This document shows, piece after piece, positions 1-37,654 of a stretch of 37,654 bases of DNA. The stretch covers positions 1 to 37,654 of the IMG/VR virus record IMGVR_UViG_3300027899_000035; one strand, written 5' to 3'. How positions within the stretch are numbered: position 1 is the first letter of the stretch; each line of letters opens with the position of its first letter. The translations under genes and the position numbers were made by a program. Source of the DNA: a virus. The notes under the pieces were generated by a model, which was given only the letters and a program-made list of their open reading frames with translations, did no database searches and had not been told where the DNA came from.

Positions 1-291
1 AGCTGCGCTTGTTGTTGTTTCTGCGAAAGATTCAGTTGCGTTTGCGGTTGATCCGTCAATGGTATAACTTTCTTGTCCAACTGTTAAAAACAAAGTTCCT
101 TCGGCATATTTCCAAAGATAAATCCCTTCGCTTTTTAAGCCTTTTACAAACAAGTTTAAAGCATCAGAAGCCTCATTTACTTCTTCGGCAGTTAAAGCCC
201 TTCCACGAGTTTTAACGCCAAGAATTGATAAGGCTCTATTGATTATGTCGTTTCTTGTTTGGGAAAATGTATTTGTGCCGCTAACTGCCAT
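1..291 (-). CDS. P22 gp4-like head-completion protein (partial, 5' end)
   Basis: The first 97 codons are present; the reading frame is still open at the window edge, so the C-terminus is missing. The start ATG at 291-289 is 2 nt downstream of the preceding gene's stop. The N-terminus (TRNDIINRALSILGV, then about 20 residues later a helix with SDALNLFVKGLKSEG) matches the usual start of P22 gp4 / 'packaged DNA stabilisation' proteins, which form the ring below the portal that closes the head and connects the tail. It is the last visible gene of the leftward late block, which fits a head-completion role. Family call is by motif only. Confidence 0.6.
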   Translation of the reverse strand, partial: MAVSGTNTFSQTRNDIINRALSILGVKTRGRALTAEEVNEASDALNLFVKGLKSEGIYLWKYAEGTLFLTVGQESYTIDGSTANATESFAETTTSAA

Positions 292-293
292 AT

Positions 294-686
294 TTATGAA
301 AAATCAATGTTAATATTGTTTAATTCTTCTAAAGTTGTGCAGGCATCAATTTCAATTTTCCATTGTTTAGCTTTTAAGCAATTCTCAGAAACATTTGCGT
401 CAATTGGTCTATCATATTTAATAAAAGCCGCTGCTTGCCAATCAGTGCTTTGAAGATAAGTTTGACATTGAGCTATTTTTATTTGTTTCCCTTGTTCTAG
501 CAAAACACTATCAGGAGTTACATATTCTTGATAGGTTTCATTAATTACACACATTTGTTTGTCTAAAACTTGTGCATCATTTTCAATTTCAATAAATGGT
601 TCAGGAATTGAAGCGTAATTAATCGTGTCGGGATAATATCCTTTTACTAAAGTTGTTCCTGCGTCGTAATTTACTTTTACTGTCAT
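294..686 (-). CDS. Tail fibre assembly / chaperone-like protein
   Basis: 130 aa, directly downstream of the tail fibre gene. The C-terminal half (YLQSTDWQAAAFIKYDRPI followed by a charged helix and TLEELNNIN) resembles the C-terminus of many phage tail-fibre assembly proteins, where a 'YL..TDW' helix and a 'P(I/V)...V...R/K' segment are common. Such proteins help fold or trimerise the fibre they are encoded next to. The N-terminal half has no recognisable motif. The position next to the fibre supports the call, but the family match is only a pattern. Confidence 0.5.
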   Translation of the reverse strand: MTVKVNYDAGTTLVKGYYPDTINYASIPEPFIEIENDAQVLDKQMCVINETYQEYVTPDSVLLEQGKQIKIAQCQTYLQSTDWQAAAFIKYDRPIDANVSENCLKAKQWKIEIDACTTLEELNNINIDFS

Positions 687-704
687 TTTTGTGATAAATT
701 TTAA

Positions 705-1925
705 TTAATGTCCAATTACTAAATATCTGCCCGCTGCTGATTGTGTGCTGGCAGCTTCATCATAAGTTAGTGTAATTTGAGAGGTTGAAGTTGCAGAAAC
801 ATAAATCATACCATCAGGAGCAGACCCATAAAGAGTCGCTTGAGCGTTTAAAATTGCGTTTGGAAAAGCAATTGGGAAAGTTAATGTCGCGGAAGCTGGG
901 AAATCTTTTAATGTGGGATCAGTTCCCCATTGCATAATTAACCCATTTGGCAAATATGTATATCCATCAGTTGTTTTAGAATTGGTGAAATCAGTAAATA
1001 ATGAACTGATAATTATCCATTTAGCTGCAGTTGAATCATATCTAAGTATGGCAAAATCAGTTGTAAGATCCAAAGTGACATTTCTTGAAGCGTTACAAAA
1101 TTGAGGATTCCAAATATTGCCTGTATTGTGCTTTAAAACTACATTTCTTGCAGCATTTGCAGAGTTTAAAATAACAATTTGTCCATCTTGTCCGCCGCTT
1201 ATTGTATCTAAATCATCGGTTGCAGCAGCTCCCTCTGTATCTAAAACATAAGAACTTGAATTATTGGTTAAAGTTACTGCTCCAGTTGCAATTGTTAAAG
1301 CAGTTGCAGAGCCTGATAAAAGTGGCAATGATGAAGGATTTAAACAAACAACATCTACACCATCATTAATACAGAAATATCTTTGGCTTGCTCTTAAGTC
1401 GTTTGCTTTTAATGCAACTTTTGTGCCTTGCTGTGTATACTTTTTCCAATTTAAAGCAGATAATCCATCAATTGCTAAAGTTGGGCTATCTCCGCAATCA
1501 AGATGAGGTTGCACTACAAAAGTTTGAGTGTTATTATAAGCACTAATTGTTGGATTGGCAACTAAAGTAAAAGCTGTAGATGTGCCAGCAGTCAACCCCC
1601 AATAAGAAGTTGGACGAACATCAAAATTATTAAGAGAAACGGCGGCGTCAGTTTCCCCGACTGGGTCAACTGTTTCAATAGTATTGTTAGAAGAATCTTT
1701 AACAATAAGTTTTAATTGAGATAAATCAGAATACCAAATTTCAGGAAAACGACCATTTGCGTCAGATAAAACAGGGTTTGTATTTGCGACAGTTAAGCCA
1801 GCATTTTGATAAGTTGTAACTGGTGTTGTTGTTCCAGTTTGGTAAAAATAATATTTGTAGCCCACGCCAACAGCCCCAGCGTTAGTAAATATTCTTGCAA
1901 TTGGTTCGTAGAATCTTTGTGCCAT
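705..1925 (-). CDS. Tail fibre with tailspike-like N-terminus and gp53-like C-terminus
   Basis: 406 aa. Residues about 1-90 follow the P22-tailspike/phage-fibre head-binding pattern: a YEPIARIFTNAG start, a YYFYQTGT strand, 'NPVLSDANGRFPEIWY', then a strand ending in ETVDPV. Residues about 320-406 (NGLIMQWGT, then TFPIAFPNA, ending AAGRYLVIGH) look like the gp53-like C-terminal fibre domain that binds receptors or trimerises. The middle is Thr/Ser/Asn-rich beta structure. It would be the virion's receptor-binding protein. The next gene is a probable assembly chaperone. The stop lies close to the upstream gene's end, so the genes are likely co-transcribed. Confidence 0.75.
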   Translation of the reverse strand: MAQRFYEPIARIFTNAGAVGVGYKYYFYQTGTTTPVTTYQNAGLTVANTNPVLSDANGRFPEIWYSDLSQLKLIVKDSSNNTIETVDPVGETDAAVSLNNFDVRPTSYWGLTAGTSTAFTLVANPTISAYNNTQTFVVQPHLDCGDSPTLAIDGLSALNWKKYTQQGTKVALKANDLRASQRYFCINDGVDVVCLNPSSLPLLSGSATALTIATGAVTLTNNSSSYVLDTEGAAATDDLDTISGGQDGQIVILNSANAARNVVLKHNTGNIWNPQFCNASRNVTLDLTTDFAILRYDSTAAKWIIISSLFTDFTNSKTTDGYTYLPNGLIMQWGTDPTLKDFPASATLTFPIAFPNAILNAQATLYGSAPDGMIYVSATSTSQITLTYDEAASTQSAAGRYLVIGH

Positions 1926-1927
1926 AA

Positions 1928-4624
1928 TTATTCTCTATAATAACGATTTTTAATTTTTTGAGCTTCTTGTTCGGGATTGATACCTTGCATTAATACTGGT
2001 TGTTCTTTTTGACGCTGTAAAAGTTGTTGGCGAATTTGATCTTCAGACATGTTTGGTTCTTCTGCGTTGGCATCATTCGCGCCAAAGTTTGCAACAAAAT
2101 CTAAAACATATTCTCTAATTTCAGGATTTGCGGCGGTAATCGCAGAAAGCCTGTTTAGTTGTTTTGGTAATTCTTTTGGTGTTGCTTGGGCAGTAACGAC
2201 AAGCCAGTTGATGAATTTAGGGTTTGCCATTAATTTTAATGATATAGCCCTTCCAATTCCAACACTAGCTGCTAAACCTAATGGTCCAGTCCCATAACCA
2301 ACAGTTCCAAGTCCTACCATTTGCAACATTTTATTTGATTTTCCAGCTTGTTCAGTGTTTTTTGTCAACTCTACAACTTTATTTAAGCGATTAAAAGCAG
2401 TAACTTGTTCAGGCGTAAAGATTGCTTTTTCTGTGCCGTTCTTTTTAAGGACAGAATATTCAGCCATAAACTTTTGAGGGTTAAATAAATCTGCTTCTGC
2501 ACCTTGCGCTCCTTTACGAGCTAAACCCATGTCTCTAACAATAGAAGCTCTTACATATTCTTGCTGAATAGGTTTAAGACTTGACATTAAATTTTTAGCA
2601 ATTGTTGCGTCTTCTTTTAGAGGAGAAATTGCTTTTTTATATGCTTTGGTGGCTGTTTTTGCTTTGATAACTGGTTCAATAATATTTTCAATAAATTCAG
2701 TTTTTCTTTGGAAAGCTGCATTGGCTTTATCAAAAGCTTGCAAACCTTTAGTTCCGCCATAAAGAGCCACGGAATCTTTCATATCTTCGCTTAAACCGCC
2801 ATAAATCTTTTTAAGAGCTAATCTTTCATCTCCTAATAAAGAAGGTGATTGTAATTTTGCCCCAATAGTAGTTCTAAATGATTTTAACCTTGGATAAGAA
2901 AGGTTGCCAGACTCATCAATAATGTTTTTATATCTAGAAATAACTCTAGCAGTATCTCCACTTCCAACGGCGGCAATATCCTGAACTTGAGAATCATTAA
3001 TAATTTTGCTAATGTTTCTTGTTGGGACTGTTACTTCGCCAGTTGCTAAAACAGATTGTAATTGGCTTGGTGATAAATATTTTTCGTAATTAGAAATTAA
3101 CCCTAATTGTTTAGAAATTTGTTTATTAACATTATTTAAATTTTTAGCATCTTCCGCAGCATTTGATAAAAATTCAGTATTGCCAGGTTTTAAATTTTTA
3201 GCTTCATTTGATATTTGTTTATTAACATTATCCAAACTGCGAGAATCATCAGCGGCTTTTGTTAAAAATTCAGAAGATGAAGCCCTAGCTCTATTTCGCC
3301 AAAAACCTAATTTCTGACTAGCATCTTCGTTAATTAATGAGACAATCTTAGAATTACCTTTGACGCTACTTTTTAATTCTTTACCAAGATCAAGTAATGA
3401 TTTATATTCACTAGAATATTTTGGTGAGCTACCTACAAATGCGGCTGCTTTTGAATTGCCTCTTACTGATCGCTCTAATTCAGATTGTAAGTCTTTTAAT
3501 TTTACCCATTCATCAATTGCAGATGAAAGTTTGCCCGAAGTCATTTCTTGAGTTTCATTTAAAATTTGTTTGTCTAAATCATCATATAAATTAGAGACTC
3601 TTTGACCTGCAATTTTTTCAAACTCTTCTGCGCCCTCTTTTATCATTTTTCCAGTTCTAGCGTATGTTTTAGGTTTTACACTAACAACATTCTCAATTTG
3701 CCCAGAAATATCATTCACTTGCTTTTGTAAAGCTTCTGTAATTGGTTTTCCAGCAATAGGAATGTCTTTTATAAAATTTTGCAAGCCAGCAGATTTAGAG
3801 ACATCGGCAAGAGTTGGATCAATACCTAAATCTTGAAATGTTTTTACTGCTTTTGGATCAATTCCAGTTATTTTTTGCAAAAGTTTTTTAGGGACTTGAG
3901 AAATTGCGCCAACGGCATTTTGAACGGCAGGAATTGCTTGTTGGACAGTTCCACCAACTACACCGCCAACAACTGCCCCAGTTGCAACATCTTTTAGAGT
4001 TTGCGGAATATTGGTGAAATCTTCTGTTTCGCCTAAAGCACTAGCAGCTCCTATCGTTGCACCACCTTTGATTGATGGAATAAAACCTGTGCTAGTTAAT
4101 CCAGTTGGCTTTAATAATTTTGCACCAAATTTTGTTGCGCCGACTCCTGATAATAGACCAGCATCAGAAAATACTTGTCCAGCAAAAGAAGTTAATGGAC
4201 GATCTTGCCTAGCTTTATCTAATTTAGCTCTTTCAGCAGTTCTCGCTTCTCTGTATAAATCACCAATATCAATATCTTTAGTTGCAGCTCCACCAAATAA
4301 TTTAGCGACACTTGCGGCAATTCCAGCTTTTATTTCATCGCCAAATCCAAGAGGATTTGTTGCAGTTGTAAAGGCTGCCTCTCCCATTGACATTTTGGGC
4401 TGGCTAGGTTCATTGTCATCGTCATCTAATACAAAACCAGCAGGTAGTCCAAAATTTTCTTGGTAATTTACTTGCTGATTTCCTTGTGGCGATTCGTCTA
4501 AAACAAATCCAGATTGGCTTTCATCATCTAATACAAAACCAGCAGGAAGTCCAAAATTATTTTGTTGATTGTTTTGTGGTTCTTTGTCTAAAACAAATCT
4601 TTTTGAAATTACTGGTTTTGCCAT
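1928..4624 (-). CDS. Large DNA-ejection (internal virion) protein, P22 gp16-like
   Basis: 898 aa, the longest protein here. The N-terminus contains three copies of a short motif (FVLD-[DE] with PAGFVLDD), a possible packaging or docking tag. Residues about 170-240 are rich in Gly/Ala (GGATIGAASALGE, GAVVGGVVGG), a pattern seen in membrane-inserting ejection proteins. Long charged helices fill the middle (FLTKAADDSRSLDNVNKQI and a close copy FLSNAAEDAKNLNNVNKQI, an internal duplication). The start is preceded by an excellent SD (GAGGAGG, 4 nt before ATG) and overlaps the upstream gene by 16 nt. Order after two other ejection-type genes matches the P22 7-20-16 cluster. Confidence 0.6.
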   Translation of the reverse strand: MAKPVISKRFVLDKEPQNNQQNNFGLPAGFVLDDESQSGFVLDESPQGNQQVNYQENFGLPAGFVLDDDDNEPSQPKMSMGEAAFTTATNPLGFGDEIKAGIAASVAKLFGGAATKDIDIGDLYREARTAERAKLDKARQDRPLTSFAGQVFSDAGLLSGVGATKFGAKLLKPTGLTSTGFIPSIKGGATIGAASALGETEDFTNIPQTLKDVATGAVVGGVVGGTVQQAIPAVQNAVGAISQVPKKLLQKITGIDPKAVKTFQDLGIDPTLADVSKSAGLQNFIKDIPIAGKPITEALQKQVNDISGQIENVVSVKPKTYARTGKMIKEGAEEFEKIAGQRVSNLYDDLDKQILNETQEMTSGKLSSAIDEWVKLKDLQSELERSVRGNSKAAAFVGSSPKYSSEYKSLLDLGKELKSSVKGNSKIVSLINEDASQKLGFWRNRARASSSEFLTKAADDSRSLDNVNKQISNEAKNLKPGNTEFLSNAAEDAKNLNNVNKQISKQLGLISNYEKYLSPSQLQSVLATGEVTVPTRNISKIINDSQVQDIAAVGSGDTARVISRYKNIIDESGNLSYPRLKSFRTTIGAKLQSPSLLGDERLALKKIYGGLSEDMKDSVALYGGTKGLQAFDKANAAFQRKTEFIENIIEPVIKAKTATKAYKKAISPLKEDATIAKNLMSSLKPIQQEYVRASIVRDMGLARKGAQGAEADLFNPQKFMAEYSVLKKNGTEKAIFTPEQVTAFNRLNKVVELTKNTEQAGKSNKMLQMVGLGTVGYGTGPLGLAASVGIGRAISLKLMANPKFINWLVVTAQATPKELPKQLNRLSAITAANPEIREYVLDFVANFGANDANAEEPNMSEDQIRQQLLQRQKEQPVLMQGINPEQEAQKIKNRYYRE

Positions 4625-5823
4625 TTTCCTCCTCTAAAAACCATTTTTTGTCCAGTTTGTGGATCAGTAGCTGTTTTCCCTTCGTTAATTATCTTTCCGT
4701 TAATTATAGAATATTTGCCTTTAGACACAATTGTTGGATTTAATGGTTTTATTCCTAGTTCTTTTGCAGTTGAATTAAGATTTTTTATTTTTGTTTCAAT
4801 AAATGATCTAAGAACTGACTCTTTTTCTTCTGGGGACATTCCAGGATCTCCAAGGGTAGACTTTAGAGACTCACCTTCTTTTAGTGTAAATTGTGCGCCA
4901 AAAGTATCTCTTAGTAAAGGCAGAATCTCGTTATCTACAACAGCGATATATTCTCTTCTTGAAACTGCGCCTTGCGGGACTGATAATCCTAATTCTCTCA
5001 TAACTGTATTTCCAGCCACACCTAAACCAGTGTAGGTTGCAGTCTCGCCTAGTTTACTTAATTTATTTACCGTGTTAATTAATTGAGGCATTTTAGAAGA
5101 AGCTGATTGTAATAATGTTGTTTTTTCACCTCTAACTTTTCCAATTTCTTCTTGTTGTTTTTTAAACGTTCCAAGAGTTATTCCTTGATCTCTTGCCAAC
5201 TCTCTTTCTTGTTCAACATCTAAAAATTCGCCTCTTGATTTTGCAATATCAATATTGCCTTTAACCATATCTTGCTTAACTTTCTGAATATCAACGCCAT
5301 ATTTAGCTTGTTGGAAACCTTCAGTTTTAATTTGTGCAGCTTGATATTGTTCTTTTAAATCTTGCTCTCTTCCTTTTAAACGAGAAGAAAGACGTTTAAA
5401 TTCTAAAATTGCTTCTGGTGATTTATCAGAAGGCAAAGGTAATTCTTTACCAGTTGCTTCAAAATACTCATTGTGCATTTGTTCCCATTTTTTTTGAGAA
5501 AAGGCATATTGCGGCATTGAACTATAAGAATCTAAAACTCTAGCACCTTGAACGTCATTATAATCTTGTTGTTTTCTTATTCCTTCCGCACGAACAGGGT
5601 TTAACCCAGCAAGTCTTTGAAGGGCGTTTTGATCGCCCATTGAGGCTGTTTGTGATAGAATATTTTCAGCTTGAGCTTGTGCAAATTTTTGTTTGTTAAT
5701 ATCTATTTCTTGTTCGGCAGCAAGAAGCTGTAGTTGGTTAGCTTTTGCTTGCTGACCAAACTGATAGCCTTTAAGAATATTACCTACATAATCTGGGGTT
5801 TGTTGCTGAATTAATTCTGGCAT
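4609..5823 (-). CDS. DNA-ejection (internal virion) protein, P22 gp20-like
   Basis: 404 aa, mostly helical and Gln/Lys-rich. The start (DYVGNILKGYQFGQQAKANQ) followed by a long coiled region resembles phage DNA-transfer proteins that leave the virion ahead of the genome. The C-terminal part (SRREYIAVVDNEILPLLRDTFGAQFTLKEGE, broken here into motifs DNEILPLLRDTFG and QFTLKEGE) is a pattern common to this position in many podoviruses and siphoviruses. It overlaps the upstream stop by one base (TAATG) and the downstream gene by 16 nt, so translation is coupled across the ejection cluster. Confidence 0.6.
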   Translation of the reverse strand: MPELIQQQTPDYVGNILKGYQFGQQAKANQLQLLAAEQEIDINKQKFAQAQAENILSQTASMGDQNALQRLAGLNPVRAEGIRKQQDYNDVQGARVLDSYSSMPQYAFSQKKWEQMHNEYFEATGKELPLPSDKSPEAILEFKRLSSRLKGREQDLKEQYQAAQIKTEGFQQAKYGVDIQKVKQDMVKGNIDIAKSRGEFLDVEQERELARDQGITLGTFKKQQEEIGKVRGEKTTLLQSASSKMPQLINTVNKLSKLGETATYTGLGVAGNTVMRELGLSVPQGAVSRREYIAVVDNEILPLLRDTFGAQFTLKEGESLKSTLGDPGMSPEEKESVLRSFIETKIKNLNSTAKELGIKPLNPTIVSKGKYSIINGKIINEGKTATDPQTGQKMVFRGGKWQNQ

Positions 5824-6584
5824 TAATAATTTGAATATAAATTAGTATTGGGAGCCATTTGATTATTCATAGCATTATTAATTCTTGCGGCATTATACTG
5901 TCCACCACCTGTTGAGGTAAAGCCAGAAGGTGATTTTGGTTGCCCACTCATGCCTTGCATTCCTATTCCTAACATACTACTGCCAATTTGACTCATTCCG
6001 CCACCAATAATATTTCCCATTTGAGCATCTCTATTAGCCATAGCCATTCCTTGCCCTAGGACTCCTTGTTGAGAAGCATTTGCCATATTAGCGCCAGCTT
6101 GAATTTCATAATTACCCATTGCTATTGATGCATTTTGTCCAATTCCAGCAAGCCCTTGTAAATATCCAACTTGATTGCCAAATTCTTGCGAAGCTGTACC
6201 TTGAGCATATTCTTCAAGAGCTTTCATTGCCGCGCCTGATTTTAAGCCGCCTTTGGAAGCTAATAAATTTTGAATTGAGTTTTGACCTTGATTTAATCGG
6301 AATTGATAGCCGGGTGATTGTTCTAGGCGATTTTGTGTTGCCGCAGGGTCTCCAGTAAGATATTGTTGCAATAAACTTAAACCACTTCTTCCAGCTTCTT
6401 CATAAGGGCGTTGATAACCAATAGCTGCTTCTTTTGATCTACGCATTTCTGCAAGGTAAGCATCCATTGCATTAGCATTGGCTCTGGCTGCTCTTTTTGA
6501 TGATTTATTAGCAAAATATCCTTGAGTTGCCATTCCTCCAGCCATCAATCCTGCGCCGCCTATGGCTACTGCTGCAAAAGTCAT
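5823..6584 (-). CDS. DNA-ejection protein, P22 gp7-like
   Basis: 253 aa. It opens with a hydrophobic Gly/Ala helix (AVAIGGAGLMAGGMATQGYF), followed by a basic helix (KSSKRAARANANAMDAYL) and then 'PYEEAGRSGLSLLQQYL', 'SPGYQFRLNQGQNSIQNLLA' and 'LKSGAAMKALEEYAQG'. This succession is the familiar layout of phage DNA-transfer protein p7-type proteins, which are ejected and help form the trans-envelope channel. The C-terminal third is Gly/Met/Gln-rich and low in complexity. It is the first gene of the three-gene ejection cluster. Confidence 0.65.
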   Translation of the reverse strand: MTFAAVAIGGAGLMAGGMATQGYFANKSSKRAARANANAMDAYLAEMRRSKEAAIGYQRPYEEAGRSGLSLLQQYLTGDPAATQNRLEQSPGYQFRLNQGQNSIQNLLASKGGLKSGAAMKALEEYAQGTASQEFGNQVGYLQGLAGIGQNASIAMGNYEIQAGANMANASQQGVLGQGMAMANRDAQMGNIIGGGMSQIGSSMLGIGMQGMSGQPKSPSGFTSTGGGQYNAARINNAMNNQMAPNTNLYSNY

Positions 6585-6585
6585 T

Positions 6586-7143
6586 CTAAGCTCCTAATAA
6601 AATTGGTTTATTAATCCAAGATAAATCGCTTTCATGCACTAGCTCTTTTTCCAAATCTTCAACAATAGTATGCTCGCTTTGGTGAATTGTAGCCCATATT
6701 GTTTCTTCATGAACATAAATTAAACGCTTTGTGCCTGCTTTTGAAATCCATGTTGCAGGGGCTTTTATGCGAGTGACTCCTTCATCAGTCATAATTGTTA
6801 CTTCGCCTTTAGACAAAATGCTAGTGTGATCGAAATTATGAACTTTGCCAGTTAAGATTATATCTTTGGGCAGCGTTATTTGGCGAGTATATGTTTTATT
6901 GCAAATGAAATGCTCTAGCGGAAGTTCTTTTGCAGCTTCTTCAGAACCTTCAAAGTAGTTTTTTAGATAATATTCTGCTAATTCTATTTTCTGTATATTA
7001 GATAAAACCGAAACATCTTTATTATATTTGGTTGCCATTACAGGCAAATTGAAGCAATTGCTATCTTTAACTTTTTCTATTAAATTTTCATCTGAAATTG
7101 TTAATGGCTCGACCATGTCTATTTGAGTTTCTTCTATTATCAA
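6586..7143 (-). CDS. Cupin-like conserved phage protein
   Basis: 185 aa if read from the TTG at 7143, the first possible codon after an in-frame TGA; an ATG at 7116 would give 176 aa and is an equally good start. The C-terminal half (YTRQITLPKDIILTGKVHN, ILSKGEVTIMTDEGVTRIKA, SKAGTKRLIYVHEETIWATIH) matches a small phage protein family with a cupin-like beta barrel found beside virion genes. No enzymatic residues are evident. It lies between the hairpin at 7175-7213 and the ejection genes. Its function is unknown; a virion or assembly role is inferred from position. Confidence 0.6.
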   Translation of the reverse strand: MIIEETQIDMVEPLTISDENLIEKVKDSNCFNLPVMATKYNKDVSVLSNIQKIELAEYYLKNYFEGSEEAAKELPLEHFICNKTYTRQITLPKDIILTGKVHNFDHTSILSKGEVTIMTDEGVTRIKAPATWISKAGTKRLIYVHEETIWATIHQSEHTIVEDLEKELVHESDLSWINKPILLGA

Positions 7144-7174
7144 TCATCATTTACTCAAATATTACTTAAGAAAA

Positions 7175-7213
7175 GCTAGTAGCTGAAACTTTCGAAGGTG
7201 GACAACTACTAGC
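7175..7213 (-). terminator. Hairpin with U-rich tail between late genes
   Basis: An 8-bp perfect stem (GCTAGTAG / CTACTAGC) encloses a 23-nt loop. On the minus strand it is followed by TTTTCTT, so it has the shape of a weak intrinsic terminator or attenuator between the 13-aa gene and the cupin-like gene. The large loop is unusual for a terminator, so an RNA-processing hairpin is also possible. Confidence 0.4.
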
Positions 7214-7287
7214 CCCAATTTCTTTATCCCAAAAGGATGAAAGAAGTAACAAAATAACTATTACTATTATTTTTTAGATAGCAAGAA

Positions 7288-7329
7288 TTATTTTTTCTTG
7301 CCGCCTTTTTTAGTTCCGCATTTTTTCAT
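7288..7329 (-). CDS. 13-aa Lys/Gly-rich peptide
   Basis: The reading frame is MKKCGTKKGGKKK and stop. Its ATG overlaps the TGA of the upstream 79-aa gene in an ATGA arrangement, the usual sign of translational coupling. Very small, lysine- and glycine-rich ORFs occur among virion genes of other phages. The stop lies within a potential stem (GCAAGAA / TTCTTGC, 7281-7301). Whether the peptide is made cannot be decided from sequence; the overlap and composition are the evidence. Confidence 0.4.
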   Translation of the reverse strand: MKKCGTKKGGKKK

Positions 7330-7565
7330 ATTTTTCTAGTCTCCTTAAATGATTTGTTAAAAAAATCTCTAGTCATAGTTCTATATTTAAAAATAGAAAT
7401 ACTTTCAGTTCTTCCAGTTTTAAAATATCTAGTTACAAAGCCATCTTTATTTGGCAAAGGTTTTACAATTTCTAAAGAAACTCTTTTGTCTCCAATTCTT
7501 TTAATTTGAAAAATAATTCCGCTCATGTACTTTTTTGTTGATCTAACAAAATCAAGTTTTTTCAT
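7326..7565 (-). CDS. Hypothetical basic protein
   Basis: 79 aa, strongly basic (many Lys/Arg), with no membrane segment or known motif. A strand pattern (SGIIFQIKRIGDKRVSLEIVK) suggests a small beta fold. It is in the virion-gene segment, 9 nt downstream of the 71-aa gene, and its stop overlaps the start of the 13-aa peptide gene. Not recognised; a minor virion or assembly role is inferred from position only. Confidence 0.6.
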   Translation of the reverse strand: MKKLDFVRSTKKYMSGIIFQIKRIGDKRVSLEIVKPLPNKDGFVTRYFKTGRTESISIFKYRTMTRDFFNKSFKETRKI

Positions 7566-7574
7566 ATAGTCTTT

Positions 7575-7790
7575 TTAATCATAATTAGGCACTGGCACTT
7601 CAATAAAAGTATCTGTTGTTTCTGGTCTAGCGTCAGGTATTGCTTGAGGAGTTGGATAAACAATTGGGGTGTCTTGTGGCTGCCTTCTTCTCCAAACTTT
7701 ACTCCAAACCAGTTTGCCGTCCCATTCGAGACGGCATTCTGATCGCCATTTTTTAAAACCAGTTCTATCGCAAATGACTCTGTAATCCAT
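7575..7790 (-). CDS. Small conserved phage virion-region protein
   Basis: 71 aa. 'CDRTGFKKWRSECRLEWDGKLVWSKVWRRRQPQD' contains the pattern C(D)xxG-K...EWDG-VW---W--R-PQD (given here as key residues C8, G12, W24, D25, G26, W33, P38, Q39, D40) that recurs in small proteins encoded among head and tail genes of many phages. The C-terminus is Pro-rich. It starts 1 nt after the stop of the upstream structural gene. Function unknown. Confidence 0.6.
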   Translation of the reverse strand: MDYRVICDRTGFKKWRSECRLEWDGKLVWSKVWRRRQPQDTPIVYPTPQAIPDARPETTDTFIEVPVPNYD

Positions 7791-8438
7791 CTAATTTACC
7801 TGAATTAACAATTCTGCACCAGAAGAATAAGAATTAATTTTAACTCTCATTGCTTGTGGAATTGCAAAATAATTTCCATTTTTAGAAACAGTAGCGCCAA
7901 TTAAAGCTGGGTCATCCTGATTTAACCAATTAAACACTCTATCATTTAAACTTTGAATATCATCATTAGTTTGCTGAATAGTATAATTAATTGTTCCAGT
8001 AACAATAAAAGTCAAGTCAACTTGTCTTTCACTTCTGTCAGAATAACTTCTTTTAATAGGAATTATTTGAGAAATAGCTTCGTCAACTGGACCAGCTTTA
8101 GTGTTGGTTCCAACAGCTCCACTTGCAGAAATACTTTGAATTGAATAAAAATAATTTGTTGTTTCTACAGTGTTATTGTTCGGACCAGCAATAGTTTCAG
8201 AAATAGGAATTGTTTTATTTCTGTCTTGATAACCAGAAATAGTAAAATTTACTGCTGAAATATTTCCAGTTGATGCAAAGCCAATTTTTTTAGCAAATAA
8301 GTCTGGTGTAACCCATTCGCCACTAACAACTCCAGCTCCGTTAAGAGTAAAATCGCCAGCGCCACCTAATGTTTGATTCTGAAAAACTCCATCATCATCA
8401 ACATCGGCTAAATCCATGTTTATTTCTATTCTACGCAT
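7791..8438 (-). CDS. Virion structural protein, beta-rich, unknown
   Basis: 215 aa from the ATG at 8438. I prefer this start to one 15 codons upstream because AGGAG sits a few nt before it and it avoids overlap with the upstream gene. The protein is rich in Ser/Thr/Asn/Gly and alternating strands and ends in 'YSSGAELLIQVN'. No enzyme motif is present. Composition and position, downstream of the capsid genes and upstream of the ejection genes, suggest a minor structural or decoration component. Confidence 0.6.
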   Translation of the reverse strand: MRRIEINMDLADVDDDGVFQNQTLGGAGDFTLNGAGVVSGEWVTPDLFAKKIGFASTGNISAVNFTISGYQDRNKTIPISETIAGPNNNTVETTNYFYSIQSISASGAVGTNTKAGPVDEAISQIIPIKRSYSDRSERQVDLTFIVTGTINYTIQQTNDDIQSLNDRVFNWLNQDDPALIGATVSKNGNYFAIPQAMRVKINSYSSGAELLIQVN

Positions 8439-8451
8439 AATTGCTCCTAGT

Positions 8452-9150
8452 TTATCTTTCTTTAGCTGCAAAAACGTAATCAACAGACAAAGTTTTAGCT
8501 ACTGCTTCGCCGTTTTGAATACCAAAAGAAATAGTTAATTCTTCGTCATTAGGAAGATTAGTAGTTGCTAATTTGCCTAAAACAGTTGGATTTAAGCTAT
8601 TAGTTGAAGCAGCATAAACCACCTCATCAACGCCATTGTAATAGAAACCTACGGTAATGTAAGTTGCAGCTACAACATTAGCAATCGCGGTCGCAGTTGA
8701 TGCAGTTGAATCTTTTACAACAACGAAATCTAAGTTAGCATCGCCATCGTCTTTTCTGAAATAAACGCCATCAGTTACAGCCAATGGAGTTGTATCGGTA
8801 ATTTGAAGACCAATAACAAAATCAGATTCAGTTGCGTCAGAAACGGCAAATCTAGCTTTAAAAAATAGTTTTTTACCCGCTTCGAACTTAAATGATTCAC
8901 CAACTTTTTGCAAAGCATTTAAATCATTGTCTGCTGCTGAGTTAGTAAGCAAAAGCACGCCACCATCAACGTTAGCTAGTGCTTGAGTTGCACCAGCTTG
9001 AGTTTCGGTAACTGTCCAATCTGCCGCAGCGTAAGCGTCAAAATCATTAAAATAAGTGTGCATTTGGGTTGGATCCAATTGGATCATTTGTCCCAAAATG
9101 TTTTGAGCGGTAATGTTAGTAACGCCTTTTGTAAAATTTGTAGTTGGCAT
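8452..9150 (-). CDS. Virion structural protein (capsid-associated, beta-sandwich-like)
   Basis: 232 aa from the ATG at 9150 (MPTTNFTKGVTNI). An upstream in-frame TTG at 9207 would add 19 residues but would run through the hairpin at 9172-9190. Residues about 45-230 read like a concanavalin/jelly-roll beta sandwich (FKARFAVSDATESDFVIGLQ, YFRKDDGDANLDFVVV, ISFGIQNGE, SVDYVF), a fold used for capsid decoration proteins. The gene follows the major capsid gene directly. Function is inferred from position and strand pattern; not recognised with certainty. Confidence 0.6.
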   Translation of the reverse strand: MPTTNFTKGVTNITAQNILGQMIQLDPTQMHTYFNDFDAYAAADWTVTETQAGATQALANVDGGVLLLTNSAADNDLNALQKVGESFKFEAGKKLFFKARFAVSDATESDFVIGLQITDTTPLAVTDGVYFRKDDGDANLDFVVVKDSTASTATAIANVVAATYITVGFYYNGVDEVVYAASTNSLNPTVLGKLATTNLPNDEELTISFGIQNGEAVAKTLSVDYVFAAKER

Positions 9151-9171
9151 AATATGTATAAATTTAGTTGT

Positions 9172-9190
9172 AGGGGGAATTTCACCCCCT
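9172..9190 (-). promoter_or_regulatory. Hairpin at the 3' end of the major capsid gene
   Basis: A 6-bp G-C-rich stem (AGGGGG / CCCCCT on one strand) with a 7-nt loop lies between the capsid gene stop (9220) and the next start (9150). On the minus strand it is not followed by a U-tract, so it is better read as an mRNA-stabilising or partial-attenuation hairpin than as a full terminator. That would fit a need for more capsid protein than downstream products. Confidence 0.45.
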
Positions 9191-9219
9191 TTTACCCAAT
9201 AGGACAACAGTTAAAGGAA

Positions 9220-10125
9220 TTAAACGCCTTCAGAAGCGAAGTAACCACGAGGATCAGTTACGCCGACAGCGTAAGAGGTCATCATTTTGTATTTCTGATC
9301 AGCAGACTCAAAAGAGCTATCGTTGCTAAATTCGCCTTGAACAGCGGTAATCATTTTAGCACCTTCAGGAGCATCGGTTTTGATGTAGTAAGCATCATCT
9401 GAAGTTAAATGAGGATTTACAACAACGCCTTCAGAGAACAATCCCATGTACTTTATAGCATTAATATCGTTATTTGCGGTATTAACACGAAGTTGAGACT
9501 CTAGAATACGAGTAGCTTCAAACATCAAAGCAGGAGGAACTTGAAGAAGAATTGGTTTAATTCTTGCTTTGATTCCTCTGTCGTTGTTTGTTTCTTTGAT
9601 TTGAGTGCATAGTTCTTCTAAAGCTTCTTCGCAAAGATCTTGTGGAGTTGCTAGAGTGTTAGAGAAAGTACCAGCACGGCTTGGGTGATCGGTAGCAAAG
9701 AATTTCTTTCCATCGCCAAAAGTGTAGTTTGAATCAAAGCCATTGTTAAAAAGGTTAGCAACGTCAACTTCTTTAGTCTCACGAAGAGAAGAAGAAAGAT
9801 ATTCGTTACCTTTAGCAACAACATCAAGATACTTACTAAACGTACGAGCTTCCCAAGAAACTTGGAAACCCAAAGCGCGAGTTCTTTGATTGTAGGTTGA
9901 AACGTATCCTTGAGTCATTGAATCATAAGAAACGCCAGCGCCTTCGTTTTTAGTATTGAAAAGACCAAAAGGGCTTACCAATACGTCTCTGTCGAATTGC
10001 TCGTCAGTAGTTGACATTTTAACCAATTTAGCGGCTAAAAGATCGTCTTCTGTGTAAGAACCCCAGTAAGTAGTAATACCGGGTTTTAATGAAGTAGGAA
10101 TAGTTCCTGTTACAATAATAGACAT
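9220..10125 (-). CDS. Major capsid protein, Mu gpT-like HK97 fold
   Basis: 301 aa, about the usual length. Features typical of the Mu gpT / 'major head subunit' group: YVSTYNQRTRALGFQVSWE, then 'VANLFNNGFDSNYTFGDGKKFFATDHPS', given here by its parts VANLFNNGF and GDGKKFFATDHP, a spine helix (DLCEEALEELCTQIKE), and a C-terminal domain ending DPRGYFASE. It would self-assemble on the scaffold into the icosahedral shell. The leader (AATAAATTTTTAAAAATTT-like) lacks an obvious Shine-Dalgarno. Neighbours (decoration-like, scaffold, portal) fit. Confidence 0.8.
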   Translation of the reverse strand: MSIIVTGTIPTSLKPGITTYWGSYTEDDLLAAKLVKMSTTDEQFDRDVLVSPFGLFNTKNEGAGVSYDSMTQGYVSTYNQRTRALGFQVSWEARTFSKYLDVVAKGNEYLSSSLRETKEVDVANLFNNGFDSNYTFGDGKKFFATDHPSRAGTFSNTLATPQDLCEEALEELCTQIKETNNDRGIKARIKPILLQVPPALMFEATRILESQLRVNTANNDINAIKYMGLFSEGVVVNPHLTSDDAYYIKTDAPEGAKMITAVQGEFSNDSSFESADQKYKMMTSYAVGVTDPRGYFASEGV

Positions 10126-10151
10126 TTTTAAATAAATTTTTTAGTTAATAA

Positions 10152-10763
10152 TTAGATACCAGCTTTACCGTTGGCTTCTGTATGATTGTTAATACTAACA
10201 ACCCATTTAGCATGCTGACCAATAGCATTTTCAGGAGCGTCAAGAAGACGTTTGATTTTTAATTGGTAAGTTGCGTCAGTTGCTGGAGTAGATGTATCTA
10301 ATTCAGCACCAGATAAACCAGTTGCAGTTGAACCAGATTCAGCATAAACCACGTTAGCGTTTAAGCCAACAGAAGTAACAGCCAAAGGAGTTCCAGCAGA
10401 TTCTTCTTGAACCAAAAATTCTTGATGCGGGTTGTCAGCAACAATAGCAACTCTTTCAGTTGAAGCTGTGTTATAGCTTAAAGTTAAATTGCTTGGGATA
10501 GCTTCAAAACCAATAATAACACCAGTGATAGCGTTAGCATCGCCAGCAGTTGCTTTATTGATTTCAGGAAGAGAACCAGCAGGATATAACTTGCCACTTG
10601 TAAGAACGTTAGCAGTGTTAGAAGTGCCAGTTTTTACCACAGGATCGCCGATAAACAATGCAGTTGCATAGCTTGCAGGAATGTAGTAAGAGTTTTTAGG
10701 AATCTCCACAAAAGGAGAGTTCTTAAGCGGCGTTAAGCCAGCAGGAGTATTAGCGTTAGCCAT
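10152..10763 (-). CDS. Head decoration-like protein
   Basis: 203 aa. It starts MANANTPAGLTPLK, like many phage proteins beginning 'MANAN.P.GL.P' that are encoded immediately before the major capsid gene. The body is Ala/Thr/Asn-rich beta structure (IGDPVVKTGT, ITGVIIGFEAI, HQEFLVQEES, AKWVVSINNH) and resembles head-decoration or capsid-stabilising proteins. No SD is obvious before the ATG. It lies 26 nt upstream of the capsid gene and is surely in the same transcript. Confidence 0.6.
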   Translation of the reverse strand: MANANTPAGLTPLKNSPFVEIPKNSYYIPASYATALFIGDPVVKTGTSNTANVLTSGKLYPAGSLPEINKATAGDANAITGVIIGFEAIPSNLTLSYNTASTERVAIVADNPHQEFLVQEESAGTPLAVTSVGLNANVVYAESGSTATGLSGAELDTSTPATDATYQLKIKRLLDAPENAIGQHAKWVVSINNHTEANGKAGI

Positions 10764-10772
10764 AGTTTAATT

Positions 10773-11285
10773 TTAATTTTGTCTTGTTATGAATTTTTGT
10801 GAATCTTGTTTCACATAAGTTGAAGAACCGCTTCCCAAATCGACATTTCTCATTTTTTCTAATGTTTCATTGTTTTGGTCTTCTATTCTTTGTTTATTGT
10901 CTCTCTCAATTTTAGCATCCATTTCCTCAGAAATTTCCAAAGCGTATCTCATAAATGTTTCGCCTTGTTTGTTTGTACCACCTCTTATTGGAGCAATTTC
11001 AATGCCGTTTTCATCGGTAGCTGGTCTGTATCCCAAATCGATCAAATTTTGAATGCGATTTGGAATGTTAGAAGAAACCCATCTGCGTTTAAAGCCTACT
11101 TTTTTAGGCAGGTCAGAAACTGCACCGCTTCTTTTTAAAGAGGTGCGAGGAGTTCTAATAAATTCTCTTCCATCTGGCAATTTTACTACTTCAACGTCTC
11201 TGTTAGTAGGTCTTGCCGCTCTTGAATCTTCAATATCTAATCTTTCAAGAGAATGTGTTTTTGGATTTCTATTTGCTTCTTTCAT
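10773..11285 (-). CDS. Hypothetical head-region protein
   Basis: 170 aa, charged, no membrane segment. The central motif 'GFKRRWVSSNIPNRIQNLIDLGYRPATDENG' is seen here as key residues R-RW (78-81), N-P-RI (84-88), GY-P (95-98), a pattern common to small phage proteins encoded between scaffold and capsid genes ('RR-V-----RI---L-GY--V'). The C-terminal half is an acidic/basic helix with many Glu/Lys/Arg, possibly coiled coil. Function unknown; an assembly role is inferred from its position between scaffold and decoration genes. Confidence 0.6.
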   Translation of the reverse strand: MKEANRNPKTHSLERLDIEDSRAARPTNRDVEVVKLPDGREFIRTPRTSLKRSGAVSDLPKKVGFKRRWVSSNIPNRIQNLIDLGYRPATDENGIEIAPIRGGTNKQGETFMRYALEISEEMDAKIERDNKQRIEDQNNETLEKMRNVDLGSGSSTYVKQDSQKFITRQN

Positions 11286-11303
11286 GTTTTTTTACCTCAA
11301 TTT

Positions 11304-12278
11304 TTATTTAAAATAATCTTTAACGGCTGTTTGTTGCATTTTGGCGATTTTTTCTTTGTCGAAGTTGTATCTTTTAGCAAAAAACTCGCAGCCTTTTTTA
11401 ACGTCCGCAGGTAAATCGTTATAAGAATGCTGTTTTTTAGTGTTTTGCATTCCTCTTACTCCTGATTCAACTCTAGGAGCTTTAGAAAAGCCTAATTTAT
11501 CACTAAAACGACTTTTGATTTCATCGCTTACCAATTCTAACCTTTCCTCTAGAGGGATTCTCTCAGATAAAGTGCCAAAATATGCTGTAGCCGAAGCTTG
11601 CATCACTTTGTCTTCATGAAACCAAGTGTTATCCGCAGTCCAGCTATCAATTAAAGATTTATCATCACGACTAATTTGGTTTCTAGGCTGTTCAACTTCA
11701 GGCTCTTCAAAAGAAATTTTATTTTTCTCAAATTCTAAACGTTGTTTTTGAATAGCTCTTACTTTGGAAACGTCTCCCTCCAAAATAGCTTGTTCTTCGG
11801 CTTCTTCTAAAGATTGAAACTTATTTTGAGTCTTTTCTTCGTAAGCAATTTTTTGGACATTTAACATAACGTCCATTTGTTTGCGAAGTTCTGCCATTTG
11901 CTTTTCAAGAGCGGTTTTTTCAGAAGTTAGTTTTCTATTTCTTTCATTCAGAATAGGAGTTTCTCTTTCTTGAATAGATAAAAACTCTTCTGCTGTTTTA
12001 TGAGGCTTAGGCGTGCCATCTTTAAACTTTCCTTTAAAGAATTTGCCAGTTCTCCAACCTCTATCCCAAGCGTCCTTTTCAGTATCAGACAGGGAAGCAT
12101 AAAAAACTTTTTCCTCTGTGTTTCTGTCAACAAATTGGTTTTGTTGGACTGGCTGCTCTATTTCAGGACTTTCCGATTCTGACTCTTCCATATCCTCAAA
12201 AATAGGATTGGCAGGAGCTTCTTTTAATCCAAAAAGCTTAGAGTCATCTATTGTTGTTGATTGGTCAATTACTGGCAT
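11304..12278 (-). CDS. Scaffolding protein
   Basis: 324 aa. An acidic, disordered N-terminus (about residues 25-55, many Glu/Ser/Gln) is followed by 'DTEKDAWDRGWR..FFKGKFKDGTPKPHKTAEEFL', then a long coiled coil (about 105-185, LTSEKTALEKQMAELRKQMD). The C-terminus is basic (KEKIAKMQQTAVKDYFK). This is the standard layout of phage scaffolds, which direct procapsid assembly and then leave. The start overlaps the co-chaperonin gene by 10 nt. Position between portal and capsid genes agrees. Confidence 0.7.
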   Translation of the reverse strand: MPVIDQSTTIDDSKLFGLKEAPANPIFEDMEESESESPEIEQPVQQNQFVDRNTEEKVFYASLSDTEKDAWDRGWRTGKFFKGKFKDGTPKPHKTAEEFLSIQERETPILNERNRKLTSEKTALEKQMAELRKQMDVMLNVQKIAYEEKTQNKFQSLEEAEEQAILEGDVSKVRAIQKQRLEFEKNKISFEEPEVEQPRNQISRDDKSLIDSWTADNTWFHEDKVMQASATAYFGTLSERIPLEERLELVSDEIKSRFSDKLGFSKAPRVESGVRGMQNTKKQHSYNDLPADVKKGCEFFAKRYNFDKEKIAKMQQTAVKDYFK

Positions 12279-12616
12279 ATTTCCTCATTTATTTGCATTG
12301 CTAAAATGTCTCTGTCTAAAATAGAGCGATATTCCTTTCCGTCTTTTGTTTGGTCTTTAGATATTCTATAGCCGCAATAAGTAGGAATAATAATCTTATC
12401 ACCAACACTTGGTTTTTCTTTCCAAGTGTTATCGTCAAAAGCTTTTGCACCAAAATCAATAATGGTGGCAATTGTTTTGGCTTGTTGTTGGTCTTCTAAT
12501 GCTTTAGTTGGCGTAATAATCCCGCCCTTTGTTTTTTCTTCTACCGCATCGGGTAAAATCAAAATTCTATATTCTAAAGATTTCCAACCAGAAGTATTTT
12601 TAATTTCTTTACTCAC
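12269..12616 (-). CDS. GroES-like co-chaperonin
   Basis: 115 aa, slightly longer than bacterial GroES (about 97). Aligning by eye: LEYRILILPDAVEEKTKGGI corresponds to the first barrel strand and mobile loop of GroES (the GGI of the GroEL-binding loop is at about residues 31-33), 'ATIIDFGAKAF' to the second strand, 'VGDKIIIPTYCG' to 'VGD.V.F....G', and 'YRSILDRDILAM' to the last strand. It would cap host GroEL and help fold the phage capsid protein, as T4 gp31 does. It is inserted between portal and scaffold genes, overlapping both neighbours by 8-10 nt, so it is made together with the head proteins. Confidence 0.8.
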   Translation of the reverse strand: MSKEIKNTSGWKSLEYRILILPDAVEEKTKGGIITPTKALEDQQQAKTIATIIDFGAKAFDDNTWKEKPSVGDKIIIPTYCGYRISKDQTKDGKEYRSILDRDILAMQINEEICQ

Positions 12617-12893
12617 TCAAACCTCCATGAAATAAATTCAGCAATTCCGCTATTGCGTTCTCGTCTTTTGTGCCGAGATAATTAGAAACTTTTTCTAATG
12701 CTTCGCAGCCACCTAGAGCACTTAATATAAGGTCTTTGTTAAAAGTGTTTTGCTGCCCAATATAATTATGCGACATGCTATCTAGCAATTTAGCGCGTGA
12801 ATTTGTTAAAATTGTTTTAAATTTTAACGCTGTTGGATCGTTTAACCAATCCTTTAACTCTTTCATTTCGATTTGACTCATGTTTTTACTCAA
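12609..12893 (-). CDS. Hypothetical helical protein
   Basis: 94 aa, apparently all-helical (MKELKDWLNDPTALKFKTIL, SALGGCEALEKVSNYL). It lies between portal and co-chaperonin with an 8-nt overlap downstream and an 11-nt gap upstream. Small helical proteins at this place are common in P22-like relatives, but I cannot name a family. Translation coupling to the co-chaperonin is likely. Confidence 0.6.
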   Translation of the reverse strand: MSKNMSQIEMKELKDWLNDPTALKFKTILTNSRAKLLDSMSHNYIGQQNTFNKDLILSALGGCEALEKVSNYLGTKDENAIAELLNLFHGGLSE

Positions 12894-12904
12894 AGTTATT
12901 AATA

Positions 12905-15136
12905 TTATGTATCAGCAGAGGTTTCATCCTCCTTTTCTTTTTCGGTTGTAGGGATTTTAACTTGCTGATTCTCTAGTTTTCCTAGCGCTACTGCCGCTTT
13001 TAATCCTCTTTCTTCTTTGCGGTCGTTTATCTTTTCCAGCTCTACTACTGCCTTAAATTCCATTTCATTTTTTCTTGATTCGGCATCAATAATATTATCC
13101 ATAACATCTAATTTCTCTGTTGTTTCTGCCATTTCAGTATCTTTTACTAATTTACCTGCTTGGGCATAATTTACCAAAATTTCAGAATCTGTTTTAGCAG
13201 CATCTTTTTGGAATTTAACTTGATCTAATTCTAATTTAGCTTGATCTAGTTGTGCTGTAGTTTGAATGTCTAAGCGTTTAGTTTCTTCTTGCGCCATAGC
13301 AACTTCCATTACTGGATCAGGTTGCGGTTGTGGATTAATGATAAATTTGTCAAAGTTCTCAATTCCAGCAGTTTCAAATACTGTTCTGTGGAGCAGTAAT
13401 TGATCTACCATAGGAGAACCAATAAAACCCATTAAAAATTGAGCTTTAGCAAACTTTTGCATAGAAATAACATTTTCAGGATTGGCAACTGGAACAATGT
13501 CATAGCCTTTTAAAGAAAAATCTTCTTTAACACTTGGGCTTTCAAAAAGCTTAATGTCTAAAATTTCAGCATATTTCTTTTGGGATAAATATTCTAAATT
13601 TAACTCGTAGAATATGTTTATTTCTTGACGCAAAGAATTATAAATCCGCATAAATACGGACTTAAATTGTTTTTGTCCTTGTTCAGCCATTCCCATATAA
13701 GTAGTGGCGGCAATGTTTCCTGCGTTCTCACCAGTCAGAACATCTCTCAAAGAACCAAGCTCTTTTCCTGCATTGACCAAGAATTGCATCAATACAAATA
13801 GCGTTTGTGAAGGTTCTGGCACTGGCAAAGGAACAATTGCATCGCGAATATTGCCGCCAAAACTATCAACCATTTTCCATTCAGCAGGGCGAAAAGGTTT
13901 CATTCCGCCAGCCATATTTAAAGACTTAGAGATGAAGCCACCTCCAGTATTTTGAAGCGTGCCAGCATCTGTTAATTGGTTAATCGAGCTATTGATTGCT
14001 GAGTTGATGTTGAATAATAAATGTCCTAAGCCAACGCCATAAAACGAGCCATCAGGAGAAGGTGTAAAGATATAGCGAACAAAGAAATTAATTGCTTTGA
14101 TGCTTTGAATTTCACCTTTTTTATTTTTCTTAACGTCTTTTTCGTGGAATCTTTTGATTAGTTTTACAAGTTTGTTTGAAGCTTTGTGAATTACTGCAAT
14201 GTAAGGCTCGGAATAACCATCATTATCTAAATCAAATCTTGTGTGTTGTTCTAAAAACAAAACTAAACCAGCTTGCGACTCGTCAGAAGTTCTTTTTTCA
14301 TTATTCTTATCAAGACTATTTGTATCTGTTGCTGAATCCACGGCATCAGGATCAAAATCAAAATCAATGTAATCACCAGAGCGAATTGATGAAACTACAT
14401 CTTGCGGATATTTTTCAATCAAATGTGTTACTGGAGCTTCAAAAGAAGGAGCAAAATCATTTATAATTAACTTGTCAGGATAAACTAAGTGAGAGCAAAT
14501 CTTTTGCTCGTTTGAGTCATAATAATCTTTTTTAAACATCGTGCCAAGCGAGCCAAGAGCATTAAACAGAGCATCCATGTCTTGCTCAAAGCCTTCTATT
14601 TCTTCGTTCAACTGATAATTCATAACAGTTGCAATTCTTTGTCCGCGCTTAAGTTTAGCACCTACGTTTTGAATTGCTGGCAAGCCTGTTTCATCGAGTG
14701 TCGCAATAGAGCCGTCTTCGTTACGCATCTCATTGCCCTCAAAGTCTTTCATCACTTCGCCATCATCATTGCCAATTACTTTAGCTTTTACAATGTTTCC
14801 ATCTTTGAAAATTTCGGGGTAACATTTAGCGGCAAACTCAACGCAAGCAGTAGAAATTAAAGGAAAAATAACATTTGAGGAGCCTTCAAAAGGAAATGAA
14901 CGCTTTTCTGATTGTGAAAGCGTGTAGCGAATAATTTGCTGAAGCTGTTTTTGTTTCTCGCTTCTTGATTGTAAATCTGTTTCGTAACGTGAATTGACTT
15001 TTGACGCAATAGACGCGCGCATCTCTTCAGACAATATCTCGGCGATATTATCCGTTTCTAAAATGGTTTTAAAATCTAAATATTGAGCAGCGTCTTGAGT
15101 AAGCAAGGTTATTTGCGTTTTATTTTTCCGATACAT
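12905..15136 (-). CDS. Portal protein, P22 gp1-like
   Basis: 743 aa, in the size range of P22 portal (725). Recognisable segments: RSFPFEGSSNVIFPLISTAC near residue 90 (the PFEGSSNV...PLI..A motif of this family), 'VGLGHLLFNINSAINSSINQL' in the stem/clip region, 'NAGKELGSLRDVLTGENAGN' in the crown-side core, and a long Glu/Lys coiled C-terminus (about 610-740) corresponding to the P22 barrel. It forms the dodecameric DNA-entry vertex and binds the terminase. The downstream genes follow with an 11-nt gap. Confidence 0.85.
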   Translation of the reverse strand: MYRKNKTQITLLTQDAAQYLDFKTILETDNIAEILSEEMRASIASKVNSRYETDLQSRSEKQKQLQQIIRYTLSQSEKRSFPFEGSSNVIFPLISTACVEFAAKCYPEIFKDGNIVKAKVIGNDDGEVMKDFEGNEMRNEDGSIATLDETGLPAIQNVGAKLKRGQRIATVMNYQLNEEIEGFEQDMDALFNALGSLGTMFKKDYYDSNEQKICSHLVYPDKLIINDFAPSFEAPVTHLIEKYPQDVVSSIRSGDYIDFDFDPDAVDSATDTNSLDKNNEKRTSDESQAGLVLFLEQHTRFDLDNDGYSEPYIAVIHKASNKLVKLIKRFHEKDVKKNKKGEIQSIKAINFFVRYIFTPSPDGSFYGVGLGHLLFNINSAINSSINQLTDAGTLQNTGGGFISKSLNMAGGMKPFRPAEWKMVDSFGGNIRDAIVPLPVPEPSQTLFVLMQFLVNAGKELGSLRDVLTGENAGNIAATTYMGMAEQGQKQFKSVFMRIYNSLRQEINIFYELNLEYLSQKKYAEILDIKLFESPSVKEDFSLKGYDIVPVANPENVISMQKFAKAQFLMGFIGSPMVDQLLLHRTVFETAGIENFDKFIINPQPQPDPVMEVAMAQEETKRLDIQTTAQLDQAKLELDQVKFQKDAAKTDSEILVNYAQAGKLVKDTEMAETTEKLDVMDNIIDAESRKNEMEFKAVVELEKINDRKEERGLKAAVALGKLENQQVKIPTTEKEKEDETSADT

Positions 15137-15183
15137 TTACTCAAGGTTTTGTCAGATAAATTCATTAAAAATTAATTGTCAAG

Positions 15184-15450
15184 CTATAAATATTCTACTT
15201 TAAAATTACCCGACTCATCTGTATATTTTCTGCACAAAACAAGAAAATGAGAATCCAATTTGTCTTGTTTAATCTTCTCAAATTCCTCTTCACTTATGTT
15301 GCGTGATAGTTTAACAAACTTTAATTCTTTATTGCCACTAACGCGAATTATTTTGCGTGTATCCCAAAAGCTTTCGTCTCCCTCTTCAAAAAGATTAATT
15401 CTTCCTACATTGTTGTCTAAAAAAACTTGATAGCAATTTTTACAAATCAT
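15184..15450 (-). CDS. Hypothetical protein with N-terminal CxxC
   Basis: 88 aa. It begins MICKNCYQVF, with Cys3 and Cys6 as a possible half zinc knuckle; a third Cys lies near residue 74. The rest is charged with a helix (SEEEFEKIKQDKL). It overlaps the upstream 78-aa gene by 11 nt and precedes the portal gene. Not recognised. Confidence 0.55.
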   Translation of the reverse strand: MICKNCYQVFLDNNVGRINLFEEGDESFWDTRKIIRVSGNKELKFVKLSRNISEEEFEKIKQDKLDSHFLVLCRKYTDESGNFKVEYL

Positions 15451-15676
15451 TTAATAGCCCGTTATTTATTTTCTCAAAATAATTGTTGACTAACTGTTTT
15501 TCGCAAACAAAGAAATTTTTATTAAGAGACGGTATTGTTTGTAATTTTATCATATTAATAAATTCATCTCCATACTCGCTAGAATAGCCCTCAATAAATA
15601 AATCATTTTCTTTAAAATTAGTCCCAGCCGCTTTTGCTGCTAAATATGCTTCACGAGTCATTTTAAAATAAATCAT
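15440..15676 (-). CDS. Hypothetical protein
   Basis: 78 aa, acidic, Asn- and Phe-rich, with a helical start (TREAYLAAKAAGTN). It overlaps the 127-aa gene upstream by one base and the 88-aa gene downstream by 11 nt. These tight overlaps and the shared strand support a real gene in the operon. No family recognised. Confidence 0.5.
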   Translation of the reverse strand: MIYFKMTREAYLAAKAAGTNFKENDLFIEGYSSEYGDEFINMIKLQTIPSLNKNFFVCEKQLVNNYFEKINNGLLNDL

Positions 15677-16059
15677 TAATACCCCGCTTCTTTTAAAAGA
15701 ATTTTGCTAATAGTCTTTGGATTGTATAAGCCTCTTTTAAAAAGATTTAATCTCCAATGCAAATTACTTATATGAACTGCGTTTTCAGGATGGTTTTGAA
15801 ACCGATTGTATCTATTTTCTCTGCAATACCTTATGTTTTTTAAGATTTGGATGTAATCAAATTTAACTAATTTTCCACCAAGATATTTATATTCTCCAGC
15901 CCATTGCGTGCCATCAGTTCCACCTTGCTTTCTGTCTCTTAAATAAGTCCAAGAGTTGTGCAATACTAAAAAACACCAAAAAGGTTTTGTTCTCTTGTGA
16001 AGGGGAATTATATCGTAAATTACAGCCATTGACACTGGCTTCTTGTGTAGCTCTCTCAT
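15676..16059 (-). CDS. Hypothetical basic Trp/Tyr-rich protein
   Basis: 127 aa, basic and aromatic-rich (YRDRKQGG-like turn, 'NIRYCRENRYNRFQNHPENAV', then 'NLHWRLNLFKRGLYNP'). It lies 15 nt downstream of terL and overlaps the next gene by one base. The basic character could mean nucleic-acid binding, but no catalytic motif is visible. Not recognised. Confidence 0.5.
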   Translation of the reverse strand: MRELHKKPVSMAVIYDIIPLHKRTKPFWCFLVLHNSWTYLRDRKQGGTDGTQWAGEYKYLGGKLVKFDYIQILKNIRYCRENRYNRFQNHPENAVHISNLHWRLNLFKRGLYNPKTISKILLKEAGY

Positions 16060-16074
16060 TTTCTCAAAAATTAA

Positions 16075-17610
16075 TTAATACCCTGTTATTAAATTTCTAT
16101 TACTTGCATTCAAATACTCTTCATAAGCCCAGTCATCAACAAAACCCTTTTGCTCTTGTGCGTAAGTCTCTAATCGATGAATTGAAGCTGCGAAAGTTTG
16201 GAAAGCATCTGCACCATTTGAGTTAATATCGTGCAACGGCTGATCCATGAAGCAACCAAGTTTGTCATTGAATTTCTTGCGATATTCTCTAAGCCTACTA
16301 ATACCCGTCTCACATCTCTTTTGATCGAACCAGCAGCGACTTATGATTGCTCTTGCTTCATTGATTGAGTCCATCTTGTTTGTTGCTCTTGTTATCTTTT
16401 CAAACTTAAAGCCAAAGTTTGAAGCAATCTCTATTCCATCTTTGCCGTCATAATAGCTTCTTTTTGCAATATCGTGCGGCGCAAAATGTTTTCCGTAGTT
16501 GTAATTCTTTTCTTTTAATATCTTGAAGTAAAAAGGAAGCGGCTCCTCGCTCATCTCGTAGTAATCAACAATCATAAAATCATAGCCTTTTTTCTGAAAG
16601 AACCAAATGCAAGTTGTATCGTTAATTCCCAAATCCCAAGCAGTATGTACTGGTAAGTTTTGATCTATCCCGACCCTGCTAATCCTTCCATCTTGTTCTG
16701 CTTTGATTAGTTCCTTCGACCAATATGCGCCAACAATTGCCTTTTGAAATGCTTCCTTTGAATTGCTTGGAAACTCTTGCTTCATCAAGTCGCCTTGAGT
16801 TTCTTCTTTCTTACAATACCAAGTTTGTTGCTGTCTCGTTAGCTTTATACCTTCATCTTCAAGTTCTAAAAAATAGTCGTTTTGTTTATCATTCAAGATA
16901 TAATCAGCATTCATCTGATACTTGCGATCCTTCCACCATCCAAAAAAATGAAACTTCCAATCGAGTGGCGTCAATTCATCTCTCATCCTCATCTTTCTTT
17001 CTGCCACATCACATAGATTAAAGAAGTGTCCGCTTGCGCCTTGTGCCGTGCTTTCAATAACTATTTGTTGTCCTTGGTGTACTGTGTTAAGTGAACCGCT
17101 CATAATCTCTTCGGCTTTGTCCGGTGATTTTCTGCATATCTTTCCAAACTCTGTAATATGCAAGCGTTGAACTGTGCCAGACCTTGCGCTTGTAGTTACT
17201 GAATAACTCGAGCCGTTACTGAACCGCATGATCTCCGTTGAGTCTGTAATTAATTGTCTAAGCTCTTTAATCTCCGCGGGCAGTCTATCGTACGCGTAAC
17301 GAACTTTGTCTCTAAGTAGTTTCTTTGCATCTTCCAAGTCATCACCAATTAAAACCGCGGTAATGTTTGAATTGAATAAGCAATCATCAAGATAATTAAT
17401 GCAATAGAATGTTGTAATTCCAAGTTGTCGCGCTTTCAATACAATATTAAGAGGATGCTTTTCTTCGATTAATTCGCTTTGAGCTTCGTTACAAATAAAC
17501 TTAAATTCTTTCCCGTTCTCATCTTTGCAATAATATAAGTTTGACATGCGCCAAGCCTTATCAGCAATGTTCTTCTTGAATTGATCTAATGCTTGAGTGC
17601 TATGCTTCAT
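16075..17610 (-). CDS. terL: Terminase large subunit
   Basis: 511 aa from ATG 17610, which overlaps the upstream stop as ATGA; a longer frame from 17649 would overlap the 59-aa gene and is not preferred. ATPase domain: Walker A-like KARQLGIT (about 59-66), a 'LHITEFGK' Walker B-like segment (Glu near 154), and the coupling motif 'VIESTAQG' (about 184-191). RNase H-like nuclease: 'HTAWDLGINDTT' (Asp near 326), 'APHD' (Asp near 380) and 'DINSNGADAF' near the C-terminus. It drives DNA into the procapsid through the portal and cuts the concatemer. Confidence 0.9.
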   Translation of the reverse strand: MKHSTQALDQFKKNIADKAWRMSNLYYCKDENGKEFKFICNEAQSELIEEKHPLNIVLKARQLGITTFYCINYLDDCLFNSNITAVLIGDDLEDAKKLLRDKVRYAYDRLPAEIKELRQLITDSTEIMRFSNGSSYSVTTSARSGTVQRLHITEFGKICRKSPDKAEEIMSGSLNTVHQGQQIVIESTAQGASGHFFNLCDVAERKMRMRDELTPLDWKFHFFGWWKDRKYQMNADYILNDKQNDYFLELEDEGIKLTRQQQTWYCKKEETQGDLMKQEFPSNSKEAFQKAIVGAYWSKELIKAEQDGRISRVGIDQNLPVHTAWDLGINDTTCIWFFQKKGYDFMIVDYYEMSEEPLPFYFKILKEKNYNYGKHFAPHDIAKRSYYDGKDGIEIASNFGFKFEKITRATNKMDSINEARAIISRCWFDQKRCETGISRLREYRKKFNDKLGCFMDQPLHDINSNGADAFQTFAASIHRLETYAQEQKGFVDDWAYEEYLNASNRNLITGY

Positions 17611-17786
17611 ATACCACCCAATCCATAACCGCGCCAACCCAGAACCCAAGCTTTTCTTTTGTCCGAATCATCAGATAAACTTAACACATATTCGTTTAAC
17701 TCTTTTTTCTCATCTTCAGAAAGCTTGTTCCATTCGCCTTCTAAAGTTGTCAGATTTTTAAGTTTGAGTTCTAAATTATTATTCAC
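17607..17786 (-). CDS. 59-aa protein coupled to terL (GTG start)
   Basis: 59 aa, starting at GTG 17786-17784 inside the stop region of the upstream gene (8-nt overlap) and ending in a TGA that overlaps the terL ATG (ATGA). The first part is a charged helix (LTTLEGEWNKLSEDEKKEL) and the end is 'RKAWVLGWRGYGLGG'. The last part recalls the 'W-----GRG-GKT' Walker A region that opens many terminase large subunits, although the lysine is missing. It may be a terminase accessory protein or a leftover. No ORF longer than this occupies the gap. Confidence 0.5.
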   Translation of the reverse strand: MNNNLELKLKNLTTLEGEWNKLSEDEKKELNEYVLSLSDDSDKRKAWVLGWRGYGLGGI

Positions 17787-17967
17787 AATTACTTAAATCA
17801 TTATTAGCAAACATCTCTTGCAACATCTCAACAGCAACAAGTTTCTTAAAATCTTCTCGCTCTTCAATTACCGCAAATTTCTTATCATCTGTGAATCTAA
17901 TAATTTCAAAAGAATTAGGCAGACTTTCAAGATTCATGACGTAACTTGTAACGCTTAAATTTTTCAT
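17779..17967 (-). CDS. Hypothetical 62-aa protein
   Basis: 62 aa from the ATG at 17967 (MKNLSVTSYVM). The open frame extends 33 codons upstream but that part overlaps the 64-aa gene in another frame and has a shadow-like composition, so the shorter start is preferred. The C-terminal half is helical and acidic (EEREDFKKLVAVEMLQEMF). Not recognised. Confidence 0.5.
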   Translation of the reverse strand: MKNLSVTSYVMNLESLPNSFEIIRFTDDKKFAVIEEREDFKKLVAVEMLQEMFANNDLSNCE

Positions 17968-17974
17968 TTTTTGA

Positions 17975-18169
17975 TTAATTGATCTCAACAATATTATCAT
18001 CAACACTAACAACAACATGCTCGCGCCCATCTTTAATGTAATAATCTCCGAGCTTGATTTCTTCAATATTTCTTAAGTTCAAAGATTTGCGATTGTTATC
18101 CAAAACTATTCCCGCAACTTCAGCTTCATCAAATCTTTTCAAAAATTCTTTTTTTGTTATCTTTTCCAT
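17975..18169 (-). CDS. Hypothetical 64-aa protein
   Basis: 64 aa with a helical start (KITKKEFLKRFDEAEV) and beta-strand end (GDYYIKDGREHVVVSVDDNIVEI), suggesting a small alpha/beta domain. It is part of the leftward chain from terS to terL, with a 7-nt gap to the next gene. Its start is preceded by GGAAA (reading leftward TGAGGAAATAAAATGG), a usable SD. Function unknown. Confidence 0.55.
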   Translation of the reverse strand: MEKITKKEFLKRFDEAEVAGIVLDNNRKSLNLRNIEEIKLGDYYIKDGREHVVVSVDDNIVEIN

Positions 18170-18190
18170 TTTATTTCCTCAATTTATTGT

Positions 18191-18394
18191 TTATTGACTC
18201 GCTTTAATCAACCAGAAGTGCATCGCCGCGTCTATTTTCTTAATAGCATTTTTCTCTTGTTCAATGCTCTCATCTATTTTTCTCAAGTCATCCAAAAGAA
18301 TTAAATATCTTGCCGAATCACATTTAACGTTGCGAGCAATCATTGCCGCATCAAATTTTTCAGGATTTTCGCGGATCCATTTTATGTCTAGCAT
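18191..18394 (-). CDS. Truncated seryl-tRNA synthetase N-terminal arm
   Basis: 67 aa. The first ~17 residues, MLDIKWIRENPEKFDAA, match the start of alphaproteobacterial SerRS almost word for word; 'LILLDDLRKI' and 'NAIKKIDAAM' then follow the spacing of the SerRS 'L..LD..RR' and 'N..SKEIGAAM' segments. After this the protein stops, so only the start of the tRNA-binding coiled-coil arm is present and the whole aminoacylation domain is missing. It cannot charge tRNA but might bind tRNA or tRNA-like RNA. It sits between terS and the small genes before terL. Alternative: a captured host fragment with no function. Confidence 0.7.
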   Translation of the reverse strand: MLDIKWIRENPEKFDAAMIARNVKCDSARYLILLDDLRKIDESIEQEKNAIKKIDAAMHFWLIKASQ

Positions 18395-18397
18395 ATT

Positions 18398-18847
18398 TTA
18401 TTTATTATTATCAATCTCACTTAACACTTCACCAAGCCATGAGCTAGTTGCGCTAGTGTCTTTGATTTCAGCTTGCACTTTTGTGTAATCTCCGAATTTT
18501 TTTGGCTTCAATTTTGAAGCGACCCATTTTCTAGCATCTACTCTCAAGCGACTGCGCGCGATTACTTCCTGATTTATTACTTCTCTTCCATCTTCATCTA
18601 AGTAAGTGTCATCTTTTTTATAGTCAGAGATATCTATTATTTCATCAACTAATAATTCAGCTTGTTCTTCTCGTGCGCGAGCGTATTGATTGCTTAACTC
18701 TTCGTTATTATTCAACCACTTCCAAACACTCGTTAAATTCGGCATCTTCTCATCTCTGCAAATCTTACGCAACGACTCACCTTCGGCAATTCTCACACAT
18801 ATTTGATCGAATATTTCTTGGCTAAATGTTACGCTGTTTTTTAGCAT
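18398..18847 (-). CDS. terS: Terminase small subunit
   Basis: 149 aa, first gene of the leftward block. N-terminal HTH (residues about 8-45: FDQICVRIAEGESLRKICRD, then SVWKWLNNNEELS) for DNA recognition, a helical oligomerisation region (ARAREEQAELLVDEIIDI), and the C-terminal family signature 'IARSRLRVDARKWVASKLKPKKFGD' (key residues R-RLRVDARKW...KLKPKK-GD). It binds the pac/cos site and loads TerL. Small-subunit next to large-subunit order is normal, though five small genes separate them here. Confidence 0.85.
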   Translation of the reverse strand: MLKNSVTFSQEIFDQICVRIAEGESLRKICRDEKMPNLTSVWKWLNNNEELSNQYARAREEQAELLVDEIIDISDYKKDDTYLDEDGREVINQEVIARSRLRVDARKWVASKLKPKKFGDYTKVQAEIKDTSATSSWLGEVLSEIDNNK

Positions 18848-19339
18848 GTTTTAAGTCTTTGATTGCCGCGCCGCCGTTGGCTGGTCGCTATTAATAATGT
18901 CGAATGTTATTATGAGAATATCCAGTAGGATTATAGCAAGTCTGCTATTCTCATTCGCGCGGAAGTTTGTCAAGTTATTTTTTATTGTCAAGCACAATAA
19001 TTAAATTTTTTTTATTGCCGCAGTGTAAATATAATGTACATACAATTTACCTTATTGTTTCCTTTTTATTGCTAAATCTTTTTTAAATTATTTTTTCATT
19101 TTCTTAAATCATTTATCTACGGCAGCAATAACAACACGGTTTTGTAGCTCTTAATCTTTGCACTGCCTACAGTCTCAAGGCTTCATCTTTCTTTTATTGC
19201 GTGCGCCTTACTCGCTCTAGTCTCAATTCTTTTATAATTATTTTGGATTTTCTTTGATTAATTACTTGACTATTGTTTTTCTAACGTTTAAGATGATGGC
19301 ACACCAAAAAAACCAAATAACACTTAATTTTTACAAACT
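18848..19339. promoter_or_regulatory. Divergent control region between late and early blocks
   Basis: About 490 bp without a credible gene. Visible elements: a 9-bp inverted repeat (ATGAGAATA / TATTCTCAT) enclosing a smaller alternative hairpin (ATAGCA / TGCTAT) near 18911-18957; a perfect TATAAT on the minus strand just before terS, without a good -35 at normal spacing; two direct copies of TTGTCAAG near 18967-18993, which read TTGACA on the minus strand; and a GTAAAT...ATTTAC dyad (19025-19050) around a TATAAT. These look like operators and promoters for both directions. No repressor gene of the CI type lies next to it. Confidence 0.5.
19266..19294 (+). promoter_or_regulatory. Sigma70 promoter for the rightward genes
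   Basis: TTGACT (19266-19271), 17-nt spacer, TAAGAT (19289-19294). The -35 matches 5 of 6 and the -10 matches 4 to 5 of 6 consensus positions with ideal spacing. Transcription would begin near 19301, about 40 nt before the first rightward start codon at 19340. It is the best-matching promoter in the divergent region. Confidence 0.65.
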
Positions 19340-19483
19340 ATGAAAATCTTTTCTTCAGCAATTTTAGCAACATTTGCACAAGTTGCAATTTTATCGATTA
19401 CTCCAATTTTAGCATGTCAAGTAGCTTTAATTATTGGCGTTGCTCTTACAACTTTCGCCGTTTTCGTTGCAATTTCAGAATAA
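19340..19483 (+). CDS. Small hydrophobic membrane peptide
   Basis: 47 aa. Residues about 5-23 (SSAILATFAQVAILSITPI) and 25-45 (CQVALIIGVALTTFAVFVAIS) form two hydrophobic helices, so a two-pass membrane peptide or a signal peptide plus anchor is likely. It is the first gene after the strong promoter and lacks an obvious SD. Holin-like size is possible, but early position makes that uncertain. Confidence 0.5.
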   Translation: MKIFSSAILATFAQVAILSITPILACQVALIIGVALTTFAVFVAISE

Positions 19484-19502
19484 TTTAAAATCAGGGCAAA
19501 TT

Positions 19503-19688
19503 ATGAAAATTTCAAATTACAAGAGAAAAATTTTATTAGCACGCCGCGCTTTAAGAAGTTTTTTATCGAATGAAAGATTGCGTCAAGTTAAGACTTTGCT
19601 AGACGCAGTGATTGCTTGCGACGCTATCGAATGCAGAATGTCGCAAAAGAAAATGAGAAGAATCTCGAATTTAATCATCTCTATTTAA
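19503..19688 (+). CDS. Basic helical protein, hypothetical
   Basis: 61 aa from ATG 19503, preceded by CAGGGCAAATT; a longer frame from 19434 would cross the previous gene. Very Arg/Lys-rich and helical (KRKILLARRALRSFLSNERLRQVKTLL), suggestive of nucleic-acid binding. It ends just before the GC-rich hairpin at 19690. Not recognised. Confidence 0.55.
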   Translation: MKISNYKRKILLARRALRSFLSNERLRQVKTLLDAVIACDAIECRMSQKKMRRISNLIISI

Positions 19689-19689
19689 G

Positions 19690-19734
19690 AGCCTTACTAG
19701 TGCCGCCGCAAGTTCGGCGGCACAATGAAGGGCT
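19690..19734 (+). terminator. GC-rich hairpin followed by T-run
   Basis: Perfect 9-bp stem GTGCCGCCG / CGGCGGCAC (19700-19723) with loop CAAGTT, flanked by a second pairing AGCCTT / AAGGGCT, then TTTTCTT (19735-19740). This has the form of a rho-independent terminator or attenuator after the first two rightward genes. It may limit read-through into the replication genes until antitermination. Confidence 0.6.
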
Positions 19735-19770
19735 TTTCTTCAAATAACAACTAAAAAACAGGGGCAAGAA

Positions 19771-19974
19771 ATGAAAACAAAAAAACCAAAAATTTACCAA
19801 AACTTTCAAGACAAATTTGGCCACGTTTATCAATTTTCTAGCTATTTAGATTTTGCGACGTTCTGGTTCAATTCCTCCTATGCTAGAAAATTAGAATATT
19901 TTCCTGCCAATTTTAAAAAATTGCAACGGGCGGCTAGAATGTCTAAAGAGGCAAAGGAGCCATGGAATAAATAA
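19771..19974 (+). CDS. Hypothetical protein
   Basis: 67 aa, basic and aromatic-rich (YQFSSYLDFATFWFNSSYARKL). Start follows AGGGGCAAGAA, a good SD. No family recognised; no membrane segment. It begins the series of small genes after the hairpin at 19690. Confidence 0.5.
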   Translation: MKTKKPKIYQNFQDKFGHVYQFSSYLDFATFWFNSSYARKLEYFPANFKKLQRAARMSKEAKEPWNK

Positions 19975-19994
19975 CAATTAAAACAGGGGAAGAA

Positions 19995-20255
19995 ATGCTA
20001 AATAAACTAAAAAAATTAATTGCCACCGCAAAATTTAACCGCGCGCAAAATAAAAGATTTTATGGTGTTTTGGATCAAATTTTCGAGCTAGAAGATGACT
20101 CAGGAATTTTTAAAGCTTCAATTTTAATCGGAATAATTGCCGCTGGCTGCTTCTGGCTGATTGTAATTTGCTTGGACGCGCAAGCGAGCAAATTTGACAA
20201 AAAATTGGAGCAGCAAGAATTTTATAAAATAATCAGATCAACATATAACCAGTAA
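19995..20255 (+). CDS. Single-pass membrane protein, hypothetical
   Basis: 86 aa. A basic N-terminus (LNKLKKLIATAKFNRAQNKRF) and one transmembrane helix at about residues 40-58 (ASILIGIIAAGCFWLIVIC), with a charged cytoplasmic or periplasmic tail. Start has AGGGGAAGAA upstream. Function unknown. Confidence 0.55.
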   Translation: MLNKLKKLIATAKFNRAQNKRFYGVLDQIFELEDDSGIFKASILIGIIAAGCFWLIVICLDAQASKFDKKLEQQEFYKIIRSTYNQ

Positions 20256-20258
20256 TTT

Positions 20259-20810
20259 ATGAAAAAAATAAACATTTATTTTTTTAACAGAAAATCGTGC
20301 AGTTTGAAAAAACAAATTCAAGCGATTGCCAAAATTGCAGCAAAAAACGACAAAACTCGCCCTTGGTTGCAATTTTTACAATTTGAAAAGCTTGAAAGCT
20401 TCTTAAGAATTAGCGCAACAAATGGACATGTGCTTTCTGACATTTTAATTGATGGTGAGGGCTTGGCTTTTGATACTGATTTAAATACAGGCGAGAAAGT
20501 ACATATTGCGGCTAAGAATTTTTTAAAAATTGACCAAGATTTTTTAAAAATTCAAATCGAAGAAACTGCGACGATAAACAGTTCAATCATTGCCGAAATT
20601 CTTAAAAATGGTTTTCCTGATATAGAAAAAGTGAGGATTAAAACAAAGCTGCCAGTTACTCTTGCAATAAACGCCGCTCTTTTGCGCGATTTAGCTAGTA
20701 CTTTTGAAAATGACGTGGTGGAGCTAAATTTTGACCCTGAATTTCCTTCAAAAGCTATTTTTGTGAGCGGGAAAATTAGTAGCGGGCTTATTATGCCAGT
20801 AAATCAATAA
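20259..20810 (+). CDS. Sliding-clamp (DnaN)-like protein
   Basis: 183 aa, about half the length of a bacterial beta clamp. Segments resembling DnaN domains: 'LRISATNGHVLSDILI' (like 'L.L.ATD.E...'), 'GFPDIEKVR' (like the 'FPDY..V.P' turn), 'VTLAINAALLRDLASTF' (like 'I....LL.AL..V'), 'VELNFDPEFPSKAIFV', and the end 'GLIMPVNQ' (like the clamp C-terminus 'V.MPM.L'). It may form a clamp from more subunits than the host dimer, or decoy the host clamp loader. It lies at the head of the replication region. Family call is by eye and moderate. Confidence 0.5.
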   Translation: MKKINIYFFNRKSCSLKKQIQAIAKIAAKNDKTRPWLQFLQFEKLESFLRISATNGHVLSDILIDGEGLAFDTDLNTGEKVHIAAKNFLKIDQDFLKIQIEETATINSSIIAEILKNGFPDIEKVRIKTKLPVTLAINAALLRDLASTFENDVVELNFDPEFPSKAIFVSGKISSGLIMPVNQ

Positions 20811-20823
20811 TTTAAAAAAAACT

Positions 20824-21057
20824 ATGAAAAACGAAATTATAATCAAAAAAGAAATCCAGCCGCGAATCCATGTCAAAACCTTGGAAGGCGAGCTAATCTT
20901 TGGCTCTTTGAACATCGGCAGGCTTCTTAAAACGGATCAGGAGAATGTTTATTTAATGGCGGACGGCGTACCAGTAACTTGTGATAGAGAAATGCTTGCT
21001 CGAATCAACAAAAGATTAAATTTTTTAGGATTAAATTTTTCAAATTGGGGGAAATAA
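20824..21057 (+). CDS. Hypothetical protein
   Basis: 77 aa, small alpha/beta pattern (IHVKTLEGELIFGSLNIGRLL, VYLMADGVPVTCDREML). It sits 13 nt after the clamp-like gene and 3 nt before the next, so it is in the same unit. Not recognised. Confidence 0.5.
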   Translation: MKNEIIIKKEIQPRIHVKTLEGELIFGSLNIGRLLKTDQENVYLMADGVPVTCDREMLARINKRLNFLGLNFSNWGK

Positions 21058-21060
21058 ATC

Positions 21061-21291
21061 ATGAAAATTTTTAGAATAAAAAAATTAAATGCTGATGAAA
21101 ATAAATTTGATGTATTTGAACGAAGTGGCTACACAGCAGTTCTACATCATGAAAAATATGTAAACACTCTTTTCCCTTCGGAAAAAGACGATAAAATTTG
21201 GCATGCCCATCAGTTTTTTGTTAAAAAAAGTGAGAAGTTAATTTTTTTGCAAGAAACTCAAGATTTTGTAGAAGTAGCCAATTTAATTTAA
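21061..21291 (+). CDS. Hypothetical protein
   Basis: 76 aa, charged with several aromatics; it contains 'HAHQFFVKKSEKLIFLQE'. Starts 3 nt after the preceding stop, downstream of GGGGGAAATAAATC, a good SD. Function unknown. Confidence 0.5.
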   Translation: MKIFRIKKLNADENKFDVFERSGYTAVLHHEKYVNTLFPSEKDDKIWHAHQFFVKKSEKLIFLQETQDFVEVANLI

Positions 21292-21298
21292 TAAAATC

Positions 21299-21571
21299 AT
21301 GATAAAAGAATTTTACGTAATTCAAAAGTTTCAAAAAATTAATGAGGCTTTGGATCTAAATTTAGAGTTGCTGGAGTTAAAAATAGAGAAAGAAATGCAG
21401 CACCCAAAAATTGGAGAATTGCACATCATAACTAAGCGGGAAGCGGGAAGCGGCGGTTATAACATAGTGCAGTCTTTTGAAGATTTTAAGGAATTTAATA
21501 TTTTTTTGGAAAACTTTCAAAAAGAACTTAATAAATTTGCAAAATACACAATTAACCCAGAATTATTTTAA
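21299..21571 (+). CDS. Hypothetical protein
   Basis: 90 aa, helical and acidic, with 'ELHIITKREAGSGGYNIVQ' as a central strand-turn. It begins 7 nt after the previous gene without a clear SD. No family recognised. Confidence 0.5.
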   Translation: MIKEFYVIQKFQKINEALDLNLELLELKIEKEMQHPKIGELHIITKREAGSGGYNIVQSFEDFKEFNIFLENFQKELNKFAKYTINPELF

Positions 21572-21587
21572 TTTAAAAAAGGAAACT

Positions 21588-21806
21588 ATGAACGAAAAAC
21601 AATTTACACCCGCAGAAATTTACGAAAAAATGATTGCCGAAAATCTAGGCTTCCCTGAAATGGCGGCAATGATTGAACCGCCAATCAGTCATCAAGGCTT
21701 GCGCTATCATATTGAGCTTTATTGCAAAGAATCTAATAAGCCAATGCCTGCCAGTGCAAAAAGAGGCAGAAAACCAGCTTTTAAAACTTTTACAATTAAG
21801 GAGTAA
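21588..21806 (+). CDS. Small HTH-like protein with basic tail
   Basis: 72 aa from ATG 21588, preceded by AAAGGAAACT (SD 5 nt away); the open frame from 21477 overlaps the previous gene and is rejected. A helix-turn-helix is plausible at about 12-52 (AEIYEKMIAENLG, SHQGLRYHIELYCKE), followed by the AT-hook-like 'KRGRKPAFK'. Probably DNA binding. It ends 2 nt before the repeat-protein gene. Confidence 0.5.
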   Translation: MNEKQFTPAEIYEKMIAENLGFPEMAAMIEPPISHQGLRYHIELYCKESNKPMPASAKRGRKPAFKTFTIKE

Positions 21807-21808
21807 AA

Positions 21809-22354
21809 ATGAAAATATTTACACAAGAAGAATTTGACGCGTTGCCTTTGAATAAATTTGGCGGGCGACTTGTCCCCGCCTTTTCTGATCTTAGCCTAAT
21901 AAAAAGTTTCGGCGAGGGTTGCAGTTTTGGCAAGTTTTGCAGTTTTGGTGAGTATTGCAGTTTTGGTGAGTATTGCAGTTTTGGTGAGTATTGCAGTTTT
22001 GGCAAGTTTTGCAGTTTTGGTGAGTATTGCAGTTTCGGCGAGGGTTGCAGCTTTGGCGAGAATTGCAGTTTTGGTGAGTATTGCAGTTTTGGTGAAAGTT
22101 GTAGATTTGGTCAGGGTTGCAAGTTAATTGGCTTAAAAATTATAAATTATAAAGCAGTTGATAGAATCGGTAATTCTAAGCAAAAGCTATATTGCTGGAA
22201 CCTTGAAAACAATTTATATTTTCGAGCTGGTTGTTTTTTTGGGAAAAAAGATGAGCTTTTAGAAAAAGTGGAAAAAGAATATGGAGCCGACTCGGAATAT
22301 CATTTAGCTGTCGATTTTTTAGAAAAATTAATAACTTTTAAAGTTAAGGAGTAA
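21809..22354 (+). CDS. Hexapeptide-repeat beta-helix protein
   Basis: 181 aa. After a 32-residue start, residues 33-104 are twelve consecutive copies of a six-residue unit SFG-x-x-C (most often SFGEYC or a close variant). The period of six with small/Gly residues is what left-handed parallel beta-helix proteins show, although Phe and Cys at the positions used here are unusual. A C-terminal domain (YFRAGCFFGKKDELLEKV, YHLAVDFLEKLI) recurs in other phage proteins of this type. Start has AAGGAGTAAAA just upstream. Function unknown; binding or scaffold-like roles are guesses. Confidence 0.65.
   Translation: MKIFTQEEFDALPLNKFGGRLVPAFSDLSLIKSFGEGCSFGKFCSFGEYCSFGEYCSFGEYCSFGKFCSFGEYCSFGEGCSFGENCSFGEYCSFGESCRFGQGCKLIGLKIINYKAVDRIGNSKQKLYCWNLENNLYFRAGCFFGKKDELLEKVEKEYGADSEYHLAVDFLEKLITFKVKE
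21905..22120 (+). repeat. Tandem 18-bp coding repeats (12 units)
   Basis: Twelve tandem 18-bp units, typified by TGCAGTTTTGGTGAGTAT, encode the SFGxxC hexapeptides. Three adjacent units near 21955-22008 are identical, which points to recent slippage or recombination. The array is within the reading frame and keeps it intact. Confidence 0.9.
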
Positions 22355-22356
22355 AA

Positions 22357-22722
22357 ATGAAAACAACATCTTACGAAATTTCTAAGCAGCTTGCAGAAGC
22401 GGGCTTTATAACAAACGAAGAAAATCAAATTTGGAATTACAAAGATCAAGAAAGATGGAGCGTGCCAGCTTTTGATTTAGAAACTATTTTAGAGGCTTTG
22501 CCTAATTTTATTGCAAATGGCAACGGAACTGAAAATTGGCTGGTTGTCGATGTTGCTTTTGGTGAAATTCATTATGAGACTGCGTCTTTAGGCGATTGTG
22601 AAAGTGACGCTTTGTTTATAACAACAACAAGAAACAACGAATCATTAGCAGACACCGCCGCCAGACTTCTAATTTTATTGCACGAGAAAGGTTTAATCAA
22701 TTTTAACGAGGAAAAACAATGA
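22357..22722 (+). CDS. Hypothetical protein
   Basis: 121 aa, acidic; an N-terminal segment 'TSYEISKQLAEAGF' and C-terminal 'ESLADTAARLLILLHEKGLI' read like the ends of a small conserved phage family with the pattern 'A-R-L---L-E-G-I'. Start has AAGGAGTAAAA upstream, as for the previous gene. Its TGA overlaps the next short ORF's ATG. Function unknown. Confidence 0.55.
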   Translation: MKTTSYEISKQLAEAGFITNEENQIWNYKDQERWSVPAFDLETILEALPNFIANGNGTENWLVVDVAFGEIHYETASLGDCESDALFITTTRNNESLADTAARLLILLHEKGLINFNEEKQ

Positions 22723-22763
22723 AAAAACCAACACCAAGAAATCAATCAACAAATCAATTTTAA
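22719..22763 (+). CDS. 14-aa peptide coupled to the preceding gene
   Basis: Short frame MKKPTPRNQSTNQF whose ATG overlaps the upstream TGA (ATGA). Its only support is the overlap. It may be a coupling device that hands ribosomes to the HTH gene 3 nt further on. Confidence 0.25.
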   Translation: MKKPTPRNQSTNQF

Positions 22764-22766
22764 ATC

Positions 22767-22940
22767 ATGAAAACTTTAAACAAAAAAGAAATCATTGAAT
22801 CTTGCAAAAGAATCGGTGTTGCGGAAACGGCTAAGAAAATCGGCATTAGTGCATCTTGGCTTTATAAGCAAATCAAAGGCATAAACGTTTGCGGACGCAA
22901 GAGAAGTGGACGCAAGAAATATAAAATAAATTTAATTTAA
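22767..22940 (+). CDS. Small HTH regulator
   Basis: 57 aa. Residues about 6-37 form a helix-turn-helix (KKEIIESCKRIGVAETAKKI, GISASWLYKQIKG), followed by a very basic tail (CGRKRSGRKKYK). Likely binds DNA; a Cro-like or RNA-control role is possible given that it is just upstream of the large structured RNA. Family not identified. Confidence 0.55.
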   Translation: MKTLNKKEIIESCKRIGVAETAKKIGISASWLYKQIKGINVCGRKRSGRKKYKINLI

Positions 22941-22942
22941 AA

Positions 22943-23071
22943 ATGAAACCTTACAAATCCGAAGCCCAAGAGCTTCAAGAACGACTTGATCTTGTCAAAA
23001 AAATCATCATTTTACCGCTTGCAATTTCTTTAATTTTTAGTCTAACCCTTTATTTAATCAAATTTTTTTAA
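22943..23071 (+). CDS. Small single-pass membrane protein
   Basis: 42 aa. A charged start (YKSEAQELQERLDLVKK) then one hydrophobic helix at about 20-42 (IIILPLAISLIFSLTLYLI). Starts 2 nt after the previous stop and ends 3 nt before the next gene. Function unknown. Confidence 0.45.
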   Translation: MKPYKSEAQELQERLDLVKKIIILPLAISLIFSLTLYLIKFF

Positions 23072-23074
23072 AAT

Positions 23075-23227
23075 ATGTTCACTTTAAAAGAAAAATTTAT
23101 TCTGGCAATTATAACTATTTTTTTTGTCGGAATAACATTTTTAACGCATTATTACTTTGAAACCAAGGAAAAACATTCGCGTTATAAATTTTTTGAAAAT
23201 TCAGTAAAACAAGAGCTTGATTTGTAA
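23075..23227 (+). CDS. Small single-pass membrane protein
   Basis: 50 aa. One hydrophobic helix at about residues 8-26 (FILAIITIFFVGITFLTHYYF), then a charged tail. It is the last gene before the large non-coding RNA region and forms a pair with the preceding membrane protein. Spanin- or holin-like pairing is possible but not supported by motifs. Confidence 0.45.
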   Translation: MFTLKEKFILAIITIFFVGITFLTHYYFETKEKHSRYKFFENSVKQELDL

Positions 23228-23249
23228 TTTTTAGGCAGTAGTTTAAAAA
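23222..23249 (+). promoter_or_regulatory. Possible promoter of the large structured RNA
   Basis: TTGTAA (23222-23227), 16-nt spacer, TAAAAA (23244-23249). Transcription would start near 23256, at the first stem of the structured region. The match is moderate. Confidence 0.35.
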
Positions 23250-23250
23250 T

Positions 23251-24420
23251 GTCCGAGACTGCGTAGCGGGGGCGGACAACACGCTTCTAAAAGGGAAGTG
23301 TGCCTTGGTTATTCTAAGGCTAAAAGAATTGACTAGCGACCTCCCTCGGCTTAAATGTGCATGATAGAGCTAGGACAAAACCTTGTTGCAACGGGGTTAG
23401 TCGGTTGGTGGGTAGTCTTAAGCAACGCCCACCAATTTCGTTTATAGATTTCTTTGATTTCCTATACATATCTAAAAAATGTGTATAGAAAAGCGCAGAA
23501 ATGCGTGAGCTTTCTGACAAATATTCCCTGCCGCAAGGTGGACAAGTGAAATAACAGTTCAAGCTAGAGAGGGAAACGCAGAGGGCAAGTTTTGGCGGGG
23601 ATTCCATCGGTTTCTTCGTGATGTGCAGTTCGCCCGAAAGGGAATATGAGGTGCGGGGCTAAAACAAATAGCTAGTAATAGCGGGAAAACTGAAAAATTA
23701 GGCTTTCTTAAATTCCGAAAGGACAAGCCCCGCACGCAAAGGCGGGGAGTAAATAGCGGTCTTGGGTAGAGTCGCCCTCATGAAGCGATTTAGGTAATTC
23801 CTCTCGGCTAGTTCGATTCTAGCAACCGCTACCAAAATTAGATAGTGCCTCCGAACGAACCCGAAAGGATCGCACCAGCGGGGGACAAGTTAAGGCTAAG
23901 AGTGAAAAACCTTGCTAGCAAGGGTGAAGTAGCATGAGTGAACGGATCCAAAGTTTGCAGCGCGACCAAAAACCTAGCCTAGGTAGAGATGGGGGCAAGT
24001 CAGCACGGCTAAAGATTAGTGCAGAACTTACACAAGCGTAAATCAAAGAAGAAAGCTTTATCGTAGCTGCTGTAAGAAGCCTTGAGGATGAAGAATTTAC
24101 TTCAATGTAGCTGACAGCTCGGAATAGTACGGCAACCTCGGCACGAGGAAAGATAAGTGTAAGAATATTTGACAGCATAGTATGAAGAGCGGAGTCCAAT
24201 CAGGCTTTTACTAGTAAAAAGACCTAATGCTATGTTGAGCAAGTCAAACCTTGAAAGGGGTAAGTTAGCCTTCTGTAAAAAGGCAATTTTCTCTTGATTC
24301 TTAGAAATAGGAGTTGAGAGTGGTGAAAGAAATTAAGAAGTAGGGGACGACTTTTTAATTTACAATTTTTTTATGGTCTGCGGTAGTCCCCTGTCGCAGA
24401 TCGCCAAACTACAAGGGGAC
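23251..24420 (+). ncRNA. Giant structured phage RNA (GOLLD/ROOL-like candidate)
   Basis: About 1.17 kb without a credible gene, and less AT-rich than its surroundings. It is crowded with helices: GTCCG/CGGAC (23251-23277), CACGCTTC/GAAGTGTG (23280-23303), TTGGTGGG/CCCACCAA (23405-23434), a perfect 10-bp long-range stem GTGCGGGGCT/AGCCCCGCAC (about 23651-23735), and CCTTGC/GCAAGG. Many GNRA tetraloops are closed by short stems (GCGCA-GAAA-TGCGT, CCC-GAAA-GGG, TCC-GAAA-GGA, CCTT-GAAA-GGGG). A tRNA-like domain with CCA is embedded. Large phage RNAs of the GOLLD and ROOL classes are known to lie beside or to contain tRNAs. Class assignment is inference; a new class is equally possible. Ends are approximate, and it may be two RNAs around the tRNA-like part. 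Confidence 0.65.
23755..23834 (+). tRNA. tRNA-like domain inside the large RNA (CAT loop, degenerate)
   Basis: The acceptor AGCGGT pairs with ACCGCT and is followed by A-CCA. The T arm is perfect: GCTAG-TTCGATT-CTAGC. An anticodon-like arm TCGCC-CTCATGA-AGCGA has a C-A closing mismatch and CAT at the anticodon position. The D arm is tiny (TCT-TGGGT-AGA at best) and the region between anticodon and T arms is long (18 nt with AGG/CCT), so a normal tRNA is unlikely. It could be processed at the CCA end by tRNA enzymes or mimic a tRNA. Confidence 0.45.
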
Positions 24421-24423
24421 AGT
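24377..24423 (+). promoter_or_regulatory. Pseudoknot that can hide the ribosome binding site of the next gene
   Basis: Hairpin TCTGCG/CGCAGA (24377-24400) has a 12-nt loop containing GTCCCC (24386-24391). This can pair with GGGGAC (24415-24420), the only SD-like element before the ATG at 24424, making an H-type pseudoknot. A rival partner, AGGGGAC at 24342-24348 in the large RNA, could pair with the same loop and free the SD. This is a switch-like arrangement seen directly in the sequence; function is inferred. Confidence 0.5.
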
Positions 24424-24777
24424 ATGCAAGACGATCAAGGAAATCTTTTAAGATTATCGCACAGAATACTAGATGAAGAAATAAAATTGATGAATAAAGC
24501 CTTGCGCGCTGTTTGCGGGGTTCAATTAATTTATGCAAAAGACAAGATTGCACTGGTTCGAGAATACTCACGAAATAGAAAAAAAATTATCAGACTAGCT
24601 GAATACATTACTGGCAAAAAATTATCAGAAATAAATTTTGAAGAAAACCAACTTGACCAGTTAAAAGTTAGAATAATTCTTAGAAAATATTTTGCTAAAA
24701 TTATTTTCAAAATAGCTTTTCCACGTTTTCTTGATTTAATTAATTTAATCAAAAACTTTTTAGCTTTTACAAAATAA
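24424..24777 (+). CDS. Hypothetical basic helical protein after the large RNA
   Basis: 117 aa from ATG 24424, which has AGGGGAC upstream; a longer frame from 24373 runs through the pseudoknot and is not preferred. Mostly helical and basic (KALRAVCGVQLIYAKDKIALVREYSRNRKKII), with a hydrophobic C-terminus (FLDLINLIKNFLAF). No family recognised. Its start overlaps the 3' structure of the large RNA, so its translation is probably tied to that RNA's folding. RNA binding is a possible but unproven role. Confidence 0.55.
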   Translation: MQDDQGNLLRLSHRILDEEIKLMNKALRAVCGVQLIYAKDKIALVREYSRNRKKIIRLAEYITGKKLSEINFEENQLDQLKVRIILRKYFAKIIFKIAFPRFLDLINLIKNFLAFTK

Positions 24778-24781
24778 TCTC

Positions 24782-24809
24782 TTGACTGATTAAATTTAGC
24801 TCTTAAATT
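24782..24809 (+). promoter_or_regulatory. Possible sigma70 promoter before the replication genes
   Basis: TTGACT (24782-24787), 16-nt spacer, TAAATT (24804-24809), 41 nt before the next start codon. The -35 matches 5 of 6 and the -10 matches 4 of 6 consensus positions. It would drive the HTH gene and replication protein. Confidence 0.5.
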
Positions 24810-24849
24810 CTCATTCTCACTTTCATTTTAATTAAATTTAATATTTAAC

Positions 24850-25035
24850 ATGGCAATCATAATTTCAAAAAAAGAATTGGAAAAGTTATACAACGAAAAT
24901 CCAAACAAAGTTGTTTGTGAGCAACTTAAAATTACAAATTCAACTCTTACAAAATATCTTCGACAATATGGCATAGAATTGAAGGGAAGTGGAAATGGAA
25001 AATCTAATCATAGATCAAAATTAATTATATCATAA
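24850..25035 (+). CDS. Small HTH protein
   Basis: 61 aa. Helical residues 7-46 (KKELEKLYNENPNKVVCEQL, KITNSTLTKYLRQYGI) give a clear helix-turn-helix like those of phage and transposase DNA-binding proteins, with a Gly/Lys tail. It begins the unit after the promoter at 24782 and may autoregulate it. Family not identified. Confidence 0.55.
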   Translation: MAIIISKKELEKLYNENPNKVVCEQLKITNSTLTKYLRQYGIELKGSGNGKSNHRSKLIIS

Positions 25036-25037
25036 CC

Positions 25038-25577
25038 ATGTTGGAAATAAATCTTTTTACACATAAACCTAAAGAAAAAATAAATTTCCAGATCAGATGG
25101 CTTGAACCATATATGGATTTACCTGCGGCAAAAGTAGGAGCTTTATTTGAATGCTGTCTCTCTTATGCTTTTCATGGAAAGATGACCAACCTGCCTGAAG
25201 ATTTGGCATTAGTTTTTAAAGGAATTAAATATCAGATTGATGAAGATTTAGAGAATGATAAGGGAAATGTCTATATTGTAAGATTTTTTAATGAATCTGA
25301 ATCTTTTATAAAAGTTGGAGTATCGTCAAATATTTCAAAAAGACTCAATTCTATAAAATCTAATTATTATGATTTTAAATTAATTAGAATTTATAAAACT
25401 CCTGAACAAAAGGATGCTTTTAAGGTCGAAAATAAAATTCATAGAGCTTTGTCGGGGTACTCTTATTATCCGACAAGAAATTTCGGTGGTCAATACGAAT
25501 GCTTCAAAATTATCGAAAGCGACTTAATTGATAAATTAGATAATCTTTTAAAAGAGGATTATAATGAGCAAATATAA
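25038..25577 (+). CDS. Fusion of DUF6291-like N-terminus and T5orf172/GIY-YIG-like domain
   Basis: 179 aa. Residues about 15-75 (RWLEPYMDLPAAKVGALFECCLSYA, ALVFKGIKYQID) look like a small helical domain of phage replication-region proteins. Residues about 78-165 (GNVYIVRF, FIKVGVSSNISKRLNSIKS, ENKIHRALSGY, GQYECFKI) match the T5orf172/Mug113-type GIY-YIG relatives: VYIV at the start, 'KVG-S-N---RL' in the middle, 'E---H' and 'G--E-F'. A DNA-cleaving or DNA-binding role is possible. It overlaps the next gene by 14 nt. Confidence 0.55.
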   Translation: MLEINLFTHKPKEKINFQIRWLEPYMDLPAAKVGALFECCLSYAFHGKMTNLPEDLALVFKGIKYQIDEDLENDKGNVYIVRFFNESESFIKVGVSSNISKRLNSIKSNYYDFKLIRIYKTPEQKDAFKVENKIHRALSGYSYYPTRNFGGQYECFKIIESDLIDKLDNLLKEDYNEQI

Positions 25578-26397
25578 ACCTCTTTATTCATCAATTTGGA
25601 CAGACAACCAATTTGAAAACTATTCGCCAGAAAAGAAGCTGGTTTATATTTTCTTGCTGACCAACCAATACGTTGAGAAAAGCGGTATCTACAAGGTATC
25701 TGTAAGGCAGATAGCTTTTAATACTTCTCTCACTAATGATCTCATTAATCAGATCATCAATGAACTCATTAATGAAGGTAAAATTCAGTATGATTTTAAG
25801 GAAGGAGTTATTTTCATTAAGAACCTTTTTAAATATCAAAAAGGCATGATTAAGAATGAAAATATTCTTCTTCTTACCATCAAAAGAAATTATGAATTGG
25901 TTAAGACTGAATTTTGGAATGAGTTCTTTGATAGATATTCTAAAGATTCTCTAGCTAGTAAAATCAATGACTTGCTCATTGATGGCTCATTGATGGCTCA
26001 TCAATTATATATAAATAACAATAATAATAAAGATAAAAATATTAATAAAGGGGGTATGGGGGAAAAGCCAGAAACTGTAAAAACTCCTAAAAGATTTTCT
26101 TCCCCAACCCCTAATCCTTTAACCGAGGATTTCCAAAAATTCTGGGAAGATTATACTCCAGTGAAAGTTTCAGATGGAAGAGTTGTTGCTAAGGGAAGTC
26201 GCAAGTTAGCCATGATGGCATACGAAAGAGCAAGAAAAAAGCACGGCGCAGAAAAGATTTACGAAGGCGCGGCTAAATATTTAGTGAATTGCTATGAAAA
26301 CAACCGCCTAAGCTGCCAAGCAGTCGTATTTTTAAACCAAGAGAGATTTTTAGATGATTATCAACAAACTAACCTAGAGGTAAAAAAACATGACTAG
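25564..26397 (+). CDS. Replication initiation protein (lambda O-like)
   Basis: 277 aa. N-terminal winged helix (about 1-95: YKPLYSSIWTDNQFENYSPE, VSVRQIAFNTSLTNDLINQI, GVIFIKNLFKYQKG), typical of phage replisome organisers. A low-complexity linker (Asn/Lys run) is followed by a C-terminal domain with 'FQKFWEDYTPVKVSDGR' and 'AKGSRKLAMMAYERARKKHGAEKIYEGAAKYL' (key residues F-KFWE-Y...KGS-K-A---YE-A-KKHGA), the part that in this group contacts helicase or primase. The gene contains an iteron cluster as lambda O does. It overlaps both neighbours. Confidence 0.7.
   Translation: MSKYKPLYSSIWTDNQFENYSPEKKLVYIFLLTNQYVEKSGIYKVSVRQIAFNTSLTNDLINQIINELINEGKIQYDFKEGVIFIKNLFKYQKGMIKNENILLLTIKRNYELVKTEFWNEFFDRYSKDSLASKINDLLIDGSLMAHQLYINNNNNKDKNINKGGMGEKPETVKTPKRFSSPTPNPLTEDFQKFWEDYTPVKVSDGRVVAKGSRKLAMMAYERARKKHGAEKIYEGAAKYLVNCYENNRLSCQAVVFLNQERFLDDYQQTNLEVKKHD
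25963..26045 (+). other. Candidate replication origin: iterons plus AT-rich stretch
   Basis: Three tandem 11-mers, GCTCATTGATG (25974-25984), GCTCATTGATG (25985-25995) and GCTCATCAATT (25996-26006), are preceded by an inverted repeat ATCAATGA/TCATTGAT (25963-25983) and followed by about 40 bp of almost pure A/T. A second group of related ATTAATGA-type repeats lies at about 25735-25775. Iterons inside the initiator gene followed by an AT-rich unwinding region is the lambda-origin layout. Confidence 0.6.
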
Positions 26398-26782
26398 ATC
26401 CGCGTTAGATATTATCAAGGGCGTAGAAAAAAGGAGTTCGGTAACGCCCTATGAAGAAATTGACATCTGGGGAGCAGTAGAAATGAATATTGATAATTTT
26501 TGCGAATCACAAGTTGATTTCTGTCAAAAAGCAAAAGAAGAGGGTTGGTTAGGCTATCGGATAGCTAAAAATCATCTTGGGCTTCTTGGTTATCTTAGAA
26601 ATGGCTTTGCTATTCAACTTAAAATTTTAAATCAATACGATATTGCTTTGCCGATTTGGAATAATGAGTTTGTAGGTTTTTTTCGTTCGGACTGGTTTAA
26701 AAATACCACGTCAGAAAACGGATTTGTTAAACCGATTTACAAGAAAGAGCATTTTGATTTAATCAAGAAATTTAAGCTTTAA
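26390..26782 (+). CDS. Hypothetical protein after the replication gene
   Basis: 130 aa. It overlaps the replication gene by 8 nt and so is likely co-translated. Contains Trp/Tyr-rich helices (WGAVEMNIDNFCESQVDF, WLGYRIAKNHLGLLGYL). No known motif; a helicase-loader role is conceivable from position, but is not supported by an ATPase motif. Confidence 0.5.
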   Translation: MTRSALDIIKGVEKRSSVTPYEEIDIWGAVEMNIDNFCESQVDFCQKAKEEGWLGYRIAKNHLGLLGYLRNGFAIQLKILNQYDIALPIWNNEFVGFFRSDWFKNTTSENGFVKPIYKKEHFDLIKKFKL

Positions 26783-26815
26783 GACAATCAATTAACAATA
26801 ACAAAGCAGTAAAAA

Positions 26816-27046
26816 ATGGAAAACTGGCAACCAATTAAGACAGCTCCGACTGATGGAACCGAAATACTAGTTTATTGTAAGCCTTGGAAAAATTCCAAAG
26901 GTTTATGCGGTGGCGGAATTTCACAAGCTTACTACCGAGGTTTTGTAAATGATGCGAAAACGCCGTGGTGGACTAAAGTGAATCCTCGCGCAGTATACCC
27001 AACTCGCTGGATGCCATTACCAAAATTAATAACAAATAAGGAGTAA
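26816..27046 (+). CDS. DUF551-like small phage protein
   Basis: 76 aa. It begins MENWQPIKTAPTDGTEILVY; the pattern W-PI-TAP-DGT-ILVY is the hallmark of a common small phage family of unknown function. A later 'WWTKVNPR' and 'PTRWMPLP' (W-PLP ending) also fit. Good SD is lacking (AAAGCAGTAAAA). Confidence 0.65.
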   Translation: MENWQPIKTAPTDGTEILVYCKPWKNSKGLCGGGISQAYYRGFVNDAKTPWWTKVNPRAVYPTRWMPLPKLITNKE

Positions 27047-27049
27047 GAA

Positions 27050-27256
27050 ATGAGTATTTACATTTGCACAATCTGCGAACAACAAAAAGACAGCGATTTT
27101 AACTGCGCTGAATTAGACGGCAAAGAATGCTGCGAGGAATGTTTTGGAGAGCATGAGCCAAATGAAGAAACCCAACAAGCTTTTAACGAAGACTTAACTA
27201 AGGCAACAAGGTTTAGTTCTGTGGAAGAGCTTTTTAATAACTTAATGAGCAAATAA
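27050..27256 (+). CDS. Small zinc-ribbon-like protein
   Basis: 68 aa. Cysteines at CTIC (C5, C8), and 'CCEECF' (about C28-C32) make a likely four-Cys zinc site. The rest is acidic. The start has AAGGAGTAAGAA. Small CxxC proteins are frequent among phage early genes; the partner is unknown. Confidence 0.55.
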   Translation: MSIYICTICEQQKDSDFNCAELDGKECCEECFGEHEPNEETQQAFNEDLTKATRFSSVEELFNNLMSK

Positions 27257-27257
27257 T

Positions 27258-27416
27258 ATGATCTACTTTTTAATTACGAGCCTTATTCTTAACCTTATTT
27301 TTATAAACTCAATTTGTTTGCTGCTTCTTAGGTGGAGATATGCTACTAAAGCGTGGGAAAAACGTTGTGATGAAGTATTGGAATTTTGTGACAAAATGAT
27401 GAAAAATAAGAGGTAA
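27258..27416 (+). CDS. Small membrane protein
   Basis: 52 aa. A hydrophobic N-terminus (IYFLITSLILNLIFINSICL) followed by a basic/acidic tail (RWRYATKAWEKRCDEVLEF). Overlaps nothing but starts 1 nt after the previous stop and ends 1 nt before the next gene, a tight operon. Function unknown. Confidence 0.5.
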   Translation: MIYFLITSLILNLIFINSICLLLLRWRYATKAWEKRCDEVLEFCDKMMKNKR

Positions 27417-27417
27417 C

Positions 27418-27645
27418 ATGAAAGATATAATATTGATAATATTAGCAATGTTTTTATTCATTTCTTTTTTAGCTGGCGCAGCTTTTTCACAAAAAGATAG
27501 ATGTAATTATACATCCATTCTTTCAAGGGTAAATTTGGCTTTTGTTGCTGGTTGTGAGTTGACAAGACCAAGATTTGAACCGTATAAACCTAATCAAAAT
27601 CAAACGGATTTATACACTTTAAGGTTGACAGCAAATTTTAGTTAG
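27418..27645 (+). CDS. Small exported/membrane protein with C-terminus altered by transposon insertion
   Basis: 75 aa. A signal-like N-terminus (IILIILAMFLFISFLAGAAFS) is followed by a short Cys-containing extracytoplasmic part (two Cys). The last 14 codons (27605 onward) lie in the left inverted repeat of the inserted element. Joining the sequence before the element to the sequence after its right-hand duplication gives ...NQNQNIS and stop, i.e. the original end. The insertion therefore hit the extreme 3' end and may leave the protein functional. Function unknown. Confidence 0.5.
   Translation: MKDIILIILAMFLFISFLAGAAFSQKDRCNYTSILSRVNLAFVAGCELTRPRFEPYKPNQNQTDLYTLRLTANFS
27605..27628 (+). repeat. 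Left terminal inverted repeat
   Basis: 24 bp, beginning CGGATTTATACAC and ending AAGGTTGA; it is the exact reverse complement of 30814-30837. The -35 box of a strong promoter starts within its last bases. Confidence 0.9.
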
Positions 27646-27653
27646 TCTAAAAT
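27625..27653 (+). promoter_or_regulatory. Strong promoter at the left transposon end
   Basis: TTGACA (27625-27630), 17-nt spacer, TAAAAT (27648-27653): consensus -35, ideal spacing and a five-of-six -10. It points into the transposase and cargo genes. The -10 lies within the inverted repeat at 27641-27674, a likely operator. Confidence 0.75.
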
Positions 27654-27674
27654 CTTTTTTAGATTTTAACTAAC
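27641..27674 (+). promoter_or_regulatory. Inverted repeat over the -10: operator or leader hairpin
   Basis: GTTAGT-C-TAAAATCT, loop TTTT, AGATTTTA-ACTAAC: 14 paired bases with one bulged C. It overlaps the -10 and the start point, so a repressor (or transposase itself) could bind it; in RNA it would fold into a leader hairpin just before the transposase ATG at 27686. Confidence 0.6.
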
Positions 27675-27685
27675 CAAAAACTGTT

Positions 27686-28567
27686 ATGAATATTTTAGAG
27701 TTAATAAATAAATTTCCAACACAAGAGTCCTGCATTAAACATTTAGAAAATGTTAGGTGGGGCGATAAAGTAAAATGTGTTTATTGTGAAAGTGAAAACA
27801 CTAACTCACTAAAAGCAGAACTTCGCCACCATTGCAACGGTTGCCGCAAGTCTTTTAGTGTTATTGTTGGCACAATCTTTCACCACACGCACATTGATTT
27901 ACAAAAATGGTTTTTAGTTATGTCTTTAATGTTAAACGCAAGAAAAGGAGCATCAAGTTGTCAAATAGCAAGAGACTTAGGAATGAGACAGCCAACAGTT
28001 TGGTCAATGATGTTGAGAATCAGAAAAGCGATGAAAGGAAGCCAAGCAGAGCTTTTAAATGGAATAGTTGAGATGGATGAAACCTATATTGGCGGTAAGC
28101 CAAGGAAAAGAAACAATGATAAGGATGATGATGGCAATTTGCCAACAATTAAAAGAGGTCGTGGCACTAAAAAAGAGTGTGTAGTTGGTATGATTGAGCG
28201 AGGCGGAAAAGTCAAAACAATCATTCAGAAACGCTTAAAATTTGTGGACTTGAGAGGAATTGTAAAGAATAATGTCGATGTTTTAAATAGCGTTTTAATG
28301 ACTGATGATTTTAAGGGTTATAAACCAATGAAAGGCTTTATCCCGCATCACACAGTCAATCATAGCAAGAAGCAATATGTTAATGGCATTATCCACACCA
28401 ATACAATTGAAAGCTTCTGGGCTATAGTTAAAAGAGGAATGATGGGGCAATTTCATTGGGTTAGTAAGAAATATTTAGAAAAATATATGGACGAATTTTG
28501 CTGGAGATTTAATAATAAAGAAAATCCAGCAATGTTTAATCAACTATTAATTAATACAGTTAGATAA
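27686..28567 (+). CDS. IS1595-family-like transposase
   Basis: 293 aa. N-terminal zinc ribbon (C31-x2-C34 ... C50-x2-C53, CVYC and CNGC), an HTH (about 80-115, 'SCQIARDLGMRQPTVWSMML'), then a DDE-type core: 'EMDETYIGGK' (Asp131), 'MTDDFKGY' (Asp207/208), and 'HTNTIESFWAIVKRG' (Asn239, Glu242 and Lys249 region; IS1595 uses a DDN(E)-K motif). This zinc ribbon, HTH and ISXO2-like core is the standard IS1595 plan. It ends with TAATG, overlapping the ATPase start by one base, so the cargo is translationally coupled to it. Confidence 0.85.
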   Translation: MNILELINKFPTQESCIKHLENVRWGDKVKCVYCESENTNSLKAELRHHCNGCRKSFSVIVGTIFHHTHIDLQKWFLVMSLMLNARKGASSCQIARDLGMRQPTVWSMMLRIRKAMKGSQAELLNGIVEMDETYIGGKPRKRNNDKDDDGNLPTIKRGRGTKKECVVGMIERGGKVKTIIQKRLKFVDLRGIVKNNVDVLNSVLMTDDFKGYKPMKGFIPHHTVNHSKKQYVNGIIHTNTIESFWAIVKRGMMGQFHWVSKKYLEKYMDEFCWRFNNKENPAMFNQLLINTVR

Positions 28568-29898
28568 TGGAATATAGAGAGTTTATATTGGAAAAATATA
28601 GAGCCGTAAATCAACCTATAACTATCAAGGTTGATGAGAATAAACTATTTTGTATAATAGGTGAAAATGAGTGCGGAAAAAGCACTATATTGCAGGGAAT
28701 TTATGCCTTTGATTATTCCAATGATGCTATGACCCAAGGGGTGCATTTAAAAGATGTTGGAAATTTGTATAACATTGGAGACAACAATATAGCAAAAATA
28801 AAAGCAATAATAAACATCGCTAATTCCAAATCACAAATTAATGAAATAATAAAGAGATTCAATCCTAATGCAGAAGGGATTGATTTAGATTTATTGACTA
28901 TAACTAGAACAATTAATGGCAAAACTTTTTACTCAATTCAAGAACTACAAAATGAAACAGAAGAAGTGCAAAATTCTGTTTCTAAAGAAATTATTAACCA
29001 TCTACCAAAGATTATCTATTTTGATGATTTTACAGACCCATTGCCCAACAAAATAAATTTGAAAGATGAGCAATTTAGAACTTGGATTAATGTAGTTGAT
29101 TTATTGATACAAAGCATTGATAACGACGCTAAATTAACAATACAAAGTTTGCTTGATAGTAATAGTAGCGATAATTTGGTAAAATCAATTTGTGCCTCTA
29201 TGTCAAAAAAGCTAAATATTACTATAGTTGAACAATGGAAAGAAATAAGATTAGAAAAAGACGGCGTTAATTTTAAAATAGAAGTAGAATTTGATAGAAG
29301 TAAGAACACCTTAGAATTTAAGCTAATTGAGAAAGTTAATGACCAAGATGACAGATATTTTGATATAAGACAAAGAAGCAAAGGATTTTATTGGTTTTTC
29401 AATTTTGTAATGAGAACGGAGTTTAATCCAAAAGGTAGTTTTGGAAATGAAAAGGGGGTAATTTTCTTATTTGATGAGCCAGGGGCTTATCTACACGTTT
29501 CTATGCAAAATAGTTTATGTAAAAAACTAAAACTATTATCTAACAAAAATGTAGTTGTGTATTGCACTCATTCCCCAGAATTAATAGATTATGAGACTAT
29601 AGATAAAACTTGGATATGCTATAGGGATATGTCTAATAAAGGTAATATTCTGTTAAAAATGGCAGAAGATTTTTATCAATTGGAAAAATTAGATAAAAAT
29701 AGAAAGCAAATAATAATTGAGCCATTAATAAATAAATCAATCATACACGATCTTTATAATTTAAAAGAAGACAAGGATGAGAAATTTAAAGGAACTAAAG
29801 AAATTCTTAAAAAAGCAGGAAGTGTCTTATATGATGAACTTAAGGATATTGCGACTACTACAGCCGCAAAAACAATAAAAGAGTTCAGTAAATCCTAA
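28567..29898 (+). CDS. ABC/OLD-like AAA ATPase, transposon cargo
   Basis: 443 aa. Walker A GENECGKST (residues 32-40), a possible signature region 'RQRSKGFYWFF' (268-278), Walker B 'IFLFDEPGAYLH' (299-310, DEP at 303-305), and an H-loop 'THSPELI' (334-340). This is the AAA_15/AAA_21, OLD-like ATPase type that powers many anti-phage systems. No TOPRIM nuclease domain follows, only a ~90-residue charged helical C-terminus, so the effector would be in a partner. It is coupled (TAATG) to the transposase and followed after 12 nt by the peptidase gene. Confidence 0.8.
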   Translation: MEYREFILEKYRAVNQPITIKVDENKLFCIIGENECGKSTILQGIYAFDYSNDAMTQGVHLKDVGNLYNIGDNNIAKIKAIINIANSKSQINEIIKRFNPNAEGIDLDLLTITRTINGKTFYSIQELQNETEEVQNSVSKEIINHLPKIIYFDDFTDPLPNKINLKDEQFRTWINVVDLLIQSIDNDAKLTIQSLLDSNSSDNLVKSICASMSKKLNITIVEQWKEIRLEKDGVNFKIEVEFDRSKNTLEFKLIEKVNDQDDRYFDIRQRSKGFYWFFNFVMRTEFNPKGSFGNEKGVIFLFDEPGAYLHVSMQNSLCKKLKLLSNKNVVVYCTHSPELIDYETIDKTWICYRDMSNKGNILLKMAEDFYQLEKLDKNRKQIIIEPLINKSIIHDLYNLKEDKDEKFKGTKEILKKAGSVLYDELKDIATTTAAKTIKEFSKS

Positions 29899-29910
29899 TC
29901 ACATTTAAAT

Positions 29911-30429
29911 ATGAATATTTTAGAAAAAATTACAGATGAATCTCATAGAAAGATTTATTTAAAATATGCTTCTATACCACCACCTTTTGATGTTGTGGGT
30001 TTTGGTTTAGAGCTCGGATTAGAAATTAAAGAAAGTGGCGAATTGCCTAATAAAATTAGTGGCTTTATCAAACAAATAGAAAATGGTAAAATATCAATTT
30101 GTGTTAATAAATCACACGCTCCAAACAGGAAGAGATTTACAGTTGCTCACGAATTGGGACACTATTTTTTGCATAGAGATAGATTAGCCGTTGGTATTAT
30201 AGATGGAATATTAAATAGAGAACAAGGAACAACCGATCCAATAGAATATGAAGCAAATGACTTTGGTGCAAATTTATTGATGCCAGAAGAGTTATTTACT
30301 CAACTATGGAAACAGAAAGATAGCTCAATTAGTGATATGGCGTTAATATTTCAAGTATCGGAAAGTGCGATAATTACTAGGGCTAAATTTTTAAATTTAG
30401 CACAAGATTATTCAGGTTATTTTGCTTAA
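29911..30429 (+). CDS. ImmA/IrrE-type zinc metallopeptidase, transposon cargo
   Basis: 172 aa. A helical N-terminus (SHRKIYLKYASIPPPFDVVG) precedes a gluzincin motif HELGHYFLH (His80, Glu81, His84) and, 30 residues on, 'EYEANDFGANLLMPEEL' (Glu114 as probable third ligand), the IrrE/ImmA signature 'E--A--FAA-LLMP'. Family members cleave repressors in phage induction, ICE transfer and DNA-damage response, and also occur in toxin-antitoxin and defence cassettes. No HTH domain is fused here. It lies between the ATPase and a membrane protein. Confidence 0.8.
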   Translation: MNILEKITDESHRKIYLKYASIPPPFDVVGFGLELGLEIKESGELPNKISGFIKQIENGKISICVNKSHAPNRKRFTVAHELGHYFLHRDRLAVGIIDGILNREQGTTDPIEYEANDFGANLLMPEELFTQLWKQKDSSISDMALIFQVSESAIITRAKFLNLAQDYSGYFA

Positions 30430-30433
30430 GAAT

Positions 30434-30793
30434 ATGACAAAAGAAAACTTAGATAAAACAATTCTAGCTCAGAATAATATTGGTATTGATCCGAATAACC
30501 TTAATAATTTGATAAAAAATGCGAATGATTTACAAGAAGTCTTAAGACCTCATATTGTTTGGGATAATAAAATAGGAATTTGGCTAAATATTCTTAATAA
30601 GGTTTTTCCAATTCTCCAGAAATATACTGTGATTATTCTCTCTATCTGGTATGCCATAACTCACATAATTCTATCTGATACAACTCAAAAAATATTAGAT
30701 TTTATAATAACAAAAGTAAGTGATGTTTGGATGTTGCTAATTATTTGCTCTACTTTGGTTTCGTTGTCCTTTGTAAAAAGGAAATATAAATAA
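30434..30793 (+). CDS. Two-helix membrane protein, transposon cargo
   Basis: 119 aa from ATG 30434; a TTG 4 codons earlier overlaps the peptidase stop but is less likely. Residues about 63-87 (FPILQKYTVIILSIWYAITHI) and 97-116 (VWMLLIICSTLVSLSFV) are hydrophobic helices; the N-terminus is soluble and Asn-rich. As last gene of the cassette, a membrane-acting effector or sensor is a reasonable guess. Not recognised as a family. Confidence 0.55.
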   Translation: MTKENLDKTILAQNNIGIDPNNLNNLIKNANDLQEVLRPHIVWDNKIGIWLNILNKVFPILQKYTVIILSIWYAITHIILSDTTQKILDFIITKVSDVWMLLIICSTLVSLSFVKRKYK

Positions 30794-30813
30794 TTTCCTT
30801 GATTTTTATTCAA

Positions 30814-30837
30814 TCAACCTTAAAGTGTATAAATCCG
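30814..30837 (-). repeat. Right terminal inverted repeat
   Basis: 24 bp, exact reverse complement of the left repeat; begins TCAACCTTAAAG and ends TATAAATCCG. It lies 21 bases after the last cargo gene's stop. Confidence 0.9.
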
Positions 30838-30864
30838 AAAATGAAAATATTTCTTAAGCTTAAA

Positions 30865-30924
30865 ATGTACAAGCAATTTGATTTGGCGGTATTAGCAATG
30901 TTGGAGGTTTTGGAAAATGACTAA
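30865..30924 (+). CDS. 19-aa peptide upstream of the broken gene
   Basis: Frame MYKQFDLAVLAMLEVLEND, overlapping the following start by 8 nt. Tiny and without independent support; it could be a coupling leader or chance. Confidence 0.2.
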   Translation: MYKQFDLAVLAMLEVLEND

Positions 30925-31133
30925 ATCATTACAAGAAATACAGCAAGAGAACCGAGGGTTGATAATGCAGATTGTGCATGGTTGTGATTTTGATAAAAAA
31001 GCAGGCTACGAATTATTTACACATAAACGGAGTTAATTGGAACTTAAACAAAGAAACCCTTCAAGAACAAACCGAAGAAACACAAAGAAATATTAATCAA
31101 CTTTTAAAACACAAACATGAAAACAGAAATTAA
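30917..31133 (+). pseudogene. Frameshifted small phage gene, paralogue of 32276-32578
   Basis: The first frame (MTKSLQEIQQENRGLIMQIV...) stops at 31036. Another frame continues with 'GVNWNLNKETLQEQTEETQR', which clearly matches 'WDLTKENLEEQSEETQRAI' of the gene at 32276. The break is at an A-run (CATAAACGGAG), with the equivalent of a 2-nt deletion or 1-nt gain. N-terminal 'EIQ-ENR-LI' followed by 'W-L----L--Q-EET' is a known small phage family of unknown function. Either a true pseudogene or a sequencing/assembly error in the A-run. Confidence 0.6.
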
Positions 31134-31290
31134 ATTATACCCCCTTTTCAGAGTAATCGAACGCACTAAAGAAGGTGATGAACTCGAACACTTTTCTTCT
31201 TACAATTCGACACCTGCGAAGGAGAAATTGGAATGCTTGAAACAGGAGTTTCCGACAAGAGAATATTATATTTACATCCATGCAAGGTAA
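31117..31290 (+). CDS. Hypothetical protein
   Basis: 57 aa, overlapping the end of the broken gene. It ends 'TREYYIYIHAR' and contains a charged middle (VIERTKEGDELEHFSSY). Not recognised; in-operon spacing (2 nt to next) supports it. Confidence 0.45.
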   Translation: MKTEIKLYPLFRVIERTKEGDELEHFSSYNSTPAKEKLECLKQEFPTREYYIYIHAR

Positions 31291-31292
31291 TT

Positions 31293-31523
31293 ATGTTAAA
31301 TATTCACGAGAAATACGCAGAAATTATAAAAATAAGCAATCAACTTAAGGAAAAAGAACTTAGAGAAAAAGCAGATAGAGAGTTTGCTCAATCTATTATT
31401 ATAGCGGAGGCGGAGATTGTTATGACAAAAGAAAGTCTTGCTGATGCAATTTTGGGCTGCCAATTCAAGAAAAAAACTGGCAATCGAGATTTTAAAGTTA
31501 CTACAGCCTCTAGGCTAGATTAA
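31293..31523 (+). CDS. Hypothetical helical protein
   Basis: 76 aa from ATG 31293; the open frame from 31233 runs through the previous gene and is rejected. Predicted mostly helix (EKYAEIIKISNQLKEKELRE). Not recognised. Confidence 0.45.
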   Translation: MLNIHEKYAEIIKISNQLKEKELREKADREFAQSIIIAEAEIVMTKESLADAILGCQFKKKTGNRDFKVTTASRLD

Positions 31524-31579
31524 TGTCAAGAGATTTATTTGCTACGGCAGCAAAAATAATTGTTGCAAGTAAAAATTAA
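31523..31579 (+). CDS. 18-aa peptide coupled to the preceding gene
   Basis: ATG at 31523 overlaps the upstream TAA (TAATG); frame MSRDLFATAAKIIVASKN. Only the overlap supports it. Confidence 0.2.
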   Translation: MSRDLFATAAKIIVASKN

Positions 31580-31622
31580 ATCTTTTTAATGCGGTAACAA
31601 TATTAATTAAATCATTATTTTT

Positions 31623-31898
31623 ATGATAACTATTAAAACTTACGATTGGGGCGATTTTGAAGGTGCTGATTTAAAACAAGCAAAAAACAAATTTGTCAAC
31701 GCGATTGTCAATTCAACTTCTAATCCTGATATTTCAATTAAAATTGACGAAATTGATTACCATGGAGATTTATTGGCAGCTTGTTTTGTCAAAAACATTG
31801 CAATAGATATTGAGTATGAGGTTAAAAAATGGTACAAAACGGCGGAAATTGAAAGCGAAGGATTAAGACGCGCTCAACAAGAATCAATGGAGGGGTAA
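31623..31898 (+). CDS. Hypothetical protein
   Basis: 91 aa, alpha/beta pattern with 'FVNAIVNSTSNPDISIKIDEIDYHGDLLA' given by its key parts VNAIVN and DISIKIDEIDYHGD, ending in a charged helix. Not recognised. The next ATG follows its stop directly. Confidence 0.5.
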   Translation: MITIKTYDWGDFEGADLKQAKNKFVNAIVNSTSNPDISIKIDEIDYHGDLLAACFVKNIAIDIEYEVKKWYKTAEIESEGLRRAQQESMEG

Positions 31899-32264
31899 AT
31901 GCAAAGAGAAATAGAATTTAGAGCTTGGGATATTCAGGAACAAAGAATGATTCAAAGTTACGCTCACAAGGGAACAAATGGCAGGCTTTATATTGTCTCT
32001 CAAGCTGATGATGCAGAAAGAATCGAGCTAATGCAATTCACTGGTTTGCTTGATAAAAACGGCAAGAAGATTTTTGAAGGTGATGTTTTAAAAATTTATT
32101 TTGAAGGCAACGGAAGATCATATTTAAAGGAAGTAAAGTGGTTAAACGATGCTATTAACAAGGGCAGATGGGACGCTTTAGATAATTGTGCTTTTACTTC
32201 TTGCGAAGTTGTCGGAAATATTTTTGAAAATCCTGAGCTTTTAGCGGAAATTAATAATAATTAA
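31899..32264 (+). CDS. YopX-family protein
   Basis: 121 aa. REIEFRAWDIQEQRMIQ at the start, 'IELMQFTGLLDKNGKKIFEGDVL' (key: MQFTGL-D-NGK-I-EGD) in the middle and 'VVGNIFENPELL' at the end are the three hallmarks of the YopX family, common small phage proteins of unknown function. Start preceded by GGAGGGGTAA, a strong SD. Confident family call. Confidence 0.85.
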   Translation: MQREIEFRAWDIQEQRMIQSYAHKGTNGRLYIVSQADDAERIELMQFTGLLDKNGKKIFEGDVLKIYFEGNGRSYLKEVKWLNDAINKGRWDALDNCAFTSCEVVGNIFENPELLAEINNN

Positions 32265-32278
32265 AAAGGTAAAATATG
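32247..32278 (+). repeat. 32-bp direct repeat, copy 1 (translation start cassette)
   Basis: Identical to 32578-32609. It spans the end of the YopX gene and the SD/ATG of the 100-aa gene (AAAAAGGTAAAATATG). Two adjacent genes thus begin with the same upstream sequence. Confidence 0.85.
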
Positions 32279-32578
32279 GCAAAAATATATAATGCTGATG
32301 AAGAGCGTCTGCGGGTAAGAGAGGCATTTAAAAAAATGCCAAAAGAGCCAGCAATTATTTATACGAAAGAACAAGTTAAAAATTTACCTCAATTGCTTTT
32401 GTCTTTGCAAAGCGGAATCCAAACTCCATTTCCGATTAGTAACAATAAATTAATTATGTTGTTTCTTCACAAAAATGGAGATCTTACTGATATTTTCTGG
32501 GACTTAACCAAAGAAAACCTTGAAGAGCAAAGCGAAGAAACACAAAGAGCAATTAGTATTTGTTTTGATACAAATTAG
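32276..32578 (+). CDS. Small conserved phage protein, paralogue of the broken gene
   Basis: 100 aa. The end 'FWDLTKENLEEQSEETQRAI' matches the broken gene at 30917-31133 and the general phage family 'W-L----L--QSEET---I'. The N-terminus (AKIYNADEERLRVREAFKKM) is different from the usual 'EIQ-ENR-LI', so the two halves may have been swapped. Starts inside the 32-bp repeat. Function unknown. Confidence 0.6.
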   Translation: MAKIYNADEERLRVREAFKKMPKEPAIIYTKEQVKNLPQLLLSLQSGIQTPFPISNNKLIMLFLHKNGDLTDIFWDLTKENLEEQSEETQRAISICFDTN

Positions 32579-32609
32579 AAATTAATAATAATTAAAAAGG
32601 TAAAATATG
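32578..32609 (+). repeat. 32-bp direct repeat, copy 2
   Basis: Identical to 32247-32278 and again ends in the SD and ATG of a gene (32607). It begins at the last base of the 100-aa gene. Confidence 0.85.
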
Positions 32610-32864
32610 ACAAAACAATTAGAAATAACACCAGAAATACACCAAGCTTGGATTGATGTTGAAAAACAAATAGCAAATTTTTATGTAGACAATCATGCGG
32701 CGGTAACTTCTCGTCATCATATTGGCAATGCAATAGTAATTTATCATAATCATATTGGCAATGCAATTTATGGTGAGAATTTAGATCAAGTAAAAACTTT
32801 TATTTACGAAAACTCTAATTTTGACATAGAAATTAAAGATTTAGACCATTTGGATGTTTTATGA
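32607..32864 (+). CDS. Hypothetical protein with internal duplication
   Basis: 85 aa. It carries a repeat of HIGNAI (residues about 38-43 and 49-54), encoded by two copies of a 17-bp sequence 33 bases apart (32718-32734, 32751-32767). Acidic C-terminus. Its TGA overlaps the start of the next short ORF (ATGA). Not recognised. Confidence 0.5.
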   Translation: MTKQLEITPEIHQAWIDVEKQIANFYVDNHAAVTSRHHIGNAIVIYHNHIGNAIYGENLDQVKTFIYENSNFDIEIKDLDHLDVL

Positions 32865-32920
32865 ACGACAACGATTCACAAGAATATTATTACTATTGGG
32901 CAAGTTTAAATAACAAATAG
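32861..32920 (+). CDS. 19-aa peptide coupled to the preceding gene
   Basis: ATG overlaps the upstream TGA (ATGA); frame MNDNDSQEYYYYWASLNNK, very Tyr/Asn-rich. Evidence is the overlap and the small gap to the ERF gene. Confidence 0.25.
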   Translation: MNDNDSQEYYYYWASLNNK

Positions 32921-32929
32921 GTAAAACAT

Positions 32930-33598
32930 ATGATAAATATAGCAAAAGCGTTTATTGCAGCGCAAAAGGAAATGGGCAATGCAATCAAAGACAGTAAAAA
33001 TCCGTTTTTTAAGTCCGCTTACGCTGACCTTAATTCGGTTCGTGAAGCTTGCATTCCAGCATTAAATGCCAATGGAATTGCAGTATTGCAACCAATAGTT
33101 CAAATTGATGGCAAAAATTTTGTTAAAACACTTCTTTTGCATGAAAGCGGCGAATCAATAGAAGGTTTGACAGAAATTCTTTTTGCTAAACAGAATGATC
33201 CGCAAGCCCAAGGTTCAGGAATTACTTACGCTAGACGTTATGGCTTGCAATCTTTGGTAAATATTGGTGCAGAAGATGATGACGGCAATAAAGCAGCAGA
33301 AAAGCCAAAAGAAGCAAAAAAAGAATCAACTAAAAACGCTTTTGGTCTTTCTAAAAATGGTGATTTAGCTTCTGGTGCAGATATGACTGAAACTCTTGAG
33401 AATGAAAATAAGGAGCTAGTTAAGCGACTTACCGCTAGAATCAATCAAATGGGAAGTGCGGCAGAGTTACAAGGCTGGCTAGAAGAAAAGGCTGTCAAAA
33501 CAGCTTATGCCAAACTTGATAAATATTTTTCAGAGGGTTTTGCTGAAGTTAAAAAAACCGAATTATCTAAGTTTCAAGAATTAGATCCTAATGATTAG
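32930..33598 (+). CDS. erf: ERF-family ssDNA-annealing recombinase
   Basis: 222 aa. 'FIAAQKEMGNAIKDSKNPFFKSAYADLNSVREA' (key: QKEM--A-KDS-NPFF-S-YADL--V), 'ALNANGIAVLQPI' and 'GSGITYARRYGLQSLVNIGAEDDDGN' (key: G-GITYARRY-L---V-I--EDDDGN) are the defining ERF signatures. The Lys/Glu-rich linker and C-terminal helical domain follow. It anneals complementary single strands for phage recombination and circularisation, acting with the SSB encoded 1.7 kb downstream. Followed by a 34-bp repeat that contains the next gene's SD. Confidence 0.9.
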   Translation: MINIAKAFIAAQKEMGNAIKDSKNPFFKSAYADLNSVREACIPALNANGIAVLQPIVQIDGKNFVKTLLLHESGESIEGLTEILFAKQNDPQAQGSGITYARRYGLQSLVNIGAEDDDGNKAAEKPKEAKKESTKNAFGLSKNGDLASGADMTETLENENKELVKRLTARINQMGSAAELQGWLEEKAVKTAYAKLDKYFSEGFAEVKKTELSKFQELDPND

Positions 33599-33632
33599 GA
33601 AATATTAAAACAAATTAAGGGGGAGTAGATGA
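33599..33632 (+). repeat. 34-bp direct repeat, copy 1
   Basis: Identical to 33914-33947. It begins just after the ERF stop and contains GGGGGAG and the ATG of the acidic 104-aa gene. Confidence 0.85.
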
Positions 33633-33943
33633 GTGATACAACTGATGATATGGAACACGGCGCGGGAATGTATGAAGACTATATGGAAGACGAGGAAGAG
33701 TTTGAATTTAATTTTAATTCAATGTTTTTCTGGCAATCTCAGTCTGGCACAAAGCGCATTTACGATATGGATGATCAGCATCTTCAAAACTGTATAAGAA
33801 AAATTGAGAGCGGCTCAATCCGTTTAAAAGATTTTAGCAGTTACCTACTAATGAAAAATGTTTTATTGGAAAGGAAAATTGCAAAAATTGAAAAATTACT
33901 TGTTGGAAAAAATGAAATATTAAAACAAATTAAGGGGGAGTAG
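33629..33943 (+). CDS. Acidic hypothetical protein
   Basis: 104 aa, with a strongly acidic start (EDYMEDEEEFEFNF), then a helical part (DDQHLQNCIRKIESGSIRLKDFSSYLL, key residues). Ends inside the second 34-bp repeat, so its last ten codons (NEILKQIKGE) are the repeat. DNA-mimicry is conceivable for the acidic part, but unsupported. Confidence 0.55.
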   Translation: MSDTTDDMEHGAGMYEDYMEDEEEFEFNFNSMFFWQSQSGTKRIYDMDDQHLQNCIRKIESGSIRLKDFSSYLLMKNVLLERKIAKIEKLLVGKNEILKQIKGE

Positions 33944-33947
33944 ATGA
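33914..33947 (+). repeat. 34-bp direct repeat, copy 2
   Basis: Identical to 33599-33632. Here it is coding (end of the 104-aa gene) and also provides the SD and ATG for the 60-aa gene. Confidence 0.85.
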
Positions 33948-34126
33948 AAAATTTCTTAAAAAGATTATGGCAATGTAAATATCTTTTAATTGCTTTTGCA
34001 GTGTTTTTATATCAAGACAATAAGATTGACCAAATTTTTATTGCTATTTTTATAATTGGTTTTGCACTTGAAATAACAATGCAAGATTTGTTTGAAAAAT
34101 ATCTTGGAAAACAAAACAAAAATTAA
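33944..34126 (+). CDS. Small membrane protein
   Basis: 60 aa. Two hydrophobic stretches (YLLIAFAVFLY and IFIAIFIIGFALEITM) suggest one or two membrane helices. Strong SD (GGGGGAG). It overlaps nothing but starts at the second repeat. Function unknown. Confidence 0.5.
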   Translation: MKNFLKRLWQCKYLLIAFAVFLYQDNKIDQIFIAIFIIGFALEITMQDLFEKYLGKQNKN

Positions 34127-34137
34127 TGAGGGGGTAG

Positions 34138-34290
34138 ATGATTTATTTTTATGCAATTTTATTAATAGCTAATACTTGCAGTGGCGTGATTGCTTTTATT
34201 GCTGCGGATTATGAACTTGCACAACATAACGAGATTGTGGGGCTTTTGATTTTAATCTTAATCACCTTAGAAGCTAAGGAAAATGAATGA
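34138..34290 (+). CDS. Small membrane protein
   Basis: 50 aa. Two hydrophobic segments (IYFYAILLIANTCSGVIAFI and IVGLLILILITL). SD GAGGGGGT lies before its ATG, and its TGA overlaps the next start (ATGA). Together with the preceding gene it forms a pair of early membrane proteins. Confidence 0.5.
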   Translation: MIYFYAILLIANTCSGVIAFIAADYELAQHNEIVGLLILILITLEAKENE

Positions 34291-34835
34291 AAATTCCTTT
34301 CCTACAATCCAACAAACAAAACTGGTCTAAATTGCAGGTTGAGCTTTCTGACGCAATTATGAAATATCTTGCTGGTGGGAAGGATTTCGAGGTTAGCTTT
34401 GACTTAATCAAAGAGAGTAAAACAAATAAGCAATTGCGCGGAATTTATCGCCTGATCCGTTTATTTGCTCTGAGACTAATCGAGAAGCAAGGAAACTTTA
34501 TCAGCGAGGACACGGCTAAGGAGCTTTTTAAATATCAGTTTGGAATAACCCGCTTGGCTAATTACGATGAGGCTTTTAGAGAAGCTTTGAAGATGAGAAG
34601 GGAGAAAGAACTTTTAGGGCAGAAAATGCTTTTAAAAGATTTTAACTTTCTTGTCGAACAACTTCAACAAACTTTTGAAGTTCCTAAATCTTTTACTCTT
34701 TTAACTAAAGAGGAAGGCATGGAGCTTTTAAAGAAGGTACAAGACGAGTTTGTGATAAATAGAGGCTGGCATGAGATGGTTCTTTTGACAGACGAGGAAA
34801 GAGCGTTTAATGAATATTTTAAAATTAAGGAGTAA
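34287..34835 (+). CDS. Possible NinB-like recombination protein
   Basis: 182 aa, mainly helical and basic. 'IKESKTNKQLRGIYRLIRLFA' (key: K--KTN-QLRG-YRLIR) resembles the front of small phage recombination helpers such as NinB. It sits between ERF and SSB, as such genes often do. No catalytic motif. The family match is weak, so a plain 'hypothetical' label is also defensible. Confidence 0.35.
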   Translation: MKIPFLQSNKQNWSKLQVELSDAIMKYLAGGKDFEVSFDLIKESKTNKQLRGIYRLIRLFALRLIEKQGNFISEDTAKELFKYQFGITRLANYDEAFREALKMRREKELLGQKMLLKDFNFLVEQLQQTFEVPKSFTLLTKEEGMELLKKVQDEFVINRGWHEMVLLTDEERAFNEYFKIKE

Positions 34836-34838
34836 CAA

Positions 34839-35243
34839 ATGTTTAATAAAAAACTAAAACAAGAATTATTAGAATACAAAAAGCTTTATTCTCAAAAGAA
34901 TGTAGAGATTACAGAGCTTCGAAATAAACTATCCGAAAAAGAAAGAGAAATAAAAAGGCTTGAGGAATTTAATAAAAAGATAGATGCAAAAATTGAAGAA
35001 TTATGCAAACCTAAGATTAATGATTTTTGCTTATCTATAATTGATTCTGGGAGAGTAGTATCTACTGGAGTATTTGAATCAAGCATTAATGTCTTAAATA
35101 AATCTTATAAAGACCTTGAAGAGCTTTTTGAATCTCAAGCAAAAGAATTAAGTTATCTAAGAGAAAGAGATGAGGATAATAAAAAGATTCTATTTTTGTC
35201 AGCAAAAGTGGAGCAATTACTTAATAAATTAAACAAAAAGTAG
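34839..35243 (+). CDS. Coiled-coil hypothetical protein
   Basis: 134 aa. Two coiled-coil segments: residues 3-50 (LKQELLEYKKLYSQKNVEI, ELRNKLSEKEREIKRLEEF) and 90-130 (KDLEELFESQAKELSYLRER). One Cys pair in the middle (CKPKINDFC). SD AAGGAGTAACAA. Function unknown. Confidence 0.55.
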   Translation: MFNKKLKQELLEYKKLYSQKNVEITELRNKLSEKEREIKRLEEFNKKIDAKIEELCKPKINDFCLSIIDSGRVVSTGVFESSINVLNKSYKDLEELFESQAKELSYLRERDEDNKKILFLSAKVEQLLNKLNKK

Positions 35244-35250
35244 GAACAAA

Positions 35251-35694
35251 ATGGCAGTAAATAAAGTAATTTTAATCGGTAATGTAGGTCAAGATCCAGA
35301 AATAAAATCAACTCAAGATGGCAAAAAGATTGCTAATTTCTCGATTGGAATTTCTGAATCTTGGAAGGACAAACATTCAGGCGAACGAAAAAGCAAAACA
35401 GAATGGGTAAATATTGCTGCTTTTGGAAATATTGTTTCAGTAATTGAAAATTATGTTAAAAAAGGATCAAAGGTTTATGTAGAGGGAGCTTTGCAAACAA
35501 CTAACTATGTCGATGCGAATGGAGTAAAGAAATTTGCAACAAAGGTTGTTTTGCAGGGCTTTAATTCAACTATTCAATTGTTGGATGGCAAAAAGGATGG
35601 TGAAGTTTCGCAACATGCAATTGATAAAGGCAATGGTTATGCGCCAGAGTCTAATCATGTTGAAGAAGAGCAAGATTCCGAAATTCCTTTTTAA
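35251..35694 (+). CDS. ssb: Single-stranded DNA-binding protein
   Basis: 147 aa. OB fold at about 3-110: 'VNKVILIGNVGQDPEIKST' , 'IANFSIGISESW', 'TEWVNIAAFG', 'YVKKGSKVYVEGAL', and 'ATKVVLQGF'. The C-terminus is acidic and ends DSEIPF, the conserved tip that binds partner proteins. It coats single strands in replication and works with ERF in recombination. Confident call. Confidence 0.95.
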   Translation: MAVNKVILIGNVGQDPEIKSTQDGKKIANFSIGISESWKDKHSGERKSKTEWVNIAAFGNIVSVIENYVKKGSKVYVEGALQTTNYVDANGVKKFATKVVLQGFNSTIQLLDGKKDGEVSQHAIDKGNGYAPESNHVEEEQDSEIPF

Positions 35695-35762
35695 AACGGT
35701 ATTCATCATTGACAAATAAAGCCTCTAGGTATGAAATCAGTTTTTAACCAAAAAGGACTTCT

Positions 35763-36248
35763 ATGAAAAAATGCTTTAAATGTAATGAAATAAAATCTCT
35801 AATATCTTTCTACAAACATCCTCAAATGCCAGATGGTTACGTTAATAAATGTAAGGAATGTAATAAAAAAGATGTCAGGGAGAATAGGTCTGCTAAACTA
35901 GATCATTATAGATCTTATGATAAAATTAGGGGGAATCGTCAGACTCCTGAATATCGAGAAAAATGGAGAAAGGAGAATTTGGCAAAGTATCAAGCGAAAG
36001 TTTTGATGTCTAACTTGCTTAGGTCGAAAAAAATTACCAGAGGTTCTTGCGAGGAATGTGGCACTAATGAAAGTGTCCATGCCCATCACGACGATTATCT
36101 AAAGCCTTTTGATGTTAGGTGGCTATGTGCCGCTCACCATTCTCAATGGCATAAGATTAACGGAGAAGGGAAGAATGGAAAGGTAAATCTAAAAGATTTT
36201 GATATTAAAAGTATTAATGATTTTTATGGAGTTAATCCACCTTTCTAG
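35763..36248 (+). CDS. HNH endonuclease-like protein
   Basis: 161 aa. N-terminal zinc ribbon (CFKC at 4-7, CKEC at 31-34, 'KCFKCNEIKSLISFYKHP'). The C-terminal nuclease part contains 'CEECGTNESVHAHHDDYLKP' and 'VRWLCAAHHSQWH' (key: C--CG, H-HH--Y--P, W-C--HH---H), the ββα-metal HNH layout. Free-standing HNH genes with this N-terminus are common mobile or packaging-associated genes in phages. It follows SSB and is itself followed by a terminator. Confidence 0.8.
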   Translation: MKKCFKCNEIKSLISFYKHPQMPDGYVNKCKECNKKDVRENRSAKLDHYRSYDKIRGNRQTPEYREKWRKENLAKYQAKVLMSNLLRSKKITRGSCEECGTNESVHAHHDDYLKPFDVRWLCAAHHSQWHKINGEGKNGKVNLKDFDIKSINDFYGVNPPF

Positions 36249-36282
36249 AGCCTGTAGGCTTTAGAGCCTAAACCCTTGGATT

Positions 36283-36315
36283 AACCCTAAGATTGAGACT
36301 AATCTAGGGTTTTTC
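36283..36315 (+). terminator. Intrinsic terminator after the HNH gene
   Basis: Stem AACCCT(A)AGATT / AATCTAGGGTT with a 6-nt loop and one bulge (36283-36311), followed by TTTCTC (total run TTTTTCT). A second small hairpin (TAGGCT / AGCCTA) lies at 36255-36270. It would end the transcript that includes ERF and SSB. Confidence 0.7.
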
Positions 36316-36344
36316 TCAGGGTTTATTAATTGAACAAATTAAAC

Positions 36345-36518
36345 ATGAAAACCGAATATTACAAAGACAGCCTTAATCGCAAAATCATTGTTCATTATTT
36401 CAATGGCAATGCCCAAGTCGAAGTCGAGGGTAAGAATGTTAAACAAGTTCTTACTCTTGCTCGGCTTGATATAAAAAAGAATAGCGAAGGATGGAAATTA
36501 ATTGATGGGGATAAATAA
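36345..36518 (+). CDS. Hypothetical protein
   Basis: 57 aa from ATG 36345; a TTG five codons earlier is less likely. Beta-hairpin pattern (RKIIVHYFNGNAQVEVEGK) and a short helix. Its stop is followed immediately by the GTG start of the next gene. Not recognised. Confidence 0.45.
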   Translation: MKTEYYKDSLNRKIIVHYFNGNAQVEVEGKNVKQVLTLARLDIKKNSEGWKLIDGDK

Positions 36519-36674
36519 GTGGATTATAAGCAAGAGCTAGAAGCATTGATAAAAATGCACAATCTGCTTAAAAAGCTTGACGACGCTGCTTATTCTAGAA
36601 GCATGAAAGATTTGGTTAAAACTATTAAATGGAAATTGAGGAGGAGTAAATATGAAGATAACAATAGAGGATGA
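36519..36674 (+). CDS. Small helical protein (GTG start)
   Basis: 51 aa, helical and basic (DYKQELEALIKMHNLLKKLDD). It starts at GTG directly after the previous stop and overlaps the next gene by 23 nt. Supported only by spacing and frame. Confidence 0.4.
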   Translation: MDYKQELEALIKMHNLLKKLDDAAYSRSMKDLVKTIKWKLRRSKYEDNNRG

Positions 36675-36810
36675 GGCTAACAATCAGAAAATAATGATTG
36701 AAAGAGAAGCAATTAATTTGGAAGAAATGGTTGCAATGCTTGAAGACGCATTACGCGGATCAGGATTTAAATTTAAAGGACATTTGGAGATTGTGGAAGA
36801 TGAATCCTAG
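36652..36810 (+). CDS. Small acidic hypothetical protein
   Basis: 52 aa, acidic, with an excellent SD (GAGGAGGAG, 5-13 nt before ATG). A helical middle (AINLEEMVAMLEDALRG) precedes the end 'GHLEIVEDES'. Overlaps the GNAT gene start by 11 nt. Not recognised. Confidence 0.5.
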   Translation: MKITIEDEANNQKIMIEREAINLEEMVAMLEDALRGSGFKFKGHLEIVEDES

Positions 36811-37186
36811 AGTTTTTTGTAAAACAGAAATAAAAAATGGCAAAGAAATTATTGGCTACATTCAACTGGTAAAATATCAAGCCAAGGGTGGACTTCCTCA
36901 TATTGAATATTCACTTATTGAAAATTACTGGAATCAAAAAATAATGTCTGCTGAATTGCCAAAGTTTCTTAAAAAATGTAAAAAACTAGAAATACCGAGA
37001 TTGATAGCAATGGTTGAACATAATAACAAGGCTTCAATTAAACTTCTTGAAAAAAACAGCTTTATTAAAATTGCGACTCTTGATGATAAGCTCGTATATG
37101 TGTTAGCTCAAGATTTAATGTTAGAAATTGCGAAACTTAATAAGAACGCGCTTAAAAGTATAAAGGGGTTTGCCAATGGCAATTAA
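36800..37186 (+). CDS. GNAT-family acetyltransferase-like protein
   Basis: 128 aa from ATG 36800 with GGAAG upstream; a longer frame from 36698 runs through the previous gene. GNAT pattern: 'IGYIQLVKY' (strand), 'HIEYSLIENYWNQKIMSAEL' (the substrate/CoA region Y-L---W--KIMSE), then 'IPRLIAMVEHNNKASIKLLEKNSFIKI' (key: RLIA-VE-NN-ASIKLLEK-SF), the end of the fold. Phages use such enzymes to modify host targets; substrate unknown. It overlaps the next gene. Confidence 0.7.
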   Translation: MNPRVFCKTEIKNGKEIIGYIQLVKYQAKGGLPHIEYSLIENYWNQKIMSAELPKFLKKCKKLEIPRLIAMVEHNNKASIKLLEKNSFIKIATLDDKLVYVLAQDLMLEIAKLNKNALKSIKGFANGN

Positions 37187-37652
37187 AAAACAGAAATTTA
37201 TTGATTTAAAAGAGCTTGACAATTTAGTGCCGAAAGAATGGCGCGACAGAATCAACCTTCTTTTTAATAAAGATATTCCAAAAATTCCAAGTAATGCAGA
37301 TGAGTTAATTATTTATCGCGCGGCGCAAGTTAATGAAAGCGAAATACAACAGAGTTTCCACGAGCAATCAAACACCTTTGCCCGAGAATTAAAAGCGCAA
37401 AATAAATTTAATGAACTTGAGTTTGTACAGATAGATAATGGAGACACAGCGGGTGGCAAACTTACTGAAATTCAGCGGATGACTTTATATAAAAGAAAAA
37501 GAGCCGAAGGAAGTAAAAAAGGATTTCCCGATGTTATGATTCCTTTCTATTCTGCAAAGCTTAATTATCGCGATGTTTTTTATTGCGAAATTAAGAAGAT
37601 TGCTGCACCAAGCGGGATTCATTTAACACAAGAGCAATTAAATTGGTTTTAA
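37176..37652 (+). CDS. VRR-NUC (PD-(D/E)XK) nuclease, ends at the window edge
   Basis: 158 aa from ATG 37176 (AAAGGGG 7 nt upstream); the TTG two codons before is not preferred. VRR-NUC motifs: 'KRAEGSKKGFPDVMIPF' (the G-P-D with Asp) and 'VFYCEIKKI' (E-x-K), then 'LTQEQLNWF'. In the family the last helix is normally followed by about 15-20 more residues, so the TAA at 37650-37652, two bases from the end, may be an edge effect or a slight truncation. Likely a Holliday-junction-type or nicking nuclease for phage DNA processing. Confidence 0.75.
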   Translation: MAIKKQKFIDLKELDNLVPKEWRDRINLLFNKDIPKIPSNADELIIYRAAQVNESEIQQSFHEQSNTFARELKAQNKFNELEFVQIDNGDTAGGKLTEIQRMTLYKRKRAEGSKKGFPDVMIPFYSAKLNYRDVFYCEIKKIAAPSGIHLTQEQLNWF

Positions 37653-37654
37653 AA

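Follow-up and report, generated by a model that had tools for sequence, protein, structure and literature searches.

Complete aminoacyl-tRNA synthetase genes are known from phages. The N-terminal domain of one of these enzymes, seryl-tRNA synthetase (SerRS), recognises the variable arm of tRNA-Ser, and in animal mitochondria the SerRS paralogue SLIMP retains a catalytic domain in degenerate form (PMC10817482). Here we describe a phage gene that resembles the start of SerRS alone. It lies between the two terminase genes of the window, by which we mean the whole 37,654-nt stretch of viral DNA analysed (IMG/VR record IMGVR_UViG_3300027899_000035), in the following neighbourhood:

18398..18847, minus strand: small terminase subunit, Sf6-like TerS (Pfam 9.8e-42), upstream of the mini-protein gene
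18191..18394, minus strand: gene of the SerRS-N-like mini-protein (67 aa), running from an ATG to a TAA stop; hits Pfam Seryl_tRNA_N with E 2.6e-7 and has a homologue at 4979-5206 of phage record L032
17975..18169, minus strand: orf64, a 64-aa ORF with no assigned function; directly after TerS in phage record L033
17779..17967, minus strand: conserved 62-aa accessory ORF with no assigned function
17607..17786, minus strand: 59-aa accessory ORF with no assigned function
16075..17649, minus strand: large terminase subunit, TerL

The mini-protein, MLDIKWIRENPEKFDAAMIARNVKCDSARYLILLDDLRKIDESIEQEKNAIKKIDAAMHFWLIKASQ, is thus encoded directly beside an Sf6-type small terminase gene, as the first-pass annotation had it, and is followed by the 64-aa ORF, further small ORFs and then TerL. 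Its ATG lies 3 nt past the TerS stop codon, a spacing that fits translational coupling; a clear ribosome-binding site was not found for the gene in the window. No tRNA genes were found in the window.

Profile comparisons support a SerRS origin. The mini-protein matched Pfam PF02403 (Seryl_tRNA_N) at 31.3 bits, above the curated cut-off of 28.2, with residues 1-56 aligned to positions 1-57 of the 108-position profile. Nothing of the enzyme body follows, which bears out the earlier description of a gene for the SerRS start only. With a profile built from 94 SerRS N-domains, residues 1-22 by themselves scored 44.3 bits, a value reached by 0/500 shuffles, and residues 23-67 alone a marginal 4.2 bits, equalled or bettered by 9/500. 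When the true N-terminus was kept and only the tail shuffled, the observed total was reached once in 500. By these shuffle tests, the likeness is therefore overwhelming as far as residue 22 or so, weak though real from there to about residue 50, and absent beyond. The first-pass annotation had proposed some 17 nearly identical N-terminal residues and similarity for about 55 residues before it ended. The first figure was slightly low, as the best host SerRS match is identical over 22 residues. The second agrees with the end of the Pfam match at residue 56; the shuffles place the limit of weak but real likeness nearer 50, still well past the first few residues. The annotation was also right that there is no catalytic domain in or beside the ORF: an NCBIfam scan matched 0 models, including the SerRS equivalog TIGR00414 (class II catalytic core), no catalytic SerRS ORF was found next to the gene, and the next gene downstream is the unrelated 64-aa ORF. 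A PHROG scan gave no confident match.

A related phage preserves an intact copy. Scans with TerL returned 37 loci, 33 of them near relatives with TerL identities of 64-96%. The annotation had called for a search for the same truncated gene in other phages; we found it in L032 (TerL 75% identical) as an undegraded 75-aa homologue, 43% identical over its full length and preceded by a clear ribosome-binding site, GAGGAA. This protein matched Seryl_tRNA_N just below the cut-off of 28.2 (25.9 bits, E 1.2e-5). Both phage proteins and all aligned SerRS share residues M1, D3, I4, K5, I7, P11, F14, D15 and R21, and every residue so shared falls within the first 21 positions, a conservation that is overstated because the SerRS comparison set was mostly picked by motifs such as DIKWIREN. 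The C-terminal halves of the two phage proteins aligned with a score of 85, against a maximum of 51 in 5000 shuffles (0/5000); on this alignment statistic, they are homologous beyond doubt. Identity at codon positions 1, 2 and 3 was 49, 67 and 40%, and by this codon comparison the protein is conserved while silent sites are saturated. The gene is therefore old and kept rather than a fresh accident. Together with the first 22 codons, which look recently copied from a host gene (see below), this suggests a retained imitation of a host enzyme rather than a broken leftover.

The gene is also rare. At the sensitivity of our searches, 2.9 million viral contigs, a set from which near-identical records may be missing, yielded it in only two phages. 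Scanning all fetched phage DNA with a profile gave no third copy, scans with TerL, TerS and orf95 gave no phage homologues beyond L032, and 50,697 deposited phage records contained no N-terminal-only SerRS gene. A candidate match in L005 proved to be an unrelated ORF. Most near relatives lack the gene, so it is dispensable.

Comparison with L033, whose TerL is 95% identical to that of the window, shows that the mini-protein gene was inserted cleanly between TerS and orf64: L033 lacks it and has orf64 directly after TerS. The TerS-TerL gap (16075-18394 of the window, and related loci) is a variable slot whose small ORFs, among them orf64, orf95 and orf59, come and go across the group; several relatives have another type of TerS in place of this one. 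This location raises the idea that the protein merely inherited a SerRS-like start and is now a small helical terminase partner, a packaging or late-operon accessory unrelated to translation. In both phages, TerS and TerL flank the gene, which belongs to an operon of variable small ORFs, and residues 29-61 weakly match the small-terminase family PHROG 2343 (E 0.053). However, such a weak match is of the kind any helix yields, the position is not fixed (the window copy precedes orf64 and the L032 copy follows it), and many relatives manage without the gene. We regard a packaging role as distinctly improbable.

Structure prediction indicates that the mini-protein holds only part of the SerRS tRNA-binding arm. 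AlphaFold2 placed helices at residues 4-9, 11-20 and 27-66 (pLDDT 91.8) and gave the L032 protein the same helix layout (pLDDT 92.2), although neither model is independent evidence of SerRS likeness because SerRS rows were present in both input alignments. Residues 1-67 of the window model aligned to residues 1-67 of Pyrococcus horikoshii SerRS with Z 4.5. In a Foldseek search with the window model, the PDB SerRS match was non-significant (E 6.2) and BFVD returned nothing significant. In SerRS the arm is a two-helix antiparallel coiled coil; here it is incomplete, with the profile match stopping at position 57 of 108 and the model forming one long helix, whose hydrophobic moment was no different from that of shuffles. 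The first-pass annotation's "free tRNA-binding arm" therefore overstates the case: the mini-protein has the first arm helix and lacks the second. This lone helix therefore probably pairs with some partner, be it itself, host SerRS or something else.

The composition of this helix bears on whether the mini-protein acts on tRNA-Ser. Such a role would have precedent in the recognition of the tRNA-Ser variable arm by the SerRS N-domain (PMC10817482), and the variable loop of a tRNA can be a target in phage defence, as when the Septu system cuts that of tRNA-Tyr (PMC13096335). In the profile register, both phage proteins also carry lysines at the positions of SerRS R38 and R51, and they share an N..KKIDA motif. 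Yet of the residues R38, Q45, Q48, R51 and N52, each of which is shared by 81-93 of the 94 SerRS, the window protein matches Q45 alone and the L032 protein none, a loss of tRNA-contact residues that we state with caution because it depends on the register of the profile alignment. The arm helix carries a net charge of -1 and -2 in the two phage proteins versus +1.9 (sd 1.2) in the 94 SerRS, and one of two arm helices is missing. We consider action on tRNA-Ser unlikely. Because most near-universal arm residues are substituted, some of them by lysine, and the helix is negatively charged, we favour imitation through protein contact over tRNA binding with moderate confidence.

The mini-protein gene is a mosaic, with a tip that closely matches host DNA and a remainder that does not:

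18329..18394, minus strand: host-like tract, codons 1-22, 62/66 nt identical to the serS of a freshwater Rickettsiales metagenome-assembled genome (G001, locus L075), with a 55-nt exact run
18191..18328, minus strand: the older, phage-derived part (codons 23-67), predicted to fold as one long helix; common to L032 (0/5000 shuffles), with no close SerRS

Bacterial genomes were scanned and gave hundreds of serS genes, of which that of G001 was the closest in DNA. The first 59 nt of the phage gene are 98% identical to it; the 55-nt exact run begins in codon 2, and no match extends upstream of the ATG. Other members of the same serS clade are 85-94% identical over 54 nt. Third-position identity to G001 serS falls from 91% in codons 1-22 to 39% in codons 23-60. 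Of the codons capable of synonymous change, 16/19 are identical, with P 1.4e-4 against the 0.41 background of unrelated SerRS and 0.05 against the clade mean of 0.645; since this also lies within the range of clade members, "recent" here covers the time span over which the host clade diversified. Special conservation of the serS 5' end as DNA or RNA was rejected as a cause: codon identity among hosts is 0.63 in codons 1-18 and 0.58-0.65 elsewhere in the gene, so shared constraint at silent sites does not account for the match. No other viral contig contains the tract's 28-nt core, and when the left 19 kb of the phage is compared with six host-clade genomes, nothing but this tract matches at the DNA level.

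Near-identity in codons 1-22 beside saturation in codons 23-60 argues that the 5' end was recently overwritten by a host serS. The L032 N-terminus is SerRS-like and has no comparable host DNA match, and the simplest history is thus that an old SerRS-derived phage gene had its 5' end replaced by host serS in the lineage of the window. The annotation had spoken of a captured host 5' end. A host 5' end does lie within the phage gene, although as one part of a mosaic rather than as a simple captured fragment. It had also proposed comparing DNA with candidate serS genes as a way to name the host, and the 98% identity over 59 nt points to the order Rickettsiales. On this DNA match, the host is probably an uncultured freshwater Rickettsiales lineage, that is, freshwater relatives of Rickettsia. 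The G001 SerRS falls in a separate Rickettsiales clade despite a record title of Rickettsia typhi. L067 and L075 are both freshwater metagenome-assembled genomes with that title, their SerRS fall in two distinct lineages, and the records are apparently mislabelled.

The right half of the phage holds a second link to these hosts, the gene for a single-strand binding protein (35251-35694), which alone in that half matches the six host-clade genomes, at 65-71% DNA identity. It also encodes a candidate agent of the serS exchange:

32930..33598, plus strand: Erf-like single-strand annealing recombinase

Erf-type recombinases exchange diverged sequences (PMC3945230), and the phage's own Erf may have carried out the replacement. 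As a separate observation, perfect 24-bp terminal inverted repeats at 27605-30837 bracket a cargo-carrying transposon inside the phage genome, which perhaps carries defence genes and also includes a 123-aa ORF:

27686-28567: IS1595/ISXO2-type transposase, within the 24-bp inverted repeats
28567-29898: OLD/AriA-like AAA_15 ATPase, within the 24-bp inverted repeats
29911-30429: ImmA/IrrE M78 peptidase with a CapP-like PADLOC match, within the 24-bp inverted repeats

An exact 55-nt identity with host serS at the start of a gene is of att-core size and would fit a phage that integrates at the serS 5' end; the annotation had considered an old attachment event. Three results count against an attachment site. 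Neither tyrosine nor serine integrases (PF00589, PF00239) were found above cut-off in the window, a linear fragment, or in 15 related or serS-carrying records, all of which may be incomplete; the tract sits between terminase genes; and no serS split by a prophage was seen among 344 genomes of the host order. An attachment site is thus largely refuted, and we hold it to be very improbable. Apparent truncated SerRS-N genes in those 344 genomes were also rejected: of the short frames inspected, those in G343 and G312 were contig ends, that in G224 was a frameshifted serS, and those in G004 and G005 were weak matches to other small proteins (IscA-like).

Phages acquired serS sequence on more than one occasion. 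Two other records carry complete serS genes upstream of a portal gene (L002 754-2034 and L003 6001-7281; TIGR00414, 532.7 bits) together with terminase, portal and head genes, and a sister record, G043, has a tail sheath. Their SerRS is sister to the mini-protein's host clade with full support, and their serS resembles that clade just upstream of the start codon. The flank downstream of serS differs between the two by insertion or duplication. In their sister L004 (1756-1863), an in-frame internal deletion has cut serS down to 36 codons, which encode its first 20 and last 16 residues; the N-terminal 20 or so SerRS residues survive in this remnant also. These records are a different phage group, probably infecting the same host clade, so serS-derived sequence would have entered phages of that clade at least twice.

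Such capture and decay lend some credence to the idea that the mini-protein gene is itself a non-functional relic, a piece of serS gained by recombination and now drifting like the 36 codons of L004, and most relatives lack the gene. A drifting relic is hard to square, however, with an intact homologue in L032 whose protein is conserved while silent sites are saturated, with the good ribosome-binding site there, or with the gene's clean insertion downstream of TerS in the window. We judge a relic quite unlikely.

The reading we prefer, though only tentatively, is an old SerRS-derived phage gene whose tip was replaced by host serS and whose product acts as an imitation of the SerRS N-terminus. 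Its origin steps, SerRS derivation and recent 5' replacement, are supported by the sequence comparisons. On this evidence the old accessory gene derives from the N-terminal part of a SerRS, comprising two short helices and the first coiled-coil arm helix, and in the window lineage recombination with a freshwater Rickettsiales serS replaced the first 22 codons. The mini-protein may then be produced during infection along with TerS and imitate the host SerRS N-terminus by protein-protein contact. It could bind SerRS or nascent SerRS subunits and alter tRNA-Ser charging, or it could soak up a host factor that recognises the SerRS N-terminus. A tip taken from the host would let the imitation stay in step with whatever host the phage currently infects. 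A bolder version, in which the phage keeps a host SerRS N-fragment as modulator or decoy and repeatedly refreshes its tip by recombination with the current host's serS so that the imitation tracks the host, would make this a phage modulator built from a piece of an aminoacyl-tRNA synthetase; it strikes us as somewhat unlikely.

A retained N-terminal-only synthetase piece suggests that a phage may regulate or imitate host translation through a synthetase fragment. The serS mosaic also gives an otherwise unassigned phage group a sequence-based host, the uncultured freshwater Rickettsiales lineage, and provides an example of host-gene exchange that can be tested and in which an Erf-type recombinase may have been the driver.

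By analogy, the mini-protein may resemble phage accessory proteins that imitate a host component, as it is proposed to bind through likeness to a host molecule. To our knowledge, an imitator derived from an aminoacyl-tRNA synthetase would be unusual, and our literature search found no comparable synthetase-derived phage imitator. With the bacterial SerRS (TIGR00414) N-domain PF02403, the mini-protein shares the Pfam match, the order of helices 1-3 and 22 residues identical to a Rickettsiales SerRS, but it lacks the second arm helix and the catalytic core, and most near-universal arm residues are changed. Full-length phage SerRS, annotated in Brevundimonas jumbo phages and found here in L002 and L003, are likewise SerRS-derived genes in phages; those are complete enzymes, whereas the window gene has no enzyme part. 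The SLIMP/protostome mitochondrial SerRS heterodimer (PMC10817482) also includes a SerRS-derived protein, with tRNA-binding and catalytic functions split. SLIMP keeps its degenerate catalytic domain, whereas the window encodes a phage protein of 67 aa.
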